From the NCBI GenBank assembly GCA_949282215.1, contig CASDPF010000005.1:1-64000 (forward strand): DNA of 64,000 nucleotides, in the 5' to 3' direction. The notes beneath the pieces were generated by a model that saw nothing but the letters and a program-made list of their open reading frames with translations, made no database searches and had not been told where the DNA came from. This stretch comes from an uncultured bacterium (GTDB lineage Bacteria > Cyanobacteriota > Vampirovibrionia > Gastranaerophilales > Gastranaerophilaceae). Below are positions 1 to 64,000 of the stretch, in pieces. How positions within the stretch are numbered: position 1 is the first letter of the stretch; the number at the start of each line of letters is the position of its first letter. The position numbers and the translations under genes are program-made.

Positions 1-1
1 C

Positions 2-220
2 AGAAAGTATTGGTGGGGCTTAAAAGCAACTGTATTTAAAGATTCAAAAAAAGAAGTTTTCACTCAAGATTCAATGTTTAATTATGATTTCTTAAAACAT
101 GCTGTTGAAAGAGCTGAGCAAGTAAATAAAATTAATGCGTTAGCTGATTTTTTAAATACAGTAGATTCAAAAGGAAAAGCAATTCCTGAAAGTTTAAAAG
201 AAATTTGGCGTTCCAAATAA
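2..220 (+). CDS. 3' end of an unidentified protein (truncated by window edge)
   Basis: An open frame runs from base 2 to a TAA at 218-220, giving 72 residues that start RKYWWGLKATVFKDSKK and end ESLKEIWRSK. The start lies outside the window. The composition (Lys/Asp/Phe rich, no membrane segment) looks like real coding sequence, but I do not recognise the family. A related-looking hypothetical gene follows 31 bp downstream on the same strand. Confidence 0.55.
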   Translation, partial: RKYWWGLKATVFKDSKKEVFTQDSMFNYDFLKHAVERAEQVNKINALADFLNTVDSKGKAIPESLKEIWRSK

Positions 221-251
221 ATTATTATTTTACAGGTTTTAAAATTCAAAT

Positions 252-1169
252 ATGAAAATAAACGGAATAAAGACAAATATATTTAAAGATATTATAATCC
301 CTGCGACTAAAAGGATGTTCAATTTTAAAAAAGTTGACCTAGTACGTCAGCCGGCAGCAGATACGGTTGAAGTTAGCCTATTAAAAGAAAATTTTCAAGG
401 AATTAGTTCTAAGACATTTAAAAAACTACTTTCACCTGAATTCACACCTAAAACTAACTTAGATGAAAGTGGCTTACGGATAACAACTCTGATTGATAAA
501 AAGACAAATAAACCTGTAAACGCATATATTGCAAGAGTTGAAGAAGATGTCCCGAATATGGAAAAATACTATCTTATGGTTCCAGATGCAAACGGGGAAA
601 TAAATATTAAAAATAAAAATTACAGAGTTGTAGGTGATACATATTTTTATATAGATAAAGAACAGGAAATGATAAGCCCAAAATTTGAGGGAGCATTTAT
701 TGACGGGGAACTTTGTGAAAAAGTCTTATCCTATATGAATGCAAAGGGGAATAAGGATTTTGGCGGAATCGGAACAAGAATGCATCAATTACGAGTAGAA
801 AGAATGCTCCAAAACGATTTGGGAAATGTTTGTATTGTCGCTGAAGGAAATTCTTTCCCATTCCATTATTCAATGGGGTACAGACTACCTGATGCAAAAA
901 GACCTGTTGAAGATTCAACAAAAATTTTACAAGAATTTTCAAGTTTAAATCAAAAATCTCCACGTGAGAATTCAAAATACATCTTTCTCGAACGGGATAA
1001 TGACAAAAAAGTCGTTATCAATTGGTCTGCGACATTAGAGCACTTTTTGAATGATTATTACAAAAATGGCGGAGCTCCACTAGTTGATTTTTCACCGAAT
1101 ATGTATTTGAACGAAGCATCTCTTGAACAGTGGATTAAGATGATTAAAAAACAACCAATATTATATTAA
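252..1169 (+). CDS. hypothetical protein with GNAT-like acetyltransferase C-terminal half
   Basis: 305 residues. No signal peptide or membrane segment is seen. Around residues 170-215 the order GGIGTRMHQ, a conserved helix, then NSFPFHYSMGYRL resembles the GNAT acetyltransferase fold, with its acetyl-CoA pyrophosphate loop (Q/R-x-x-G-x-G/A) followed by the N..A..FY...GF strand. This is a motif-level inference; the N-terminal 150 residues match nothing I know. The ATG at 252 is the first in frame, and no strong Shine-Dalgarno is visible before it. The gene follows the partial gene at 2-220 and precedes another hypothetical gene. Confidence 0.65.
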   Translation: MKINGIKTNIFKDIIIPATKRMFNFKKVDLVRQPAADTVEVSLLKENFQGISSKTFKKLLSPEFTPKTNLDESGLRITTLIDKKTNKPVNAYIARVEEDVPNMEKYYLMVPDANGEINIKNKNYRVVGDTYFYIDKEQEMISPKFEGAFIDGELCEKVLSYMNAKGNKDFGGIGTRMHQLRVERMLQNDLGNVCIVAEGNSFPFHYSMGYRLPDAKRPVEDSTKILQEFSSLNQKSPRENSKYIFLERDNDKKVVINWSATLEHFLNDYYKNGGAPLVDFSPNMYLNEASLEQWIKMIKKQPILY

Positions 1170-1277
1170 TTAAATAATAATTATAGTAGCAAAAAAAATA
1201 TTCAGGTGTTTTGTAGTAATAAAGTAGTAGGATATAATTTAATTTATTATACAATGATTATAAAAAGGAGGATAAAT

Positions 1278-1724
1278 ATGAATGTTCAATCAATTAATGC
1301 CTATAATAATAGTCCGTCATTTTCGTCAAAATTAGTTCCTAATAATACTTTGAGAGATGCATTTGATCATGCTAGAAAAACTGGTGATGTGAAATTTTTA
1401 AATTCAATAAAAAACATTCTAAATGATGGAAAAGATAATACTGTAAAAATTGTTTCATATCGTTGTCCACAGAATACAGATGAGTATTTAAAGACTAGCT
1501 TATTTGTTAATGATATGGAAAAAGACTTTTTAGATAATCAACCATTATTCACTGCTAAGAAAAATATTAGTACAGGTAACCGAATTACTGATTCAATAAA
1601 ATTAATTGTAAGAAATTTTACTGATAAAAAACAAGTACGTGCAGAATTAGACGAGATATACAAAAAGCATAATTTAGGGAAAGGTGATACAAGATATCTA
1701 AGTGGTGAACCTGAATTCTTCTAA
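1278..1724 (+). CDS. small hypothetical protein with N-terminal F-S-S motif
   Basis: 148 residues from the ATG at 1278, chosen because AAGGAGG lies 7 nt upstream; the longer frame from 1206 has no ribosome site. The protein starts MNVQSINAYNNSPSFSSKL. The residues SFSSK sit about 15 from the start, as in several other lineage-specific proteins of this window (VNFTG, GFTG, VSFTA, VSFNG). The rest is soluble and basic (for example NFTDKKQVRAELDEIYKKH) with no recognised domain. It converges on the gene at 1842 across a shared terminator. Confidence 0.7.
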   Translation: MNVQSINAYNNSPSFSSKLVPNNTLRDAFDHARKTGDVKFLNSIKNILNDGKDNTVKIVSYRCPQNTDEYLKTSLFVNDMEKDFLDNQPLFTAKKNISTGNRITDSIKLIVRNFTDKKQVRAELDEIYKKHNLGKGDTRYLSGEPEFF

Positions 1725-1788
1725 AAAGAAGAAACAAAACTTCTCGCAGGTATGATTGATAATTTATCATTAGAATAAATGATTATTT

Positions 1789-1826
1789 AAAAAGCGTCTT
1801 TAAGTTATAACTTAAAGACGCTTTTT
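1789..1826. terminator. bidirectional intrinsic terminator
   Basis: A perfect 16-bp stem (AAAAAGCGTCTTTAAG and its complement) with a 6-nt TTATAA loop, A-rich on one side and T-rich on the other. It lies between two convergent genes and can end both transcripts. Confidence 0.9.
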
Positions 1827-1841
1827 AAATATCAGAATTTA

Positions 1842-2201
1842 TTACATATGCAATTGAGCTGAGTAATCAGCAATATACCAATCGTTCTCTGTTTTCTTTA
1901 CAGCTTCTCGCAATGTTTTAATTATTTTTTCTTCATTTTTAGCTGTAAATGCTCTAAGTGATATTGGTTTTATATATTTTTGTATATCTTGACCATATTT
2001 TCCATGCCTTAGTGAAACCTTATCTAGTGTTTCATTTATAAAAACATCAGTATTTTCTTCTTTTTCTAATCTATTAATAAATCCGCCTCTTTCTTTTACA
2101 ATTTGAGACATTTTATTAACAGTTTTTGTACTCAATGCCATTGGGTTATTGGTTTTTAAATACAAACCGGTAAAATTAACATTATTTTTTTGTATATTCA
2201 T
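1842..2201 (-). CDS. small hypothetical protein with N-terminal VNFTG motif
   Basis: 119 residues, starting MNIQKNNVNFTGLYLKTNN. A strong AAGGAGG lies about 8 nt before the ATG at 2201. The protein is soluble and charged, with predicted helices (KTVNKMSQIVKERGG, NEEKIIKTLREAVKKTEND), and I recognise no family. The N-terminal VNFTG places it with the other F-[TSN]-[GAS] proteins here. It ends at a shared bidirectional terminator. Confidence 0.75.
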   Translation of the reverse strand: MNIQKNNVNFTGLYLKTNNPMALSTKTVNKMSQIVKERGGFINRLEKEENTDVFINETLDKVSLRHGKYGQDIQKYIKPISLRAFTAKNEEKIIKTLREAVKKTENDWYIADYSAQLHM

Positions 2202-2369
2202 CAGACAATACCTCCTTTAGAATATTAAAAACCAAAAAAATAAAATTTGCTATAACATTTACAAAATTTAAAATTATAATCTTATTTACATATTCTTTTT
2301 GTACTTCCGAGTAAATTGAAATAAATTTCCACCTAAATTTAAAATTTTGAAAAATTTTTCAACACTGTC

Positions 2370-2407
2370 CTGTCCCAAAATTCCTGAACTGTCCCAAAAT
2401 TCCTGAA
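2370..2407. repeat. tandem 19-bp direct repeat
   Basis: Two exact head-to-tail copies of CTGTCCCAAAATTCCTGAA (2370-2388 and 2389-2407). A degenerate third copy (CTGTGTCTAAATTCCCG) begins at 2408. They lie in a non-coding stretch of about 480 bp (2202-2682) between the hypothetical gene and tRNA-Asn. Apart from this repeat and the tRNA terminator I see nothing else in that stretch. Confidence 0.8.
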
Positions 2408-2637
2408 CTGTGTCTAAATTCCCGCCATTTAAGGTTTTGAGACACTGTCTTGTTTTAGATTTAGCAAATTCCGACTAAAAAAATCAAGATATATTTGAAA
2501 CACACCCCTATTAGTTCAAAAAAATTAAATTCCTGCAATGTCTGTTCAATGGCAGCCTACTTTACCAAAATAATCTATCTAACCGTACAAATCAACCTGG
2601 ACAAAAAACTACAGCAAAACACTCACTTCAATACAAC

Positions 2638-2668
2638 TAAAAAAGGGTTTGAACCTAATTCAGACCCT
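2638..2668 (-). terminator. terminator of the tRNA-Asn transcript
   Basis: On the minus strand GGGTCTGAA and TTCAAACCC form a 9-position stem with one mismatch around a short TTAGG loop, followed by six T. It begins 15 nt after the 3' end of tRNA-Asn. Confidence 0.75.
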
Positions 2669-2682
2669 AAATATAGAAAAAA

Positions 2683-2754
2683 CTCCCCAGGTTGGACTCG
2701 AACCAACAACCTACCGGTTAACAGCCGGTTGCTCCGCCATTGAGCTACTGAGGA
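2683..2754 (-). tRNA. tRNA-Asn (GUU)
   Basis: A full cloverleaf on the minus strand. The acceptor TCCTCAG pairs with CTGGGGA, the D arm reads AGCTCAATGGCGGAGC, the anticodon arm has CTGTTAA with GUU at 34-36, and the T arm is TTGGTTCGAGTCCAA. The discriminator is G. CCA is not encoded. A strong promoter and a structured leader lie upstream, and the sequence is in good agreement with bacterial tRNA-Asn. Confidence 0.95.
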
Positions 2755-2783
2755 ATATTCTATAAATATAAACAGAACCTTTT

Positions 2784-2821
2784 GGGTTTGCCCCTTTCAC
2801 TGCAACCCTCTCAGGTGGGGC
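2784..2821 (-). ncRNA. structured leader upstream of tRNA-Asn (possible H-type pseudoknot)
   Basis: In the transcript, GCCCC (2821-2817) can pair with GGGGC (2794-2790). The intervening loop holds GGGTT (2808-2804), which can pair with AACCC (2788-2784) beyond the stem. Together these form a compact H-type pseudoknot. An alternative hairpin using GGGTTGC and GCAAACCC would exclude it. The element lies between the tRNA-Asn promoter and the tRNA, with no coding sequence. It matches no riboswitch or RNA family that I know. Confidence 0.4.
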
Positions 2822-2831
2822 TTATGTGATT

Positions 2832-2860
2832 ATTATAAACTAAAAAATTTTTATTGTAAA
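2832..2860 (-). promoter_or_regulatory. promoter of tRNA-Asn
   Basis: TTTACA (2860-2855), a 17-bp spacer and TATAAT (2837-2832) on the minus strand. Transcription should start near 2825 and run through the leader and tRNA-Asn. The left end of the mobile element lies only 12 bp upstream of the -35 box. Confidence 0.8.
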
Positions 2861-2864
2861 GTAC

Positions 2865-2872
2865 TTTTTTTA
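2865..2872. repeat. left target-site duplication (TTTTTTTA)
   Basis: The 8 bp before the left terminal repeat are identical to the 8 bp after the right one (14499-14506). Eight bp is the duplication length known for IS1595-family elements. The T-rich sequence alone would be weak evidence; together with the terminal repeats and transposase it is convincing. Confidence 0.7.
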
Positions 2873-2911
2873 GGGACTTATATAGCAAATTCCACTAAAT
2901 AGGTTAAAACG
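2873..2911. repeat. left terminal inverted repeat
   Basis: 39 bp starting GGGACTTATATAGCAAATTC, exactly the reverse complement of 14460-14498. Similarity continues imperfectly for about 13 bp further in (9 of 13 identical). The TTAACAAT-like motifs just inside may be subterminal transposase-binding repeats. Confidence 0.92.
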
Positions 2912-2922
2912 GTTAACAATGC

Positions 2923-3411
2923 TTAACAATCGCCGTTTTTATCCTTGGAATTATAAATCTTTCTAATTGTTTTGGCAAAATCAGACAATGAGTCATCTCT
3001 ATTTTCAGAGATTTCTTTACTGAAATCTTTTACTTCTTCATTAAAATGTTCAGCGTATTTTTTCTTAAAATCTTTGTCTGAGTTGGAGGTATTACGTATA
3101 GTATAAAAAATATTAATAGTGTCTTCTAAAAGTTTTTTTAATTCTTTTTTATTGCGGGTTTCATACTTGCCATCTTTAACGCATAAAATATCTTCTGGTA
3201 ATCTGTCCAAAATAAAATACTTTGTACTTGCAGCAATAAACTCCCGTTTTTGCATAATTGTTTCAGTATTATATATTAAGCCGTAAATAGTAAATATATT
3301 TCTATAAAAATCTTCGCACTTTTCAGTTTCAGCGATAACATTTACAAGGTCTCGCCCGCAAATCTTATGCAACCCTCTTTTGATTTCTATTATATTGTCT
3401 ATATTTTCCAT
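2923..3411 (-). CDS. hypothetical protein overlapping the transposase gene
   Basis: 162 residues (starting MENIDNIIEIKRGLHKICGR), charged and helical with no recognised domain. Its start lies 47 bp inside the 3' end of the transposase gene in another frame, which suggests translational coupling with the transposase. It ends only 12 bp inside the left terminal repeat. It may be a transposition accessory or regulatory protein; this is inferred from position only. The Shine-Dalgarno is weak (AATCAGAG). Confidence 0.6.
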   Translation of the reverse strand: MENIDNIIEIKRGLHKICGRDLVNVIAETEKCEDFYRNIFTIYGLIYNTETIMQKREFIAASTKYFILDRLPEDILCVKDGKYETRNKKELKKLLEDTINIFYTIRNTSNSDKDFKKKYAEHFNEEVKDFSKEISENRDDSLSDFAKTIRKIYNSKDKNGDC

Positions 3412-4504
3412 CTCTGATTTCTTTCCAGGTAATCTTGGTATCTTCTATATTTTGTAAAAACCAAATACATGCTTCGCTAGATTTCATTTTTCTTGTATTA
3501 TACCTGAAAACTGTTTCATTTGCATAATTTTGTGTATGCTTTGGAGAAATCACAATATGAATATTTTCTACTCGCTTAAATCCTGACCAAACACTTTCTA
3601 TTGTGTTAGTGTGAACATTTTTATCATCCTTTTTAACATAATTTCCCTTACTATGAACTACCATAGCCTGCTTATAAAAAGGAGGTAACTTCTGATAACT
3701 CGGATTATCATCACTGTATAAAGATGAACCTTTTTCTACATATCTCAGTATACCTGCGTTTAACGTACTATCTAACATATTCGGGATAACTCTAATAACT
3801 GAGTCCCCGTTCCGTTGTACAAACCCTTGTAACAACTTTTTATTTTGGTTAGGTATTTGTTTTACTTCCAATTTTTTATTATAGTGCATATTTTTCAGAG
3901 AGCCGCCTGCATGATACTCGTCAACTTCAACAGTTCCGCTTAATTCTTGATGATTTTCTTTACTCATAGCATTTCTTATTTTATGTAACATATTCCAGGC
4001 TGCTGTGTATGTAATACCATAATCTCTCATAACAGTAGTAGCAGCTAAACCGCTCTTATCTGAATTTTCACGGAAGATTACTTCAAACCAGGTAGTTAAA
4101 TCTATTTTTGTACCCTGAAATAGTGTTCCTGTAAGAATATTAAATTCCTTACCGGTATTTTTACATTTGTACCAACCATCTTTACACTTGTATACCTTAG
4201 AAGTTTTATCATAAGGGCTGACAGGTTCACCTTCCCAAATAAGCTCTTCCAGGAATCTTATGCAATCTTCATTTGTTTTAAAGATTGCTCTCAAATCTTT
4301 AAGAGTTTTAAAATTTTTACATAAAGAACTTTCTATATTCATCGCTATGCATATATAAAGTTCTTCAGCATTGTTGAAATTGACTTTTTGTAAAAATTTG
4401 TTAAATTTTTTCTTTATTAACTTATCGGGAATTGCTTTAGAGCCGCTGTACAAATCAGCTATTTTAATTGGATATGAAATTTTTGTACAACTGCTGTTTC
4501 TCAA
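3365..4504 (-). CDS. IS1595/ISXO2-family transposase
   Basis: 379 residues. A degenerate zinc-ribbon region (YKCKDGWYKCKNTGKEFN, about 100-120) is followed by TGTLFQGTKIDLTTWFEVIF, typical of the ISXO2-like N-terminus. The DDE domain has TVEVDEYHAGG (Asp195), LYSDDNPSY (Asp265/266) and TNTIESVWSGFKR (Glu303). The 36-residue spacing of the last two is as in IS1595 (DD36E/N). Length is near the family's upper range. The reading frame opens with TTG at 4504; the first ATG is about 55 residues in, so the start is uncertain. It presumably mobilises the surrounding 11.6-kb element, because its terminal repeats enclose all cargo. It appears intact. Confidence 0.9.
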   Translation of the reverse strand: MRNSSCTKISYPIKIADLYSGSKAIPDKLIKKKFNKFLQKVNFNNAEELYICIAMNIESSLCKNFKTLKDLRAIFKTNEDCIRFLEELIWEGEPVSPYDKTSKVYKCKDGWYKCKNTGKEFNILTGTLFQGTKIDLTTWFEVIFRENSDKSGLAATTVMRDYGITYTAAWNMLHKIRNAMSKENHQELSGTVEVDEYHAGGSLKNMHYNKKLEVKQIPNQNKKLLQGFVQRNGDSVIRVIPNMLDSTLNAGILRYVEKGSSLYSDDNPSYQKLPPFYKQAMVVHSKGNYVKKDDKNVHTNTIESVWSGFKRVENIHIVISPKHTQNYANETVFRYNTRKMKSSEACIWFLQNIEDTKITWKEIRDGKYRQYNRNQKRVA

Positions 4505-4778
4505 TCCTGCCTCTTAAATACCTTTATTCCATCCTCAAAAAATTGCACGAGAACTAAACTCATCATAATGATGAATCTATTCTTAACTTATATGTCTATA
4601 GTAAGACCTTACAGGTTGCTATTCGACAATACCGGGGGATTTATATTCATTTTTTAGGGTGAACAGTTTCTATTCTACACATTTGTGTCGAATCCGTCAA
4701 CTTAATGGCTGCCTTGAGTTAGTGCTACATTTTTCTATGCACGATAGTTAAACATTCCAGTGTAGAAAGAAGGTAGTT

Positions 4779-5324
4779 ATGAATTATGTTGAACCTATTA
4801 AATCAAGAGAAGATATTAGAAAAGTAGAAGATTGGCTTGATAAACGGAGTAAAAGGAATCGGCTGATATTTGCAATAGGAGTGAATACAGGACTAAGAGT
4901 GAGCGACATTCTTGGGTTAAACATTTCGGATGTTTATAACAAGACTTATGTAGAAATACGGGAAAAGAAAACAGGGAAGTATAAAAAGATTTTGCTCAAC
5001 AGTAAATTACAAACCTTGTTGAAAGAATATCTTAAAAATTTAAAAAATTCTAATGAACCTTTATTTATCGGACGAAAAGGACATAGATTACACAGGTCGC
5101 AGGTATATAGATTTTTAAATGAAGCGTGTGAAGCTGTTGGAATAAAGGAGAACATCGGCTGCCATAGTCTTCGCAAGAGCTTCGGCTATCACCATTTCAG
5201 ACAGTATGATGATATTGTTCTATTACAGAAGATTTTTAATCATTCAAGCCCGTTTGTTTCTCTGGCATATATAGGAATCGAGCAGGAAGATATAGACATG
5301 TCTTATAAAAATTTTGAACTTTAA
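4779..5324 (+). CDS. short tyrosine recombinase, candidate invertase of the adjacent promoter
   Basis: 181 residues comprising only the catalytic domain of the XerC/phage-integrase family. Visible residues are Arg40 (TGLRVSDIL), His129-x-x-Arg132 (CHSLRKSFGYH), a later His (FNHSS, about 153) and Tyr about 164 (SLAYIG). All core catalytic positions are present. AGAAGG lies about 8 nt before the ATG. The separate N-terminal DNA-binding domain of long integrases is missing, as in small promoter invertases and FimB-like enzymes. Its stop codon is 17 bp from the left 22-bp inverted repeat that bounds a promoter segment. I infer that it flips that segment. An alternative role is integration or resolution of the element. 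Confidence 0.88.
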   Translation: MNYVEPIKSREDIRKVEDWLDKRSKRNRLIFAIGVNTGLRVSDILGLNISDVYNKTYVEIREKKTGKYKKILLNSKLQTLLKEYLKNLKNSNEPLFIGRKGHRLHRSQVYRFLNEACEAVGIKENIGCHSLRKSFGYHHFRQYDDIVLLQKIFNHSSPFVSLAYIGIEQEDIDMSYKNFEL

Positions 5325-5341
5325 TGCACCATAATGCAGGT

Positions 5342-5363
5342 CCACAATTTATTTTTGGTGCAT
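5342..5363. repeat. left inverted repeat of the invertible segment (recombination site)
   Basis: 22 bp (CCACAA, then TTTATTT, then TTGGTGCAT) identical to the reverse complement of 5482-5503. Each copy has an imperfect dyad, with CCACAA-type and TTGGTG-type arms around the same 7-bp A/T spacer. This is the usual layout of a tyrosine-recombinase crossover site. Confidence 0.85.
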
Positions 5364-5481
5364 ACACACCTGCATGTTAATAATAACTAATGTTTTAGTA
5401 GATGTCAACTTATGGTGCATTCTTAAAATGTTCTCTCAATTTAATAATCTAAAACCTTTATCCTGTGTAACTTCTCGCTAA
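5364..5481. promoter_or_regulatory. 118-bp invertible promoter segment, OFF orientation
   Basis: This non-coding DNA lies between two 22-bp perfect inverted repeats and next to a tyrosine recombinase gene. It contains one strong promoter, on the minus strand, pointing back toward the recombinase. I see no good promoter pointing right. If the segment were inverted, the promoter would occupy about 5437-5465 on the plus strand. It would then start transcription about 55 nt before the GTG start of the nuclease-helicase gene. The promoter content and repeats are seen; inversion itself is inferred. Confidence 0.8.
5380..5408 (-). promoter_or_regulatory. near-consensus promoter inside the invertible segment
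   Basis: TTGACA (5408-5403), a spacer of exactly 17 bp, and TATTAT (5385-5380) on the minus strand. Eleven of 12 hexamer bases fit the sigma-70 consensus. In the present orientation the transcript would start near 5373 and run leftward, antisense to the recombinase gene. Confidence 0.85.
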
Positions 5482-5503
5482 ATGCACCAAAAATAAATTG
5501 TGG
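5482..5503. repeat. right inverted repeat of the invertible segment
   Basis: Exact reverse complement of 5342-5363. It overlaps the first possible GTG codons of the downstream gene, which supports the later GTG at 5527 as the true start. It extends weakly as ATGCACCAAA-AATAAAT-TGTGGTGTAT, an imperfect palindrome. Confidence 0.85.
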
Positions 5504-5526
5504 TGTATAAAACCGTGGAGAATATT

Positions 5527-8500
5527 GTGTTAGTAGCTGATTATGAAGATAAAAAAGATTTAACATTTTTTACCAACGAGGAAGGTCAAAAACTCGAAGA
5601 CCGATTTAAGCGAACGCTAAAAGATGTAAAATATTTTGACATATTGGTGGGCTATTTTAGAACAAGCGGATTTTACAAACTATACAAAGATTTTGAAAAT
5701 ATTGAAAAAATAAGAATTTTAGTAGGATTAAATGCGGATAAAAAGGCTGTAGAAACAATTCAAACAGCTAAACAAATGCCTATAAACTTTGAATCACATA
5801 CTAATGCAAAAGAAATTTCTTCAGAAACATTTGTTGAGGAAGTTTATGCTTCTGATGATAATTATGACGTTGAACACGGGATATATAAGTTCATTGAGTA
5901 TTTACGTTCCGGAAAGTTGGAAATAAAAGCATACCCCAGTTACAATATTCATGCAAAAGTATATATTAGCAGGTTTAAAGAGGACGACAGAGATTTTGGT
6001 CGGGTTATAACAGGTTCAAGTAATTTTTCGGAATCAGGTCTTAACTCTCAATATGAGTTTAACGTTGAGTTGAAAAATGCAGCAGACGTAAAATATGCTC
6101 TAAATAAGTTTGAAGAGTTGTGGGAAAATGCAGTTGATTTATCAGATGTTTACATAGATACAATTCGGGAAAAAACATGGCTTAATGATACTATTACACC
6201 TTATGAACTTTATTTGAAGTTTTTATACGAATACTTCAAGGAAAATCTCAGAAAGAAAGACGCTTTAGATATACAACTGCCAAAAGGTTTTATGAAGCTC
6301 GAATATCAACATGAGGCAGTACGAACGCTTTCTGATATTGTTGAAGCATATAACGGTGCGTTTATTGCAGATGTTGTCGGACTAGGGAAAACATATATTG
6401 CTGCAATGTATATGCAGACATTGCCGGGTAAAAAATTAATAATTTGTCCGCCGCCAATTATAGAATCTTGGAATGATGCAATTTCAGATTTTGGAGTAAG
6501 AAGTGCAACAGTTGTTTCACTTGGTAAATTAGAGCACATAAAGAGAAAAGGGTACGATGAGTATCAATATATTTTTGTTGATGAAGCACATAGATTTAGA
6601 AACGAAAATACCGAACAGTATCGGTTATTACATGAAATTTGCTATGGCAAAAAAGTTATCCTGATAACAGCAACACCATTAAATAACTCAATTTATGATT
6701 TTTATCCTTTAATCAGATTATTTCAACCGGCAAATGACAGTACAATTCCCGGAGTAAAAAATCTTGAAGAATTTTTTAGGAAGATAAGGATAGAGTTAGA
6801 CAAGATAGATAAATCCACTCCTGAATATTTGGAAGAAGTTAAACGGGTTTCTAAAGTTGTCAGGGATAGAGTTCTACACCCGATACTTATAAGAAGAACT
6901 AGAAACGACATTAAAGAATATTTTAAGCAGGATATTGCTGACCAGAAGTTAACGTTTCCTGAAGTTGATACCCCTCATAAAGTTATTTATGAGTTTGATA
7001 AAAAAACTGATGCTATTTTTAACGAAACAATACAAAAAATAAAAAAAGATTTTACATATGCAAGGTACCAACCTGGTGAGGGTTTGGAAGATGAATATAA
7101 GTTAAATGATTTTGCTAAAACACAGGAACGAAACCTCGCTGGATTTATGAAGAGTATGCTTATAAAAAGGTTAGAAAGCAGCAAGTATGCCTTTTTACAA
7201 ACCATAGACCGTTTTATACAGTCTTATAATGATTTTATTAAAATGTATGAGTCCGGAACTGTATATATCAGTAAAAAAATAGATATTTATGATTATCTGG
7301 ATAATGACGACGAAGCAGCTCTTATAAAAGAGTTAGAAAAAGACTCAAAGTCAAAAGCCTATACAAAAGAGCAATTTCAACCTGGCTATATTGAAAAATT
7401 ACGTTTAGATTTAAACATACTTCATTGGATAAAAGATGCTTGGCAGCAAGTTCCTACCGATTTTAAAAAAGATAAATTTCTAAAAGTCTTAAGAACAGAC
7501 AATCAATTAAAGAACAAAAAAATAATTATTTTCACTGAATCCATGGAAACCGGATTGGATTTGTACAATACTCTTGAAAAAGAATACGGCGATAAGGTAT
7601 TGTTTTATTCGAGCGGAGTTTGCCGGTATAACGGAAAATCAATAGGTAAAAATTATGTTAAAGAGTTGATTCATCAAAATTATACCCCAAAATATTCGGT
7701 ACAGAGAGATGATATTAACATTTTGATAACAACTGATGTTTTGGCAGAAGGTATAAACCTGCACCGTTCTAATACAATTCTTAATTATGACTTGCCATGG
7801 AACCCAACTAAAGTCCTGCAACGTGTCGGACGTGTAAACCGTATCGGGACTAAATTTGATAAAATTTTAATTTATAATTTCTTCCCGACATCAACATCTG
7901 ACAAAGAATTAGGATTAGAAAACAGTATTAAGGCAAAAATACAAGCCTTTCACGATACATTAGGAGAAGATGCAAAGTATCTTACAGATGAAGAAGAAAC
8001 AACCAACCATAAACTTTTTGGGGAAAATTTCTACAACAAACTTAATAATAAAGATACGTACAATGACGAGGGCGAAACAGAAAATATACAACTGAAATAT
8101 ATTTCTATTTTAGAAAATATTCGGGAAAATAATTTAGACCTGTTCAACAGGATTAAATATCTGCCTAAAAAGGCAAGAACGGCACGTAAATATACAGTAG
8201 AAAATTCGTCATTGATAACCTTTTTCAAAAAAGGTGCATTGAACAAAATTATAATATCTGACGGTAAAAAGTATGAAGATTTACCGTTTGAAGATGCCGT
8301 CAAGTATTTTGAATGCCCTCCTGATACAGTAAAACAAACAATTACTAAACAATATTATGACTTACTTGATTTTAATAAACAACAGTTTATACAAAATGAC
8401 ATTGCGGAAGAAACTGTTACTAAACGCGGCGGTTCATCAAACCATAAAACAGTTAAATTACGTATTGAATACGCTATAAAAGAAGGACGATTAACGGACG

Positions 8501-8730
8501 TTCAGGAAGATTACCTGAAAAAAGTTCTTGATTTGTATAATGCCGGAGTTGTTCTGAATGAAACAAGCAAGAAAATCAAAAATGAAATAGCCAAAACAAC
8601 AGATAGTCAGGATGTTTATAACAGTGTAAAGAAGAATATACCTGAAACATATTTTACTAATACAAGGGTAAAAGAAAAGCCAAGCGAATCTGCCAGAGAG
8701 GTTATCTTATCAGAGATGTTATTACTTTAA
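5527..8730 (+). CDS. PLD-family nuclease fused to SF2 (SNF2-type) helicase; restriction subunit
   Basis: About 1067 residues from the GTG at 5527, chosen for GTGGAG with a 6-nt spacer; frames from 5500 lie within the inverted repeat. The N-terminus has a phospholipase-D nuclease motif (IHAKVYISRF...TGSSNFSESGL, about residues 140-172). The helicase follows: VGLGKT (Walker A, about 285), VDEAHRF (Walker B, about 350), ITATPLNN (motif III, about 380), then the second RecA domain with TTDVLAEGINLH, DLPWNPTKVLQRVGRVNRIG (about 750-770). The C-terminal 270 residues are unassigned. PLD nucleases working with helicases are known from NgoAVII- and CglI-like restriction systems and DISARM. Here both are one chain, next to a methyltransferase. 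It has no promoter of its own in the present switch orientation. Confidence 0.88.
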   Translation: MLVADYEDKKDLTFFTNEEGQKLEDRFKRTLKDVKYFDILVGYFRTSGFYKLYKDFENIEKIRILVGLNADKKAVETIQTAKQMPINFESHTNAKEISSETFVEEVYASDDNYDVEHGIYKFIEYLRSGKLEIKAYPSYNIHAKVYISRFKEDDRDFGRVITGSSNFSESGLNSQYEFNVELKNAADVKYALNKFEELWENAVDLSDVYIDTIREKTWLNDTITPYELYLKFLYEYFKENLRKKDALDIQLPKGFMKLEYQHEAVRTLSDIVEAYNGAFIADVVGLGKTYIAAMYMQTLPGKKLIICPPPIIESWNDAISDFGVRSATVVSLGKLEHIKRKGYDEYQYIFVDEAHRFRNENTEQYRLLHEICYGKKVILITATPLNNSIYDFYPLIRLFQPANDSTIPGVKNLEEFFRKIRIELDKIDKSTPEYLEEVKRVSKVVRDRVLHPILIRRTRNDIKEYFKQDIADQKLTFPEVDTPHKVIYEFDKKTDAIFNETIQKIKKDFTYARYQPGEGLEDEYKLNDFAKTQERNLAGFMKSMLIKRLESSKYAFLQTIDRFIQSYNDFIKMYESGTVYISKKIDIYDYLDNDDEAALIKELEKDSKSKAYTKEQFQPGYIEKLRLDLNILHWIKDAWQQVPTDFKKDKFLKVLRTDNQLKNKKIIIFTESMETGLDLYNTLEKEYGDKVLFYSSGVCRYNGKSIGKNYVKELIHQNYTPKYSVQRDDINILITTDVLAEGINLHRSNTILNYDLPWNPTKVLQRVGRVNRIGTKFDKILIYNFFPTSTSDKELGLENSIKAKIQAFHDTLGEDAKYLTDEEETTNHKLFGENFYNKLNNKDTYNDEGETENIQLKYISILENIRENNLDLFNRIKYLPKKARTARKYTVENSSLITFFKKGALNKIIISDGKKYEDLPFEDAVKYFECPPDTVKQTITKQYYDLLDFNKQQFIQNDIAEETVTKRGGSSNHKTVKLRIEYAIKEGRLTDVQEDYLKKVLDLYNAGVVLNETSKKIKNEIAKTTDSQDVYNSVKKNIPETYFTNTRVKEKPSESAREVILSEMLLL

Positions 8731-8781
8731 CTTAAATTTTTTTGCGAATGGAGGTTACTTGCAAAAATTTAAGGTGTTTTA

Positions 8782-11700
8782 ATGAATAAGTTACAGGCTA
8801 AAAATTTAATAGAAAATACTTTTAATAAACGGTTTGATAAGGTTCAATTCAGAAATTTTATAATTAATTTTCTTGACAAAATAAACGAAAATAAAGCTTT
8901 TAGTGTTGGTCAGGCTCAGGTTAAAGAAGCATTCAGAAAATATGTATTATCTTATCAGAGAATAGGACAATACACTGATAAAAAAGGGAATATTATTGAC
9001 GCTTTAATTGTGCACCTTAATGATAAGTGTTCATTAGACAGAAGCAGAACCTTTTTAAGAAATTTTGTTGCGGATTATATGCGGACGAAAGGCAAAGAAA
9101 ATGCTCTTGTTGCATTTTATCGTGATAATTCTGCTGACTGGAGATTCTCTTTTGTAAAACTGGAAATATCTTTGAAACAAGATGATAAAGGCAATGTAAA
9201 AGTTGCAAATGAATACACTCCGGCTAAAAGATACTCATATCTTGTCGGAGAACTTGAACCTAACCACACTGCACAATCAAGATTAGTAGAACTTTTAGTA
9301 AAAGAATACCCGACACTGGAAGAAATTGAAGAAGCCTTTAATGTCGAAAAAGTTTCAAAAGAATTTTTCGCTCAATATAAAGAACTTTTCTTGCAGCTTG
9401 TTGATAACCTTAAAGACATTCGCAGCAAAGATGACCGTATTAATTTTGAATTTACAACAAGGTCGATAACAGAAGCAAATTTCTGTAAAAAACTTTTAGG
9501 ACAGCTCGTTTTTCTTTATTTTATTCAGAAAAAAGGCTGGCTTGGAGTTCTAAAAGGTGCAAACTGGGGAGAAGGAGATAAACAGTTTTTAAGACATACC
9601 TTTGAGAAAGCTGTAGCGGAAGGTAAAAATTTCTTTAATGATTATCTGGAACCGCTTTTCTATAATGCACTTGCAAACGGTGAACGTGATGAACAAATAT
9701 TTGATTTGCTGGAGTGTAAAATTCCTTTTTTAAACGGCGGGTTATTTGAGCCGTTAAACGGGTATGATTGGGTAAATACTGATATTCAATTTAAAAACGA
9801 TATTTTTTCAAACACTGAAAAAAACAAAATCGGAGATACGGGTACAGGTATTTTAGATGTTTTTGACAGGTACAATTTTACGGTAAAGGAAGACGAACCG
9901 TTAGAAAAAGAAGTTGCTGTTGACCCCGAAATGCTCGGTAAAGTTTTTGAAGAATTACTGGAAGTTCAAGACAGAAAATCAAAAGGTGCGTTCTATACGC
10001 CTCGTGAAATTGTTCACTATATGTGTCAGGAAAGTTTGATAAATTACCTTGCAACAGAACTTAATGCTAGTGAAGATGTTGATTTTGACGGTTTAACCAA
10101 ACAGGATTTAGCTGATTTTATACACCATTCGGACCAAATATCCGACAGAGAAGCAATCGCAAGTCAAAAAGAAAAATCGACTTCTGTTTACAAACACATT
10201 ATATCCGAAAATATACGTAAAAATGCTGAAGCTATTGATAAAGCTCTTGCTAATATTAAAATATGCGACCCGGCTATAGGTTCCGGGGCGTTCCCTGTTG
10301 GAATGCTTAATGAAATTGTAAGGGCAAGAATATCTCTTGTTGAATCCGGATTTTTAAAAGAAACTAAAAAGCATTCTGTATATGAATATAAACGTCAAGC
10401 AATCCAAAATTCAATCTATGGAGTAGATATAGAATCTGGAGCCGTTGAAATAGCAAAACTAAGACTTTGGCTTTTTTTAGTAGTTGATGAAGAAAATATT
10501 GAAAACATCAAAGCTCTACCAAATTTAGATTATAAAATAGTTTGTGGAAATTCACTTTTTAATGTCGAACATAATTTATTTAACACAACACTTTTTAGAC
10601 AATTAGAAGAATTAAAACCTCAATTTTTTAACGAAACAAGAAAAAAGGAAAAGAAAAGACTAAAAAAAGAAATTGATGCAATTATAAAAGAATTAACCAA
10701 AGATGGAACATTTGACTTTGAAATATATTTTTCAGAAATTTTTCATGAAAAGAACGGTTTTGATGTTGTTATTGCAAATCCTCCTTATGTTGGGCATAAA
10801 GGTGGGCAAAAAGAACTATTTAGCAAAATAAAAAAATATAATCTTGGAATATTTAATAATGAAAGAATGGATTTATTTTATTATTTTTTTCACTTGGCAT
10901 TAAATATAATGCATATAAAAGGTATAGCAACTTTTATAACAACAAATTATTATATTACTGCTGATAGTGCAATAAAATTAAGAAAGGATTTAAAAGATAG
11001 AAGTAATATAATCAAACTAATTAATTTTAATGAATTAAGAATCTTTGAATCAGCTTTGGGGCAACATAATTTAATAACATTCTTTGAAAAAAATAAATTA
11101 GACGAAAAACAATGTTTTATTATAAATACTAATAAAAAAGGAGTTGCTACATCTTCAGTATTAAATCATATTTTATGTGACAAAGATGTAGATACTAATT
11201 ATTTCTTGAAAAAACAAACAGCACTATTTGATAGTAAAAATCTATACATACGTCTTAATCCAGATAATTCAAATATATCAACTATCCTAGATAAAATAAA
11301 GAAATATTCATCTAGTACTCTTATTAATTACTGCAATATTACTCAAGGTTTAGTATCTGGTTGTGATAAGATAACCAAGAAACATATGTTAAAATTTCCA
11401 AATGAAGGGTTCGTAAAAGATTCTGGAGTTTTTGTTATTGATAAAACCTATGCGCAATTTGCAAATTTAGAAACAGATATTTTAAAGCCTTGGTTTAAGA
11501 ATTCGGATATTTATAAATATGGGGCAAATGAGCATACCACAAAATTTTTGATACATTTAAATACGGATGTTAATATATCTCAATATCCAAACATTCTGTC
11601 ACATATAAATAAATATATTAAAGTTATTACTGCTAGAAATTATGATAGTGGAGAACTAAATAAAGCAAAAAAACTAAAGAAATTATGGGTGTTATCATCT

Positions 11701-12198
11701 TCAAGAAAAGATTTTAATTTTAGCTTACCTAAAATTATCTCCCCTCAAAGAACTTATAAAAATATTTTTGGTTATACAGAAAAATTATGGAGTGCTAGTG
11801 CTGATGTTTATTTTATAACATCTAAATCTAAAGATATTGAATTAAAATATATATTATCTTTATTGAATAGTAACTTATATTACTATTGGTTATATGAGAA
11901 AGGTAAAAGGAAAGGGGAAATGTTAGAATTATATTTAACTCCTCTTTCTGAAATCCCAATAAAAAAAGTTAATGAGGATATTCAAAGCAAATTTGTATCA
12001 ATTGTAGATAAAATTCTTGTTATTACTCAAACCGATGATTATTTAGAAAATCAAGAAAAACAAGATGCAGTAAAAGAATACGAAAAACAAATAGATATAA
12101 TGGTTTATAAACTTTATGACCTGACCTATGAAGAAATCATCACTATAGATAAAGAATTTTCAATGTCAGAACAAGAATATAACACATACAAACTTTGA
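8782..12198 (+). CDS. N6-adenine DNA methyltransferase with C-terminal specificity domain (Eco57I/type IIG-like)
   Basis: 1138 residues. SAM motif I is CDPAIGSGAFPVGML (about 495-507), followed by a long helical region and catalytic motif IV IANPPYVG (about 663-670), the signature of N6-adenine methylases. GKVFEELLEVQDRKSKGAFYTPREIVHYM (about 390-418) is the usual lead-in (key part KGAFYTP). The C-terminal third looks like a TaqI-type target recognition domain, ending LLNSNLYYYWLYEKG and LYLTPLSEIPI. The N-terminal 350 residues are like those of large type IIG enzymes, but I see no convincing PD-(D/E)XK site. It probably marks self DNA and gives specificity to the PLD-helicase encoded 51 bp upstream. 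The last 500 codons look more AT-rich than the first 550, which could reflect exchange of the recognition domain. Confidence 0.9.
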   Translation: MNKLQAKNLIENTFNKRFDKVQFRNFIINFLDKINENKAFSVGQAQVKEAFRKYVLSYQRIGQYTDKKGNIIDALIVHLNDKCSLDRSRTFLRNFVADYMRTKGKENALVAFYRDNSADWRFSFVKLEISLKQDDKGNVKVANEYTPAKRYSYLVGELEPNHTAQSRLVELLVKEYPTLEEIEEAFNVEKVSKEFFAQYKELFLQLVDNLKDIRSKDDRINFEFTTRSITEANFCKKLLGQLVFLYFIQKKGWLGVLKGANWGEGDKQFLRHTFEKAVAEGKNFFNDYLEPLFYNALANGERDEQIFDLLECKIPFLNGGLFEPLNGYDWVNTDIQFKNDIFSNTEKNKIGDTGTGILDVFDRYNFTVKEDEPLEKEVAVDPEMLGKVFEELLEVQDRKSKGAFYTPREIVHYMCQESLINYLATELNASEDVDFDGLTKQDLADFIHHSDQISDREAIASQKEKSTSVYKHIISENIRKNAEAIDKALANIKICDPAIGSGAFPVGMLNEIVRARISLVESGFLKETKKHSVYEYKRQAIQNSIYGVDIESGAVEIAKLRLWLFLVVDEENIENIKALPNLDYKIVCGNSLFNVEHNLFNTTLFRQLEELKPQFFNETRKKEKKRLKKEIDAIIKELTKDGTFDFEIYFSEIFHEKNGFDVVIANPPYVGHKGGQKELFSKIKKYNLGIFNNERMDLFYYFFHLALNIMHIKGIATFITTNYYITADSAIKLRKDLKDRSNIIKLINFNELRIFESALGQHNLITFFEKNKLDEKQCFIINTNKKGVATSSVLNHILCDKDVDTNYFLKKQTALFDSKNLYIRLNPDNSNISTILDKIKKYSSSTLINYCNITQGLVSGCDKITKKHMLKFPNEGFVKDSGVFVIDKTYAQFANLETDILKPWFKNSDIYKYGANEHTTKFLIHLNTDVNISQYPNILSHINKYIKVITARNYDSGELNKAKKLKKLWVLSSSRKDFNFSLPKIISPQRTYKNIFGYTEKLWSASADVYFITSKSKDIELKYILSLLNSNLYYYWLYEKGKRKGEMLELYLTPLSEIPIKKVNEDIQSKFVSIVDKILVITQTDDYLENQEKQDAVKEYEKQIDIMVYKLYDLTYEEIITIDKEFSMSEQEYNTYKL

Positions 12199-12268
12199 CA
12201 AAACTTTCCTGTCCAAATCTGACGCATTGATATTCTAAAATAAAGTATCACTTAGAAAGGATTTAATC

Positions 12269-12325
12269 ATGGAACTATTAATCGGACTAATATTATTGTA
12301 TTTTGCGGCATTCAGTGATGATTAA
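12269..12325 (+). CDS. 18-residue hydrophobic micro-ORF
   Basis: MELLIGLILLYFAAFSDD, preceded by AGAAAGGA 8 nt before the ATG. It is one short hydrophobic stretch with an acidic end. The ribosome site is as good as that of the next gene (also AGAAAGGA), so translation is plausible. It could be a type-I-toxin-like membrane peptide, a leader peptide or chance. It lies 70 bp after the methyltransferase and 32 bp before the secreted protein gene. Confidence 0.4.
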   Translation: MELLIGLILLYFAAFSDD

Positions 12326-12357
12326 ATAAAACTTTATTGTCAAGAAAGGATTGAATT

Positions 12358-12987
12358 TTGAGTTATAAAAAATATTTCTTAGTAATAACTTTAATTATTT
12401 GCTTAGGTTTGCCTGTATCAGCAAGCCCATACACTGATTATTGCGAAACAGTTGTCAATCAAATGATAGAGGTGCTGGGATGCTCTGATGATTATTTGTT
12501 AAACTATCCTGTTAGAGTAGATGTTGAAATTATGCCTGATGGCTCTGTTAAAAATGTGTATATAACAGATTACATGGGACGTCGGCAGGTAAAATGGGAA
12601 AATAAAATCCTTGATACAACATTTCCATCTCACAATCTTATGAAGGGTATAGGCGGAGGTCCTGCGGTTTCTGTTGTTGAACGGCTTATTAAAAAATCAG
12701 AATTAAAAAGAATGGAGCAGGAAAAGTTCCTGTTTAACCTGCGTTCAGCCCTGATGGAAGGTTTTTCATATCCTGCAAAGAGTCAAAACTTAAAAGCAAA
12801 AGTAAGATACACTGTAGATAAAATGGGGCGGTTAAGAAACTATGAACTGGTTGAAAGTTCAGGAAATACTTCCTTTGACAATGCAGTATTAAAATTCCTC
12901 GATAACAGACAGAATTATACGGTAATGTATCTGCCGAATCTCCAAACTGAAACTTATACTGATACCGTAACATTTAGAAGTAAATAA
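12358..12987 (+). CDS. secreted protein with TonB-C-like domain
   Basis: 209 residues from a TTG start with AGAAAGGA 7 nt before it. An N-terminal signal peptide (KKYFLVITLIICLGLPVSASP) is visible, with likely cleavage after VSA. The C-terminal 70 residues (KAKVRYTVDKMGRLRNYELVESSGN, then FDNAVLKFL) match the TonB C-terminal/energy-transducer-family pattern of x-G-x-L...SSG...D.A. A similar repeat (VDVEIMPDGSVKNVYI) lies near residue 60, so there may be two related domains. Its role on a mobile element is unknown. It ends at a bidirectional terminator facing the DUF2130 gene. Confidence 0.75.
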   Translation: MSYKKYFLVITLIICLGLPVSASPYTDYCETVVNQMIEVLGCSDDYLLNYPVRVDVEIMPDGSVKNVYITDYMGRRQVKWENKILDTTFPSHNLMKGIGGGPAVSVVERLIKKSELKRMEQEKFLFNLRSALMEGFSYPAKSQNLKAKVRYTVDKMGRLRNYELVESSGNTSFDNAVLKFLDNRQNYTVMYLPNLQTETYTDTVTFRSK

Positions 12988-12988
12988 A

Positions 12989-13011
12989 AAAGAGCAGCTT
13001 CACTGCTCTTT
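12989..13011. terminator. bidirectional intrinsic terminator
   Basis: AAAGAGCAG, a 5-nt CTTCA loop and CTGCTCTTT, between convergent cargo genes. Confidence 0.85.
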
Positions 13012-13032
13012 CTACTATTAAAACTGTTTCCG

Positions 13033-14334
13033 CTATTTTACAAGTAATCTTGCCTCTTCAAACTTCTTCTGCATAGTCGGATTATTCTTAGTAAGTTTCT
13101 TGATTGTTAAATCTTCCGCCTTGTTATTCGCTAACCGCAGGTTATTTTCAGAAGATAACAACGCTTCTTTTGCTTTCTGCAAACGTTCTATAGTCTTATC
13201 AATCTCATCAATAGCTATTTTAAACTTTTTACTTGCCTGTTCATAATTCTTTGAAAACTTATCTTTAAAATCATTCATTGCTGCTTCAAAGTTTGCTACA
13301 TCTATATTCTGTGCTCTCACTACAGCAAGTTCCTTCCTGTATTCTAAAGAGTTTAATGCTGCATTTCTTAAAACAGTTATTATCGGAATAAAAAACTGCG
13401 GTCTTATTACATACATTTTCTCGTAATAATGCGACATTTCTACGATTCCGTTGTTATACAACTCATTCTCAGGCTCTAACATTGAAACAAGAACAGCATA
13501 TTCACATTTCTTTTCACGGCGGTCTTTATCAAGTTCTTTTAAGAAATCCGTATTTTTCTTCTTTGTAGAAGTTGTATCAGCTTCGTTTTTCATCTCAAAC
13601 ATTATTGAGATAAATTCATTACCGTCAGAATCATAATCTCGGTAGATATAATCTCCTTTACTTCCTGATTTCACTTCATTATCTTTTTCAAAATAGGCAG
13701 CTTTAAACCCTGTAGCACGTAATTTTTCAAACTCAATCTCACAGTGCTGTTCAAGACTTTCTCCTATCATTTTTGTAGATAGTTTCAGTTTGTAATCCTT
13801 TAAGCGTTCAATTTCGTCATTCTTAAATTTTATCTCTGTTTCATATTTTTCTTTTAAAGATTGTTCCAATAATTTATGTTCTTTTTCAGCCAGTTCACTT
13901 TCATTAGTAATCTTTAAAATAAACTTTTCCTGAGCAGAAAGTTTATTATTCATATCCACTACAATATTTGCAATTTCACGTTCTTTGTCTTTATTGAAAG
14001 TTTCTAACCTGTATTTAAGTTCATTAACTTCATTATTTTTTTCCGAAATAATTTTGTCAATTTCAGCCTGCTTTGCTATTTGTGCGGATTTTATTTCTGA
14101 TTTTAATTGTATTATTTCTGCCTTTTTAGCATTTATTTCTTTGTCAAATGTTTTTCCCATTTCAAGTTTAGTCGATAAAAGCAGGTTCTGTTTATCTTTT
14201 TCAAATTGTGCTTCTTTGTCTTTTAAGTCTTTTTGAAATTCTTTATTTCTAACCTGTTTTACTATAGCAGTATAAAGAGTTTCGTCTACCTGGAAAATTT
14301 CTCCGCATTTGGGACATTTAATTTCGTTGTTCAT
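13033..14334 (-). CDS. DUF2130-family protein with zinc-finger start and coiled coil
   Basis: 433 residues. The N-terminus reads [14 protein letters not shown], a CxxC pair of the family. Residues about 30-185 form a long charged coiled coil. The DUF2130 core follows ([69 protein letters not shown]). The D...E-x-K spacing within the core (GDYIYRDYD...MFEMK) fits a PD-(D/E)XK-type nuclease fold, but that is inference; the family has no settled function. A second coiled coil closes the protein. ATGAAAGGATG lies upstream. It is the last cargo gene, transcribed toward the restriction genes. Confidence 0.88.
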
Positions 14335-14459
14335 TTTTTCATCCTTTCATTTTCTTTGTGTCAACTGTTAGGTACCTAGATGACTTAAGAAAATGAAAAG
14401 AAAAAATTTGCCTAGGTGCGAAAAGGATAAAAAATAGGCTAAAACCTAGCAATGCTAAG

Positions 14460-14498
14460 CGTTTTAACCTATTTAGTGGAATTTGCTATATAAGTCCC
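14460..14498. repeat. right terminal inverted repeat
   Basis: Perfect reverse complement of 2873-2911. Just inside lie AAAACCTAGCAATGCTAAGC motifs resembling the left subterminal sequence. The stretch 14335-14459 has no gene but contains a 12-bp inverted pair TTTCATTTTCTT/AAGAAAATGAAA. Confidence 0.92.
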
Positions 14499-14506
14499 TT
14501 TTTTTA
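14499..14506. repeat. right target-site duplication (TTTTTTTA), containing a host stop codon
   Basis: Identical to 2865-2872. Read on the minus strand it is TAAAAAAA. Its TAA is the stop codon of the ABC exporter gene, so insertion fell exactly at the end of that gene without changing the protein. Confidence 0.7.
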
Positions 14507-16312
14507 ATTTATTGCCGATAATTTTATTAACTTTTCAAAATCCTCATATTTCGCTGACAATTCGGCAAATGTCCCACTATCAACGATTTTACCATCTTTC
14601 AAATAAATCAGCCTATCGCAAGACTTCAACGTAGATAATCTATGAGCTATAGAAATCATAGTTTTGGATTTTTTCAGATGCTCTAGCATGGTTGTAATTT
14701 CATGCTCAACTTGCACATCTAATGATGATGTTGCTTCATCAAATATCATTATCTCTGGTTTTCTATACAAAGCTCTTGCTATTGCCAATCTTTGCTTTTG
14801 ACCTTGAGAAAGTCCTTTTGAATCAACAAATGGAACCGAATAAATACCATCCTTATATTCTTTCAACAAATCATTTAATTGTGCTTCCATAAGACTTTCT
14901 ACTACTAAATTATCATCTATTTGCTCTGAAGGAACTCCCCACGCTACATTTTCTCTGAAGGATTTTTCCAGTACATTAATTTCCTGAGGGACATAACCTA
15001 TAATTTTCCGAAATTGAGGGAAATTTTTTCTTGTAAGTTTTACCCCATCAATAAGAATTTCACCCGAATCAGCCTCTAAAAGTCCGGTAATCAAATCTGC
15101 CAAGGTGCTTTTACCCGCACCGGACAAACCTACAATCCCGACAAACTCGCCTTTTTTAATTTCTATATTTATATTTTTAAGAACAGGTTTATCTACCTTA
15201 TAAGAAAACGTTATATCCCTTAATTCTATTTTATCTTTCACATTAAACGCAGAAGAATCTTCTGTACAAAACGGTACAAACTTATCCAAATTACATGCTT
15301 CATATTCTTTTAATAAAGCTTTAACAAAAGTTCTACCAACAGAAATATTTATAATAGATGTCTGAATTCTGTTTAATGCAGGTGCAATCCTAAAAATAGC
15401 GGCTACAACGAGAGCAAAAGAAGCGACCATAGCCGGCTGATTTGCAAAAGATCCGATTGATATAAATATTCCCATTAAAAGCAAAGAAACAACGATAAGA
15501 ATTTCTATAATATACGGTGGTACACTATTGAAAAACTCATACTCTGCCATATAATTTATCATTTCTTTAGTCTTAGTTTCATAATCTGAATAAAAGACCT
15601 TCTCGCCATTCATCATTTTTACTTCTTTTAAATTATCAATACATTCACAAGTTAAAGTATTAACATTTTTAATTTTCTTATTTAAAAACAAAGTAATCTG
15701 CTTTGTTTTATTTTTAAAATATTTATTTTGGAGAATCATACTGCAAATAACAAAGGTCAAAGTTACAATCCCAGCAATAGGAAACTTTGACATAATGAGT
15801 ACAATAATCATAAATACAATAATTGTATTGGTAATAAGATTTAATAAACGCATCAAAAAACTGCTCATAACCTGAGATGGCAGATTATTTACAACATACA
15901 ATTTATCAGCGGAAGAATTCCTCATAATATCCCCATAAGGAGCAAATAAATAGTATTCCATAAATCTATTCACAATACTTTGCTTCCAGTTGTTTATAAA
16001 ATGGCTTTGCAAATACATATACAAAATCATATAAACATTTTTGAATACAAAAAGTAACAATGCTGCACCGCCAAGAATTAAAGCTGTCAATAACGGAGAA
16101 TTTATACCGGAAAATGATACCCATTTTTGATATAAATGACTGTTTAAAGCCGTATCCGGTTTAATAATCATAATTATAAAAGGATAAATTAAAGCTATAC
16201 CAAGAAATTCAAGAAAACCTGCTATCAGTGACAAAAATCCAAAACCAAAAAGTTTAACTTTACGACCTTCACCGAAATAATTAATAAATTTTCTAATATT
16301 CTCAAGATACAT
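14504..16312 (-). CDS. ABC exporter, fused permease/ATPase (MsbA/PglK-like)
   Basis: 602 residues from the ATG at 16312 (GGGGTG upstream); an in-frame ATG at 16369 lies in the divergent promoter region. Six transmembrane helices fill residues 20-320 (for example GFLEFLGIALIYPFIIMI). The nucleotide-binding domain has GLSGAGKSTLADL (Walker A), LSQGQKQRLAIARAL (signature) and MIFDEATSSLD (Walker B), then the His switch SIAHRLS. The permease start resembles lipid-linked oligosaccharide flippases such as PglK, fitting the glycosylation genes nearby; the substrate is unproven. Its stop codon lies in the target duplication of the mobile element. It is divergent from the BI-1 gene. Confidence 0.9.
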   Translation of the reverse strand: MYLENIRKFINYFGEGRKVKLFGFGFLSLIAGFLEFLGIALIYPFIIMIIKPDTALNSHLYQKWVSFSGINSPLLTALILGGAALLLFVFKNVYMILYMYLQSHFINNWKQSIVNRFMEYYLFAPYGDIMRNSSADKLYVVNNLPSQVMSSFLMRLLNLITNTIIVFMIIVLIMSKFPIAGIVTLTFVICSMILQNKYFKNKTKQITLFLNKKIKNVNTLTCECIDNLKEVKMMNGEKVFYSDYETKTKEMINYMAEYEFFNSVPPYIIEILIVVSLLLMGIFISIGSFANQPAMVASFALVVAAIFRIAPALNRIQTSIINISVGRTFVKALLKEYEACNLDKFVPFCTEDSSAFNVKDKIELRDITFSYKVDKPVLKNINIEIKKGEFVGIVGLSGAGKSTLADLITGLLEADSGEILIDGVKLTRKNFPQFRKIIGYVPQEINVLEKSFRENVAWGVPSEQIDDNLVVESLMEAQLNDLLKEYKDGIYSVPFVDSKGLSQGQKQRLAIARALYRKPEIMIFDEATSSLDVQVEHEITTMLEHLKKSKTMISIAHRLSTLKSCDRLIYLKDGKIVDSGTFAELSAKYEDFEKLIKLSAIN

Positions 16313-16346
16313 AATCACCCCAACTAATTTTAATTCATGGTATAAT

Positions 16347-16371
16347 AATTGTATTATATTATTATACAATT
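16347..16371. promoter_or_regulatory. palindrome between divergent ABC exporter and BI-1 genes
   Basis: AATTGTAT and its exact complement ATACAATT, 9 bp apart, within a TATAAT-rich region. This suits overlapping divergent promoters or an operator. No regulator gene is adjacent. Confidence 0.4.
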
Positions 16372-16390
16372 ATAAAAGAAAGGAGTTAAT

Positions 16391-17125
16391 ATGGCAAATC
16401 CTATACTTAGAAATACATTTGATGCCGAAACTCAGGTTTATGAAGGCGAACCGATGACAATTACAGGAGCAATAAATAAGATATTTATATTGCTTGCCTT
16501 GGCAATTGGAGGGGCGGCATACACTTGGTGGCTTATTGCGAGCGGATTTATGGATAAAGCTTCATTATTTTGTATCGGTGGAGCTATTGTCGGATTTATT
16601 CTTGCAATAATTATATCTTTTTCAAGAGGGAAATCTGCACCATTACTATCCCCTTTGTATGCATTAGCTGAGGGATTTTTCTTAGGCGGGATATCCGCAT
16701 TTTTTGAAGCAGCATATTCAGGTATTGTATTACAAGCTGTAGCCGGGACTTTTGCAGCTTTATTTTCTATGCTTTTACTATATAGAGCAAAAGTTATTCA
16801 ATGCACAGACAAATTTAGAGCGGTATTATTTACTGCCACAATGTCTATTGGTATCATTTATCTTATCCAAATAATCGCATCATTATTTGGAAGAGGAATA
16901 CCGCAAATTTTTACGTCAAGTACAATAGGTATTGGCTTCAGTGTTGTTGTTGTACTCATAGCAGCTTTTAACTTTATTGTAGACTTTCATTTCATAGAAA
17001 AAGGTGCAGAACAAATGCTTCCTAAAGAATACGAATGGTTCGGGGCATTTGGACTAATGGTAACATTGATTTGGTTATATCTTGAAATTCTAAGGTTAAT
17101 AGCTAAATTTACTAATCGCAACTAA
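16391..17125 (+). CDS. Bax inhibitor-1/YccA-family membrane protein
   Basis: 244 residues with an N-terminus MANPILRNTF and the family segment MTITGAINKIFILLALAIGGAAY (split by the first helix). Seven hydrophobic segments follow, and IWLYLEILRLIAKF ends the protein. The bacterial BI-1-like group (BsYetJ and relatives) are inner-membrane proteins with pH-sensitive Ca2+ leak. This subgroup has an uncertain role. AAAGGAG lies 6 nt before the ATG. The gene ends at a terminator shared with mtaB. Confidence 0.88.
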   Translation: MANPILRNTFDAETQVYEGEPMTITGAINKIFILLALAIGGAAYTWWLIASGFMDKASLFCIGGAIVGFILAIIISFSRGKSAPLLSPLYALAEGFFLGGISAFFEAAYSGIVLQAVAGTFAALFSMLLLYRAKVIQCTDKFRAVLFTATMSIGIIYLIQIIASLFGRGIPQIFTSSTIGIGFSVVVVLIAAFNFIVDFHFIEKGAEQMLPKEYEWFGAFGLMVTLIWLYLEILRLIAKFTNRN

Positions 17126-17136
17126 ATTATCACTAC

Positions 17137-17167
17137 TAAAAAAGGGCTCTTTTAAAGAGTCCTTTTT
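17137..17167. terminator. bidirectional intrinsic terminator
   Basis: AAAAAGGGCTCTTT and AAAGAGTCCTTTTT form a stem (one mismatch) with no other content between the convergent BI-1 and mtaB genes. Confidence 0.85.
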
Positions 17168-18446
17168 ATACAATAGATCCAAAAATTTTATCATTCTCAA
17201 ACTTTAAAATTTTAACATTATGCAATGTATTTAAAAGGTTTTGGTCTTTAGAATCAATATGAACTGTAAGGTAGTTTCTGGTAACACCTTTTAAATAGCC
17301 TTCTTTATCTGGATGTTTTTCGATTAAAACCTCTTGAACGGTATTTATATTTTTATTTACAAAATCATAAAATTTACTACGGGAAATATTTTTTACAATG
17401 TTAGCTCTTTTTTCTTTAATCTTATCATCAACCTGCTCATCACGAATTGCTCCAACAGTCCCGCTGCGTTTTGAATAAGGAAATGTATGAATTTGAGAAA
17501 GACCTGATTTTTCAAGATTTAAGCGTGTTGTTTCAAAATCATCGTCAGTTTCCCCTGCAAATCCTGTAATAATATCACTGCCTAAAAACGGAAGCTCAAA
17601 CATAGAATTTATTTTATCTATTTGGGCAAGGTAATCCTCCACCTTATAAAATCTGTTCATAGACTTAAGAGTTTTATTGCAAGCTGATTGCAAAGATAAA
17701 TGAAAATGAGGACAGAATTTTTCAGATTTAACTAAAAATTCTAATAACTCATCGGTAATTTCTAAAGGATTTAATGAACCAAGCCGATAACGAGGTATTT
17801 CAGTCCTTAATTCAACCTCTTTTAATAAATCAAGCAATGTTAACCCGATATCCTTACCCCATAATCCAATATGAATTCCTGTAAATACGACTTCCTTAAA
17901 ACCGTGTTTTGAAAGGTTATTAATTTGCTCAATAATAAAATCAATATCTGCACTACGACTTTTTCCGCGGGCAAAAGGAATTATACAATAAGAACATCTG
18001 TTATCACAACCGTCTTGAATTTTTAAGCTTGCACGAGTTTTTGACATATCATTAAGAGCAACTTTATGGAAAGTTTCAACATCCATAATATCAATAGCAT
18101 GGCACTTATTATTTGTACTCAGATACTTAAAAAGCTCTAACTTTTCATCATTTCCGATTACGTAATCAATAAAATCATTTTCCAAAAGCTTTGACTTTTC
18201 AATTTGAGCAAAACAGCCTGTAAGTACAGTAATCAAATCAGTTTTTTTGTGCTTTGCACTACGAAGAAGATATAAAGCTTCATTGTCACTTTTATGAGTC
18301 ACGGTACAAGAATTCAATATATAAATATCTGCTTCCTCAATTGTAAAAACACGTTTCAAACCGTTTTTTTCAAGGTTTTCTATTATAACGGAACTTTCAA
18401 ATTGATTGGCTTTACAGCCCATTGTATGGATGTAAAAATCTCTCAT
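17166..18446 (-). CDS. mtaB: tRNA t6A37 methylthiotransferase MtaB
   Basis: 426 residues. The N-terminal UPF0004 domain has FYIHTMGCKANQFES, ILNSCTVTHKSD and LTGCFAQ (three cysteines for the auxiliary 4Fe-4S cluster). The radical SAM domain has DGCDNRCSYCIIPFARG (about 143-159), with the Cx3Cx2C cluster. A C-terminal TRAM-like part follows (NTVQEVLIEKHPDKEGYLKGVTRNY). The CKANQFES signature and length separate MtaB from MiaB and RimO. It converts N6-threonylcarbamoyladenosine to ms2t6A in tRNAs reading ANN codons. It is a single gene. Confidence 0.93.
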   Translation of the reverse strand: MRDFYIHTMGCKANQFESSVIIENLEKNGLKRVFTIEEADIYILNSCTVTHKSDNEALYLLRSAKHKKTDLITVLTGCFAQIEKSKLLENDFIDYVIGNDEKLELFKYLSTNNKCHAIDIMDVETFHKVALNDMSKTRASLKIQDGCDNRCSYCIIPFARGKSRSADIDFIIEQINNLSKHGFKEVVFTGIHIGLWGKDIGLTLLDLLKEVELRTEIPRYRLGSLNPLEITDELLEFLVKSEKFCPHFHLSLQSACNKTLKSMNRFYKVEDYLAQIDKINSMFELPFLGSDIITGFAGETDDDFETTRLNLEKSGLSQIHTFPYSKRSGTVGAIRDEQVDDKIKEKRANIVKNISRSKFYDFVNKNINTVQEVLIEKHPDKEGYLKGVTRNYLTVHIDSKDQNLLNTLHNVKILKFENDKIFGSIV

Positions 18447-18572
18447 TTCTGTATTTTATAATAAACATAATCAATATGTAAATATTTCTTAAAATAATAT
18501 ATACTATTAGCAAAAAAATTTACTTTCTTACTTTAATATTGTATAATAAAAGTGAAAGTGTAGGTGTAGAAT

Positions 18573-19565
18573 ATGCAAATAAATGCGATTTCCTCTTATG
18601 ATAAGGGATTTACAGGGTCTCGAGAAAGAATTGACGAAGCTATCGTTCAAGACGATAGACTTGTCCGTGAATATGCTTACTTAAAAGCAATGGACAAAGT
18701 TAAAGATAAAAAGCATAAAAAAATCACAAATGCATTATGGTATTCAATTCCAATAGCCGCAGGACTATCAACAGCTTCACTTACCAAAGGAAAAGTTTCA
18801 CTTTTTGGAAAAGAAATCGGAGGATTTGCATCTAAATTAGCTACAGGTATTGCAGGAGCATTACCTTGGGCTGTAACTCTTGGAGTTGCAGATGCTGTTG
18901 TAGGCGGCAATAACCTTGCACTCAAAAAATCAGAAAATGTTAGAGAAGCTGAAAGAAAACATCCTATATTAACCGTTTTAGGAATTCTTGCAGCAGGAAC
19001 AGCAGCACTGTTCTTGGTACCAAAAGCAGCTTTAAAACTGTTAAACAAAATGGGTCCTAAAACTTACGAAAAACTAGGTAAATTGACAGAAAAAGCAGCT
19101 AATAAACTTAATGTAATAAAAACTCCTAAATTCTTAGAAAAACCACTTTCAAGACTTTCAGAAAAAATGCCATCAGTAATTAAAAATGGTACAAAATTCG
19201 GAATATCAATATTACCAGAAGCTTTATTATTAACAACATTCTTCCATACAATTAATCATAATATTGATAGAAAACGTGAGTTTAATAAAAATTACACAGC
19301 TATGAAAGAGACTCAATTAAACCTTGCAAAAGCAAGAGTAAATGAGCTAAAACTTGAAAATGATTTTCTAAAACAAACTCCGGAAAATGAAGAAGATATA
19401 GCAATACTCAACGATAATCTAAAAGATATGCCTGAAGAAGTTATTGAGAAAATAGATGCAAATAAACAGAATAACAATATTGCAACAGAAACCGAAAAAG
19501 AAATCATTGATGCTCAAGAAATTGAAAACAAACAAGATTTAAATGAAGAAGAAGAAATTGCATAA
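18573..19565 (+). CDS. lineage-specific membrane protein with N-terminal GFTG motif
   Basis: 330 residues. It starts MQINAISSYDKGFTGSRERI, with GFTG about 12 from the start as in other proteins here. Three to four hydrophobic, Ala/Gly-rich segments lie between about 50 and 235 (for example ALWYSIPIAAGLSTAS, ILTVLGILAAGTAALFLV, ILPEALLLTTFFHTI). The last 80 residues are highly acidic and probably coiled coil (ENEEDIAILNDNLKDMPEE). No known family is recognised. The ribosome site is GTAGGTG. It ends at a strong terminator. Confidence 0.75.
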   Translation: MQINAISSYDKGFTGSRERIDEAIVQDDRLVREYAYLKAMDKVKDKKHKKITNALWYSIPIAAGLSTASLTKGKVSLFGKEIGGFASKLATGIAGALPWAVTLGVADAVVGGNNLALKKSENVREAERKHPILTVLGILAAGTAALFLVPKAALKLLNKMGPKTYEKLGKLTEKAANKLNVIKTPKFLEKPLSRLSEKMPSVIKNGTKFGISILPEALLLTTFFHTINHNIDRKREFNKNYTAMKETQLNLAKARVNELKLENDFLKQTPENEEDIAILNDNLKDMPEEVIEKIDANKQNNNIATETEKEIIDAQEIENKQDLNEEEEIA

Positions 19566-19582
19566 TTAATAAAATAATAAAT

Positions 19583-19614
19583 AAAAAAAGATGCCTTATA
19601 AGGCATCTTTTTTT
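19583..19614 (+). terminator. intrinsic terminator
   Basis: AAAAAAAGATGCC, loop TTAT, AAGGCATCTTTTTTT: a 13-bp stem followed by T, 17 bp after the stop codon of the membrane protein gene. Confidence 0.9.
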
Positions 19615-19717
19615 ATGTTAACAAATTTTAAAAATTTAAATTTTTAAAAGCAATTATTATAAATCAAAAACGTTTATAAATATAGGTTAGGTGTTAAATA
19701 TTTAGGTAGGATTGTTT

Positions 19718-20149
19718 ATGGACAATTTAGATAATTGCGTGGAACTGAAAAGTCCACCAATAAATGATATTGACAATTCAAGTCAAAATAATATAAATCA
19801 TATAAGAGGCAATACCTCTCCGCAGGAATTGAGGGAAATACAGCCCCCCACAAAACCTTATGCAATAAATATACCCCCTGCATCAGCACAAGGCTGGTAT
19901 AAAAAACTGGTTAATGAATCTCATACATCCCCAGAACAATTAGAAGCTTATGGAGGGAGATTAAATAATGCTGCAATATACTCTATTGTTGCACATAATC
20001 CCCTGCAAAAACCGGAAGAAATAGAAAAACCGATACCAAAACCTCAACCAATGTTTACCCCAACCCCTATGACAAACCCTATGCCGCAACGAACGCGAAT
20101 GTTTAATTATAATCCATATAGGCAAATGCGAGCATCGGGAATGTATTAA
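19718..20149 (+). CDS. small proline-rich hypothetical protein
   Basis: 143 residues from the ATG at 19718, with AGGTAGG 7 nt before it; the TTG at 19712 is too close to that site. The protein is low-complexity, Pro/Asn/Met-rich (KPIPKPQPMFTPTPMTNPMPQRT) and ends NYNPYRQMRASGMY. There is no signal peptide or membrane segment. No family is recognised. It is a monocistronic unit between two terminators. Confidence 0.65.
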   Translation: MDNLDNCVELKSPPINDIDNSSQNNINHIRGNTSPQELREIQPPTKPYAINIPPASAQGWYKKLVNESHTSPEQLEAYGGRLNNAAIYSIVAHNPLQKPEEIEKPIPKPQPMFTPTPMTNPMPQRTRMFNYNPYRQMRASGMY

Positions 20150-20151
20150 AA

Positions 20152-20181
20152 AAAACGCCTGATAAATAAATCAGGCGTTTT
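20152..20181. terminator. bidirectional intrinsic terminator
   Basis: AAAACGCCTGAT, loop AAATAA, ATCAGGCGTTTT: a perfect 12-bp stem between convergent genes (hypothetical and PFOR). Confidence 0.9.
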
Positions 20182-20204
20182 CTTTTACTTTTATAAAGTA
20201 TCGA

Positions 20205-23200
20205 CTACTTCATAAGTTCTCCAACGGCTTTGTAAACAGCCATACGTTTTGCAGCATCTTCTTCAGCTTGAGCGTACAATTCTTCTGCATGTTCAGGATT
20301 TGTTTTAAGAAGTGATTTGTAACGTCCTTCTGATTTGATGAATTCCTGATAGCTGCCTTTAGGATCTTTAGCATCCCAAGTAAATGGAGCTTCAGGGTTA
20401 GCAGGATTGTATCTGTATAATGGGAAGTATCCTGCTTCTACAGCACGTTTTTGTTCAGTTTGAGTTTTACTCATATCGATACCGTGAGCGATACAAGGAG
20501 CATAAGCAAAGATGATAGACGGACCATCATAAGCTTCAGCTTCTTGGAATGCTTTAAGAGTTTGAGCTCTATCAGCACCCAATGCAACTGATGCTACATA
20601 AACGTATCCATAAGACATACTCATTAAGCCCATGTTTTTCTTGTAAGTTGGTTTACCACCTGTAGCAAACTTCGCAACTGCACCTGTAGGTGTTGATTTA
20701 GAAGCTTGACCACCGGTGTTAGAATAAACTTCGGTATCAAGAACAAGGATATTAACATTTTTGTTCTGAGCAAGAACGTGGTCAATACCGCCGTATCCGA
20801 TATCATTAGCCCAACCGTCACCACCGATAATCCAAACTGATTTATCTGTGAAGTAATCTTGAAGTTCTCTAACTTTTGCTAAGTCAGGGCATCCGCAATC
20901 TGCATATTTTGCAATGACTTTCTTAGCTTCTTCTTGAGCTTTAACAGCTTCTTCAGTTTTTGAGTTGTCAAAGTGAGCAATAGCAGCTTTTAAAGCTTCT
21001 TTCAAATCTGCAGGAGCTTTTTCATTTTCAAGAACTTTTTCAACATAAGTTTTCAAAGTATCTCTGTTTTGATCAACTGCTAATCTCATACCAAAGCCGA
21101 ATTCAGCGTTATCTTCAAATAATGAGTTAGCCCAAGCCGGACCTCTGCCATCCTTATTAGTTGTATAAGGGATAGTAGGGAATGTACCTGAGTAAATTGA
21201 AGAACAACCTGTTGCGTTAGCTACGATTGCATTTTCTCCGAATAATTGAGAAACCAATTTAACATAAGGAGTTTCACCACAACCGGCACAAGCACCTGAG
21301 AATTCGAATAATGGTTTTCTCAACATTGCACCTTTAATTGTTTTAGTTGTATTTTTACCCATTACGTTATCCGGTAATTCATCAAAGAATTTTTCATTTA
21401 CAACTTCGCCAACTGCTTCTTCTTGCTCAATTGTAGACCAAGATAGAGCTGCTTTTTCAGGGTTTTTAGCCATAGGGCATTGATCCAAGCAAACTCCGCA
21501 GCCAGTACAATCTTTGCAATATACCTGAACTTTGAAGTGTTCACCATTTTCATTAGGTTTAGCTTCAATAGTTTTGAATGATTCAGGAGCATCTTTAAGA
21601 TTTTCCTTTTCAACCAATTTAGTTCTGATAGCTGCGTGAGGACAAGCTGAAGCACAGATACCGCACTGAATACAGAATTCAGGATTCCATTTTGGAACAC
21701 GAGGAGCGATACCGCGTTTTTCTAAGCAAGCTGTACCTGTAGGGATAACACCATCTGAAGACATTGCTGATACTGGGATGTCATCACCTTTTTGTCTCAT
21801 TGACGGTTCAATAATTTTCTTAGCGAAATCTGAAGCGTCATCAGGGATTAATTTTACGTCATCAACGCATTTAACACCATCTAATGAAGCTGGAACCGGA
21901 ACTTCTTCAGTTGCGTCTACAGCAGCATCGATTAATGCTAAGTTCATGTTAACAACATCGTCACCTTTTTTCTTGAAGGTTTTCTTAGTCATTTCTCTCA
22001 TACCTTCAAGAGCTTGTTCAAACGGAATAATTCCTGAAACTTTGAAGTATGCAACCATCATTACAGTGTTTGCACCTTTACCTCTTAAGCCAGGTTGTTG
22101 TTCAATAAGTTTTTCAGCATCTACGTTGTAGAATTTGATTTTCTTATCAATAATTGTTTTTTGCATATCTCTGGTTAAGTGAGCAAAAGCTTCTTCTTTA
22201 GAGTATGGGCTGTTAAGTAAGAATGTTCCGCCTTCTTTGATACCTTTTAACAAGTCATATCTGCCAATGTATGCATGAGCTGAGCAAGATACAAAGTCAG
22301 GTGCTGTAATCAGGTATGTAGATTTGATTTGTTTGTCACCGAATCTCAAGTGAGAAACTGTAACACCAAATGATTTTTTAGAGTCATAAGCAAAGTATGC
22401 TTGAGCATCTTTGTTTGTATATTGACCAATGATTTTAATTGAATTTTTGTTAGCACCAACAGTACCGTCTGAACCCAAGCCCCAGAACATACAGTTTGTA
22501 GTACCTTCAGGTTCTGTAACGATATGTTCATCAATTTTCAATGATTTATGAGTTACGTCATCTTCAATACCAACTGTAAATCCGTGGAAGCCGTTATTTG
22601 CTAAGTGTTTGTAAATAGCAAGAACCATTGATGGAGTAAATTCTTTTGAAGACAATCCATAACGGCCACCGATAATATTGATACCTTTATTTTCCAATGC
22701 TGCAACAACATCAAGGAATAAAGGTTCACCGATTGAACCAGGTTCTTTAGTTCTGTCAAGAACTGCAATACGTTTAACTGACGCAGGCAATGCAGCCTTA
22801 AATCTTTCAACGTCAAACGGTCTGTACAATCTAACTTTTACCAAACCATATTTAGTACCGCGTTTAGCATTCAAGTACTCAATAGTTTCTTCAATAGTTT
22901 CACAACCGGAACCGATAGCTACGATTACATCTGTTGCATCAGGAGCACCGACATAATCAAACGGATGATATTGTCTGCCTGTAATTGAAGCAACTTTATC
23001 CATGTATTCTTGAACGATATCAGGTACTGCATCATAGTATTTATTAACTGTTTCACGTCCTTGGAAGTAAACATCGGTATTTTGAGCACCAACTTTACAT
23101 ACAGGAGCCTCAGGACGTAATGCACGTTTTCTGAATTCTTCGATATATTTTGGTTCAACTAATTTTGCAATATCTTCATAAGAAATTTCTTCGATTTTAT

Positions 23201-23741
23201 GAATTTCGTGAGAAGTTCTAAATCCATCAAAGAATTGCAAGAATGGAACTTTTGCTTTATATGTAGCTAAGTGGGCAACTAAAGCTAAATCCATTTCTTC
23301 TTGTACAGAGTTAGCAGCTAGCATTGCATAACCTGTATTACGGCAACCCATAACATCTGTATGATCACCAAAAATTGCTAATGATTGAGCTGCCAATGCA
23401 CGAGCTGAAACGTGAATTACGTGAGGAAGCATTTCCCCGGCAGCTTTGTGCATAACAGGAATCATCAATAATAAACCCTGCGATGCTGTATAAGTAGAAG
23501 TCAAAGAACCTGCTGCTAATGATCCGTGAACAGCACCTGCTGCACCGGCTTCTGATTGCATTTCAGCAACTTTGACAGTTTTACCCCAGATATTTTTCTT
23601 ACCTTGGGATGCCCATTCATCAATCCATTCACCCATTGTAGATGAAGGAGTGATAGGGTAAATAGCTGACACTTCACTTAAAGCATAAGCAATATGTGCG
23701 GCAGCGTAGTTACCATCAACTGTTATAGTTTTTCCTGGCAT
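20205..23741 (-). CDS. nifJ: pyruvate:ferredoxin (flavodoxin) oxidoreductase
   Basis: 1178 residues, the full length of the fused homodimeric PFOR. It converts pyruvate and CoA to acetyl-CoA, CO2 and reduced ferredoxin in anaerobes. Seen in order: the pyrimidine-binding domain start (DGNYAAAHIAYALSEVSAIYPITPSS), two 4Fe-4S motifs (CIQCGICASACPHAA about 690, CKDCTGCGVCLDQCP about 748), the CAGCGETPY cluster, the TPP-binding GGDGWANDIGYGG (about 970) and DTEVYSNTGGQASKSTP. AAGGAGG lies before the ATG. It is a stand-alone gene with a plausible promoter at 23786-23814. All cluster cysteines seem present. Confidence 0.97.
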   Translation of the reverse strand: MPGKTITVDGNYAAAHIAYALSEVSAIYPITPSSTMGEWIDEWASQGKKNIWGKTVKVAEMQSEAGAAGAVHGSLAAGSLTSTYTASQGLLLMIPVMHKAAGEMLPHVIHVSARALAAQSLAIFGDHTDVMGCRNTGYAMLAANSVQEEMDLALVAHLATYKAKVPFLQFFDGFRTSHEIHKIEEISYEDIAKLVEPKYIEEFRKRALRPEAPVCKVGAQNTDVYFQGRETVNKYYDAVPDIVQEYMDKVASITGRQYHPFDYVGAPDATDVIVAIGSGCETIEETIEYLNAKRGTKYGLVKVRLYRPFDVERFKAALPASVKRIAVLDRTKEPGSIGEPLFLDVVAALENKGINIIGGRYGLSSKEFTPSMVLAIYKHLANNGFHGFTVGIEDDVTHKSLKIDEHIVTEPEGTTNCMFWGLGSDGTVGANKNSIKIIGQYTNKDAQAYFAYDSKKSFGVTVSHLRFGDKQIKSTYLITAPDFVSCSAHAYIGRYDLLKGIKEGGTFLLNSPYSKEEAFAHLTRDMQKTIIDKKIKFYNVDAEKLIEQQPGLRGKGANTVMMVAYFKVSGIIPFEQALEGMREMTKKTFKKKGDDVVNMNLALIDAAVDATEEVPVPASLDGVKCVDDVKLIPDDASDFAKKIIEPSMRQKGDDIPVSAMSSDGVIPTGTACLEKRGIAPRVPKWNPEFCIQCGICASACPHAAIRTKLVEKENLKDAPESFKTIEAKPNENGEHFKVQVYCKDCTGCGVCLDQCPMAKNPEKAALSWSTIEQEEAVGEVVNEKFFDELPDNVMGKNTTKTIKGAMLRKPLFEFSGACAGCGETPYVKLVSQLFGENAIVANATGCSSIYSGTFPTIPYTTNKDGRGPAWANSLFEDNAEFGFGMRLAVDQNRDTLKTYVEKVLENEKAPADLKEALKAAIAHFDNSKTEEAVKAQEEAKKVIAKYADCGCPDLAKVRELQDYFTDKSVWIIGGDGWANDIGYGGIDHVLAQNKNVNILVLDTEVYSNTGGQASKSTPTGAVAKFATGGKPTYKKNMGLMSMSYGYVYVASVALGADRAQTLKAFQEAEAYDGPSIIFAYAPCIAHGIDMSKTQTEQKRAVEAGYFPLYRYNPANPEAPFTWDAKDPKGSYQEFIKSEGRYKSLLKTNPEHAEELYAQAEEDAAKRMAVYKAVGELMK

Positions 23742-23785
23742 AATTTTTACCTAACCTCCTTGTTTATATGCTATTACTTAATACT

Positions 23786-23814
23786 ATAATACCCCTACAT
23801 TCTAATACAAACAA
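23786..23814 (-). promoter_or_regulatory. probable promoter of the PFOR gene
   Basis: TTGTTT (23814-23809), a 17-bp spacer and TATTAT (23791-23786), about 45 bp before the start codon. The -10 box is good; the -35 box is moderate. Confidence 0.5.
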
Positions 23815-23936
23815 AATATTTTTACAAAAAAGAAGTTTGTAAATTTACATTAAGAATCCTGCTTAAATACAAATTATAATGTAAAATTTTTTATTCAGGA
23901 GTTTTTAATTATTTGAAAAACTTGAAAGGAATTCTT

Positions 23937-25178
23937 ATGAATATACTACCAATTATCCCACAGCTTCAAAATAAGAATTTAGCACAGAAGAAATCATTGA
24001 ATAACATAACTGTTATTCAACCAAAGTATTTAAATACTTTGAAAAAAGATACTGTATCTTTTACGGCGAAGTATCAACCCAAGACAATCGGAAATACGAT
24101 TGAAAATGCTATTATGCATAGCTATATTATAAACGAACCCGCTTTAAAAGCTAAGGCAATTCATTTTCATAAAACTTTGAAGAAAGTTTGTGAAAAATTA
24201 TCTGATTTAGGATTTTCATATGATGAAGCCTATAATATTAAACACCCTGTAAAAACTCTTGAATCATATATGGATAAATATTCAAGACAAGGATATGTGC
24301 AAGATACGATTAGAGGTACAGCATACTGGCAAAATCAACACGATATCGGAGCTTTCAAAAAATTTATTGAAGAAATGAAATTTGAAGGGTATGAAATAGC
24401 ACCAATAAAAGTACTAAGTAAAGAAACACTAAAATTTGAAAAATTCCCTGACCTTGAAATCCGTCAAAATGGAATTACAAAAGAAGACTTAGCACCATTA
24501 GGAACTTTTATGCAAAAAGCTGAAATTTCCAAGCCTCGAAGCAGTACTTACTCGGATTTTCAAATGAGATTTGTTCCAACTGGAGGTACCGGCAAAAGTG
24601 AAAACAAACAACCTATTGAATTAATCATGCTATATGGTCCTCATTATGCTAACGCTAAAGAATTAGAATCAAAATATGTATATAATATTGCTCGTTCATT
24701 TGATAAATTACATATTGATTTAAATGCAAAATACCCAGAAAAATCTCATGGAAGAAGAATTGCAAATAATGTTGATGTTATAAAAACCCGTCTTAGAGAA
24801 GATATTTCTCGTCCATTATTTACAAATGCCTATAACCAAGACTTGAAAATCAAAGGGGAAGAAAAAATGCCTGTTATGATTAGTAAAGCTCATTGTGAAG
24901 TTCTTGACGGGTATATGTCTGGTATCAGACAAAAAATTCCTATGTATTATAGAGAAATGAAAACAAAATTAAAAGATGACAATTATATTATTAAAATCAT
25001 CAAAAATTCAACTGACTATATAAGTCGAGAAAATAAAGAAATCTCTCCTCAAGAAATAAAATCTATGAGAGAATTCTTAAAAAATCGCTTATTAACTTAC
25101 GAAGCAGAGGATCTGGGGACTATTACAACCGCACATGAACTGCTAAAAACAACTATTAAAAAATTTGGAGAAAAATAA
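23937..25178 (+). CDS. lineage-specific protein, possible distant RelA/SpoT-like fold, N-terminal VSFTA motif
   Basis: 413 residues from the ATG at 23937 (AAAGGA 6 nt upstream); a TTG at 23913 is possible. VSFTAKY near residue 40 is the short motif seen in other proteins here. The middle part reads HPVKTLESYMDKYSRQGYVQDTIRGTAYW (shown for its K..SY..K...V.D.IRG pattern), then SSTYSDFQMRF and IELIMLYGPHYANAKELE. The order resembles RelA/SpoT-type nucleotidyltransferases (K...D.iG.R, Y.D.q, iE.q...m..ak), but key synthetase residues are not clear. It may be an inactive or divergent member. The family is not otherwise recognised. Confidence 0.65.
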   Translation: MNILPIIPQLQNKNLAQKKSLNNITVIQPKYLNTLKKDTVSFTAKYQPKTIGNTIENAIMHSYIINEPALKAKAIHFHKTLKKVCEKLSDLGFSYDEAYNIKHPVKTLESYMDKYSRQGYVQDTIRGTAYWQNQHDIGAFKKFIEEMKFEGYEIAPIKVLSKETLKFEKFPDLEIRQNGITKEDLAPLGTFMQKAEISKPRSSTYSDFQMRFVPTGGTGKSENKQPIELIMLYGPHYANAKELESKYVYNIARSFDKLHIDLNAKYPEKSHGRRIANNVDVIKTRLREDISRPLFTNAYNQDLKIKGEEKMPVMISKAHCEVLDGYMSGIRQKIPMYYREMKTKLKDDNYIIKIIKNSTDYISRENKEISPQEIKSMREFLKNRLLTYEAEDLGTITTAHELLKTTIKKFGEK

Positions 25179-25182
25179 ACCT

Positions 25183-26535
25183 CTAAGCTTTTGTAATAAC
25201 CGCAACGTTTTCAACATGATAGGTATGACAAAACATATCGAAAGGCTGTATGCTTTCTACGCTGCAGCCTTTTTCACATAAATATTTTAAATCCCTAGCA
25301 AGCGTTGCAGGATTACAACTTACATAAATTATAGTGCCTTTTGAAAGCCTTAAGACCTCATCTAAAGAGTCTTGCGTACAACCTTTTCTAGGCGGATCAA
25401 GAATTATCACATCAAATTTTCTTTTTGTCTTTTTACAAAATAAAGCAGTATCCATATTATGGAGTTCAACATTATTAATTTCGTTGAGGTCTATAACTTC
25501 TTGAGCTTTTTCTATAGATTCTTTATTTTCTTCAACAGAGATAACTTTTTCTGAAACATCACTCACACTTATCCCAAAAGTAGCAACTCCGGCATAGGCA
25601 TCAAGAACTGTCGGATTTTCAAAATTATCCTTTATATAATTTTTCACGTAAGCAAAAATATTCTCTGCACTTTTAGGATTTATTTGAAAGAAAGTATTTG
25701 CACCTATTCTGAAAGTTTTATCTAATAATCGCTCCTTAATAAAATCCTTTCCGCATACACATTCACTTTCTGCACCCATAATTACATTTGTCTGTTTAGT
25801 ATTAAAATTTACACAAACGCCAGATACATTTTTGAACTCAGCAAAAATATCATTACAAAAATCTTTTAACCTCGGGAAAACTTTTTTAGAATTAACGACA
25901 AGAGTAACTAAAACTTTTCCAGTAGCAGCGGAAACCCTCAATACAACATGTCTTAAATCTCCGACATGCTTTCTTTCGTTGTAACCGGAAATCCCGAAAT
26001 CAAAAGATTTCACTCTGATAAACTCAATAATTTCATCACAAATCTTTGGCTGAATCGGACAATGTTTTATATTCACTATCTCATGAGTTTGCGGTTTATA
26101 GTATCCTGCCAGCAATCTTCTTGAAACCTTAGTCTGAGAAATCGGATATTGAATTTTATGGCGATACTCTCTTATTTCAGGACTTGGAATCGGTGTAGGA
26201 ATTTTTAAATCTAAATTTGCAATAGAACGCATTGCATCTTCGACTATTTGGCGTTTCAGCTCCAATTGATAATCATAATCTATAAATTGCAGTTGACAAG
26301 CACCACATACCTTCTGCATTGCACAGAAAGGTTTCACTCTATGTGGGGATGGAGTTATTATTTTTAGAATTTTAGCATTTGCATAATTCTTATTTAATTT
26401 AGTAATTTTGATTTTAAGAATATCTCGAGGACAAGCATTCTCTACAAATATAACAAACCCTTCTACACGAGCAATCCCAGTACCTAAATTAGAAAGCTTT
26501 TCTATTTCTACCGTCAATTCATCATTTATATTCAT
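25183..26535 (-). CDS. rlmD: 23S rRNA (uracil-C5)-methyltransferase, RlmD/RumA family
   Basis: 450 residues. An N-terminal TRAM domain (VEIEKLSNLGTGIARVEGFVIFVENA, the TRAM G.G.a pattern) precedes the 4Fe-4S cysteines (CAMQKVCGACQLQF). A Rossmann SAM domain follows (VLDAYAGVATFGISVSD), then ILDPPRKGC and the catalytic-cysteine motif YVSCNPATLARDLKYL near 415. The family methylates U1939 or U747 of 23S rRNA or U54 of tRNA; exact target is unproven. It converges on the VSFTA gene with a 4-bp gap. Confidence 0.92.
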   Translation of the reverse strand: MNINDELTVEIEKLSNLGTGIARVEGFVIFVENACPRDILKIKITKLNKNYANAKILKIITPSPHRVKPFCAMQKVCGACQLQFIDYDYQLELKRQIVEDAMRSIANLDLKIPTPIPSPEIREYRHKIQYPISQTKVSRRLLAGYYKPQTHEIVNIKHCPIQPKICDEIIEFIRVKSFDFGISGYNERKHVGDLRHVVLRVSAATGKVLVTLVVNSKKVFPRLKDFCNDIFAEFKNVSGVCVNFNTKQTNVIMGAESECVCGKDFIKERLLDKTFRIGANTFFQINPKSAENIFAYVKNYIKDNFENPTVLDAYAGVATFGISVSDVSEKVISVEENKESIEKAQEVIDLNEINNVELHNMDTALFCKKTKRKFDVIILDPPRKGCTQDSLDEVLRLSKGTIIYVSCNPATLARDLKYLCEKGCSVESIQPFDMFCHTYHVENVAVITKA

Positions 26536-26554
26536 AGGAATATTATATCACGAA

Positions 26555-27259
26555 TTATTTGGGAAGATTTTTAAAGTAATCTTCATCCGTTAAAGCATAA
26601 TAAGTACATCCAATTCCATTTATATTACTACTTGAAGTTGTTGAGCAAAACTCTGATTTATCTGAAAATTTTGTACCAGATGCTCCCATTGGTAGCAGTT
26701 TTCCATCATCCATTAATTGAAATGTAAATAAATCATGCCCCCATCGATTAGGCTTTTTATTAAACCCATTCACATCAACACTTATACAACGGAATTTTCC
26801 ATCAGTACTACTTCCCGGATTTTCAATTAAAATAAGACTACCATCCTTTAAAACAAATTGCCCATCATCTAAATATCCTAAAGTCATAGTTTTATTATTA
26901 AAAGTTTTATATACATAAGATACACGCTCACTACTGTCTGCACCATCGGGTAAAGGCATACAACCATTTATATGAGAAAGTCCACAATCATGCAATATAT
27001 AAAAATACGGCTTTATAAGAGCATACAACGAATTTGAATCTTTCTGCAGTCCTGTATCCTCAGGCTTTAATAATGTACCGTTTTTTGCTTGGTACATCAT
27101 TAAAGCCTGTTGAATTGCCGTATAATTCTTTTTAAGTCCCGTTTCAAGTTCTTTTTTCAGACTATTATTGAAAATACTTGGCAATGTCATTGCAGCAACC
27201 ACACCTATAATCCCTAATGTAATTAAAACTTCTGCCAGCGTAAAAGCCTTAACTTTCAT
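26555..27259 (-). CDS. type IV prepilin-like protein (copy 1)
   Basis: 234 residues. Short basic leader MKVKA, then FTLAEVLITLGIIGVVAAMT, the type IV pilin/pseudopilin hydrophobic start with Glu5; the usual Gly before Phe is Ala here, which is atypical. A disulfide-type globular domain follows, with ISVDVNGFNKKPNRWGHDLF, the D-[VIL]-N-G...PN..G.D.F motif shared with the other prepilins in this window. GGAGGG lies before the ATG. It is divergent from an XRE-type regulator with a palindromic operator in the gap. It is likely a surface pilus or secretion pseudopilin; the machine genes are not in this window. Confidence 0.85.
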   Translation of the reverse strand: MKVKAFTLAEVLITLGIIGVVAAMTLPSIFNNSLKKELETGLKKNYTAIQQALMMYQAKNGTLLKPEDTGLQKDSNSLYALIKPYFYILHDCGLSHINGCMPLPDGADSSERVSYVYKTFNNKTMTLGYLDDGQFVLKDGSLILIENPGSSTDGKFRCISVDVNGFNKKPNRWGHDLFTFQLMDDGKLLPMGASGTKFSDKSEFCSTTSSSNINGIGCTYYALTDEDYFKNLPK

Positions 27260-27280
27260 TTATACCCTCCTTATTATACT

Positions 27281-27328
27281 TAATTAGATATACTAAATTA
27301 ACTATAACTAATTTATCATATCTAATTA
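27281..27328. promoter_or_regulatory. operator-like inverted repeat between prepilin and HTH gene
   Basis: TAATTAGATA at 27281-27290 and its exact complement TATCTAATTA at 27319-27328, with weaker CTAAATTA/TAATTTA half-sites between. The position in the divergent promoter region suggests the binding site of the adjacent regulator. Confidence 0.55.
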
Positions 27329-27339
27329 GAATTGTAAAC

Positions 27340-27624
27340 ATGCAATACATAAGAAAAAATCAAGACCCGCAAAAACAGCTTTTACTAAATGTGATTGGCG
27401 AATTAATCAAGGAAAAAAGACTCAACCAAAACAAAGGCATACTTCTTTTTAGTTATGAATATGATATTTCAAACAGCTCCATAGCACTATTGGAAAAAGG
27501 GAAAAGAGATGTACAAATTACAACCCTATGGAAACTTGCAAATGCCTTTGGAATGTCATTTTCTGAATTTATACAAGAAGTAGAAAGCCGCCTACCAAAA
27601 GAGTTTAAACTTATTGATGACTAA
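27340..27624 (+). CDS. XRE-family HTH regulator next to prepilin gene
   Basis: 94 residues with a Cro/CI helix-turn-helix: LNVIGELIKEKRLNQNKGI, YDISNSSIALLEKGKRDVQ, TTLWKLANAFGMSFSEFI. It contains only the DNA-binding domain. Divergently arranged with the prepilin at 26555 and sharing an operator-like palindrome, so it probably controls that gene and itself. The same gene pair recurs at 44416/45190. The mRNA leader is short. Confidence 0.88.
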   Translation: MQYIRKNQDPQKQLLLNVIGELIKEKRLNQNKGILLFSYEYDISNSSIALLEKGKRDVQITTLWKLANAFGMSFSEFIQEVESRLPKEFKLIDD

Positions 27625-27639
27625 AATATAAAAAACTTG

Positions 27640-27667
27640 TTGACATAAAAAGTTTTTTTGGTACGAT
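27640..27667 (+). promoter_or_regulatory. promoter of tRNA-Val
   Basis: TTGACA (27640-27645), a 16-bp spacer and TACGAT (27662-27667), about 33 bp before the mature tRNA. The leader contains a small GTC-GAAA-GAC hairpin. Confidence 0.7.
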
Positions 27668-27699
27668 AATAAATGTCGAAAGACAAACCCCGAGATTAA

Positions 27700-27775
27700 G
27701 GGCGTTTAGCTCAGTTGGTAGAGCGTCTCCCTTACAAGGAGAGGGTCAGAAGTTCGAGTCTTCTAACGCCCACCA
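27700..27775 (+). tRNA. tRNA-Val (UAC)
   Basis: A 76-nt cloverleaf. The acceptor GGGCGTT pairs with AACGCCC, the anticodon loop is CTTACAA (UAC), the T arm is AGAAGTTCGAGTCTTCT, and CCA is encoded. The tRNA is followed by an intrinsic terminator. Confidence 0.96.
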
Positions 27776-27786
27776 TTAAAAAACAA

Positions 27787-27811
27787 AGCACCCCATAGAG
27801 GGTGTTTTTTT
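27787..27811 (+). terminator. terminator of tRNA-Val
   Basis: CACCC and GGGTG around a 6-nt loop, followed by seven T, about 13 nt after the CCA end. Confidence 0.75.
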
Positions 27812-27821
27812 ATGAGAAAAC

Positions 27822-28529
27822 ATGGATAAAATTATACCGATTAATAGTTGCGAAAAAATTGATGAACTTAAAATTTATGAAATTTTAAGTTCAACTAAAC
27901 TTACAGATAAGCAAAAAGCAGAATTTATAAAACAGAATAAGTCTGAAATAAAAGAAAAACTAAAAGAAGAAATTACTCTTTCAGAATTCAAAGAGTTAAT
28001 GAAAAACAGACCGCTAATAAGATTCAAACCGTTTAAAAACTCTTTTACTAAAAAAGGCGATGCTATATTATTAGCAAAAGCACTTGGAATTGACACAAAA
28101 GAAATCAGAAACTATATTAACACAATAATCAATAATAAATTTGAAACACGGGACATTGATTATTTGAAAAATTTTGATAAAGTCAAAACATATATATACA
28201 GACATGGCACAAAAAATGACGTTATAGCTTTCCTTAATTTTGAGCTTTCAGATGCAAAACATATACTGGAAAAGTTATATAAAACACTTGAAGATAATTC
28301 AGGGGGATTAGCTGATTATTTTTCAAGACCAATCCACAGAATGGATAATTCAACACTAAGAAAATTATATAATACAATAGATAAAAATTTAAAAAATGCA
28401 CAAGCCCAAGGATACATTGATAAAGATACTCTTAATTCAACATCAGAATGGGCACTTGTAAGAATATACCAAATCCAAAATAATTCGAAAATAATTCGAG
28501 TTCTGGAAATTTATAACAAATTATTATAA
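27822..28529 (+). CDS. hypothetical helical protein
   Basis: 235 residues, highly charged and helix-forming (LTDKQKAEFIKQNKSEIKEK, DNSTLRKLYNTIDKNLKNA), without signal peptide or membrane segment. No family recognised. It lies between tRNA-Val and tRNA-Ala, starting 10 bp after the tRNA-Val terminator, with no clear Shine-Dalgarno. Start uncertain. Confidence 0.65.
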   Translation: MDKIIPINSCEKIDELKIYEILSSTKLTDKQKAEFIKQNKSEIKEKLKEEITLSEFKELMKNRPLIRFKPFKNSFTKKGDAILLAKALGIDTKEIRNYINTIINNKFETRDIDYLKNFDKVKTYIYRHGTKNDVIAFLNFELSDAKHILEKLYKTLEDNSGGLADYFSRPIHRMDNSTLRKLYNTIDKNLKNAQAQGYIDKDTLNSTSEWALVRIYQIQNNSKIIRVLEIYNKLL

Positions 28530-28649
28530 TTTTATAGTATAATAAATTTGACACTTTTGTATAGAGCTATCATCATATTTAATTAAATACAAAATAGAAT
28601 ATATTATCTTTAAACAAAAGGCATTGAAAGATTTTATAAAACAGCAAAT

Positions 28650-28722
28650 GGGGCGTTAGCGCAGTTGGTAGCGCACGACACTGGCAGTGTCGGGGTCACG
28701 AGTTCGAGTCTCGTACGCTCCA
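28650..28722 (+). tRNA. tRNA-Ala (GGC)
   Basis: A 73-nt cloverleaf. The acceptor GGGGCGT pairs with ACGCTCC, including the G3:U70 pair that identifies alanine tRNAs. The anticodon loop is CTGGCAG (GGC) and the T arm is ACGAGTTCGAGTCTCGT. CCA is not encoded. A T-run follows. The body resembles tRNA-Gly, but anticodon and G3:U70 both say Ala. Confidence 0.95.
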
Positions 28723-28727
28723 GTTTT

Positions 28728-29006
28728 TTATTTGTGTTTATATATTTGTTTAGCACGTTTTATTATATTCATATATTCAGGCTTAAGACTTTTCACCATC
28801 TGATGACAAGCATGAGTAAGCTTTAGACACAAACAAGTGCATCCATAAGAAATAAGCATATTAGAAAACTGATTATTTTTAGCATTATTTACACCAATCA
28901 TTAAATTCATGACTGACGATACTCCACCCATTACCCTAATACACTTAGCTCGATTGTAATGCCTTACTATCATTTTTGCAGGATTTTGCAGAGCTTTAAC
29001 TAACAT
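28728..29006 (-). CDS. small Cys-containing hypothetical protein
   Basis: 92 residues, basic, with several cysteines (SYGCTCLCLKLTHACHQMV) and a moderately hydrophobic middle (VMGGVSSVMNLMIGV). No family recognised. GGAG lies about 13 nt before the ATG, rather far. It converges on tRNA-Ala, ending 6 bp from it. Confidence 0.5.
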   Translation of the reverse strand: MLVKALQNPAKMIVRHYNRAKCIRVMGGVSSVMNLMIGVNNAKNNQFSNMLISYGCTCLCLKLTHACHQMVKSLKPEYMNIIKRAKQIYKHK

Positions 29007-29076
29007 TGATATTTTATATCTCCAATAATTTTATAATCCTATAATATAAAATTCATGAATATAATTTTTTGCTATT

Positions 29077-29107
29077 AAAAAATCCCTAAATAAATTAGGG
29101 ATTTTTT
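29077..29107 (-). terminator. terminator of the TPR-nitroreductase unit
   Basis: AAAAAATCCCTAA, 5-nt loop, TTAGGGATTTTTT: a perfect 13-bp stem just after the nitroreductase stop codon. It could also work on the plus strand. Confidence 0.9.
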
Positions 29108-29110
29108 AAT

Positions 29111-29623
29111 TTATATAAACTTTACGGTTTCATTTAAATTTAATCGCTCACAGTGTCTTGGATTTGGAGCTGAATCCTCTGCCGGATATCCTATAGGGAA
29201 TAATGCAACCGGTATTATATTTTCAGGGAGATTGAATTTTTCGATAACTGCCTTTGGATCAAAATGTCCAACCCATGTTGTACCAAGCCCTAAATTAGTA
29301 ACCTCAAGCATCATGTGAGCGGATACAATACTTGCATCAACTTCGCCCATATCCTTATTATCGTATGCACGCTTCCAACTAATCGTATTATCATAACAAA
29401 CAAGTAATGCTACAGGAGCATCAAAATGATATCTTGTGCAATCTTTCAATTTCAATAAGCTTTCATCACTTTCTAAAACATAAATTCTTTGAGGTTGGAA
29501 ATTTACTGCAGTAGGAGCTAATCTGCCAGCTTCCAATATTGCATCGATTTTGTCTTTTTCAACTTTTTTATCAGAAAACTTTCTTACAGAATGCCGTTCT
29601 TTAAATAAATTCATCAAATCCAT
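29111..29623 (-). CDS. nitroreductase-family flavoprotein
   Basis: 170 residues. The N-terminus LFKERHSVRKFSDKKVEKD and LEAGRLAPTAVNFQPQR are the FMN-binding motifs of the family; LEVTNLGLGTTWVGHFDP and ALFPIGYPAE are its C-terminal signatures. A short single-domain member. Probably an NAD(P)H-dependent FMN oxidoreductase; the substrate cannot be told. AGGAGG precedes the ATG. It lies 18 bp after the TPR gene, so it is probably cotranscribed. Confidence 0.9.
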   Translation of the reverse strand: MDLMNLFKERHSVRKFSDKKVEKDKIDAILEAGRLAPTAVNFQPQRIYVLESDESLLKLKDCTRYHFDAPVALLVCYDNTISWKRAYDNKDMGEVDASIVSAHMMLEVTNLGLGTTWVGHFDPKAVIEKFNLPENIIPVALFPIGYPAEDSAPNPRHCERLNLNETVKFI

Positions 29624-29641
29624 AAATAACCTCCTTTTTTT

Positions 29642-30136
29642 CTATTTATTTAAATATTTTTGTAAAATCAACTTTTTAAGTGCTTTGGAATATACCGCCA
29701 ATGGATCTTTTTCAATAACAATATCCAAATATTTTACAGCATCATCATACTGACCTAATTTTTTCAAAACAACTGCTGCATAATAATAAGCATCCAAGAA
29801 ATTTTCATCAAGCTCTATCGCTTTTTTTAAATCAGAAAGAGCATTTCCTAATTCACTTTCATCAGGCTGATCAAAGGATAATATCGACTGAGCTCGATTA
29901 AAATAAGCATCAATCATTTTCGGATTTAACTCAATAGCTTTAGTATAACTTTCAAAAGCTGCTTGTAATTGATTTAAATTATGATAAGCAATACCTTTTG
30001 AGAAATAAGCAAGTTCAGCGTTGGTATTCAATTCTATCGCTTTATCAAAAGCCACAATCGCCTCATCAAACTCGCCCTTGTTAGTTAATTCAATTCCTTG
30101 ATTTATATAAAATTTATAGTCTTTTTCGTCGCTCAT
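29642..30136 (-). CDS. tetratricopeptide-repeat protein
   Basis: 164 residues made of about four TPR units, for example FYINQGIELTNKGEFDEAIV, AYFSKGIAYHNLNQLQAAFE, AYFNRAQSILSF and AYYYAAVVLKKLGQYDDAV. No signal peptide. A protein-interaction scaffold of unknown partner. First gene of a likely two-gene unit with the nitroreductase. Confidence 0.88.
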   Translation of the reverse strand: MSDEKDYKFYINQGIELTNKGEFDEAIVAFDKAIELNTNAELAYFSKGIAYHNLNQLQAAFESYTKAIELNPKMIDAYFNRAQSILSFDQPDESELGNALSDLKKAIELDENFLDAYYYAAVVLKKLGQYDDAVKYLDIVIEKDPLAVYSKALKKLILQKYLNK

Positions 30137-30277
30137 AATTACTCCTTAAATCTATACTAAATAAAAAACCAAATATTTACAATTAAAAATTAAATAAACA
30201 TAAAATGAAACATTTTTTTGAGTTAATCGTCTTACCTAATATATCAAGAGAGGTTTAATCAAAAGAGAGGGATTTTA

Positions 30278-31270
30278 ATGACACTGAACACTAAGATTAG
30301 CGAGGAAATTGATAACCTTTACAGCGACTTTACAATTCAAAGAAACGAAGATATTTTATCCGACACCGATGATGACTTAAATGAGAATATGTTATCTGAA
30401 AATCAGCCAAAAACCTTCAGCTCAATTGCAAAAGAAGATGATATTCTGCAAATGTACTTAAAAGATGTAGGAAAAATAAAATTACTGAACTCAAAAGAAG
30501 AAAAGTTACTGGGAAAAGATATAAAGGAAGGAGAACAAAGAAAAGCAGAAATAGCAAAAAAGAAACTGGTACAAGCAAACCTGAGACTTGTTGTAAGTAT
30601 TGCTAAAAAATATATTGGTCAGGGGGTTCTGTTTATGGATCTAGTGCAGGAAGGGTCTTTAGGATTGATTAAAGCAGCCGAAAAGTTTGATTACTCAAGG
30701 AATTTCAAATTTTCGACCTATGCTACCTGGTGGATTAAACAAACTATAATGAGAGCTATTGCAAACAATGCAAAAACAATCAGAATTCCTGTCCATATGG
30801 CAGATAAAATAAGAAAATATAAAAAAGTTTATACAACACTATCATTTGAACTGGGAAGAGAACCTACCGATAATGAAATCTGTGAAAAACTGGGATTTAC
30901 AATAAAAAATATACAGGCTATAAAAAAAGCAATAATCAAAGAACCAATAAGCTTAGAAACCCCTGTGACAGAGGATTTATGCATAGGTGATTATATAGAA
31001 GACAAAAGCTACAATTCTCCGGATACTCATGCAAAAAATAATGCAATGAAAGGAAGTATCGAAAATCTTTTAAAAACACTAAATGATAGAGAAAGGGAAA
31101 TTATAAACTGCCGTTTCGGCATAAACGGAAATACACCTATGACACTAGAACAACTCGGAAATAACATGGGATATTCAAAAGAAAGAATAAGGCAATTAGA
31201 AGACATAGCACTGAAAAAAATAAGACAAGTTAAAGAACTAAAACATTTCAGAGATTTTATTGAGGATTAA
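30278..31270 (+). CDS. RNA polymerase sigma-70 family factor (SigA/RpoD-like, group 1 or 2)
   Basis: 330 residues. Region 1.2 ([22 protein letters not shown]), region 2 ([27 protein letters not shown] and [20 protein letters not shown], key parts given), region 3 ([10 protein letters not shown]) and region 4 with its HTH ([29 protein letters not shown]) are all visible. It lacks the long acidic region 1.1 of many primary factors. Cyanobacterial-lineage bacteria usually have several such proteins, so this may be the primary or an alternative one. AGAGAGGGA precedes the ATG. Confidence 0.92.
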
Positions 31271-31275
31271 ATTAA

Positions 31276-31307
31276 GGGCGAAGCCAAAAGGCTTCGCCCC
31301 GCTTTTT
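31276..31307. terminator. strong intrinsic terminator
   Basis: GGGCGAAGCC, loop AAAA, GGCTTCGCCC, then CGCTTTTT. It lies between the sigma factor gene and the convergent SPFH gene. Confidence 0.9.
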
Positions 31308-31308
31308 G

Positions 31309-32595
31309 TTATAAATTATTTTTCACAACCGGTTGAGCTTCTCTGTTACTGCAAAGAATTACAAGCAAATTGTTCACCATTTTAGCTTTTTCGGCTTCAT
31401 CAAATTGAACAATATTATTTGCACTAAGTTTATTCAAAGCCATCTCAACCATTCCGACAGCACCTTCAACGATAGCTTTTTTAGCATCTACAACCGCTGC
31501 TGCCTGCTGTCTTTGAAGCATTGCAACCGCAATCTCAGGAGCGTATGCCAAATGAGTAATTTTTGCATCAACAATATTTAATCCTGCGACTTTAACATTT
31601 TTTTGGATTTCAGCTTTTAATTTTGCGGAAATTTCCTGACTATCACCGCGTAATGATTGAATACCCGAATCCTCTGGTGAATCATACGGATACATTCTAA
31701 CAATATTTCTTAAAGCCGAATCACTTTGAGCTGCCAAGAACGTTTTATAATCCTCAACATTAAACATAGCCTTAGCAGTATCTTGAACCTCCCAGATAAC
31801 AATAATACCAACTTCGATAGGATTACCCATTTCATCGTTAATTTTTTGTTTACCGTTATCAAGAGTCATTGCTTTTAATGATATTGGAGCAAAAAATGTA
31901 ACACTTTGAGCAAACGGATTTACATAATGAAAACCTGCCCCTTTTAAAGATCCGATATACTTACCAAAGAAAGTCAATACAAGTGCCTCTTGAGGTTTTA
32001 ACAACTTATACCCCGGCAATGACACAATTAATAAAATCAATAGTATTATTGCGATAAAAGGTAAATTTAATACGAAAAATGTCCAAATAAAAAATGCCCA
32101 AATTAACATTACAAAAATCATAAAAAATCCGTTTACAGAAATGACATTACGTTCTTTTTCTTTGCTTTGAATTTCAAGCTCTTTAACAGGAGCTTCTTGA
32201 ACATCATTTTTTATAGAATTACAAGCATTTTCAAGGAATACTAAATTATCAATAACCCCAACAGGCTTTTTAAGAAACAAATTAAAATATTTTGATAATT
32301 CACCGTTATCAAACAATATTCCGTTGCATTCAGAACATTTGTCAACGACAATACCGTTAAAATAGACTTTATCCATAGATTTTGCACATTCAGGACAAAT
32401 TCTAGGTTCTTCCTTAACCTTTATAGCTTCCATTTCTGCAGGATTTATCAGAGGAATCTTCAAATCAAGTTTTTCCCCGATTTTTTGCAACGTTGGGAAC
32501 TTAATCCACATAGCTTTGCAAGACTTACAATATTTGATATTCAAACCATCACGGTTATATAAACCAAATTCAATGTTACACTTTGGACAATTCAT
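31309..32595 (-). CDS. SPFH/band-7 membrane protein with two N-terminal zinc ribbons
   Basis: 428 residues. Two TFIIB-type zinc ribbons start the protein (MNCPKCNIEFG...YCKSCKAMW, and ICPECAKSMDK...DKCSECNGILFDNGEL). Two adjacent hydrophobic helices lie near 150-200. The SPFH domain follows (KPQEALVLTFFGKYIGSLKG to AYAPEIAVAMLQRQQAA). Stomatin-like proteins form membrane assemblies; the zinc-ribbon fusion is less usual. It lies 23 bp after recN, same strand. Confidence 0.88.
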   Translation of the reverse strand: MNCPKCNIEFGLYNRDGLNIKYCKSCKAMWIKFPTLQKIGEKLDLKIPLINPAEMEAIKVKEEPRICPECAKSMDKVYFNGIVVDKCSECNGILFDNGELSKYFNLFLKKPVGVIDNLVFLENACNSIKNDVQEAPVKELEIQSKEKERNVISVNGFFMIFVMLIWAFFIWTFFVLNLPFIAIILLILLIVSLPGYKLLKPQEALVLTFFGKYIGSLKGAGFHYVNPFAQSVTFFAPISLKAMTLDNGKQKINDEMGNPIEVGIIVIWEVQDTAKAMFNVEDYKTFLAAQSDSALRNIVRMYPYDSPEDSGIQSLRGDSQEISAKLKAEIQKNVKVAGLNIVDAKITHLAYAPEIAVAMLQRQQAAAVVDAKKAIVEGAVGMVEMALNKLSANNIVQFDEAEKAKMVNNLLVILCSNREAQPVVKNNL

Positions 32596-32618
32596 TAATA
32601 CCCCCTCTTTTTATTACA

Positions 32619-34289
32619 CTATGCCTCAATTAGAGATTTTGCAAACTCTATAGATTGTTCATTAATATCCCCGCCGGCAAGTTCAGCCAGAGCTTTTATC
32701 CTGTTATCACCGGTAAGGACATATACCTCCACTTTTGTCTCATCATCTTGAGATTTTCTTACATAAAAATGTTTGTCAGCTTTTGACGCGATAATCGGCT
32801 GATGAGTAATCAATATAATCTGATGATAATTAGAAAGTTCTTTTATTTCATCAGCCACACTTTGAGAAGCTCTGCCGGAAATACCCGTATCAATTTCATC
32901 AAAAATAACCGTATCAATATCATCAGATTGAGCAAAAATTGATTTGATAGCAAGCATTACTCTGGAAATTTCACCGCCTGACGCCACTTTTGCGAGAGGT
33001 TTTAATTCTTCCGATACATTGGTTGAAATCAAAAATTCAACATTATCAGCACCATCTGAAGATAATTCTTTTGGTGTTACTGAAATTTCAAAACGAGCTT
33101 TCGGCAATTCAAGATGTTCCAGCTTTTCTTGAATATAAACAGAAAGGACTTTAGCATAATCTATCCTTTTTTCTGTAATTTTTTCAGCTTGAGCCGTTAA
33201 TTCATTTTTTAATACAGTTAGTTCTTTTTCCAACTCCTCTATATTTTTTGTAGAAAATTCAATTCCGGAAAGCTCCTCAGAAAGCTTCTTATAAGTATTC
33301 AATACATCTTCTAATGTTCCGCCATATTTGCGTTTTAGTTTATCCAACAGAAAGAGACGTTCCTGAATTTCGTTAAGTCTTTCTGTATCATTATCAAGAT
33401 TTTGGCTATACTCACGGAGTTCAGATCCTACATCACGAAGTCTTTCAATTGCATCGACAAGATTTTGTTCAGATTCCTCCAAATTTTTATCAAGAGAAGC
33501 AGCTTTAGAAATATTTTGTTTAATTTTCGTCAAAGCCTCCATAATCGAGCCATCATCACCGTTTATTGCCCAATAAGAAGATCCTGTAAGCTCTTTTAAC
33601 TTTTCGGCATTCTCTAAAACTTCAAGTTCCGAATTCAAATCATCATCCTCTGTTTCAGACTGAATTTCAGCGGATTCAATTTCATCTACTTGAAACTTCA
33701 AAAAATCAATCTGTGATTCTGTAGTATCAGCTGAGTTTTTTGCAGCATCTAAAAGCTTTTCGGTATCGGTATATTTTTTATACAACTCCATATAATCATC
33801 TAAAAGCTGTCCATAGACATCCTTTGCATAATTATCCAAAAGTGTGATATGGTATTTCGGCTGCATAAATACATAAGTTTGGTGCTGTGAATGAATATCA
33901 AGAAATAATGATTTAATCTGCTTCAAAAAATCTTGATTAATCAAAGTTCCATTTAAACGAGTCCTCACAGCCGACTGAGTTATTTCTTTTGAAAGAATTA
34001 TTTCAGACCCAAAATCGTCAATTCCGTTTTCTTGAAAAAGCTTCGATAAATCATGTTTTTTATTTTCAATAACTAATTCGATTACAGCTTTTTCCCTGCC
34101 GTTTTTTATGACATCTTTTGAAACACGAGGTGCAAAGGCAAGATCTATTGCACTAATCAAAATACTCTTACCCGCTCCGGTCTCACCTGTAATTACATTC
34201 AAACCCTCGTGAAAATTCGCAGTTAATTCATCTATTAAAATATAATCTTTCAATCGCAATTGTTTTATCATACTTACAGGATATCTCAA
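32619..34289 (-). CDS. recN: DNA repair protein RecN
   Basis: 556 residues. The SMC-like N-terminal head has GLNVITGETGAGKSILISAI (Walker A near 35) and the LNG and SQHQTYVFM segments. A coiled coil occupies about 150-370. The C-terminal head has VASGGEISRVMLAIKSIF (signature), VIFDEIDTGISGRAS (Walker B) and ILITHQPIIAS. Acts in double-strand break repair. In-frame ATG at 34289; the second Met (residue 7, MIKQLRLKDYILID) is also a good start. It is upstream of the SPFH gene. Confidence 0.95.
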   Translation of the reverse strand: MRYPVSMIKQLRLKDYILIDELTANFHEGLNVITGETGAGKSILISAIDLAFAPRVSKDVIKNGREKAVIELVIENKKHDLSKLFQENGIDDFGSEIILSKEITQSAVRTRLNGTLINQDFLKQIKSLFLDIHSQHQTYVFMQPKYHITLLDNYAKDVYGQLLDDYMELYKKYTDTEKLLDAAKNSADTTESQIDFLKFQVDEIESAEIQSETEDDDLNSELEVLENAEKLKELTGSSYWAINGDDGSIMEALTKIKQNISKAASLDKNLEESEQNLVDAIERLRDVGSELREYSQNLDNDTERLNEIQERLFLLDKLKRKYGGTLEDVLNTYKKLSEELSGIEFSTKNIEELEKELTVLKNELTAQAEKITEKRIDYAKVLSVYIQEKLEHLELPKARFEISVTPKELSSDGADNVEFLISTNVSEELKPLAKVASGGEISRVMLAIKSIFAQSDDIDTVIFDEIDTGISGRASQSVADEIKELSNYHQIILITHQPIIASKADKHFYVRKSQDDETKVEVYVLTGDNRIKALAELAGGDINEQSIEFAKSLIEA

Positions 34290-34321
34290 AAGGCGTCATG
34301 TAGCAATTATATTAAGTAATT

Positions 34322-35092
34322 TTACCTGTATGCTTCCCATAACATTTGAGAATCCGAAAAACCTCCTTCTTCATAAAAGTAATTATAAGGAGCCAGTTCG
34401 GTTATTCCATTATTTTCAGTTCCTCGAAAAATAAAAGAAAATATATCATACCCCCACTTATTCGGTCGTTTATGCCCGTTTATATCCACCATAAATATGG
34501 GGGTTTTGCACATATATCCACACCATTTTACAATAACAGTTCCGTCGATAAGTACCCAAGCTTCACCGGTTTGTTTTAAAACACTGTCACTAAATCCCAT
34601 ATTAGGATTATACTCTACGCTGTCATCAATTTCAGCTTTAATTTTATCAACACCACGATATTGCTCAGTAAGGCAACCATTCAACAATGCATTATTTTTA
34701 CAATGTTTTGCATACTTTAACACATGGCCAAACAGCTTGCTATAAAAAAAATCAACACAATCATTATAAATACCATTATAATTTGATGGTAAAGGACTTC
34801 CATCAGGCATTGCCCATTTACTACATGTACCGTATTTACTGTCATACTCCATACAAACTACACTAGGATATGGACTCTTTTGCCAATAATAACAATAAAC
34901 CGGGGCTTCATTCTTACTCTGTGCAAGTTTAATCGCATTAAAAAATTCCGAATAAACTTTTTTAAACTGACTTTTAAGTACTGTTTTTTGATAATTTTGA
35001 ATTAGCATAGGCAAAGTAATTGCTGCAACTACTCCAATAATTCCGAGTGTAATTAACACTTCCGCTAAAGTAAAACCCAGTTTCCTAGACAT
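34322..35092 (-). CDS. type IV prepilin-like protein (copy 2)
   Basis: 256 residues. Leader MSRKLG, cleavage Gly followed by FTLAEVLITLGIIGVVAAIT. The globular part is Tyr/Cys rich and contains FMVDINGHKRPNKWGYDIFSF, the shared D-x-N-G...PN..G.D.F motif. The C-terminus (SDSQMLWEAYR) differs from the other copies. GGAGG lies 7 nt before the ATG. Upstream lies a 270-bp gap with a C10/G10 tract. It lies 32 bp upstream of recN in the same direction and may be cotranscribed. Confidence 0.88.
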   Translation of the reverse strand: MSRKLGFTLAEVLITLGIIGVVAAITLPMLIQNYQKTVLKSQFKKVYSEFFNAIKLAQSKNEAPVYCYYWQKSPYPSVVCMEYDSKYGTCSKWAMPDGSPLPSNYNGIYNDCVDFFYSKLFGHVLKYAKHCKNNALLNGCLTEQYRGVDKIKAEIDDSVEYNPNMGFSDSVLKQTGEAWVLIDGTVIVKWCGYMCKTPIFMVDINGHKRPNKWGYDIFSFIFRGTENNGITELAPYNYFYEEGGFSDSQMLWEAYR

Positions 35093-35251
35093 TTAAGACC
35101 TCCAATTCTTTATTACAAGCATACAAATCAAATTTTTACAAAATCACGTGACAATTGTCTTGATTTAAGTTTTTGCCAATTTATCAGTTTATAAAATGCA
35201 TGCATTACTTGTAATTTAAAAAACGAAATTGGAGAAAATACAGGAAATACC

Positions 35252-35305
35252 TTAAATCAGGGTAGCCCCCCCCCCGAAAATAGTTGTTAAATCAGACTTT
35301 TGCAT
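35252..35305 (-). CDS. 17-residue micro-ORF containing a G10 tract
   Basis: MQKSDLTTIFGGGATLI. It has GGAG 9 nt before its ATG, and the three Gly codons come from a run of ten G. Gain or loss of one G changes only its tail (stop after a few codons, or about 35 residues). The layout ATG-x-AA-AAG-TC, about 30 nt, then poly-G is like that of the phase-disrupted prepilin at 47293. It may be a degraded or minimal relative of that leader, or a cis-acting leader peptide for the prepilin 160 bp downstream. Confidence 0.3.
   Translation of the reverse strand: MQKSDLTTIFGGGATLI
35266..35275. repeat. homopolymer tract C10 (G10 on minus strand)
   Basis: Ten C between the FkbM gene and the downstream prepilin gene. 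Such a run is very unlikely by chance in this AT-rich DNA. Runs of this length are prone to slipped-strand length change. Confidence 0.9.
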
Positions 35306-35363
35306 ATATTTTATCTCCATAATTATATATAACAATTTTAACATAATTTTAAAACCAACGCAA

Positions 35364-36467
35364 CTATGCAACTTCGGCAACCAATAAAGTTTCAAAAAGC
35401 CTATTTTCAGGCGGACAAATTATTCTGAATTTATAACCCAAATTCCAAGATTCAATTATTGGTTTTATATAAAGATAATCTTCAGGCTTATGATATATAC
35501 TGATTAGCAGTGCAGGTCGCTGAGTTTTGATAGTATTTTCAGCACCTTTTAAAAATTCTTGTTCAAACCCTTCAATATCAACTTTTATCAGCCCTACATC
35601 AATATGATTTTCCTCTACAAAACTATCTAAAGTGGTAGATTCTATAGCAAATAAACTACTTTTAGCTTTTTCATAATCCTCGCTTATTTTTGTACAAGAA
35701 CCATTACCGCAAATACATAATTTCTGAGCTACTTGACTACCCAGAGCTTTTTGTACCGGAATAACATTTTTTAAATTATTCATCGCAATAGTTTTTTGCA
35801 ACAAATAAAAATTCTCAGGAGAAGCCTCAAAAGAATATATAAACTTATTTGTATAAGCCGAAAATACTAACGCCGAATCCCCGATAAAACCTCCAACATC
35901 TATAATACTTTTTTCCTTGATTAAATTAAGAGAAGATAACTCATCAATACTGTGACGATGATAAAAAACACTTGATTCAAAATGATTTCTTGGTAATAAA
36001 TAATTCTCATACGCATAAGAATCTTTATCTACTTTTACAATATTTGAGTAAAAGTTATTTTTTATAAACAACTTTTCATCTTCAGTCGGAGATAAAAGAT
36101 TATATAAAAATTCCAAATCTGAAATACTAACATGTTTTTGTTTTTTCAAGCAGGAATATTTTTTATAAACAGAAATAGCATTATTAACATTGATAATACT
36201 TTTCTCATCCAAACCTGAAATAAGTTTTTTATAATCTAAAATAAATTTTTCACCCTCAAAATCATAATCAGAATAGTCAATATACTTCGATGCAAATTCA
36301 ATAAAGTCAAGTATATACAAATATTTAACTTTTATGAATGAAGGCAAATTAATTCCAAAATCATATATCTTTGAACAAACCGGCCACCAACCAAAACTAA
36401 ACGATAGCCCCAAAATAGTGATAATTTTCTTGGAATCTTTAAATTTTGAACTGTATAAAACACTCAT
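35364..36467 (-). CDS. FkbM-family methyltransferase
   Basis: 367 residues from the ATG at 36467. A TTG at 36500 lies inside the promoter and cannot be the start. The C-terminal half has the FkbM SAM fold: SIIDVGGFIGDSALVFSAYT (motif I), IYSFEASPENFYLLQKTI (acidic loop) and DVGLIKVDIEGFEQEFLKGA. The N-terminal 180 residues are not assigned. FkbM-type enzymes often O-methylate sugars of surface glycans, which suits the glycosyltransferases elsewhere here. It has its own consensus promoter. Confidence 0.85.
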   Translation of the reverse strand: MSVLYSSKFKDSKKIITILGLSFSFGWWPVCSKIYDFGINLPSFIKVKYLYILDFIEFASKYIDYSDYDFEGEKFILDYKKLISGLDEKSIINVNNAISVYKKYSCLKKQKHVSISDLEFLYNLLSPTEDEKLFIKNNFYSNIVKVDKDSYAYENYLLPRNHFESSVFYHRHSIDELSSLNLIKEKSIIDVGGFIGDSALVFSAYTNKFIYSFEASPENFYLLQKTIAMNNLKNVIPVQKALGSQVAQKLCICGNGSCTKISEDYEKAKSSLFAIESTTLDSFVEENHIDVGLIKVDIEGFEQEFLKGAENTIKTQRPALLISIYHKPEDYLYIKPIIESWNLGYKFRIICPPENRLFETLLVAEVA

Positions 36468-36489
36468 ATCTATACTAAATCTTGCACTA

Positions 36490-36518
36490 AGTATAAACAA
36501 TTTTTACAAGATTGTCAA
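36490..36518 (-). promoter_or_regulatory. promoter of the FkbM gene
   Basis: TTGACA (36518-36513), a 17-bp spacer and TATACT (36495-36490). Transcription should start near 36483, about 16 nt before the ATG at 36467. Confidence 0.8.
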
Positions 36519-36519
36519 A

Positions 36520-37062
36520 TTACAAGTCCTGAGAGACAGACTTTATATAAACATCTGAACCCGTATACAATACTTTTGATGTCCCAGCCGGAATATAGGC
36601 TTCATCACCTTTCATAAATAAGAATAATGGGAATATAATACAACTTAAAACTATTGACAATGCCATCCTGTTATTAGGTTTGACATAAAGAGAACCCATA
36701 AGCGGAATAACAACATTATCCACAGTTTCAGTTTGGAAATTATCTACTAAGATATACCCAGATTTCCCAATACATCCTGCGTCTTTAATCTTAGAAATTT
36801 TACCTGATACAGGGGTACCTTTCCCTATAAGCACATTACCTTCTAAATCCTTAATATCAGTTACAACAGAAAACCTAACATCATATCCGCTTCTAAAATA
36901 TTTGGGTAATATTGCATGCTCACTTTTTACAACCACAGGAGTCTCTGCCGGTAAAAATAAATTATTTTTAGTTGAATATGCTTGATTTTGTGAAAAAACC
37001 GGTAATACATTAAAAAGAACAATTGACAATAATATCATTGAAAAATATTTTTTTAATTTCAT
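36520..37062 (-). CDS. secreted/membrane protein with 'I-x-KGT-x-V-x-G-x-I' domain
   Basis: 180 residues from the ATG at 37062, with GGAGG 8 nt before it; earlier in-frame starts overlap that site. Signal peptide KKYFSMILLSIVLFNVLPVFS. The body has GNVLIGKGTPVSGKISKIKDAG and later a hydrophobic segment (SIVLSCIIFPLFLFM). A similar IIPKGTIAHGRIS block is seen in the larger protein at 48980. No named family is recognised. It is divergent from a small HTH gene. Confidence 0.72.
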   Translation of the reverse strand: MKLKKYFSMILLSIVLFNVLPVFSQNQAYSTKNNLFLPAETPVVVKSEHAILPKYFRSGYDVRFSVVTDIKDLEGNVLIGKGTPVSGKISKIKDAGCIGKSGYILVDNFQTETVDNVVIPLMGSLYVKPNNRMALSIVLSCIIFPLFLFMKGDEAYIPAGTSKVLYTGSDVYIKSVSQDL

Positions 37063-37126
37063 TCTCATTACCTCCAAAAAGTATTTATTATAAACTTCCA
37101 GTTATTAATATTAAATTTATAAGTTT

Positions 37127-37156
37127 ATTATACACATATTAGTTTATTCATGTCAA
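37127..37156 (-). promoter_or_regulatory. promoter of the secreted protein at 36520
   Basis: TTGACA (37156-37151), an 18-bp spacer and TATAAT (37132-37127): both hexamers perfect. ACACA-rich direct repeats just upstream (37163-37195) may be a regulator site. Confidence 0.85.
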
Positions 37157-37210
37157 GGATTTCACACAAAATCTACACACAATTAAAAAAAATGTGTAAT
37201 CATATCAAAT

Positions 37211-37429
37211 ATGAGAATAATCACAGAATTAAAAGAAATTTTATATACAAAAGGTCTTACTTTAAAATACATAGCGGAAGAACTCGGTAAAATTTTAAAT
37301 AAACAATATACACTGGCAAATTTATCAAATAAACTCCGAAATGAAACAATAACATACAGAGAAATGAAAATAATTGCACAAATAATTAATTGTGAATTAG
37401 AATTAAAAAATAAACAAAAAGAGGGATAA
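37211..37429 (+). CDS. small HTH DNA-binding protein
   Basis: 72 residues: LTLKYIAEELGKILNKQYTLANLSNKL is a Cro-like helix-turn-helix (ends of both helices visible), then REMKIIAQIINCELELK. Divergent from the secreted protein gene, so perhaps its regulator. No clear Shine-Dalgarno. Confidence 0.7.
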   Translation: MRIITELKEILYTKGLTLKYIAEELGKILNKQYTLANLSNKLRNETITYREMKIIAQIINCELELKNKQKEG

Positions 37430-37509
37430 AATCCCTCTTCATAAATGGAGTTTGAATTATTGTGTCTATATACAACCCGAACAAACAGAATTGTTCGGAG
37501 AACTTAATA

Positions 37510-38346
37510 TTAGCTTCCAACTAATCTTAGAGCTTCCTCAAGCAACTCTTTATTTGTAGATACAAGCTTATTTGAGATTTCCAACTGCAATTTTGCCATT
37601 TGGAAATAAGAAATATTACCTTTAAAGTCGGCATTTGACATTTCTAACAAGCCTGAACGAATTGCTCCATAACCTAATAGAGGTTTACCGGATTCTTCTG
37701 TTTCAATAAACTGACCCTCTTTGAATTCATACAAACCTGCAGCATTATGAAAATTCCTTGTTGTTATACGATAAAGAGGAACCGTACGTTTACCGTTGTC
37801 AGCTTTCCCATATATTGTACCGTCTTCTTTAATTTCAAAGTCATCATATTTGCCGAGGTACTTACCGTTATTAGGGTCAATCCACATTTTTATATTTGTT
37901 GTAGGAATATCAAGAGCACCGCCTTTTAAAGCTGTTTCCTGATACAAATCAGCAGAAATACTCTTTGTACCCTGCATAATTTCACCTTTATCATTCAATA
38001 TATAACCTTGCACAGTGTTTCCGTTTTTAGCACGGTAAACACCTTCCCCGTCAAAGGTAAATTCACCCAAACGAGTATAGACATCTTTTCCATCCGCAGT
38101 TTTTGTCAGGAAAAAGCCTTTACCTTCAAGGAACAAGTTATCATTAGAGGTACCGGGAGTTGATTTACCTTGACTGATTTTTTTATCATAGTCGTCAGCA
38201 ATAGCACCGCCTAAGAAGGTTTTAAAATTAACTTGTTTTTCTCTGAACCCCGGAGTGTAAATGTTTGTCATGTTATCAGCAATAACATCCATCCAGTTTT
38301 GGGTCGATTTTTGAGTATTCATCGCTGTAATAAATGAATCATTCAT
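37510..38346 (-). CDS. flagellar rod/hook protein (FlgE/FlgF/FlgG family)
   Basis: 278 residues. The N-terminal flg_bb_rod motif is NDSFITAMNTQKSTQNWMDVIADNMTNIYTPGF; NLFLEGKGFFLTKTADG with GEFTFDGEGVYRAKNG is the FlgEFG core. The C-terminal SGLLEMSNADFKGNISYFQMAK segment is also typical. Its length fits FlgF/FlgG better than FlgE. It overlaps the fliK-like gene by 8 bp, so the two are translationally coupled. It acts in the flagellar basal body/hook. Confidence 0.9.
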   Translation of the reverse strand: MNDSFITAMNTQKSTQNWMDVIADNMTNIYTPGFREKQVNFKTFLGGAIADDYDKKISQGKSTPGTSNDNLFLEGKGFFLTKTADGKDVYTRLGEFTFDGEGVYRAKNGNTVQGYILNDKGEIMQGTKSISADLYQETALKGGALDIPTTNIKMWIDPNNGKYLGKYDDFEIKEDGTIYGKADNGKRTVPLYRITTRNFHNAAGLYEFKEGQFIETEESGKPLLGYGAIRSGLLEMSNADFKGNISYFQMAKLQLEISNKLVSTNKELLEEALRLVGS

Positions 38347-39256
38347 TATCCTGCTCCTTATTATTTCTATTTTGTTTTTCTTTTTCCTGACGGGATTTAG
38401 AATAATTTAAATCTCCGTATGCGATATTTTCTTCATTGAATCTTTGTTTTAAAAAGTCAATATTATTACGCAAATAAGCTTCTACTGCTTTATCTCCGGG
38501 AATAAAATTGGCATTTATTTTACCCTCTTTATCAACCTTTAAAATTACTGATACATCTTGATCAAAATCAATTCTGAATGGTTGGTTTGTCTTAGCAGAC
38601 TCTTGAAGATTTGCAATCAAAGCTGCGGTTGCTTTTGCTGTTGATTGGACTTGTTGTACATTACCGCCGTTCAAAGCTTTTTGAAACTCGGTTGCAACAC
38701 TTTGAGCAGACATATCGGTTTTATTAACTAAATCCGAGAAAAATTTTGCATCAGTATCAGACATTTTTATTGAAGAATAATCTACAGAAGGTGCTACATT
38801 TGCTATTTCAGCTCTTGTCGTTGCCGTCATAAGATTTACGGCATTCATATTGAATTGACCGCCGTTTTTAAGAATAAAAGATTTCACCTGATCAGAAAGT
38901 GCAGCATAATCATCCCCGTTTAAATTTTGGGTATTTGTCATACTAACATCACCTTTTAAAGTTTCAGTTTTTTCACCTTCTGCCTCGTCTGTTTTTTTAG
39001 ACATTTCATTATCTTTTTTATCTGCAGAAGATTTTTCTTCTTTTTTATCAGATTTTGTCTCTTCTTTTTGTGAAACTTCTTTTGTCTCAGTTTCCGGTTC
39101 CGACTGTTCTGTTTCTTTTATATCATCTGCTTCTGCGGTTTTTAACTCATCTTGAAACGAAGACTTATTATCAGAGCTTTTTTGAACTGACGATTTGCCT
39201 GTTGAAACTCCGCTATTACCGAAAATTGCAGTAGCCGCTGTATCTACATTTATCAT
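38339..39256 (-). CDS. fliK: FliK-like flagellar hook-length control protein
   Basis: 305 residues. The first 110 are low-complexity and highly charged (Lys/Glu/Ser/Thr), as in FliK rulers. The C-terminal part is compact, with IDFDQDVSVILKVDKEGKINANFIPGD and EAYLRNNIDFLKQRFNEENI, resembling the FliK C-terminal switch domain. It ends NRNNKEQDNE. It lies between fliJ and the hook/rod gene, the expected place. The name rests partly on this context. Confidence 0.78.
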   Translation of the reverse strand: MINVDTAATAIFGNSGVSTGKSSVQKSSDNKSSFQDELKTAEADDIKETEQSEPETETKEVSQKEETKSDKKEEKSSADKKDNEMSKKTDEAEGEKTETLKGDVSMTNTQNLNGDDYAALSDQVKSFILKNGGQFNMNAVNLMTATTRAEIANVAPSVDYSSIKMSDTDAKFFSDLVNKTDMSAQSVATEFQKALNGGNVQQVQSTAKATAALIANLQESAKTNQPFRIDFDQDVSVILKVDKEGKINANFIPGDKAVEAYLRNNIDFLKQRFNEENIAYGDLNYSKSRQEKEKQNRNNKEQDNE

Positions 39257-39261
39257 TGTTA

Positions 39262-39750
39262 CTAACTATCCTCCAGTTCTTCAAGCTGTTTTAGAATTTC
39301 TTTTTCTTCTTCTTCAATTTTTTCAAGATTTTGTCTGTAAAACCTTGTGACACCTAATTCAGAAAAAGTTTTTAATTCTGCAGCTTTTTCTTCTGCGATG
39401 TAAGCTTCTTTATTTTTTTCTTTATGCTTTTCAAGAACCTTTACACCCTGCTCAAGTTTTACCAGCTTTTCTTTTTCAATATCAAGCCGTCTTTGAGCTT
39501 CCACACGAATTTGTTCGAGTTCTTTCGCTTTATCCCAAAGATGAATAAGGTAATTATCATACGTCTCATACATCATAGGATTAGCTTGTCGCATGTTCTG
39601 TTTAGTAGCCTCAATCTCTTCGTTATTTTTTCTTATGTTCTCTTCCGCTATAAAGACCGCTTGCTGTGCTTTTTGCACCACTAACAGTTGTTCTTCTTTT
39701 TTTCGGATTCTGAACTCTAATACTTTTTGTAATCGGTAACGAAAAGGCAT
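39262..39750 (-). CDS. fliJ: flagellar export chaperone FliJ
   Basis: 162 residues, nearly all coiled coil, starting MPFRYRLQKVLEFRIRKKEEQ, the usual FliJ start (F.y.L..vL..r...E...). Acts at the flagellar type III ATPase. It is the first of three flagellar genes on this strand with only a 5-bp gap to fliK. Confidence 0.88.
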   Translation of the reverse strand: MPFRYRLQKVLEFRIRKKEEQLLVVQKAQQAVFIAEENIRKNNEEIEATKQNMRQANPMMYETYDNYLIHLWDKAKELEQIRVEAQRRLDIEKEKLVKLEQGVKVLEKHKEKNKEAYIAEEKAAELKTFSELGVTRFYRQNLEKIEEEEKEILKQLEELEDS

Positions 39751-39840
39751 TTTAGACTATACTTTCTTGTGATTATTATGTTATATAACCGCAAGTTCAG
39801 AAACATCTAAACGTATGATATATTTAATGATGAATTTTGA

Positions 39841-40293
39841 TTAGTCAATAATATGTACACCGGTACTAGAACCGATTTGTTCATTTGTATGAAACCACCC
39901 GTTACGACCGGCAAAATCTGTTTGTTTGCCGTTTGGAGCATTAAAATCACTATCCCAATAAGGATTTACTTGAGGAGTCATGCCTGTCGGGGTTCCGAAA
40001 AACATATTACTTATAGAATTAAGCAGGCCTGAACGCCTTGAATTGGTTTGAGTGTAGTTTACACCGTAACGATTTTTGTATCTGGGATTATCGTAAGGTC
40101 TGTCATATATAGGTCGCGGATGTTTCCCGTAACCGTTCCTTACTGGACGTTGATATGCTCGATACGGATTATTGTATATACTTGGATTATAAGCAGGATT
40201 ACTTGGATAAGATGTTGTAGTAACATACCTTGTCGCAAATGCCCCATTTACTGATAACAAAAGCCCTAATAATACTATTGCTAATTTTTTCAT
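39841..40293 (-). CDS. secreted Tyr/Asn/Pro-rich protein
   Basis: 150 residues from the ATG at 40293 (GAGGGG 7 nt upstream). Signal peptide KKLAIVLLGLLLSVNGAFA, likely cleavage after AFA. The mature part is rich in Tyr, Asn, Pro and Arg (NPSIYNNPYRAYQRPVRNGYG) and probably disordered. No family recognised. A surface or periplasmic role is likely. Confidence 0.72.
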   Translation of the reverse strand: MKKLAIVLLGLLLSVNGAFATRYVTTTSYPSNPAYNPSIYNNPYRAYQRPVRNGYGKHPRPIYDRPYDNPRYKNRYGVNYTQTNSRRSGLLNSISNMFFGTPTGMTPQVNPYWDSDFNAPNGKQTDFAGRNGWFHTNEQIGSSTGVHIID

Positions 40294-40417
40294 AATATAC
40301 CCCTCTGATTTATTCAAAAAATATAAATCAGCCAAACATTATACACATTCGCCAATAAGCTAATAACTTTTTGTTAAAATTTTGCCTGATTAAGAATAAT
40401 AGAGTATAAAGATAAAT

Positions 40418-42343
40418 ATGAAAAAGAAAGTTATAGCATATCTTCATACGCATTGGGACAGAGAATGGTACAGGGAATTTGAAATCTTCAGACTACGTTT
40501 ATTAAGAGTATTTGATAATGTTTTGGATATGCTTGCACAAAGTAAGATTCCGTCGTTCTATTTTGACGGTCAGGTATCAGCATTATTAGATTATCTTGAA
40601 ATCAGACCCGAAAAAGAAAATTTAATTAGAAAACTAATAAAAGAGAAAAAACTTTTTATAGGTCCATGCTATACACTGGTTGATGAATTCTTAACAGATA
40701 AGACAACTTTTGAAAAAAACCTTGAAATTGGGTTAAAAATATCAAAAGATTTTGGCTGCAGTGACTTTATAGGATATTTAGCAGATACTTTCGGGCATAG
40801 CAAAAATATTCCGCAATTATTTTTAAAATACGGAATTGATAAATGCGTGGTATGGCGAGGCTGTGGAGATATCCCTTCCGAGTTCAAATTTAACGGTATT
40901 AATACTGTAAATCTCATCCGCGGGTACTTTATGGATATTTTTTCTGCAAATATATCCATTGGACAAAAAGCTGAATGGCTAAAAGGAAACCTTGATAAAA
41001 TTGCAGAAAAATCCTCTGATGTACTACTTCTGCCTATCGGGGCAGACCATCTCGGAGTTGAACCAGACATTACAGAACAGGTAAATAAAATTAATGAAAT
41101 ATTGCAAGATTATGAAATAACAATCGGCTCTCCATTTGAATATTTTGAACTGGTAAAAAACAATTTCAATAAATTTGAATATAACGATGAATTAAGAGAT
41201 AACTCTAAAACATTTATTCTCCCTGGCAGCTACTCTGCCAGAACAAAAATTAAACAGCTTAACACGAAATGTACATATAAACTTGATTTTGCTAACAGAA
41301 TTCAAAAGCACTATGGGGAGAAATACAACAGCATAATAGAATATGCATACAAATTACTCTTACAAAATCAAGCTCACGATGGGATTTGCGGATGCTCAAC
41401 GGATGCCGTCCACAGAGAAAATATCACAAGATATGAAAAAATTCTTCAAATTGCAAACGCTATTGTAGAAGAACTAAGACTTACATATAAATTTAAAACT
41501 CCGGAAATTCTGAGCAATAAAGAACTTGACGGATATGAAATTATAAATACCAATAATGGATTTGAGAATAGCTTGCTATACGATACGCAAAGAATTCCAA
41601 TTACCGAAGACTATACGAAAATCTATACATTACGCAAAAAGCCAACCCATTTAACGGATATTAATATATGCGTAAAAGACGGAAATATCTTTGCAAATGA
41701 TATCAAAATTGAATTCCTAAGACGAGAAGATCTGGGTGATACATATAACTTTGCCCCAAAAGAAGATGACTATGGTGAATTTGCTGAAATTATCAGCATT
41801 GAAAACAGCATAATAAAAACAAGCTTTTTCGATGTAGAGTTTTTTAAATCCGAAAACCTTATCAATTTTAAAATAAAATGGAATAATCAACTAAAAAATA
41901 AACTTTGGCAAGTAAGGTTTGTACTGCAAAAACCTATAACTGAAACTTACTCAGAAGACCTTAATTCAATAATCAAACGCTCATTTGATCCTGATTATGA
42001 CATGAGAAAACATCTCCCAAAAGTCAAAGGTATTGAAACAAAATCTAACTTTGCTCCAATGCAAAGATATGTAGGCTCTCAAGGGTTTGGAATTATCACC
42101 AAGGGACTTACTGAATATGAAGTATTCCAAAATAACTTAGCTATCACACTTTTAAGAAGTACAGGCATTATATCCAATCCAAAAAACCCTGCACGCTCAA
42201 CCCCTGCAGGTCCCCCGATTGAAGTTCCTGAAGCTCAGCAGCTAGGGAAAAATACTGCAGAGTTTTCTATCGGATTTTTCACACCTGATAATGCTCATAA
42301 TTTAATAGAAGAAGTCTTTCCTCAAGCAGTTTTTGAAGATTAG
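40418..42343 (+). CDS. glycoside hydrolase family 38 (alpha-mannosidase-like)
   Basis: 641 residues. HTHWDREWY at 9-17 is the GH38 zinc-site start. YLADTFGHSKNIPQLF (about 125-140) carries the nucleophile-type Asp. QAHDGICGCSTDAVHREN (about 325-342) is the middle-domain signature. It lacks part of the C-terminal beta domain of 850-1000-residue members. No signal peptide, so cytoplasmic. Cleaves alpha-mannosides or related sugars. Single gene. Confidence 0.92.
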   Translation: MKKKVIAYLHTHWDREWYREFEIFRLRLLRVFDNVLDMLAQSKIPSFYFDGQVSALLDYLEIRPEKENLIRKLIKEKKLFIGPCYTLVDEFLTDKTTFEKNLEIGLKISKDFGCSDFIGYLADTFGHSKNIPQLFLKYGIDKCVVWRGCGDIPSEFKFNGINTVNLIRGYFMDIFSANISIGQKAEWLKGNLDKIAEKSSDVLLLPIGADHLGVEPDITEQVNKINEILQDYEITIGSPFEYFELVKNNFNKFEYNDELRDNSKTFILPGSYSARTKIKQLNTKCTYKLDFANRIQKHYGEKYNSIIEYAYKLLLQNQAHDGICGCSTDAVHRENITRYEKILQIANAIVEELRLTYKFKTPEILSNKELDGYEIINTNNGFENSLLYDTQRIPITEDYTKIYTLRKKPTHLTDINICVKDGNIFANDIKIEFLRREDLGDTYNFAPKEDDYGEFAEIISIENSIIKTSFFDVEFFKSENLINFKIKWNNQLKNKLWQVRFVLQKPITETYSEDLNSIIKRSFDPDYDMRKHLPKVKGIETKSNFAPMQRYVGSQGFGIITKGLTEYEVFQNNLAITLLRSTGIISNPKNPARSTPAGPPIEVPEAQQLGKNTAEFSIGFFTPDNAHNLIEEVFPQAVFED

Positions 42344-42546
42344 CATTAAGAATTGTAACGAAATAAAATAGATATAGCAATTATATATTCTTAAAATACT
42401 TTATTAATATGTAAGCAATATCGATTAAATAAACACGAGACATAAAATACACACTTACTAACTACACTACCTACTACACACTAACCTTCTACACACGAGG
42501 AATTATACAAAAGAATTCCGAACTCTATCGAAAGATAGGGTTTTTT
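42344..42546 (+). ncRNA. putative small RNA, tandem copy A
   Basis: About 203 bp repeated almost exactly 274 bp downstream. An AT-rich first half (probable promoter), then a long CA-rich single-stranded stretch (ACTAACTACACTACCTACTA), then GGAATT/GAATTCC and an intrinsic terminator with a CTATC-GAAA-GATAG stem. No open reading frame is seen. Promoter position and direction are inferred from the terminator. The two copies plus a 71-bp spacer fill the gap between the GH38 gene and glnA. Confidence 0.55.
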
Positions 42547-42547
42547 A
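42521..42547 (+). terminator. terminator of repeat copy A
   Basis: ACTCTATC, GAAA loop, GATAGGGT followed by T6: an 8-bp stem with one G-U pair. Confidence 0.8.
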
Positions 42548-42617
42548 TTATGTATAAATAAATTTAACTTAAATCTAACCTCTTAAAGGCTCGTCATACC
42601 TAACATACAAGCTATAT

Positions 42618-42821
42618 CATTAAGAATTGTAACGAAGTAAAGTAGATATAGCAATTATATATTCTTAAAATACTTTATTAATATGTAAGCAATATCGATT
42701 AAATAAACACGAGACATAAAACACACACTTACTAACTACACTACCTACTACACACTAACCTTCTACACACGAGGAATTACAAAAAAGAATTCCAAAACTC
42801 TATCGAAAGATAGGGTTTTTC
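42618..42821 (+). ncRNA. putative small RNA, tandem copy B
   Basis: Second copy of the unit at 42344, with only a few substitutions (for example GAAGTAAAGTAG for GAAATAAAATAG) and a small indel before the terminator. The terminator stem is retained, so both copies appear functional. The last 190 bp before glnA (42822-43013) are not part of the repeat and hold the glnA promoter. Confidence 0.55.
42797..42821 (+). terminator. terminator of repeat copy B
   Basis: The same ACTCTATC-GAAA-GATAGGGT stem as in copy A, then T5. Confidence 0.8.
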
Positions 42822-42939
42822 TTTTTGTATGTATAAAAAATATTTAAAATAAAATAAATTTTTGTATTATTAGTAAAAAAATCACTTTTTTGAAAAATCT
42901 GGAAACCCGCGTCTTTATACATTCTTAATATAAAAATGC

Positions 42940-42968
42940 TTGACCTTTTAGAAAAAAAGTATTCTAAT
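42940..42968 (+). promoter_or_regulatory. promoter of glnA
   Basis: TTGACC (42940-42945), a 17-bp spacer and TCTAAT (42963-42968), about 45 bp before the glnA start. Confidence 0.7.
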
Positions 42969-43013
42969 AAGATACGTAGTTTTAATTTAAGTATTTAGAA
43001 GAAAAGAGGTCAC

Positions 43014-44378
43014 ATGAAAGAATTTATGCACACTAGACTCGACAACAGAAACTTTACGGATGAAGATATTAAAAACTATATTAAAGAGTATAATATCAAA
43101 TTCATCAAACTCCAATTTGTTGACATCAACGGTCAAGTAAAAAATATGACAATTCCATCTCAACATATAGAAAAAGCATTGAATAATGAAATCATGTTAG
43201 ACGGTTCTTCTATAAAAGGTTTTAGAAGCATAGAGACATCAGATATGTTCTTCCATCCAGACAAAAATTCATTTCAAATCCTGCCTTGGAGAGAACATGA
43301 AGGAATACATTCTGCAAGATTAATTTGCGATATTTATAACGCAGACGGCACACCTTTTGAAGGATGTCCTAGATGTAATTTAAAACGAGTAATGAAAGAG
43401 GCTGAAAAGATGGGCTTTTCAATGAATGTAGGGCCTGAAGCTGAATTTTTCTTATTTTCAAAAGATAAAGACGGAAATGTCACCACAACAACACAGGATA
43501 GTGCTGGATATTATGATGTGGGACCTGAAGATTTAGGTGAAGATGTCCGCTCTGACATAGTATTAACATTACAGGAAATGGGATTTGATATTGAAGCTTC
43601 GCACCACGAAGTAGCTGACGGACAGCATGAAGTAGACTTTAGATATGCTGATATATTAACTGCAGCAGACAATGTTGCAACATTCAAAATTGCAGTAAAA
43701 GCAATAGCAGCAAAACATAACTTGCATGCAACATTTATGCCTAAGCCTATTTTCGGAATTAACGGATCCGGAATGCATTGTAATGTTTCATTATTCAAAG
43801 ACGGCAAGAACGCCTTTTATGATGAAAAAGCTGAATATCAATTATCAGATATAGCGAAATATTCTATTGGCGGAATGTTAAAACACGTAAAAAGTATTAC
43901 TGCGATTCTTAACCCGACAGTAAACAGCTACAAAAGATTGGTTCCCGGATATGAAGCTCCGGTATATCTTGCTTGGTCACTTGCAAATAGAAGTGCATTA
44001 TTAAGAGTACCTGCAAAACGCGGTAACGCAACAAGAGTAGAACTTCGTTCACCTGATCCTGCTTGCAACCCATATCTTGCATTTGCAGCTATATTGGAAG
44101 CTTGCCTTGACGGTGTTAGAAACAAAATTGATCCGCCAGCTCCTGTAGAAAGCAACATATATAAATTAACGACTAAAGAACGTAAAAAGCAAAGAATTGA
44201 TTCTCTCCCAGGAAGTCTTGCTGAGGCTTTAGACTTGATGGATAAGTCATTAGTCGGGCGTGCTGCACTTGGAGAGCACGCATTCAATGAGTTTATGTCC
44301 TCAAAGAAAAAGGAATGGGATTCTTTCAGAACTTACGTTTCTCAATGGGAAATCGATAGATATTTAGAAAGATATTAA
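43014..44378 (+). CDS. glnA: glutamine synthetase, type I
   Basis: 454 residues. Makes glutamine from glutamate, ammonia and ATP. Seen: FVDINGQVKNMTIP, LDGSSIKGF, NVGPEAEFFLF (metal ligands), HHEVADGQHEVDFRY, GINGSGMHCNVSLF, and the ATP loop NRSALLRVPAKRGNATRVELRSPDPACNPYLAF (key NRS...R.PD..NPY). The typical adenylylation motif NLYDLP is replaced (NIYKLTTKERK), as in the shorter GSI-alpha group. AAGAGG precedes the ATG. It follows two putative small RNA genes and has its own promoter. Confidence 0.97.
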   Translation: MKEFMHTRLDNRNFTDEDIKNYIKEYNIKFIKLQFVDINGQVKNMTIPSQHIEKALNNEIMLDGSSIKGFRSIETSDMFFHPDKNSFQILPWREHEGIHSARLICDIYNADGTPFEGCPRCNLKRVMKEAEKMGFSMNVGPEAEFFLFSKDKDGNVTTTTQDSAGYYDVGPEDLGEDVRSDIVLTLQEMGFDIEASHHEVADGQHEVDFRYADILTAADNVATFKIAVKAIAAKHNLHATFMPKPIFGINGSGMHCNVSLFKDGKNAFYDEKAEYQLSDIAKYSIGGMLKHVKSITAILNPTVNSYKRLVPGYEAPVYLAWSLANRSALLRVPAKRGNATRVELRSPDPACNPYLAFAAILEACLDGVRNKIDPPAPVESNIYKLTTKERKKQRIDSLPGSLAEALDLMDKSLVGRAALGEHAFNEFMSSKKKEWDSFRTYVSQWEIDRYLERY

Positions 44379-44387
44379 TAATAATAT

Positions 44388-44417
44388 AAAAAGCCTCTCA
44401 AGAATGAGAGGCTTTTT
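44388..44417. terminator. bidirectional intrinsic terminator
   Basis: AAAAAGCCTCTCA, loop AGAA, TGAGAGGCTTTTT: a 13-bp stem between glnA and the convergent prepilin gene. Confidence 0.92.
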
Positions 44418-45117
44418 ATTTCCATGGATAATCATCTTTTATCTCCCAATTATCAAGCATGATAATCGCACCACAACATTGATCTCCCCATTCAGATTTT
44501 CCGCAATCATTATTTATAAGTGTTGTTCTTTTTCTGTTATATCCATATAAAGTGACTTTGCCTGTCTTAAAGCTAAAATTAAATAAAAATATATCTTTCC
44601 CCCTAATATTCGGTCTTTTTAGTCCGTTAACATCTACATACATTAATATGTCTGAAAATTGAACCCCATTGTTGTTAAATGTTATATTTATTACTGGTCC
44701 GTGACTTAATTTTATATATTGAGTATCATAAGTTTGTATTTTTTTATCTGGATTTGAAAGAGTTCCGACATAATCACTATATCCTATCTCTAAAGCAGTA
44801 CCTTTTACAAACTTACCGTGAACATAAGGCAAAAAATATGTGTCAACAAACATTTTAATATTCTCATCAAACGCAGAAGTTCCCATATCAAATGACTCCA
44901 TCCAATAACTTGCATCTTCATGATCAGCTTTTGCACGCTCAAATATTTGTTGAATGAGTGTATATGACGTTTTTAATTGCGTTGCAATAATCTTTTTCTG
45001 ATACTTTGCATTCAGAATCGGAAGCGTCATTGCTGCAACAATACCAATAATACCCAGCGTTATCAACACTTCTGCAAGAGTAAAACCTGTCTTGTGTAAC
45101 AATAATCTTTGTTGCAT
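44416..45117 (-). CDS. type IV prepilin-like protein (copy 3)
   Basis: 233 residues. Leader MQQRLLLHKTG and then FTLAEVLITLGIIGIVAAMT; cleavage after Gly. The globular part has LMYVDVNGLKRPNIRGKDIFLF and ends CGAIIMLDNWEIKDDYPWK, the NW.I.DDYP ending shared with copies 4 and 5. AGGAGG precedes the ATG. Divergent from an XRE-type gene with tandem GTCAC palindromes in the gap. Confidence 0.9.
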   Translation of the reverse strand: MQQRLLLHKTGFTLAEVLITLGIIGIVAAMTLPILNAKYQKKIIATQLKTSYTLIQQIFERAKADHEDASYWMESFDMGTSAFDENIKMFVDTYFLPYVHGKFVKGTALEIGYSDYVGTLSNPDKKIQTYDTQYIKLSHGPVINITFNNNGVQFSDILMYVDVNGLKRPNIRGKDIFLFNFSFKTGKVTLYGYNRKRTTLINNDCGKSEWGDQCCGAIIMLDNWEIKDDYPWK

Positions 45118-45139
45118 ATAGTCCTCCTTATTATATTTA

Positions 45140-45172
45140 TGTCACTATTAGTGACAGTCACCTACAGTAACA
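45140..45172. promoter_or_regulatory. tandem operator between prepilin and HTH gene
   Basis: TGTCAC-TATTA-GTGACA (45140-45156), a perfect dyad, followed at a 16-bp step by AGTCAC-CTACA-GTAACA (imperfect). The placement in the 72-bp divergent gap suggests binding by the adjacent HTH protein. Confidence 0.65.
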
Positions 45173-45189
45173 TATCATAAAATAACTAT

Positions 45190-45447
45190 ATGTGCAAAGA
45201 ATTTAAAAAGGCATTAGGAGAAAATCTCAGAAAAATAAGGCTATGCAAAACTCTCACTCAGGAATACGTGGCTTTAGAATCGGGAATTTCACGTTCACAT
45301 ATTGCAATGATTGAGTCTGGCAAACGGGATGTTACAATAAGCGTATTATTTAAAATTTCAAGAGCAATGAATATCTCGTTAAAAGATTTTTTTGAATTTG
45401 ATAATTTAGATAAATATAAATTTGATATAGAAAAACTTTATGAATAG
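45190..45447 (+). CDS. XRE-family HTH regulator next to prepilin gene
   Basis: 85 residues: GENLRKIRLCKTLTQEYVAL, SGISRSHIAMIESGKRDVTI and LFKISRAMNISLKDFFEF form a Cro/CI HTH domain with little else. Divergent from the prepilin copy 3. The arrangement equals that of 27340/26555, though the operator sequences differ. Confidence 0.9.
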   Translation: MCKEFKKALGENLRKIRLCKTLTQEYVALESGISRSHIAMIESGKRDVTISVLFKISRAMNISLKDFFEFDNLDKYKFDIEKLYE

Positions 45448-45448
45448 A

Positions 45449-46726
45449 TTAAAGAGTATTTAAATAATCAGTTAATTCTTTCATAGAATAAATATTTTGA
45501 ATTACGAAAAAACTCTTCCCTGTTTTTTCTTTTACATAAGAAAGAGTTTTGCCATCCAAAAAGTCTTCACTGTATGGTCTTAGCATAACAGAAGGGATTA
45601 CAACAAAGTCACAGTCTTTATTTTTTAACGATTCAATCAAATCATCGGTAGTAATAAGTCCTGCAACTGTAATATCCTGCCCCCAGTAGTTTGATTTTAC
45701 AGGTACGACTTCTGTTGAAAGATTTTTTACTTTATCAAGTTTCTTACAAACAGTTTCAATAGCTGTTTTAGCAGCAAAAGAGGTTGCAAAAAGAATTTTT
45801 GTAGGTTTCTTTATACTTTTTGGAATTGACAATTTTTTAAAATCTTCAAGCAAAAGTCTTATAGCACCTACACCATCTTCAAGTTGAGAAAAATTTCCGT
45901 AATACTTCGCCTGCGGAATTTCCCGTCCTGCAAGAAGAAAGAATTCATCAGAACAACAAACTTTTTTATATTTAGAAGCTATTTCTAAAGTTTTAACAGC
46001 ACACTCTTTATCTACTTGTTTTAAATATTCTTTTCTAAATTGCGTAACTCCGACAGGCACAATCGCTACAGACAAAACCGTATTTTTTAAATCTGCAAGA
46101 TCAGAAAGCGTTCTTTCAAGTTCCTCACCGTCGTTATACCCGGGACACAAAACAATTTGAGCATGGAATGGAATTTTATTCTTTCTGAACCATTTTAAAT
46201 TTTCCAAAGCCTTACCTGCATTCGGGTTTCTTAACATTTTTACACGTAATTCAGGATTTGTTGTATGGACTGAAACATAAAACGGTCCTAAATGCATTCT
46301 TTGAATGCGTTCTTTATCTTTTTCAGTCAAATTAGTTAAAGTTATATAAGTCCCTTGCAAATAAGAAAGTCTGTAATCATCATCTTTTACATATAAAGTA
46401 TCACGCAAGCCTTTTGGCTGCTGGTCAACAAAGCAAAATATACACTTATTTAAACAAGGTTTTACTCTGTCAAATACAGCACTTTCAAATACTATACCTA
46501 AGTCTTCATCATAATCTTTTTCTAACTCAAAAACCTCAATTTCACCGTTTTTCTTTTTTATTTCAATCGTAATAAAATCACTTTTGCACAAAAAGTTATA
46601 ATCAATCATATCAAGCATAGGAGTATCATCAATGGAAAGTATTTCATCTCCTGCTTCAATTTCTAACTCTTGAGCAATAGAGCCATCTATCACTTTATTA
46701 ACGATTGCACTCATTATCTTTTTCAA
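45449..46726 (-). CDS. DUF512 protein: PDZ-like domain plus radical-SAM-like domain
   Basis: 425 residues. The N-terminal PDZ-like part (IVNKVIDGSIAQELEIEAGDEILSIDDTP, family start) precedes CLNKCIFCFVDQQPKG (about 85-100), a Cx3Cx2C-like cluster motif. YLQGTYITLTNLTEKDKERI and SVHTTNPELRVKMLRNP follow. The family is common in cyanobacteria and clostridia; I know of no settled function. It overlaps the PadR-like gene upstream by 29 bp, so the two are probably coupled. Confidence 0.9.
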   Translation of the reverse strand: MKKIMSAIVNKVIDGSIAQELEIEAGDEILSIDDTPMLDMIDYNFLCKSDFITIEIKKKNGEIEVFELEKDYDEDLGIVFESAVFDRVKPCLNKCIFCFVDQQPKGLRDTLYVKDDDYRLSYLQGTYITLTNLTEKDKERIQRMHLGPFYVSVHTTNPELRVKMLRNPNAGKALENLKWFRKNKIPFHAQIVLCPGYNDGEELERTLSDLADLKNTVLSVAIVPVGVTQFRKEYLKQVDKECAVKTLEIASKYKKVCCSDEFFLLAGREIPQAKYYGNFSQLEDGVGAIRLLLEDFKKLSIPKSIKKPTKILFATSFAAKTAIETVCKKLDKVKNLSTEVVPVKSNYWGQDITVAGLITTDDLIESLKNKDCDFVVIPSVMLRPYSEDFLDGKTLSYVKEKTGKSFFVIQNIYSMKELTDYLNTL

Positions 46727-47222
46727 ATCCTTCTATAATAGTTACCAAATTTGAATACTCGCAAACAGAATTATCTAAAAGTATTTTTTGATAAAAATTT
46801 TTATCAGTATATTCATCGTTCAAAATATTTTCGGCACAAAGCTTAAATTTCAAAGCTTGCGACTTCAAATCAAAAAATAATTGTTTTTTTTCTGCATAAT
46901 CCAAAAATTCTGCACAAGAAAGCTTTATTTTAGCATTAGCAATAAACTGAATAGGATTGTCACTCAGTGGTTCTAAGACTAACTTTTTAAATTCCTGCAT
47001 ACCTTTTTTCGTAATTGAATAATACACAGAAAGCTTCCCGCCATCTGACATCATTTTTCGCGTAGTAATAAAATCATTAAATTCTAATCTTCTCAAAGCT
47101 GGCTTTAATGCACCAAAACTGGGTCTTGTATATACACCGAATTCACTTTCTATTCCTTTTTGGATAGCATACATAGTGAATTCACGTCCAGATACAATAT
47201 ATAAAATTAATAAATCAATCAT
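46698..47222 (-). CDS. PadR-family transcriptional regulator
   Basis: 174 residues from the ATG at 47222 (an open frame continues to 47327 but overlaps the divergent prepilin start). LLILYIVSGREFTMYAIQKGI, FGALKPALRRLEFNDFITTRK and VYYSITKKGMQEF are the PadR winged-helix pattern. The C-terminal half is helical (dimerisation). It overlaps the DUF512 gene, forming one unit. Divergent from the G10-disrupted prepilin; control of either is possible. Confidence 0.85.
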   Translation of the reverse strand: MIDLLILYIVSGREFTMYAIQKGIESEFGVYTRPSFGALKPALRRLEFNDFITTRKMMSDGGKLSVYYSITKKGMQEFKKLVLEPLSDNPIQFIANAKIKLSCAEFLDYAEKKQLFFDLKSQALKFKLCAENILNDEYTDKNFYQKILLDNSVCEYSNLVTIIEGFEKDNECNR

Positions 47223-47292
47223 AAACCAAGAATAGCATAAGATTGAAATAATTTCAAAACTTTGATAAAATGATAAAAAAAGGAGGATACCA

Positions 47293-48175
47293 ATGAAAAA
47301 GTCAATTATAGCTTTAAAAACAGTCATGGGGGGGGGGCAACTCTAGGCAAAATTCAGATATAGCACTAAATTCAGCCAAATTTTTATATACAAAAACTCA
47401 AGGATTTACTTTAGCAGAAACGCTTATAACACTCGGGATTATTGGAATTATTGCAGCAATAACCTTACCTGCATTAATTCACAGTTATCGAAAACAACAA
47501 GTTGAAAATAAACTTAAATCAACTTATGTAATATTAACTCAATTATTTGAGCGTTCACAATTAGATAACGGGAAAATTGACAGTTGGCCAATTTTAAATT
47601 GGGAATCAGGAGAACAAACTAAATTCTATAACAAATATATTATCCCGTATTTAAATGGAGCCAAACAATGTAAAATAAATGATACAAAACGCATTTGCCA
47701 AACCGATATATACTCAGCAGACGGTTCACAACTGCTTGAATCTAAATATAATACTCACTACAAAATTATTTTACCTAATAATGTAAGTTTACAGATATTA
47801 CCACCTAGCCACGTATTTGCAAGTGATTCCGGCGGAGTACGCATGGAAATACGTATTGATTTAAATATCTCATCTGATAAAATACGCCGGGGAATAGACT
47901 ACTTTCAATTTGTCGCATTAAAATCTAATATTAATGATTTTACTTATATTGGTGCAGTTAAACCATACACAAATAACAAACAACACTTATATCTTCCAAA
48001 ATGTGACGTTATAGAAAACAGTGACTTTGTTATGTCTGATGGAACAAGAATTAATGCAAAAAATCTCTGCCTGAATAACATTGATGACAGATACGGATAT
48101 GGAGACATCTACTGTGCTGCACTCATACAATGTAACGGTTGGAAAATCCCTGACAACTACCCTATTAAATTATAG
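47293..48175 (+). pseudogene. prepilin-like gene (copy 4) put out of frame by a G10 tract; probably phase-variable
   Basis: ATG at 47293 with AAGGAGG 7 nt upstream gives MKKSIIALKTVMGGGQL and then stops, because ten G (47328-47337) put the rest in another frame. With nine G the frame runs through to 48175 (about 293 residues). It would read MGGGNSRQNSDIALNSAK, then TKTQGFTLAETLITLGIIG, a perfect prepilin cleavage site and helix. The downstream frame is intact for 275 codons and ends CNGWKIPDNYPIKL like its paralogs, so it is not decaying. The G count sets ON (9 or 12) or OFF (10, 11). This is seen directly; switching is inferred. Confidence 0.85.
47328..47337. repeat. homopolymer tract G10 within the prepilin leader
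   Basis: Ten G starting with the G of the second ATG. One base fewer restores the full prepilin frame. A sequencing or assembly miscount must be excluded. Confidence 0.92.
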
Positions 48176-48187
48176 AAAGATGAAAAA

Positions 48188-48556
48188 TTATTTTATATTC
48201 AAAAACCTTAAAAAACTACGAATGCTTCCTGCCTTATCATGGCTGTGAGGAATACTTTTTTCCGAATAATATTTTTCATAATTTCTGATAATATTATCAG
48301 GTAAACTCTCACTTTTTTCTAAAGTTTGAGAAATCATCTCAAGATAATCATCCTGTTCTTCCCGATAGAGAATATCACGCCTTCTTAAATCCTCGTCAGC
48401 CTCATAATGCACAAGAGCATGATAAGCTGCCTCAAGACTCTTATCACCGCTATCAAACGGAAAATTTCTAACAGCCTCCCCCACAGTAATCGCTCCTATT
48501 AAAACTTTTCGTATTAATAAAGCAACATACTCTCTTTTATTAAATTCACCATCCAT
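48188..48556 (-). CDS. hypothetical protein paired with BlaI-type repressor
   Basis: 122 residues, soluble and charged (FNKREYVALLIRKVLIGAITVGEAVRNF; EEQDDYLEMISQTLEKSE). No family recognised. It starts 1 bp after the end of the BlaI-like gene, so the two are coupled. The usual partner of BlaI, the BlaR1 sensor protease, is absent. Confidence 0.7.
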   Translation of the reverse strand: MDGEFNKREYVALLIRKVLIGAITVGEAVRNFPFDSGDKSLEAAYHALVHYEADEDLRRRDILYREEQDDYLEMISQTLEKSESLPDNIIRNYEKYYSEKSIPHSHDKAGSIRSFLRFLNIK

Positions 48557-48557
48557 A

Positions 48558-48896
48558 TTATTTTACTAAATCAAATTCTTTTTCTACAAATCTAATCAAG
48601 CTTACGTAATCTGAATCAAAAAATTGTGCTGCAAGCTCTTTTACAGAATCGACAGCCATTTCACGTCTATTCATGGTAGCTTTGTAGAAGAATTTTTTAC
48701 CAACCTTGTAACGGACAAGAATGCATTTTACAGTAAGCCTGTCCATGACAGTTTTTATAGTTGTATAAGCACGTTCGACACCATTTTCGGATAAGTCTTC
48801 AACAACATCTTGAATAGAAATATCTCTATCTTCATATTCATCTGTCATTCTCCAAATTGAGTTTAAAATATCAATTTCTAACTTACCGCACACCAT
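48558..48896 (-). CDS. BlaI/MecI/CopY-family repressor
   Basis: 112 residues. Winged-helix domain: KLEIDILNSIWRMTDEYEDR, RAYTTIKTVMDRLTVKCIL and FFYKATMNRREM match the penicillinase-repressor family. The C-terminal part (SVKELAAQFFDSDYVSLIRFVE) is the dimerisation helix. Target genes unknown. Confidence 0.88.
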   Translation of the reverse strand: MVCGKLEIDILNSIWRMTDEYEDRDISIQDVVEDLSENGVERAYTTIKTVMDRLTVKCILVRYKVGKKFFYKATMNRREMAVDSVKELAAQFFDSDYVSLIRFVEKEFDLVK

Positions 48897-48979
48897 ACAA
48901 TTCCTCTACTTTCTTTTTCTAACTAATTACTAACATTGTAACATAAAATTTCTGAAATGCAAGCTAATACAAAGTATTA

Positions 48980-50137
48980 TTACAATTCCATTTCCAAAAC
49001 ATCCGGAACCTTTTTAAAATTATTTTTTTTACTTCTGACTTTATCATTTTTTTTCTTAGTTTTAGCTGAAACTTTTCTATAAGCATTGTCTATAGAAATT
49101 TTTGATAACGGTTTTTTAGTGCGTCTGTCATAGAATGTAAGCCAAAACTTACGATTAATATTATCGACAGCAAATGAAATATGGCCTACTACCTTATCTC
49201 CGGGCTTAATCTGCTTGAACATAAGCTTTGTATCCCCGAAAATTGAAGGTCTGAACACTGCATTGTAATCGTTTACAAGAGCCAAATCCAACCCCGAGAA
49301 TGTTTTATCTGACATATTTGTAATCATTATTGTTAAAGTAATCGTATTAGCTTCACCGAATGGATCTTCCTCATGCTTAATATCACTTATCATAATATCC
49401 AACCCGGGATAAAACATTTCATGCTGCATAAGAGCAGTTTCACGATATACGGGCAGTGTTACAGAAGTATTAACTTTAACTTTTATCTCATCTCCCGGTG
49501 CAATAAGAACATCATGTCCTTTTCTCATAAGTGCAGCACCAAGTCCGATTGCCCCCCCTAATGCAGCACCGCCAGCCAGAGTATAACCCTGTGATGCAAT
49601 TGCAGCTTCAATTCCAAGCCAATTAAGGGCTAAAAAACCTCCGACAGCACCGCCTGCTACAGTATATCCCAAATCTTGCATAACAATTTTGGAAGTTTGG
49701 ACTACAGGATTTAACTTCGTAGACATTCTACCCTCTATAGGAATTTCTCTCCCATCAGGAGTAATTAAATAATCGAAATCCAAAGAAATCTGAGCAGGAC
49801 GTCCTAATCTTTTAGCAGCCTCAGTCTGAGAAATTCTACCATGAGCGATAGTTCCTTTTGGAATTATAACTCCGGAATCTCCTTCTACATCATTAACAAC
49901 TTCCGCAAAAAACTCATCCCCTTCTATATTAATATTAGAATCAAGCACTTGTGATACAGTCATATGAATTACATCAGAACGTTCAAGAGTCTCTACCTGA
50001 CCGGTAAACAATTCATCCTGAAGCTTTTGAAGCTGGTCAGTTTTCTCCGCATGTCCCTCAAATACCGGATCTGCATATACAAGGTTATTCATTGCTAAAA
50101 AAGCTGTTAATAAAAATAAAGCTATTCCCTTTTTCAT
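48980..50137 (-). CDS. secreted/envelope protein with Gly-rich membrane segment
   Basis: 385 residues from the ATG at 50137. Signal peptide KKGIALFLLTAFLAMNNLVYA. A domain with VIIPKGTIAHGRISQTEAAKRLGRP and ITPDGREIPIEG resembles part of the 36520 protein. A Gly/Ala-rich hydrophobic region (AGGAVGGFLALNWLGIEAA and AGGAALGGAIGLGAAL) lies near 175-215, and a beta-rich part near 220-350. Basic C-terminus (KTKKKNDKVRSKK). Function unknown. TATAAT ends 6 bp before the ATG, so the mRNA may be leaderless. Confidence 0.75.
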   Translation of the reverse strand: MKKGIALFLLTAFLAMNNLVYADPVFEGHAEKTDQLQKLQDELFTGQVETLERSDVIHMTVSQVLDSNINIEGDEFFAEVVNDVEGDSGVIIPKGTIAHGRISQTEAAKRLGRPAQISLDFDYLITPDGREIPIEGRMSTKLNPVVQTSKIVMQDLGYTVAGGAVGGFLALNWLGIEAAIASQGYTLAGGAALGGAIGLGAALMRKGHDVLIAPGDEIKVKVNTSVTLPVYRETALMQHEMFYPGLDIMISDIKHEEDPFGEANTITLTIMITNMSDKTFSGLDLALVNDYNAVFRPSIFGDTKLMFKQIKPGDKVVGHISFAVDNINRKFWLTFYDRRTKKPLSKISIDNAYRKVSAKTKKKNDKVRSKKNNFKKVPDVLEMEL

Positions 50138-50143
50138 AACAGC

Positions 50144-50174
50144 ATTATACAACACATAAAAAACTTTGGTACAA
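50144..50174 (-). promoter_or_regulatory. promoter of the envelope protein gene, possibly leaderless
   Basis: TTGTAC (50174-50169), a 19-bp spacer and TATAAT (50149-50144). The expected start site falls at or next to the ATG at 50137. Confidence 0.5.
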
Positions 50175-50229
50175 ATTTACAATTTTGATATTTTATAATA
50201 TTCTTATAGAAAATAATAGGAGAATAATT

Positions 50230-50529
50230 ATGGAGCAGCAAAAACGTTGGTACGATATTGATCCTGTAGTAAGCAGAGCTGTAGCGGTTTGGGAAACCGC
50301 ACCGGAAGATTTACAAACATTATGTGCTGAATACGTAATTGATAAACTTAAAGACATTGATTTCAAAATGAGTTTGGAAGAACAATACCAATATATTTTA
50401 AGACGCTGGTATGACAAGAATATAAAAGTATCTCATGCCATGGAATACCTAAAACATGCACCGGAAGATTTACGACATGAACTGGCTCTTGATATAATTG
50501 AACACATTGAAAAAAATATCGAAAATTAA
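50230..50529 (+). CDS. small hypothetical protein with repeated APEDL motif
   Basis: 99 residues from the ATG at 50230 (TAGGAG 8 nt upstream). It contains two related halves: AVAVWETAPEDLQTLCAEYVID and AMEYLKHAPEDLRHELALDIIE, suggesting an internal duplication of a helical unit. No family recognised. Soluble. Confidence 0.72.
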   Translation: MEQQKRWYDIDPVVSRAVAVWETAPEDLQTLCAEYVIDKLKDIDFKMSLEEQYQYILRRWYDKNIKVSHAMEYLKHAPEDLRHELALDIIEHIEKNIEN

Positions 50530-50533
50530 CTTT

Positions 50534-50676
50534 TTACCAGTAACATCCGCCTTCAACTTTTTCGGCACCTTTCGGACGTTCACTTTCAAGAGGTCGAGTC
50601 CAATATTCATTATAGAAAGAATTTTCAAGTATATTGTCCCATCTGGAACCCTTTATACCAAAGAGTAATTGGGTCG
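50534..50676 (-). other. out-of-frame C-terminal coding part of the frameshifted glycosyltransferase
   Basis: In the +1 frame this DNA encodes ATQLLFGIKGSRWDNILENS and NEYWTRPLESERPKGAEKVE, stopping at TAA (50536-50534). It aligns with the end of the paralog at 51514. No stop codon interrupts it. Confidence 0.8.
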
Positions 50677-51462
50677 CCCCCCCCCGTGAATTGCTTGTCT
50701 TCCAAGTCCTTTTATGTATTGAGCCAAAAATATTCCATACGCACCTGCCCCTATTAATGCAATATCAAAATTTAAATTTTTTATTTTGGATTTCATATCA
50801 TTTAGTGCATCAAACCAAGTTTCGTAAGGTAAATCGTTTTTATTATCAGCAATACTCTGCACCGGTTTCATTGTAATAAGTTCAAATTCAGGCAATATAT
50901 CAGGATTAGCAAATAATTTTTCACGTTTTCTATATTGTTCTTGAATAGATTGTTCAAACGGATGGATTACTAGAACTTTTTTACCGCGTAATGCTCTCGA
51001 CCAAGGACGATTAAACCAAATTGGACAAATAGAGTTTAAATGCACCAGTTTAGCCGAATCTTTCAGATATCTGGTACACATTTCTTCTTCAAAAGGCCGA
51101 AACCAGCATCCAAGAATATCTATATCTCTTGTAATTGATATCATTTCGCAGGCAAACTTATTCAAATTATAATCATCAGTTGGGAAAAAGCCTGATAATG
51201 TTGACATTATATAACGCTGATTTTTGCTATAGCGTGTATTGTGATATCTATGTTCAAAGAACTGACGAACCGTATTCAATTCAGTACTTCCAAACCTACA
51301 AATTAAACAAGGCTCACCTGAGACTAGTTTTTCATAAATCAAATCCTGCGAATCATCTTTCAAATAAATAAATTTATCACCATAATAATCTTTGTGCAGT
51401 TGAGAAGCGTCTCTACCCCTAAAACGGTTAATTAAATTTTGAACAAACTTAACCCTTACCAT
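50653..51462 (-). CDS. GT-D-like glycosyltransferase, C-terminus lost by frameshift at G9 tract
   Basis: 269 residues as read. CRFGSTELNTVRQFF, NRPWSRALRGKKVLVIHPFEQS and DIALIGAGAYGIFLAQYIK resemble GT-D-fold (DUF1792-type) glycosyltransferases. It is a clear paralog of the gene at 51514. The frame breaks at nine G (50685-50677 on the minus strand), giving the wrong tail RPNYSLV. With ten G the frame would continue as GGGATQLLFGIKGSRWD and reach TYWTRP-like and CYW ends at 50534 (309 residues), closely matching the paralog's GGATQLLFGISGKRWD and MAYW end. The lost 40 residues are thus conserved and still intact. Phase-variable expression is likely. Confidence 0.85.
   Translation of the reverse strand: MVRVKFVQNLINRFRGRDASQLHKDYYGDKFIYLKDDSQDLIYEKLVSGEPCLICRFGSTELNTVRQFFEHRYHNTRYSKNQRYIMSTLSGFFPTDDYNLNKFACEMISITRDIDILGCWFRPFEEEMCTRYLKDSAKLVHLNSICPIWFNRPWSRALRGKKVLVIHPFEQSIQEQYRKREKLFANPDILPEFELITMKPVQSIADNKNDLPYETWFDALNDMKSKIKNLNFDIALIGAGAYGIFLAQYIKGLGRQAIHGGGRPNYSLV
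50677..50685. repeat. homopolymer tract C9 (G9 on minus strand) in glycosyltransferase gene
   Basis: The nine G encode the Gly-Gly-Gly of a conserved GGATQLLFG motif; the paralog uses GGAGGGGCAACT here without a long run. Ten (or seven) G restore the frame. Confidence 0.92.
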
Positions 51463-51513
51463 TCTTCCTCCAAAATAATAGTTATAAATTTATTTTAACA
51501 GAAACAAATCTAA

Positions 51514-52458
51514 TTACCAGTAAGCCATTGTTCCGTTTTCAAAAAGTTCAACACCATCAGGCGTTTCTCTGACTGATGGTCTTGTCCAATACTGATTATA
51601 ATATCCACCAAAGCATGGATCCCACCTTTTACCGCTAATTCCAAACAAAAGCTGAGTTGCCCCTCCCATATGAACGGCTTTTTTACCGATTGATTTTGCA
51701 TATTGTGCTAAAAACATACCGTAAGCTCCTGCTCCGATAATCGCAATATCAAAATCAATATTTTTAATATCTTCTTTCATTACATCCAAAGCTTCAAACC
51801 AAGTCTTATAAGCCAATTTCTTTTTACTATACCCGATACCTTGAACAGGTCTGTATGTTATCAATTCAAATTCAGGTAATACGTCAGGATTTTTGAACAG
51901 CAATTCCCGCTTAGAATATTGCTTTCTTATAGTTTCATCAAAAGGGTTTATAACCAAAACCTTTTTCCCACTTAATGCCATTGTCCAAGGTCTTTCATAA
52001 AAGAACGGATAAGATATAACATCAATATCAACCAGCTCTGCATTAATTGAATATTTTTTAGCTGCAAAAAGCTCATATCTTTCAGACCGGCATGCCTGTA
52101 CATCAATATATTTTAAAATCTCCAACTGTTCACAGGCAAATCTGGTCATTTGATAATCTTCTGCAGGGAAAAAACCTGCAGTATTAGAAAATAAAGCCTT
52201 GTGCCACCTGTTATATTTCGGAAGCTTTCCCTTAGCTTCAAGCATTATACGCATAGTATCCAACTCTAATGTTCCGAACCTGCATATCATCTCAGGCTTA
52301 GGTGACAGAATATGCTTTTTTATAATATCCGATGCATCCTGACCTTTATAAAAAAACTTATTTCCAACTGTTGAAACATTTATAACCTTATGCGGGTCAA
52401 TCCAATCTTTTTTACCCCTAAACATATCCACAATATTTTGGACACTTTTAAATTGCAT
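51514..52458 (-). CDS. GT-D-like glycosyltransferase, intact paralog
   Basis: 314 residues. MICRFGTLELDTMRIML, FFPAEDYQMTRFACEQLEIL, ERPWTMALSGKKVLVINPFDE, DIAIIGAGAYGMFLAQYAKSIGKKAVHMGG (key DIAIIGAGAYG), then ATQLLFGISGKRWDPCFGG and a C-terminus ENGTMAYW. No membrane segment. Probably adds sugar to a cell-surface glycan or protein; the donor and acceptor are unknown. AGGAGG precedes the ATG. It is 51 bp upstream of its frameshifted paralog, a tandem duplication. Confidence 0.82.
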   Translation of the reverse strand: MQFKSVQNIVDMFRGKKDWIDPHKVINVSTVGNKFFYKGQDASDIIKKHILSPKPEMICRFGTLELDTMRIMLEAKGKLPKYNRWHKALFSNTAGFFPAEDYQMTRFACEQLEILKYIDVQACRSERYELFAAKKYSINAELVDIDVISYPFFYERPWTMALSGKKVLVINPFDETIRKQYSKRELLFKNPDVLPEFELITYRPVQGIGYSKKKLAYKTWFEALDVMKEDIKNIDFDIAIIGAGAYGMFLAQYAKSIGKKAVHMGGATQLLFGISGKRWDPCFGGYYNQYWTRPSVRETPDGVELFENGTMAYW

Positions 52459-52588
52459 GTTTTCCTCCTCTGCCTATAAATAGAGTATAAAATGTATAAT
52501 GTAAAATTACACGTTAACTATTAAAAATATCTCCATATGGCTATATTTTTGTATCATTTCTTAACATTTAGCCAATAAAAACAAAATA

Positions 52589-52948
52589 ATGTTTAATTAT
52601 AGTATGACAGATGAAATTAATAAAAAAGTAACAAATATATTTTCAAGGCATAATAAAGACTTACCACCTGCAACTAAGGAAAAGGTCAAATTCTATGCCG
52701 GATTTAATTATGTCAGGATTGACAAAGATGCGAACGGAAACAAATTCAATTCTGAATTGTTACTGAAATATGCTAACGGATGTCATTACATAGTGAGAGT
52801 TATGCGGGAGTACAAAGGTGAGACCGTATTATACAATTACGATGTACCGAATAATGATTTATTTAAATTTATAAAATCTTTTGAAGAAAATACTCTTGAT
52901 GGGAAAATTATAGAAATTGAAAAATATTTTCCCGATGAATTAGCTTAA
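52589..52948 (+). CDS. small hypothetical protein upstream of radical SAM gene
   Basis: 119 residues (a second ATG at 52604 gives MTDEINKKVTNIF and may be the real start). Soluble: YVRIDKDANGNKFNSELLLKYANGCHY; ends KYFPDELA. No family recognised and no clear Shine-Dalgarno. It lies 12 bp before the radical SAM gene and is probably its operon leader gene. Confidence 0.65.
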   Translation: MFNYSMTDEINKKVTNIFSRHNKDLPPATKEKVKFYAGFNYVRIDKDANGNKFNSELLLKYANGCHYIVRVMREYKGETVLYNYDVPNNDLFKFIKSFEENTLDGKIIEIEKYFPDELA

Positions 52949-52960
52949 CGGAAAATAAAA

Positions 52961-55498
52961 ATGAATTGTTTTTTTAGAGATTATCACGAAGCCTTATTTA
53001 GATGTAATAAACCGTATCAATATGTAGGCGGAGAATTTTTATCATTTAACAAAGATTTTGACAGTACTGATGTAAGATTTGCATTTGCATTCCCAGACAA
53101 GTATGAAATAGGGATAAGCAACCTTGGTGTAAGGGTTCTATATAACTTGGTAAATAACCAGTCAAATTATATGGCAGATAGAATCTATGCACCGGAACCC
53201 GATTTCAAACCTAAAGAATTATACGGACTTGAGAGCAAACGCAAAATAAAAGATTTTGACGCTGTAGGATTTTCACTTCAGTATGAAATGTCATATCCTA
53301 CAGTACTTAAAATGCTTGATATGGCTGGGATTCCATATAAAAATAACGAACGTAACGATAAAGATCCTATTATTATAGCCGGAGGCCCTTGTGCTTTTAA
53401 CCCTCTGCCATTGGCTGATTTTATTGATGTATTTATGATTGGAGATGGGGAAGACAGTATCCTTGAGGTTTGCGAAATTTTAGAAAAAACAAAAAATCTT
53501 CCGCGTAACGATAGAATAAAAGCTCTATGTGAAGGTGAAGTTTCAGGCAGATGGTCAAAACTTACGGGCGGTAAAGTAAATAAAAGGATAGCTCAATTAA
53601 CTTATGACACTGCACTCAAATCCTATCCGATACCGTTTTCTTCTTCAGTGCAGGATAGAGCAGTTGTAGAAATCCGAAGAGGATGCGGGCGTATGTGTCG
53701 TTTTTGCCAGCCCGGACATGTAACTCTACCAATAAGAGAACGTTCGGCTGAAGATATTATCAAAATTGCCAAAGAATTGGTTAAAAATACAGGATATGAT
53801 GAATACTCCCTACTTTCATTATCCTCAAATGATTATGTAAATATTAATGAAGTAATAAAAGAGCTTGCTCTGGATTTCAATAAGAAAAAGATTTCCGTAT
53901 CTCTTCCAAGTCAAAGAATTGACGGATTTAATTTGGAGCTTGCAAATCTGGTTCAAAGCGTCAGAAAATCAACAATGACACTTGCCCCGGAAGCAGGAAG
54001 TCAACGCTTACGAGATGTTATAAAGAAAAACATCACAGAAGATATGATTATAAATGCCGTTACTACTTTGTATGAAAACGGCTGGTCAAGAATTAAGTTC
54101 TATTTTATATGCGGGCTTCCAACAGAAACCTTAAAAGATATGGATGAAATGGCTGAACTATTCAGAAAAATCAGATATCGCTGCAAACTCATAAAAAAAG
54201 AAAAAGGGCTGAAACATGTCATGGATTTGACCTGTACCCTATCAATTTTTGTACCAAAACCATTCACTCCTTTTCAGTGGTGTCCGCAAATGAACTTGGA
54301 TAAAGTAACCGAACATATAAAATATTTAAAGGAACAAATTAAAACAATAAAAGGTGTAAAAATTAATTATCACGAAAAATTTGTATCCCAGTTGGAAGCT
54401 GTATTAACTCGGGGTGACAGTAGTTTATGCAAATATATAGAAACTCTTTATAAAAAAGGCTGTTATCTCGATGCATGGGGAGAATATTTTAATAAAGACG
54501 TATGGTACACTACAGCAGAAGAATTAGGCATTAATTTAACTGAGCTTGCTGAAAAAGAGTATAATTTGGAAAGACCACTTCCTTGGGATTTTATAAATAT
54601 CGGAGTAGATAAAAAATGGTTCATAAACGAATATAAAAAAGCATTTGAGATTAATGCAAATTCTGAGCATATAGTACCTACTTGCCAAACAAAATGTGTA
54701 GATTGCGGAGTATGCAAAAATTTAAAAACACATAAAGTTATGGATAAACCTTTTAAAGCAAGTCAAGAAGCACAGAATATTGTTAATATCGAAAAAGAAG
54801 ATCCAAAAACCTGCAAACCATACGATAAACCAATTTACAAATATAGAATCAAAATTACAAAAACAGGTATATTAAAATATTTTTCACACTTGGATTGGCA
54901 AAATACATTCTTAAAAGCAATATCCAGAACCGATTTGAATGTAGTATTTTCTCAAGGTTTTAACCCGTCAATGAGAGTCTCGATGGGCATAGCCCTGCCT
55001 TTGTTTGCTGAAAGTCTTACAGAATTTGTGGATGTAGAGTTATTTGACAATTTAAAACCAGAAGAACTTAAACTAAAGTTGGAAAAAGTTCTACCGCCAC
55101 AATCTGAAATACTAAGTATTGTTAAAATTGATAAATCAGCTCCTGCTATTGATATAACTGCACAATGGGCTGAATATGAGATTAATTCCGCAAACGAAAA
55201 CCTTTACGATTTTGAAAAATTAAAGTATAATACAGACAAAGTTTTATCTTCCGAAGAAATTTTTATCGAGAAGAAAAACAAAAAAGGTTTAATCAAAAAA
55301 ACAGACATAAGACCTGCTGTAAAAAGTTACAGATATGAAGGCAACAGTCTGTTCATAGTACTAAAAACAGGTCAAGAAACAGGTGAAAATACAATTCCCG
55401 CGTTAAGGGCAGATGCTCTAATGAATATAATTGCACCTGATGTATCGTTTAATATTAAACGTACACGCTTCTTTGACAGAGATTTAAGAGAATTATAA
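52961..55498 (+). CDS. B12-binding-type radical SAM protein fused to DUF2344 (TIGR03960-like)
   Basis: 845 residues. The N-terminal cobalamin-binding-like domain (FAFPDKYEIGISNLGVRVLY, IIIAGGPCAFNPLPLADF) precedes the radical SAM domain with VEIRRGCGRMCRFCQPGH (about 237-254, Cx3Cx2C) and TLAPEAGSQRLRDVI. The C-terminal DUF2344 domain reads KYRIKITKTGILKYFSHLDWQ and FNPSMRVSMGIALPLF. A Cys-rich stretch (CQTKCVDCGVC) links them. This protein is usually encoded just before RNase E/G, as here (10-bp gap). Its reaction is unknown to me. Confidence 0.93.
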   Translation: MNCFFRDYHEALFRCNKPYQYVGGEFLSFNKDFDSTDVRFAFAFPDKYEIGISNLGVRVLYNLVNNQSNYMADRIYAPEPDFKPKELYGLESKRKIKDFDAVGFSLQYEMSYPTVLKMLDMAGIPYKNNERNDKDPIIIAGGPCAFNPLPLADFIDVFMIGDGEDSILEVCEILEKTKNLPRNDRIKALCEGEVSGRWSKLTGGKVNKRIAQLTYDTALKSYPIPFSSSVQDRAVVEIRRGCGRMCRFCQPGHVTLPIRERSAEDIIKIAKELVKNTGYDEYSLLSLSSNDYVNINEVIKELALDFNKKKISVSLPSQRIDGFNLELANLVQSVRKSTMTLAPEAGSQRLRDVIKKNITEDMIINAVTTLYENGWSRIKFYFICGLPTETLKDMDEMAELFRKIRYRCKLIKKEKGLKHVMDLTCTLSIFVPKPFTPFQWCPQMNLDKVTEHIKYLKEQIKTIKGVKINYHEKFVSQLEAVLTRGDSSLCKYIETLYKKGCYLDAWGEYFNKDVWYTTAEELGINLTELAEKEYNLERPLPWDFINIGVDKKWFINEYKKAFEINANSEHIVPTCQTKCVDCGVCKNLKTHKVMDKPFKASQEAQNIVNIEKEDPKTCKPYDKPIYKYRIKITKTGILKYFSHLDWQNTFLKAISRTDLNVVFSQGFNPSMRVSMGIALPLFAESLTEFVDVELFDNLKPEELKLKLEKVLPPQSEILSIVKIDKSAPAIDITAQWAEYEINSANENLYDFEKLKYNTDKVLSSEEIFIEKKNKKGLIKKTDIRPAVKSYRYEGNSLFIVLKTGQETGENTIPALRADALMNIIAPDVSFNIKRTRFFDRDLREL

Positions 55499-55508
55499 GG
55501 ATTTTAAA

Positions 55509-57380
55509 ATGGCAAACAACAGAAACTTTAAAGATCAACAGCAAGGTAAAAAGATTATTATTGCTGAGAGAGACAACATTGCTGCAGTATTGGAAAACGG
55601 TAAAGTATCAGATTTCTTTATCCATAGAGGAGATGTCTTACTTGGAGATGTCTATCTTGCAACAGTTGATAATATCCTTCCGAGTATAGATGCGGCATTT
55701 GTAAATGTCGGTACTGACAAAATGGGTTTTTTGCATGCTCAGGATGTAATGGGTAAAGGAACTTTAAAAGAAAAACTTAAACCGAAACAGAAATTGATAG
55801 TTCAAGTAGTTAAAGAGCCAACAGGGCATAAAGGGCCTAGAGTTACTACAGAAATAAGTCTTCCGGGAAGATTTTTGGTATTAATGCCTTATGAACCAGG
55901 CGTCAGCGTTAGTAAAAAAATTGAAAACTCCAGAGAACGTGCAAGACTTAAAGCAATAATGAACTTAATAAAACCTGTAGGAGTCGGCGTAATTATTAGA
56001 ACTGAAGCTGAAGGACAATCTGAAGCTGATATTCAGGAAGATTTGGAAATTCTTTTAGAAAAATGGAATAACATAATAACATCAGCAGAAACTCTAAATC
56101 CTCCAAACCTAATCTATAGGGATCAAGATTTACTATATAGAGTAATTCGTGAAGCATGTACGGAAGATGTAAAAGAAATTGTTGTAGATACAGCTTTTGC
56201 ACTAAGTCGTGTCCAAAATATACTTCAAAACTGGCACATAAACAAAAATATAGAAGTAACTCTATATAAAGGAACAGAACCGTTATTAATAGCTTATGAC
56301 ATACATAAAGAAATAAAAGCCGCATTAAACGTAAAAGTAAATATGCCATCAGGCGGATATTTATTCATCCAGCAAACAGAGGCTTTAACCGTAATCGATG
56401 TAAACAGCGGTAAATTTACAAGCTCATCAACACAGGATGAAACTATATTAAAAACCAATATAGAAGCAGTACATGAAATTGCAAGACAATTAAGACTTCG
56501 CAATATCGGCGGTATGATAATTATTGACTTCATTGATATGATGTCCAGAGCTGACAAACTTGCAATGTTAGAAGAACTTGAAATTGCACTTGAACCGGAT
56601 AAAGCAAAACCTCAAGTCGGACAATTATCAGACTTAGGGCTTGTAGAACTTACCCGTCACCGTCAAGGTCAATCTTTATCAGAAATCTTTACAAAGAAAT
56701 GTCCACACTGTCAAGGAAGCGGATGTTCAGTGATTGACTTTAATTTTGCAACACCGACAGCAGAAGGGGAATACAGAGCTAAAGCTGCTAAATTAAAACT
56801 GCCTGTAAACAACTTTAAGAAAAACAATAACAACAATAAACAAAATAATAAACCTCAAATGGAAGAGGCAACAGTTGAAAATGAAATTCAAGAACAAATT
56901 CCAACACCTGAAATTCAGGTAGAAAATCCGTCTGTCGTAGCATCTCAGGAAGCAGAAAAAACAGAGAAAAAGCGTAAAGGCAGAAAATCAAGATTTGAAA
57001 AGAAAGATACTTCAAAAGTTGAAACTCCTCTTGCTGTGACGGATGAAGTTCATACAGCAGAGACCGTCTTGAAAATAAACGAAGAAATCAAACCTGAAAT
57101 TTCAGAAGAAGTTCTGGAAGCAAAAGCCGCAATAAACGAACCAAAAGTTAAGGAAAAACCGATTGAAGAAACAAAAATAGACAATGCGGCTCAACCGGAA
57201 GAAAAAAATGAAACTCAAGAAGAAGCGACTTCCGAATCAGACTCCGAGGCTGAAAAACCTGTTGAAGAAGTGAAAGAAGAAAAACAAAAAAGAACAAGAA
57301 GACCAAATCGAGGAGCTTCAAAACGTACAAGAACAAAGAAAACAACAAGTGAGGAAAAAGTTGAAGTTAAAGAATCTTAG
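55509..57380 (+). CDS. rng: ribonuclease E/G
   Basis: 623 residues. An S1 domain (DVYLATVDNILPSIDAAFVNVG, about 40-95), catalytic DNase-I-like part with ALTVIDVNSGKF (about 295) and GGMIIIDFIDMMSR (about 335), the two metal-binding Asp regions, and the Zn-link CPHCQGSG (about 397). The last 190 residues are a disordered Glu/Lys-rich tail ending in a basic RTRRPNRGASKRTRTKK stretch, typical of a degradosome/RNA-binding scaffold. Acts in rRNA processing and mRNA decay. Confidence 0.95.
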   Translation: MANNRNFKDQQQGKKIIIAERDNIAAVLENGKVSDFFIHRGDVLLGDVYLATVDNILPSIDAAFVNVGTDKMGFLHAQDVMGKGTLKEKLKPKQKLIVQVVKEPTGHKGPRVTTEISLPGRFLVLMPYEPGVSVSKKIENSRERARLKAIMNLIKPVGVGVIIRTEAEGQSEADIQEDLEILLEKWNNIITSAETLNPPNLIYRDQDLLYRVIREACTEDVKEIVVDTAFALSRVQNILQNWHINKNIEVTLYKGTEPLLIAYDIHKEIKAALNVKVNMPSGGYLFIQQTEALTVIDVNSGKFTSSSTQDETILKTNIEAVHEIARQLRLRNIGGMIIIDFIDMMSRADKLAMLEELEIALEPDKAKPQVGQLSDLGLVELTRHRQGQSLSEIFTKKCPHCQGSGCSVIDFNFATPTAEGEYRAKAAKLKLPVNNFKKNNNNNKQNNKPQMEEATVENEIQEQIPTPEIQVENPSVVASQEAEKTEKKRKGRKSRFEKKDTSKVETPLAVTDEVHTAETVLKINEEIKPEISEEVLEAKAAINEPKVKEKPIEETKIDNAAQPEEKNETQEEATSESDSEAEKPVEEVKEEKQKRTRRPNRGASKRTRTKKTTSEEKVEVKES

Positions 57381-57708
57381 TATAATAGCACTACTCGGAT
57401 TAATAATGATATTATCAGCACAAGCAGGTATATGCACAGAAGAAATAGCACAGCACGTACCTGCTGTTGCTGATTCTATTCCAACAAAACCAGCAACCGG
57501 AATATCAATAACTGCATCTAAATTTGTTGTTACAATGATTGGAGTCCTGTTATCGTCTGTTATAATTTGGGCCGGATTATCTATATATAACAAATTCTTT
57601 GTAAAAAACAGTCTTCATAGTGCCTCCATGCCTGAAGATAATCTGAATACACCTAAAACAATAGAAGAAGCCGTAACTCTTTTTATAAAAAGAAATAAAC
57701 TAAAATAA
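57349..57708 (+). CDS. small membrane protein overlapping the rng 3' end
   Basis: 119 residues from a GTG that lies 32 bp inside rng in another frame. Signal-like helix LSIIALLGLIMILSAQAG and a second membrane helix FVVTMIGVLLSSVIIWAGL, then a short cytoplasmic tail. The short overlap indicates translational coupling to rng. Resembles small OadG-like membrane subunits in layout only; no family claimed. Confidence 0.65.
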   Translation: MRKKLKLKNLSIIALLGLIMILSAQAGICTEEIAQHVPAVADSIPTKPATGISITASKFVVTMIGVLLSSVIIWAGLSIYNKFFVKNSLHSASMPEDNLNTPKTIEEAVTLFIKRNKLK

Positions 57709-57717
57709 AGGAGTCTT

Positions 57718-57945
57718 ATGAAAAAATTATCTGCAAGCGGAGCTATAGGATTATTATTAACACTCCTAATATTTGCTGTGATTTTTATCTTGTTAATGCC
57801 ATCAATAAAAAGCTCAACATCAAACAATCTGAATACTTCAACAATTAAGCAAGAAAGTATTGAAGATGAAGTTAATCAAAAATTAAATGAAATTCAAAAC
57901 ATGCGTAACCGAGCGATAGAACAACAAAACTCAATTGAGTATTAA
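57718..57945 (+). CDS. small single-pass membrane protein
   Basis: 75 residues; AAAGGAG lies 7 nt before the ATG. One membrane helix (AIGLLLTLLIFAVIFILLM) followed by a hydrophilic coiled coil (IEDEVNQKLNEIQNMRNRAIE). Ten bp after the preceding small membrane protein, so in the same operon as rng. Function unknown. Confidence 0.75.
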   Translation: MKKLSASGAIGLLLTLLIFAVIFILLMPSIKSSTSNNLNTSTIKQESIEDEVNQKLNEIQNMRNRAIEQQNSIEY

Positions 57946-57952
57946 TTAAGAA

Positions 57953-58903
57953 CTATACTCTAAGTTTTTCATTGGCTTTCAATAGATTGTCTTCTTCAAT
58001 AATTCTAATCATACTACGCAAGATTGAATTATAAGGAGTAGGGATATTATGTTTTTTCCCGAATTCTATCACTGTACCTGCAAACATCTCAACCTCGGTT
58101 TTTCGTCCGGCTTCAACATCTTGCAGCATTGAAGTTTTTCCTTCAGGAATCATTGTGTGAAGGTGCTGAACGGTTTCTTCTATCATTGTATCAGTATTAC
58201 GGATACCTTCAGCCTTTGCAATAGCACGTACTTCCTCCATAATTTTAATTGAAAAATCCATAAAATTATGATTTCTAAGCATTTCACCAAAAGTCATCTT
58301 TAAAATTGCAGTTGGCTGATTAGCAGAGACATTCAACATAAATTTAAGCCACATAGAACGTTTTATATCCTCAGGAATCGTATAATAAATACCGACTCTG
58401 TCAAAACATTCTTTAACCCTAAGGACATTTTCATTTAAATTATTTTCTGCTCCGAAAACAATATTATTCACATCGTCATGGATAACTGAATTACCTGTGC
58501 GAACTGAGCTATGCCCTATAAAATATGAATACAGAAGTTTGTCTTTACCATAAGCTGCAGCTATAATATCCTCACTTGTCACACCATTAAGTAAAGATAT
58601 AATAATCGTATCCTCTTTAACACAATTTTTCATCTCACGGATTGCATCATCAAGACCGTTAAACTTTGTTGCTACAATTATCAAATCAGCTTTAAAACCC
58701 GTCTCAAAAGGTAATAAATAATTAAAATTTAAAAGCTTACCATTAAAAGATATAGGATTTTTTAAATATCGTTCTTTTCTGGCTTCATTAACAAGCACTC
58801 TAAAATTTTCGGCATCATATTGCTGAAATTTATCGGCATAAATTGCACCTATAGCTCCAAGTCCGCATACAATTACTTTTTCTATTTTTTTCATAGTTTT
58901 CAT
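57953..58903 (-). CDS. panE: 2-dehydropantoate 2-reductase-family protein (PanE/ApbA-like)
   Basis: 316 residues from the ATG at 58903 (AGGTG upstream); an extension to 58981 has no ribosome site. Rossmann start VIVCGLGAIGAIYADKF, then LIIVATKFNGLDDAI and LLNGVTSEDII; the C-terminal helical domain has KFMLNVSANQPTAIL and AGRKTEVEMFAGTVIEFGKKHNI with the conserved E and Lys. Reduces ketopantoate to pantoate (CoA synthesis) or a related 2-keto acid. It converges on the small membrane gene. Confidence 0.87.
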   Translation of the reverse strand: MKTMKKIEKVIVCGLGAIGAIYADKFQQYDAENFRVLVNEARKERYLKNPISFNGKLLNFNYLLPFETGFKADLIIVATKFNGLDDAIREMKNCVKEDTIIISLLNGVTSEDIIAAAYGKDKLLYSYFIGHSSVRTGNSVIHDDVNNIVFGAENNLNENVLRVKECFDRVGIYYTIPEDIKRSMWLKFMLNVSANQPTAILKMTFGEMLRNHNFMDFSIKIMEEVRAIAKAEGIRNTDTMIEETVQHLHTMIPEGKTSMLQDVEAGRKTEVEMFAGTVIEFGKKHNIPTPYNSILRSMIRIIEEDNLLKANEKLRV

Positions 58904-59059
58904 TTTAACACCTAAATTTTTAATAAGATTAATTCTGAATATATTTTTTATATGCAAATTTATCTTAACATTTTTATACAAACTGTAAATTCAATTATAT
59001 AAAAAAACTTTATATAAATACATAGGTAGTGTGTCTATAAAATTTAGTGTGGAAAAATA

Positions 59060-59845
59060 GTGTCGATAGAATTTTTAAGACCTCTGTTTCAAAACGGAGT
59101 AAGCGTAAACAAATTAGGAATAAATTATCAGAAATCAAATGTAAGTTTTAACGGAGAACTTACATCTGATAAATTTGAAAGTAATTCTACAAACCGCTAC
59201 ACATCAGAATTTTATTTAAGAAAAGCAATACAGACCAATCCCAAAATCGAAAAAATTCTTAATGAAGTGGGGGTACCTGCCAAATTAAACATGCAGCAAC
59301 TAAACAATCTGCTAAACAACCATGCTTCAGACACGAAAAAAATCGCAGAAGGAATTGCAGACAATTTACCTTTTTCGCTAAAAAATAAAATTAACTTAAA
59401 ATCAATATCAGACGGTGCTTACTTACACGATTTAGGAAAAGCATTGATTCCTGAAGAAATTCTCAATAAAAACGGAAAATTAGACGCATTTGAAACTGAA
59501 ATTATGCACAGACATTCAATTTTAGGATATGAACTTTTAAAAAACAGCGATATTGATAAAACTACCTTGAACATAATAAAAAACCATCATCAAAACGCTA
59601 AAAAAACAGGTTATCCGTTTGCAGACAAAAATTTCAATGCAGACTTAAACTTACAAATTGTATCAATAGCGGATAAATATTCCGCTCTAACAGAAAAAAG
59701 AGCATATAAAGAAGCTATGGACGAAAAGACGGCACTTACCATCATATATAAAGATGTAAAAGAAGGGAAACTGCACCCGTTTGTATTCAAGGCTCTGGTA
59801 AACTACATAAACAAAACATCCGCTGGAGTCACTTCCTCATATTGA
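59060..59845 (+). CDS. HD-GYP-type phosphodiesterase with N-terminal VSFNG motif
   Basis: 261 residues from a GTG (GGAAAAATA upstream). YLHDLGKALIPEEILNKNGKL (HD near 129), MHRHSILGYELLKN and NHHQNAKKTGYPFADKNF (HH and GYP), then LQIVSIADKYSALTEKRAYK. These are the metal ligands and GYP of HD-GYP enzymes that cleave cyclic di-GMP. No receiver or sensor domain is attached. QKSNVSFNGEL near residue 30 is the short motif shared with other lineage-specific proteins. Confidence 0.85.
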   Translation: MSIEFLRPLFQNGVSVNKLGINYQKSNVSFNGELTSDKFESNSTNRYTSEFYLRKAIQTNPKIEKILNEVGVPAKLNMQQLNNLLNNHASDTKKIAEGIADNLPFSLKNKINLKSISDGAYLHDLGKALIPEEILNKNGKLDAFETEIMHRHSILGYELLKNSDIDKTTLNIIKNHHQNAKKTGYPFADKNFNADLNLQIVSIADKYSALTEKRAYKEAMDEKTALTIIYKDVKEGKLHPFVFKALVNYINKTSAGVTSSY

Positions 59846-59934
59846 CTTAAATAAAAAAATCATTAGTTTATATGATATCAAGGTAGTAGTTTAAACATAT
59901 AATAAGGGTATCAGGACAAGGGTAGAGTGTAATT

Positions 59935-60675
59935 ATGTTTTCAAAAATGATACAGAATTTATTGTCATCAAGCGGTAAATCAGCTGCAATGCAAAGATAT
60001 GCAGCTTTAAGCAATCAAGTACGCAATATACAAGATCAAATATACGGACCGCAACAACCAACTGCCCAAAATCCTATGGATGCAATTTACCCTGCAAACA
60101 AAAAAAATGTACAATCATTTGAAAACATTCTACAGTCAAGTAAATCAACAGATTTCGGTAATTTACTTCTATGTCCTCAAGCCATGAATGTAAAAGCCAA
60201 TATAATAAAAAATGCCCCGTCGCAAACTTTCAATAATGCAATAAAAGAAATAAGTGCAACTCCAACTATCGGTTCTGCAAACCAAGTAAATACAACAGCC
60301 AAATCGCAGATATTAGATATGATTTCAAAAGTATGCGAAAAACATGGTGTTGATGAAAAGTTAGTAAAAGCTTTAATAAAACAGGAATCAGGCTTCAACG
60401 CAAAAGCAACTTCAAAAGTCGGAGCAATGGGATTAATGCAGCTCATGCCGGCAACTGCAAAAGGTTTAGGGGTGCAAGATGCATACAATCCGTTACAAAA
60501 CGTTGATGGCGGAGTAAGATATTTAAAATCAATGCTTAACAAATATAACGGAAATATTATACTAGCTCTTGCCGCATATAACGCAGGTCCTGGTGCTGTT
60601 GATAAATATGATGGAGTTCCTCCATATCCGGAAACTCAGAATTATGTAAAAAATATTCTTGCAAATTATCTGTAA
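59935..60675 (+). CDS. lytic transglycosylase (SLT domain)
   Basis: 246 residues. The C-terminal half is a Slt70-type domain: VDEKLVKALIKQESGFNAKATS (catalytic Glu near 151), VGAMGLMQLMPATAKGLGV, NVDGGVRYLKSMLNKY and LALAAYNAGPGAVDKY. The N-terminal 120 residues are Gln/Asn/Ser rich and unstructured, without an obvious signal peptide. Cleaves peptidoglycan; may help pass a flagellum or pilus through the wall, by analogy with other such enzymes. Confidence 0.9.
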   Translation: MFSKMIQNLLSSSGKSAAMQRYAALSNQVRNIQDQIYGPQQPTAQNPMDAIYPANKKNVQSFENILQSSKSTDFGNLLLCPQAMNVKANIIKNAPSQTFNNAIKEISATPTIGSANQVNTTAKSQILDMISKVCEKHGVDEKLVKALIKQESGFNAKATSKVGAMGLMQLMPATAKGLGVQDAYNPLQNVDGGVRYLKSMLNKYNGNIILALAAYNAGPGAVDKYDGVPPYPETQNYVKNILANYL

Positions 60676-60744
60676 CCTTTTTGCATAAAAAAACAGTTTT
60701 TGATACAATACTCGTATAAATCTGTTTATTAAGGAAAGGGATAT

Positions 60745-62109
60745 ATGAAATTTTCATCATCATTTAAAGTGGGACTATTAACTCTAATAGCATTGGTATT
60801 GCTTTTAGGAATTGTATTAAGGGTTAAAGGTCGTGCATTATCATCAGCTGAAAGGATAGAAGTAAAATTTCAGGATGTTAACGGCATGCGTCCTGGCTCT
60901 GCAGTTCAAATGATGGGATTAAGAGTAGGACAGGTTGAAGAAGTGACCCCAGTAATTACAGGTGAAAATAATTATGTAAAGGTCAAATTTGTAATTACAG
61001 AACCTGATATAGATATCCCTCCTGCATCATTGTTTAGTATTCAGCAATCAGGGCTTATAGGAGAACTTTTCTTGGAAATTACACCTCCTAAGACTAAAAC
61101 TCTATATATACCTATGAATAGTAAAGATATTTTGTATAAAGACGACTTAGTTGAAATGAAACTTAGTGATAAATATCATGATGTCGGAATTATTAAAAAT
61201 ATAGAAACAGTATCAACAGAAGCCATTCCACCTGCAGACAGAGAAAGAATAAAAACAAAATATGCTTATAAAATAGATTACACCGTTAATCTTCCCGGGC
61301 TGCTTCTTCCTGAATTTGTAAAAGGAAAAACTATAACGACAAAAAGCGGCAATAAAAAACTTAGAATATCAACACTTGACGATACCGTATTGCCATTTCC
61401 TCAGCAAGATTCAAAATATACAATCATTGAACCTATGAGAATAGCAGACTTTATGGATTGGCAATACAAAGCTGCAGAAACTTTAACTGAAACAAACCAA
61501 AAAATTAATCAGTTATTGTCAGATCAAACGATAGCAGAACTAAAAGCAACAGTTATTAACCTCAATGATATAACATCTCAAGCATCCACTACGGTAGAAA
61601 AAGTAAATAAACTGCTTGATGATTCGAGAGGTGATATCGACGAATTAATGGCACTAATGAACCAAGCAACAAATGACTTTAACAAATTATCAGAAAACAT
61701 AAACAACATAATAGGCGACCCTGAATTTAAGCGTTCAATATATTCAGCCTCAAATTCAGTAGAACAATTAGCTAATAACTTGAACAAGATTATGGGCAAT
61801 GAACAAGAAGCTCAGCAAATGGCTCAGGACATAAGAACTATCGCTCATAATATTAATGAAATCAGTGCTTTTGTAAATTCGATGACAAAAGACACCGCAC
61901 TAAAACGCAAACTTACAATGACAGTAGATAACGCAAACAGTGCAATGGCACAAATTACAACAACACTTGCTACAGTAAATCAGGTAACACCTGAAAACAA
62001 GACTCAATTGCAGACATTATTGGAAGAAACTTCAGCTACTGCTTGTAATCTAAGAAAATTCTCAGAAAAATTAAATAAACGTTTCCTTCTTTTCAGATTA
62101 ATGTTCTAA
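60745..62109 (+). CDS. MCE/MlaD-family lipid-transport protein
   Basis: 454 residues. One N-terminal membrane anchor (FKVGLLTLIALVLLLGIVLRV), then the MCE domain (VKFQDVNGMRPGSAVQMMGLRVGQVEEV; SIQQSGLIGELFLEI). The last 220 residues are a long helical region with repeated NLN/TVxKVNKLLD units, as in MCE proteins that span the periplasm. Part of phospholipid transport between membranes. Its ATPase/permease partners are not in this window. AAAGGG precedes the ATG. Confidence 0.9.
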   Translation: MKFSSSFKVGLLTLIALVLLLGIVLRVKGRALSSAERIEVKFQDVNGMRPGSAVQMMGLRVGQVEEVTPVITGENNYVKVKFVITEPDIDIPPASLFSIQQSGLIGELFLEITPPKTKTLYIPMNSKDILYKDDLVEMKLSDKYHDVGIIKNIETVSTEAIPPADRERIKTKYAYKIDYTVNLPGLLLPEFVKGKTITTKSGNKKLRISTLDDTVLPFPQQDSKYTIIEPMRIADFMDWQYKAAETLTETNQKINQLLSDQTIAELKATVINLNDITSQASTTVEKVNKLLDDSRGDIDELMALMNQATNDFNKLSENINNIIGDPEFKRSIYSASNSVEQLANNLNKIMGNEQEAQQMAQDIRTIAHNINEISAFVNSMTKDTALKRKLTMTVDNANSAMAQITTTLATVNQVTPENKTQLQTLLEETSATACNLRKFSEKLNKRFLLFRLMF

Positions 62110-62145
62110 CTTTAATCAAATCTGAAAACGCTTACGGTAGAAATT

Positions 62146-63165
62146 ATGAAAAATTTAAAAACAGAAATTACAAAAATTCACTATAATAAAGAAGCAAAAG
62201 GAGCTTTTGTAAAACTTCTGGAATTCGCATCAATTTTTTACGGAATAGGAAGCGGATTAAAAAATCTTCTCTATGATAAAAAAATTATTAAACCGAAAAA
62301 AGTTAACGCCTATGTAATTTCTGTAGGGAATATCACAACAGGCGGAGTCGGAAAAACTCCTGTTGTAGCAGAAATAGCAAAATACCTTATAGCCAAGGAA
62401 GAGAAACCTGCCATTATTTCAAGAGGATATGGAGGAAAACTTTCTAATAAACAAATTAATCTAATATCAGACGGGGAAAAAACATATTATAATGCAAATC
62501 TGGCAGGCGATGAGCCATTTTGGCTTGCCGAAAATGCAAAAGGTGCAATAGTTGTCACGTCTAAAAATCGTTATAAAGCATCAAAATATGCTATAGAGAA
62601 GTTCGGAGCAAATTATATAATCCTTGATGACGGATTCCAACACAGGAAACTATACAGGGATCTTGATATAGTGCTATCAGACAGTGAAAAAGGCTTCGGA
62701 AATGAAAAACTGCTTCCTGCTGGCCCGCTAAGAGAAGGCTCTGAAGCATTTAAAAGAATTGATAAAATGGTTATAGTAAGCAAAAATATCGACCACACTC
62801 GAGCTGAAAAAATCACCAAAATAACCGCAAAGCGAATGAAAATTCCAACTTTTCTATGCAAAACAGAACCGGATTATATTTATAATATTAAAACAGGAGA
62901 AAGACTTCCCAAAAATAGTGAGATTACGGCAATATGTGCAATAGGACAGCCAGGGCAGTTTTTTGATTTTCTTGAAAACTATACAATAAAAGAAATGATT
63001 CCTTTTGATGACCATCATCAATATGAATTAAAGGATATAGAAAATATCAAAGGCAATATAGTTACAACGGAAAAAGATGCGGTTAAATTACAAAAATTCA
63101 ATAAAGATAGTATCTACGCACTAAAACTAAAAATCAACATTGATATAGAAGCCCTACTTTCTTAA
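62146..63165 (+). CDS. lpxK: tetraacyldisaccharide 4'-kinase LpxK
   Basis: 339 residues. VISVGNITTGGVGKTPVVAEIA (Walker A near 65-72), IISRGYGG, DEPFWLAENA, IILDDGFQHRKLYRDLDIVL (Walker B/catalytic Asp), LLPAGPLREG and DDHHQY are the LpxK signatures. Phosphorylates the lipid A precursor at 4', so the organism makes lipid A. It follows the MCE gene by 36 bp, consistent with an envelope operon. Confidence 0.94.
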   Translation: MKNLKTEITKIHYNKEAKGAFVKLLEFASIFYGIGSGLKNLLYDKKIIKPKKVNAYVISVGNITTGGVGKTPVVAEIAKYLIAKEEKPAIISRGYGGKLSNKQINLISDGEKTYYNANLAGDEPFWLAENAKGAIVVTSKNRYKASKYAIEKFGANYIILDDGFQHRKLYRDLDIVLSDSEKGFGNEKLLPAGPLREGSEAFKRIDKMVIVSKNIDHTRAEKITKITAKRMKIPTFLCKTEPDYIYNIKTGERLPKNSEITAICAIGQPGQFFDFLENYTIKEMIPFDDHHQYELKDIENIKGNIVTTEKDAVKLQKFNKDSIYALKLKINIDIEALLS

Positions 63166-63851
63166 TTGAATTTTATAGGATAATCGTCAGGAATATCCCA
63201 ATTATTTTTCTCTATAACGAGTCCACATCCAACAGCACTAGTATTTCTACAATATGTATAAACACCGTCAGTTTTATACGGATACTGATAAGTTGACATT
63301 TTTACTACATTTTTATCAGGAACAAGAACAAACATAAATAAGTCATACCCATAAAGATTAGGTTTATTCACTCCATTTAAATCCACATGGAGTACCAGTC
63401 TGCCATATCCATCAAAACCTGAATAATAAAAAATACCATTTAACAAGCTGATAGGATAATAATTTGCAGAACTCATTCCAACATTACTACCATTAGGTTG
63501 GTGAGGATAATAAGGAGAAGGATATCTAGGATATCCCATTTGTGATGCTTCATAAGCGGCTCTTTCTGAAGGTTTAGCATTTTTCACATACGGAATTAAA
63601 TATTTATCAATGAAAGCCTTTCTTGCTTCAGGTTGGTCGAAATTGTCAATATACTCCCAATTCCTCATATCTCCATAATCTGCTACAGCAAGTTTAAAAG
63701 CATTATTAATTGTTGCATAAGCAGTTTTTAATTTTGTAACGGTCTCAACCTTTTTATGTTTTCCAATAAGAACCGGTATAGTCATAGCAGCAACAACCCC
63801 TATAATTCCGAGCGTAATTAATACCTCTGCCAGAGTAAAACCTTTTTTCAT
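63162..63851 (-). CDS. type IV prepilin-like protein (copy 5)
   Basis: 229 residues. Leader MKKG, then FTLAEVLITLGIIGVVAAMT; cleavage after Gly4. The middle has LVLHVDLNGVNKPNLYGYDLF, and the C-terminus is NNWDIPDDYPIKFN, both shared with copies 3 and 4. A Pro/Tyr-rich insertion (GYPRYPSPYYPHQPNG) is private to this copy. GAGG precedes the ATG. It overlaps the lpxK stop by 4 bp in convergent orientation. Confidence 0.9.
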   Translation of the reverse strand: MKKGFTLAEVLITLGIIGVVAAMTIPVLIGKHKKVETVTKLKTAYATINNAFKLAVADYGDMRNWEYIDNFDQPEARKAFIDKYLIPYVKNAKPSERAAYEASQMGYPRYPSPYYPHQPNGSNVGMSSANYYPISLLNGIFYYSGFDGYGRLVLHVDLNGVNKPNLYGYDLFMFVLVPDKNVVKMSTYQYPYKTDGVYTYCRNTSAVGCGLVIEKNNWDIPDDYPIKFN

Positions 63852-63959
63852 ACAACCTCACAATTAAAATTTATTAAATTTTATTTAACTACACATGAAT
63901 TTATTCTACTGTAATTTATTTTTATGTCAAGTTGTCATCATAAAGGTATAATTAAAAAC

Positions 63960-64000
63960 ATGATTACAGTAAAGCTATATGAACTAATTTGGCAGCATAA
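63960..64000 (+). CDS. 5' end of an unidentified gene (cut by window edge)
   Basis: ATG at 63960 opens a frame MITVKLYELIWQH that runs off the window. TATAAT lies about 10 bp upstream of it, so the transcript may start almost at the ATG. Too short to identify. Confidence 0.35.
   Translation, partial: MITVKLYELIWQH

Follow-up and report, generated by a model that had tools for sequence, protein, structure and literature searches.

A probable invertible promoter switch in front of a transposon-borne restriction-modification operon in Gastranaerophilales

At the Escherichia coli fimS element, the small tyrosine recombinases FimB and FimE flip a short repeat-bounded promoter segment beside their own gene. 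The hsd inversions of Mycoplasma pulmonis rearrange hsdS genes, and many restriction-modification (R-M) operons have inverted-repeat operators. Regulation of R-M by site-specific DNA inversion in M. pulmonis is attributed to Dybvig and Yu (1994) in PMC11892184. The same paper, citing Jiang et al. (2019), describes gut invertons as repeat-bounded invertible promoters near tyrosine recombinase genes; the inverton-linked restriction genes reported there encode subunit S and themselves overlap the inverton. For Bacteroides fragilis, a statement in PMC5704556 that cites Patrick et al. (2010) places R-M systems in shufflons whose promoters are invertible, and B. fragilis shufflon transfer has been described (PMC5729914). 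The principle of R-M control by inversion is therefore already known from B. fragilis and M. pulmonis.

The locus described here lies in a 64,000-nucleotide window (the whole stretch of DNA analysed) from a Gastranaerophilales genome, whose close matches bear the names Candidatus Gastranaerophilales and Candidatus Scatousia, and it is very probably a local DNA-inversion (phase-variation) switch of a nuclease-helicase/methyltransferase operon, carried by an IS1595-family transposon. Like fimS, it combines a small tyrosine recombinase with an adjacent short repeat-bounded promoter segment, but the recombinase is only distantly similar, there is one recombinase and not two, and the genes concerned are restriction genes instead of fimbrial ones. 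It shares with the gut invertons a repeat-bounded promoter, apparently invertible, near a tyrosine recombinase gene; the restriction genes lie outside the segment, in contrast to the overlapping S genes of PMC11892184. Only a 118-bp non-coding segment would flip, unlike the hsd rearrangements of M. pulmonis. As in the B. fragilis loci, so far as the cited statements describe them, a promoter flip would set R-M genes on or off and the R-M locus has moved horizontally. Those statements concern type I systems in Bacteroidota shufflons and large transferred segments, whereas here a PLD-helicase is paired with an Eco57I methyltransferase, no specificity shuffling is seen, the recombinase is dedicated and adjacent, and the carrier is a small IS1595-type transposon in a non-photosynthetic cyanobacterial lineage. 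An earlier note on this DNA knew of no described case for such a gene pair inside a transposon. In the open-access literature searched, we found neither a transposon-borne self-contained recombinase-promoter cassette before a PLD-helicase/Eco57I pair nor a paper on Gastranaerophilales and phase variation. The note's claim of novelty is narrowed by the R-M systems under invertible promoters that PMC5704556 mentions for B. fragilis. What is new here is the transposon as carrier, a local tyrosine recombinase dedicated to the switch, the host lineage, and the swapping of a recombinase together with its repeats as a cassette. The features of the locus, in window coordinates, are as follows.

2865-2872: left copy of the 8-bp target-site duplication, TTTTTTTA, identical to 14499-14506
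2873-2923, plus strand: left terminal inverted repeat of the transposon, 39 perfect bases, GGGACTTATATAGCAAATTCCACTAAATAGGTTAAAACG
3365-4504, minus strand: IS1595-family (ISXO2-like) transposase (PF12762, 4.4e-32; NCBIfam NF033547, 143.7 bits against a cut-off of 75)
4779-5324, plus strand: catalytic-domain-only tyrosine recombinase, 181 aa, putative invertase of the switch (PF00589, Phage_integrase, 4e-26)
5342-5363, plus strand: left inverted repeat (predicted recombination site), 22 nt, 100% complementary to 5482-5503
5364-5481: predicted invertible segment, 118 nt, non-coding, assembled OFF; the corresponding segment occurs in both orientations in the related loci L027 and L030
5380-5408, minus strand: sigma-70-type promoter TTGACA-17-TATTAT, directed away from the restriction genes
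5482-5503, minus strand: right inverted repeat (predicted recombination site), 22 nt, perfect complement of the left arm
5527-8730, plus strand: PLD-nuclease/SNF2-helicase with a GTG start, first gene of the operon (PLDc_2, 2.1e-12; SNF2, 2.8e-17; Helicase_C, 7.8e-16)
8782-12198, plus strand: the operon's second gene, an Eco57I-class adenine methyltransferase with a TaqI-like specificity domain (PF07669, 5.1e-32)
14448-14498, minus strand: right terminal inverted repeat of the transposon
14499-14506: right copy of the target-site duplication, TTTTTTTA

The entire locus is an 11.6-kb transposon (2873-14498), and its transposase, terminal inverted repeats, and 8-bp target duplication place it in the IS1595 family. 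The terminal repeats extend to 2873 and 14498 with TTTTTTTA on both sides, in agreement with the earlier placement of the switch inside a transposon. Another copy with the same ends, at locus L030, has the target-site duplication AAATATTA. A further copy, in genome G225, is 98.3% identical over the 3.4 kb compared and has different flanks, the same switch, and the same orientation. The cargo 3' of the methyltransferase includes an ORF with a TonB C-terminal domain (12358-12987) and a DUF2130 ORF (13033-14334).

The two genes downstream of the segment were assigned by PADLOC to HKD+Snf2 (5527-8730, 3e-55) and REase_MTase_IIG (8782-12198, 6.2e-209). An Eco57I-class methyltransferase beside a nuclease-helicase indicates a predicted type IIG-like R-M system with a PLD-SNF2 partner. 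DISARM was considered and rejected, with the DrmD models scoring 135.4 and 96.3 bits against cut-offs of 610 and 950, and no DrmA or DrmB gene was present among the ORFs between the transposon ends. Neither a promoter nor a terminator was found in the 51 bp between the nuclease-helicase and the methyltransferase. The two genes form one operon and would therefore switch together.

When the 64-kb window is scanned for inverted repeats of 16 nt or longer whose arms are 20-400 nt apart, the perfect 22-bp pair around the 118-bp segment is the sole one, and none appeared in ten first-order Markov shuffles. The earlier note had reported these repeats, a catalytic-domain-only recombinase ending 17 bp before the left arm, a single strong promoter facing away from the nuclease-helicase, and, for the inverted state, a promoter at 5437-5465 starting RNA about 55 nt before the gene. 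All four were recovered with the same coordinates and figures. The promoter (5408-5380, minus strand) matches at 11 of 12 positions and is the top promoter-like site within 4500-5560. Inversion of the segment on paper brings it to 5437-5465, with the RNA start about 55 nt 5' of GTG 5527. This start codon is preceded, at a distance of 6 nt, by a GGAG ribosome-binding site that is kept in loci L027 and L028. Judged by promoter direction, the assembled orientation is OFF. The dyad around a 7-bp spacer that the note had seen in each repeat is present but imperfect in the window (CCACAA-TTTATTT-TTGGTG, with 4 of 6 positions pairing). The symmetry around a 7-bp centre is clearer at L102 (CCACA-TTCTAAT-TGTGG) and L201 (ACAC-TTATCTT-GTGT), and the spacing differs from 7 bp in other loci of the recombinase family.

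In the proposed mechanism, the recombinase encoded at 4779-5324 would recombine the two 22-bp repeats and flip the 118-bp segment with its strong promoter. The promoter would drive the nuclease-helicase/methyltransferase operon in the ON orientation, and in the OFF orientation assembled here it would be aimed at the 3' end of the recombinase gene. The switch and operon would move as transposon cargo, with the recombinase and its cognate repeats replaceable as one cassette. By analogy with the described switches, this recombinase is the probable catalyst of the flip, and the orientation would set transcription of both restriction genes. The purpose may be bet-hedging, with defence weighed against DNA uptake or self-damage. 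The promoter direction also makes antisense RNA feedback on the recombinase possible in the OFF state. A segment that inverts mainly to control the recombinase, by antisense self-limitation, with the operon transcribed by readthrough in both states, would fit the OFF promoter, which faces a recombinase gene lying 17 bp past the repeat. Transcripts begun at the recombinase's own promoter could read through into the operon, since no terminator was found between the two. We nevertheless consider this account quite unlikely, given that the inverted promoter would lie 55 nt ahead of a start codon whose GGAG is conserved and that, in most family members with strong repeats, the gene after the right repeat points the same way and begins no more than ~60 bp from it.

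The recombinase has the R-K-H-R-H-Y set (R40, K64, H129, R132, H155, and Y164), each residue at least 97% conserved among 106 family members. Its relatives in the PDB are XerH and XerA. Membership in the FimB/FimE group of tyrosine-type DNA invertases was rejected, with 42.7 bits for NF007370 (cut-off 221) and 36.7 bits for NF007371 (cut-off 222).

The same transposon is present in two other Gastranaerophilales assemblies (L027 in G052 and L030 in G158), where its helicase shares 98% identity with that of the window. Their recombinase is only 54% identical to the window's and has its own, different 21-bp repeats. On the left, L027 and L030 agree without a mismatch for 2586 nt, as far as the final base of the left repeat. 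The 195-nt stretch between and including the repeats is 100% identical but inverted. On the right, 4.9 kb of 99.3% identity begin with the first base of the right repeat. The single strong promoter, TTGACA-17-TATATT, points toward the helicase in L027 (ON) and away from it in L030 (OFF). The two loci are the same insertion, with 100% identity over 2.6 kb, in metagenome bins of two different genera, which suggests misbinning of one of them or very recent transfer. Misbinning of either would not produce a false inversion. A second, unrelated R-M operon, with Eco57I methyltransferase genes and a T5orf172-helicase, is also found in both states: L106 is inverted relative to L103, L105, and L108, with 98.3% identity to L103 across the inverted 176 nt, and its TTGACA-17-TACTAT promoter is ON in L106 and OFF in the other three. 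These data support the earlier reading of an invertible switch, with the promoter directed toward or away from the first restriction gene. The bounding repeats, both orientations in nature at an orthologous locus and a second operon, and an internal promoter, recognized by consensus only, that faces the gene in one orientation together mark the locus as a probable inverton. The flipped segment that the note had proposed to look for in related genomes exists at the orthologous locus and the second operon. The 118-bp sequence of the window itself has two copies in the searched genomes, the window and G225, and both have the same orientation. No flipped junction of the window's repeat was present in viral contigs, 13 genomes of the genus, or 383 genomes of the order, and no further copy of the 22-bp repeat was found in its own genome. 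A search of the genus of G158 gave no flips besides the known one.

In G166, a 97.7% identical transposon end carries a recombinase of the L027 type on a contig that breaks off precisely where the left repeat meets the segment, a break expected from an assembler if both orientations are in the sample. A right-hand G166 contig with the helicase was looked for and not found. One contig of G117 ends 44 bp past the recombinase and another begins ~40 bp before the helicase, and the two contig-end sites have TAGATA-4-GGTGTAT in common. A contig of G224 begins shortly before a 74% identical helicase, with no recognisable repeat at the contig end. In a comparison of L053 with L056, from two genera, the inverted segment reaches 98.3% identity against about 93-94% in the flanks.

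Comparison of the window with L027/L030 shows 91% similarity up to 4783, resuming at 5491. The replaced block comprises the recombinase gene, the left repeat, the segment, and part of the right repeat, and the genes on either side are retained. G166 combines a backbone nearest to the window's with an L027-type cassette. The simplest reading of these alignments is that the recombinase and its cognate repeats may be exchanged as one unit between transposon copies. The repeats could instead be a static structure, such as a terminator, an attenuator, or a controller-protein operator, beside a recombinase that is a transposon or integrase remnant; in its favour, operators of this inverted-repeat kind occur in many R-M operons. 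It is highly improbable in view of natural inversions with breakpoints exactly at the repeats, a 118-nt spacer with no terminator-like site, conserved catalytic residues in the recombinase, and repeats that change along with it. For the homologous loci the static reading is ruled out by their inverted segments, and against the terminator version no terminator was found.

Relatives of the recombinase, counted at E <= 1e-25, occur in 247 of the order's 383 genomes. At 37 of 106 loci examined, the recombinase gene is followed by an inverted repeat with a score of 15 or more, far above chance (0 of 636 shuffles). Promoter strength across all 47 segments is modestly above that of shuffles (26% versus 9% at a score of at least 9), and for this reason an orientation was assigned only to segments with a clear winner between the two strands. 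The restriction genes 3' of the right repeat include HsdS (L102), methyltransferase/helicase operons (L103 and L152), and a type IIG enzyme (L140), and at L201 a 53% identical PLD-helicase follows the repeat; some labels of genes in this position rest on N-termini only. A type III methyltransferase follows the recombinase at L131, where the repeat score is only 12.2. In the DNA examined around more distant PLD-helicases, from within the order and beyond it, no such recombinase is present, and the switch is therefore an added regulatory module and not part of the restriction family.

The recombinase-repeat-segment arrangement also lies before pilin-like, glycosyltransferase-like, and large secreted/autotransporter-like genes (L160, L182, L184, L123, and L148). 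The switch family is thus not restricted to restriction genes. At L104, a recombinase relative lies beside 19-bp inverted tRNA-like repeats (AGACGCTCTACCAACTGAG) with no promoter segment, which suggests an integrase-like role for some family members. That locus, and the position of the window's recombinase inside a transposon, would suit repeats that are attachment or resolution sites of the transposon, with the recombinase serving mobility and inversion a by-product. We give this explanation almost no credence: the transposon already has a DDE transposase, terminal inverted repeats, and an 8-bp target-site duplication, and the same recombinase-repeat-promoter layout precedes many unrelated genes.

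We consider it somewhat more likely than not that Gastranaerophilales have a lineage-wide, undescribed set of self-contained cassettes, each a small tyrosine recombinase with matched repeats and an invertible promoter, swapped as a unit between mobile elements. They would stand before several kinds of restriction system (PLD-helicase/Eco57I, HsdS, T5orf172-helicase/Eco57I, IIG, and possibly type III) and before surface genes, and a large share of DNA defence in the order would then be stochastic. The family surveyed here supplies many natural recombinases together with the sites that match them, and the inversions seen extend programmed inversion to gut non-photosynthetic cyanobacteria. At the window's locus, phase-variable control appears to travel with a mobile defence element, which could enter a new, unmethylated host with restriction silent and later yield subpopulations with and without defence. 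The apparent joint switching of nuclease and methyltransferase raises the question of how a cell survives an OFF-to-ON flip with an unmethylated genome. The window's own genome has a second recombinase of the same family, L228 (G000:C39:7-543, minus strand), which is 52% identical and lies at a contig end, only 7 bp separating its 3' side from the edge; it may belong to a further unresolved switch.

Follow-up and report, generated by a model that had tools for sequence, protein, structure and literature searches.

Genes and features at the locus

The window analysed here, that is the whole stretch of 64,000 nucleotides, belongs to a genome (G000 in what follows; 98% complete, 45 contigs) whose genus we take to be Ca. 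Scatousia. This genus falls within the Gastranaerophilales, the non-photosynthetic gut relatives of cyanobacteria. On the minus strand of the window lie two adjoining genes for a predicted glycosyltransferase, one of which is broken by a run of G:

50534-51462, minus strand: glycosyltransferase gene with a poly-G run, both frames taken together (ORF list, translations, homology before and after the run)
50653-51462, minus strand: the ORF as it stands, 269 codons, with its stop shortly past the run (ORF list)
50677-50685, minus strand: the run of nine G, G9 (sequence, run scan)
50534-50683, minus strand: continuation frame, 49 codons and a stop, under purifying selection (translations, dN/dS)
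51514-52458, minus strand: intact, run-free paralogue of 314 residues whose predicted structure shows a GT-D fold (ORF list, structure model, fold match)

The run encodes the glycines of a conserved C-terminal motif, which reads HMGGATQLLFG in the run-free paralogue and HGGG at the run in the interrupted gene. An earlier note on this DNA had placed the frame break inside GGATQLLFG, and the break is indeed found there, with G9 at 50677-50685 and homology resuming in another frame; the intact paralogue that the note had described next door is likewise present. The continuation past the run is GGATQLLFGIKGSRWD...GGCYW (codons 50683-50537, stop 50536-50534, minus strand). The note had expected one further G to restore 40 residues, and here the homologous continuation stands, while its length has to be corrected, as the 49 codons comprise two motif glycines and the 47 residues after them. 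The break sits exactly at the run and the shifted gene carries no other disruption. The gene thus has the run of at least nine G inside an ORF that marks a poly-G phase-variable gene, and run length sets whether the product is full or truncated, with the downstream frame conserved. A scan for promoters and terminators around the enzyme genes gave no excess over shuffled sequence.

Identity of the enzyme

The two copies share 48% identity before the run and 52% after it. Against the Pfam family PF22882 (GT-D-like) they score 25.2 and 25.5 bits with a gathering cut-off of 27, and against NCBIfam NF040628 (GT-D_rel) 21.9 and 25.4 bits with a curated cut-off of 75; since these scores lie below the cut-offs, formal membership of either family is not claimed. 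All 20 of the 20 aligned relatives match PF22882 at E ≤0.01, the best at 1.2e-8. The structure of the intact paralogue was predicted with a pLDDT of 93.7, and its closest solved fold is DUF1792 (GT-D; 4phr), with a Z score of 12.1 over 215 residues reaching to the C-terminus at 13% identity. Three DUF1792 entries score between 11.8 and 12.1, TagA/TarA between 9.4 and 9.9, and the next entry 4.1. A Foldseek search with the same model gave a best E of 3.1e-4. When the family profile was run against solved structures, the matches were all weak and came chiefly from NAD(P)/FAD-binding proteins (best E 0.0099). The DUF1792 fold and the Pfam score just under its cut-off support the note's call of a glycosyltransferase, and the structural model supports an enzyme of GT-D-like type.

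What would be lost with the C-terminus? Among 60 homologues the invariant or near-invariant positions after the run include Q269, F272, G273, R278, W279, N288 and W291, so the short form is without much of the conserved C-terminus. The 269-residue product is presumably inactive, as judged from these positions.

The enzyme family in related genomes

Fifty-nine genomes were searched for the enzyme family, and 13 have it. They are G000, 11 of the 12 further species in the genus, and a single genome from a different family of the same order. Species of the genus carry one, two or three copies, and in nine of the 11 these are flanked by the same neighbours on both sides, namely a radical SAM gene and the gene at 52589 on one side and the gene at 48980 on the other; G010 and G008 have synteny confirmed on one side. 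The nearest relative, G003, is 98.96% identical to G000 in the protein at 48980 and has a single enzyme copy that is 64% identical to the intact copy of the window, which indicates that alleles at the enzyme locus turn over faster than their flanks.

The run-bearing copy is missing from most species of the genus. Where the gene exists the downstream frame is kept, with 79-83% amino acid identity to two open orthologues, and the loss of this frame in relatives that the earlier note had named as counter-evidence is therefore not seen. When the shifted window copy is compared with these two open orthologues, dN/dS is 0.17 after the run and 0.10-0.14 before it, the former being a rough value that rests on 47 codons with high dS.

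At the same site the run is nine long and shifted in G000, ten and open in G005, 11 and shifted in copy 1 of G012, and ten and open in copy 2 of G012. In this comparison across three species the tract is thus of varying length (9, 10, 11, 10), where the earlier note had held that an invariant tract would count against a switch. In G002 this motif contains a run of eight, and the copy is open. A second site lies near the N-terminus, with runs of 12 (open) in G004, 13 (shifted) in G007 and eight (shifted) in G009, and a third is found on the Gastranaerophilales contigs L158 and L170, where the runs are ten (open) and ten (shifted). Over the three sites, four of the nine run-bearing copies are open, a count that leaves out the run of eight in G002. 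Three separate clades, each supported at 100/100, hold all the run-bearing copies except copy 1 of G012. In 53 homologous loci of other organisms there was no run of seven or more in the gene or within 150 nt of it. As judged from the gene sequences, the family is shown to have gained G runs independently, at two further sites in other lineages.

The exception in G012 appears to have its own origin. The two runs of this genome (7973-7983 and 8949-8958 on L055) lie in adjacent glycosyltransferase paralogues, and copy 1 groups on the tree with the run-less copies. Over about 120-150 nt around the run, however, copy 1 matches copy 2 at an identity of about 0.9, against about 0.55-0.65 outside this stretch, and its identity to its own orthologues drops from about 0.9 to about 0.65. 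Gene conversion has apparently carried the run into the neighbouring paralogue. With its run, copy 1 of G012 means that the counterpart of the window's intact paralogue would itself be switchable, and is shifted, in a sister species.

Runs of G across the genome and the lineage

The run in the enzyme gene is one of many. G000 holds 89 runs of at least nine G or C in 2.19 Mb, against about 0.65 expected from the dinucleotide frequencies of the window. The window itself (32% GC) contains eight overlapping eight-G matches, with a mean of 0.12 in shuffles, and its G/C runs jump in length from 7 to 9, 10 and 10. The longest A/T run of this 68% AT stretch is eight, while G/C runs reach ten; homopolymers look to be generally avoided and G runs kept.

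The same threshold was applied to 118 genomes altogether. Among the 72 from the same family, G000 included, the median is 12 such runs, and 28 genomes have 30 or more; for the 46 outside the family the median is two, with one genome at 30. Averages of 15-19 runs per genome are given at this threshold for N. meningitidis, N. gonorrhoeae and N. lactamica in PMC5953494.

The loci of all 89 runs of G000 were read, together with 30 each of G075, G021 and G012 and 20 of G033. Most of the runs lie at pilin-like genes, which are marked by an FTLAE motif. The exceptions include genes for sugars and the cell surface, namely Stealth-type, family 2 glycosyltransferase, RgpF-like and autotransporter-like (G17) genes, among them locus L213 of G075 and loci L295 and L310 of G012.

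Loss of mismatch repair was considered as the cause of the runs and rejected for G000, which has both mutS1 and mutL with scores over the cut-offs. Nor is there a general loss, as among 59 genomes mutS1 is over its cut-off in 52 and mutL in 53. A raised slippage rate is thus not explained by loss of repair.

Pilin-like genes and their reading frames

One such gene lies within the window:

47293-48175, plus strand: pilin-like gene with G10 at 47328-47337 between the start and the N_methyl motif, out of frame (translations, PF07963)

The earlier note had pointed to a switchable pilin 3 kb from the enzyme. A pilin gene is indeed there, with a start at 47293, the G10 and the N_methyl motif (PF07963) in a different frame; the link to the enzyme is unsupported by synteny. 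No pilin counterpart was found at the same place in the loci of 11 of 12 relatives, and in G003 there is a weak match of 22% identity. A connection of enzyme and pilin by synteny was accordingly rejected.

Pilin frames were scored where the run and the pilin share one open stretch and the start and motif criteria hold, other runs being left out. The 92 genes scored come from five genomes; 11 are in frame, and the remaining 81 are shifted, 60 as if by one G too many and 21 as if by one too few. Against equal thirds this gives a chi-square p of 3e-10, in a test that treats the genes as independent though many are related copies. The prevailing offset of G000 stays the same across run lengths of 10-12, and most genes of G033 have the other (12 of 15).

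Orthologous runs allow the offset to be followed between species. Thirty of the 48 run places of G003 were examined for orthology, and 13 runs have both flanks orthologous between G000 and G003, nine of them equal and four unequal in length. Frames were checked in four pairs, three pilin and one Stealth-type, and three share the same offset. The Stealth-type gene carries a G11 close to its start and is shifted by an identical offset in L098 (G000) and L443 (G003). In the fourth pair, a pilin, both copies are shifted, differently. For the pair L459/L022 the runs are unequal and the offset is nonetheless unchanged, because a base beside the run is different as well. Outside the runs, 15 single-base indels were counted in 11,769 aligned bases, and with four of the 13 runs unequal the runs are more variable than their flanks. 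A comparison of G007 with G009 yielded ten reciprocal pairs, two of them good, of which one has the same length and one a different length, too few to carry weight.

The pilin offset is therefore more regular than free switching predicts. This regularity fits either a mostly silent repertoire at equilibrium or expression that depends on slippage. The enzyme is unlike the pilins in that its copies are often simply open.

Explanations of the frameshift in the enzyme gene

The gene for the GT-D-fold glycosyltransferase is most probably phase-variable by reversible slippage at its poly-G run. Slippage during replication would alter the length of the run, such that a run of ten, as in the open copies of sister species, would give the full-length enzyme and a shifted length a protein without its last 47 residues and many of the family's most conserved positions. 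The state of the enzyme may then affect a surface glycan, where by analogy a protein or a surface glycan is a plausible acceptor. Such slippage would take place within a population. Phase variation is favoured by the combination of run lengths of 9, 10, 11 and 10 at one site, the retained dN/dS, the independent gains of runs, the conversion-like transfer and the genome-wide excess of G runs. There are counterpoints: the switch may matter little given the intact gene beside it, and with nine of the 13 orthologous runs between G000 and G003 equal in length, runs are not extremely variable.

Slippage could also occur during expression. If RNA polymerase or the ribosome reads through the run by slipping, the G9 allele would always yield some full-length enzyme with the DNA unchanged. 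The pilins lend this some weight, as their offsets are non-random (60, 21 and 11 of the 92) and the majority offset is common to both genomes in three of the four orthologous pairs, as slippage by a fixed offset would predict. The offset of the enzyme is not fixed, however, with four of its nine run-bearing copies simply open, and for the enzyme gene such read-through is unlikely. Less probable still in our estimation is a decaying pseudogene, a redundant copy with an irreversible frameshift. The adjoining intact paralogue and the absence of the run-bearing copy from most relatives are what such a copy might look like, but a dN/dS of 0.17 past the run speaks against decay, as do the want of any further disruption, the break exactly at the run and the existence of open orthologues with a run of ten. 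An assembly error, with the true run open in nearly all cells, is if anything slightly less probable again. Long G runs are hard to sequence, and in a report on Bifidobacterium breve the run length of the reference genome differed from that of the deep-sequenced main population (PMC9187656). Against this, shifted and open alleles are found in several independent assemblies and adjacent copies within the single assembly of G012 differ (11 against 10); a mixed population, moreover, would give the same picture.

Comparison with known systems

Glycosyltransferases switched by poly-G are classical, and what is new is the phylum hosting the probable enzyme switch. In Neisseria, pglA and pglI are glycosyltransferases switched by a poly-G within the ORF, of 9-21 and 9-15 G respectively (PMC5953494); the present enzyme differs in its GT-D-like fold, its phylum and the position of its run in a C-terminal motif, and its switching is predicted from sequence. 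The closest solved fold is that of the streptococcal dGT1 DUF1792 (GT-D, 4phr), which adds glucose to the adhesin Fap1 according to PMC5063993, but at 13% identity glucosylation of Fap1 is not to be assumed for the window enzyme.

For the pilin runs of G000 the nearest likeness is with the sortase-dependent pilus of B. breve, also a gut commensal, whose pilin gene is interrupted by a G run, the resulting two frames being joined by slippage. There the system is of another pilus type, comprises one or two loci per genome and was followed by deep sequencing (PMC9187656), whereas G000 has 89 runs. Campylobacter upsaliensis likewise has many coding-strand G runs, the variable ones in surface genes; its count takes runs of at least six, according to PMC539331, and the runs of G000 are dominated by pilin-like genes. 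In the open-access literature searched there was no account of phase variation in Gastranaerophilales, Melainabacteria or Vampirovibrionia.

What is known of poly-G switching in pili and surface sugars comes mainly from a handful of pathogen lineages and their relatives, and poly-G runs are now found on a large scale in gut bacteria that are related to cyanobacteria but do not photosynthesise. That one enzyme family has gained runs repeatedly and independently, and that a run has apparently crossed into the adjoining copy, is natural evidence for selection on switching of the enzyme.

A leader cassette and a possible wider system

The window holds one further run, of a different arrangement:

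35266-35275, minus strand: G10 in a short MQK-type leader ORF that precedes a separate pilin-like ORF (translations)

In G000, 65 of the 89 runs lie in such a leader, with MQK....IS before the run, which is G11 in 56 of the 65. The short ORF ends 8 nt past the run in 48 of the 65. A separate downstream pilin ORF is present for 57 leaders, 55 of which have CCTCC no more than 60 nt from the run; where a start was scored in a strict, hairpin-bearing set (56 copies), the pilin ORF begins mostly 143-153 nt after the run. In the consensus fold the G run pairs with CCTCC and is joined by a CCGTG/CACGG hairpin, a fold with no supporting covariation. An Rfam search with five cassette loci gave nothing over the gathering score. 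A 20-base motif of the cassette is found 58 times in G000, 35 times in G003 and once each in G006 and G007, with none in the 55 other genomes searched, and this concentration in G000 and G003 indicates a recent multiplication.

It is possible, though we hold the idea tentatively, that the enzyme belongs to a genome-wide system of G runs in the Gastranaerophilales that keeps tens of pilin-like genes in each genome out of frame by one nucleotide, with an offset that tends to be retained from species to species. Rather than by random on/off mutation of the classical kind, these genes might be expressed through slippage of the polymerase or ribosome, or might form a repertoire that is silent by default and from which rare cells draw one pilin. 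The leader cassette, of about 200 nt with its run ORF, a CCTCC that may mask the ribosome-binding site and a hairpin, would then have multiplied in the G000/G003 pair. The regular pilin offset poses a testable question, that of random switching against programmed slippage. An example of the leader reads MQK..IDRISGGGATN, and the cassette can be seen at loci L007, L085 and L111.
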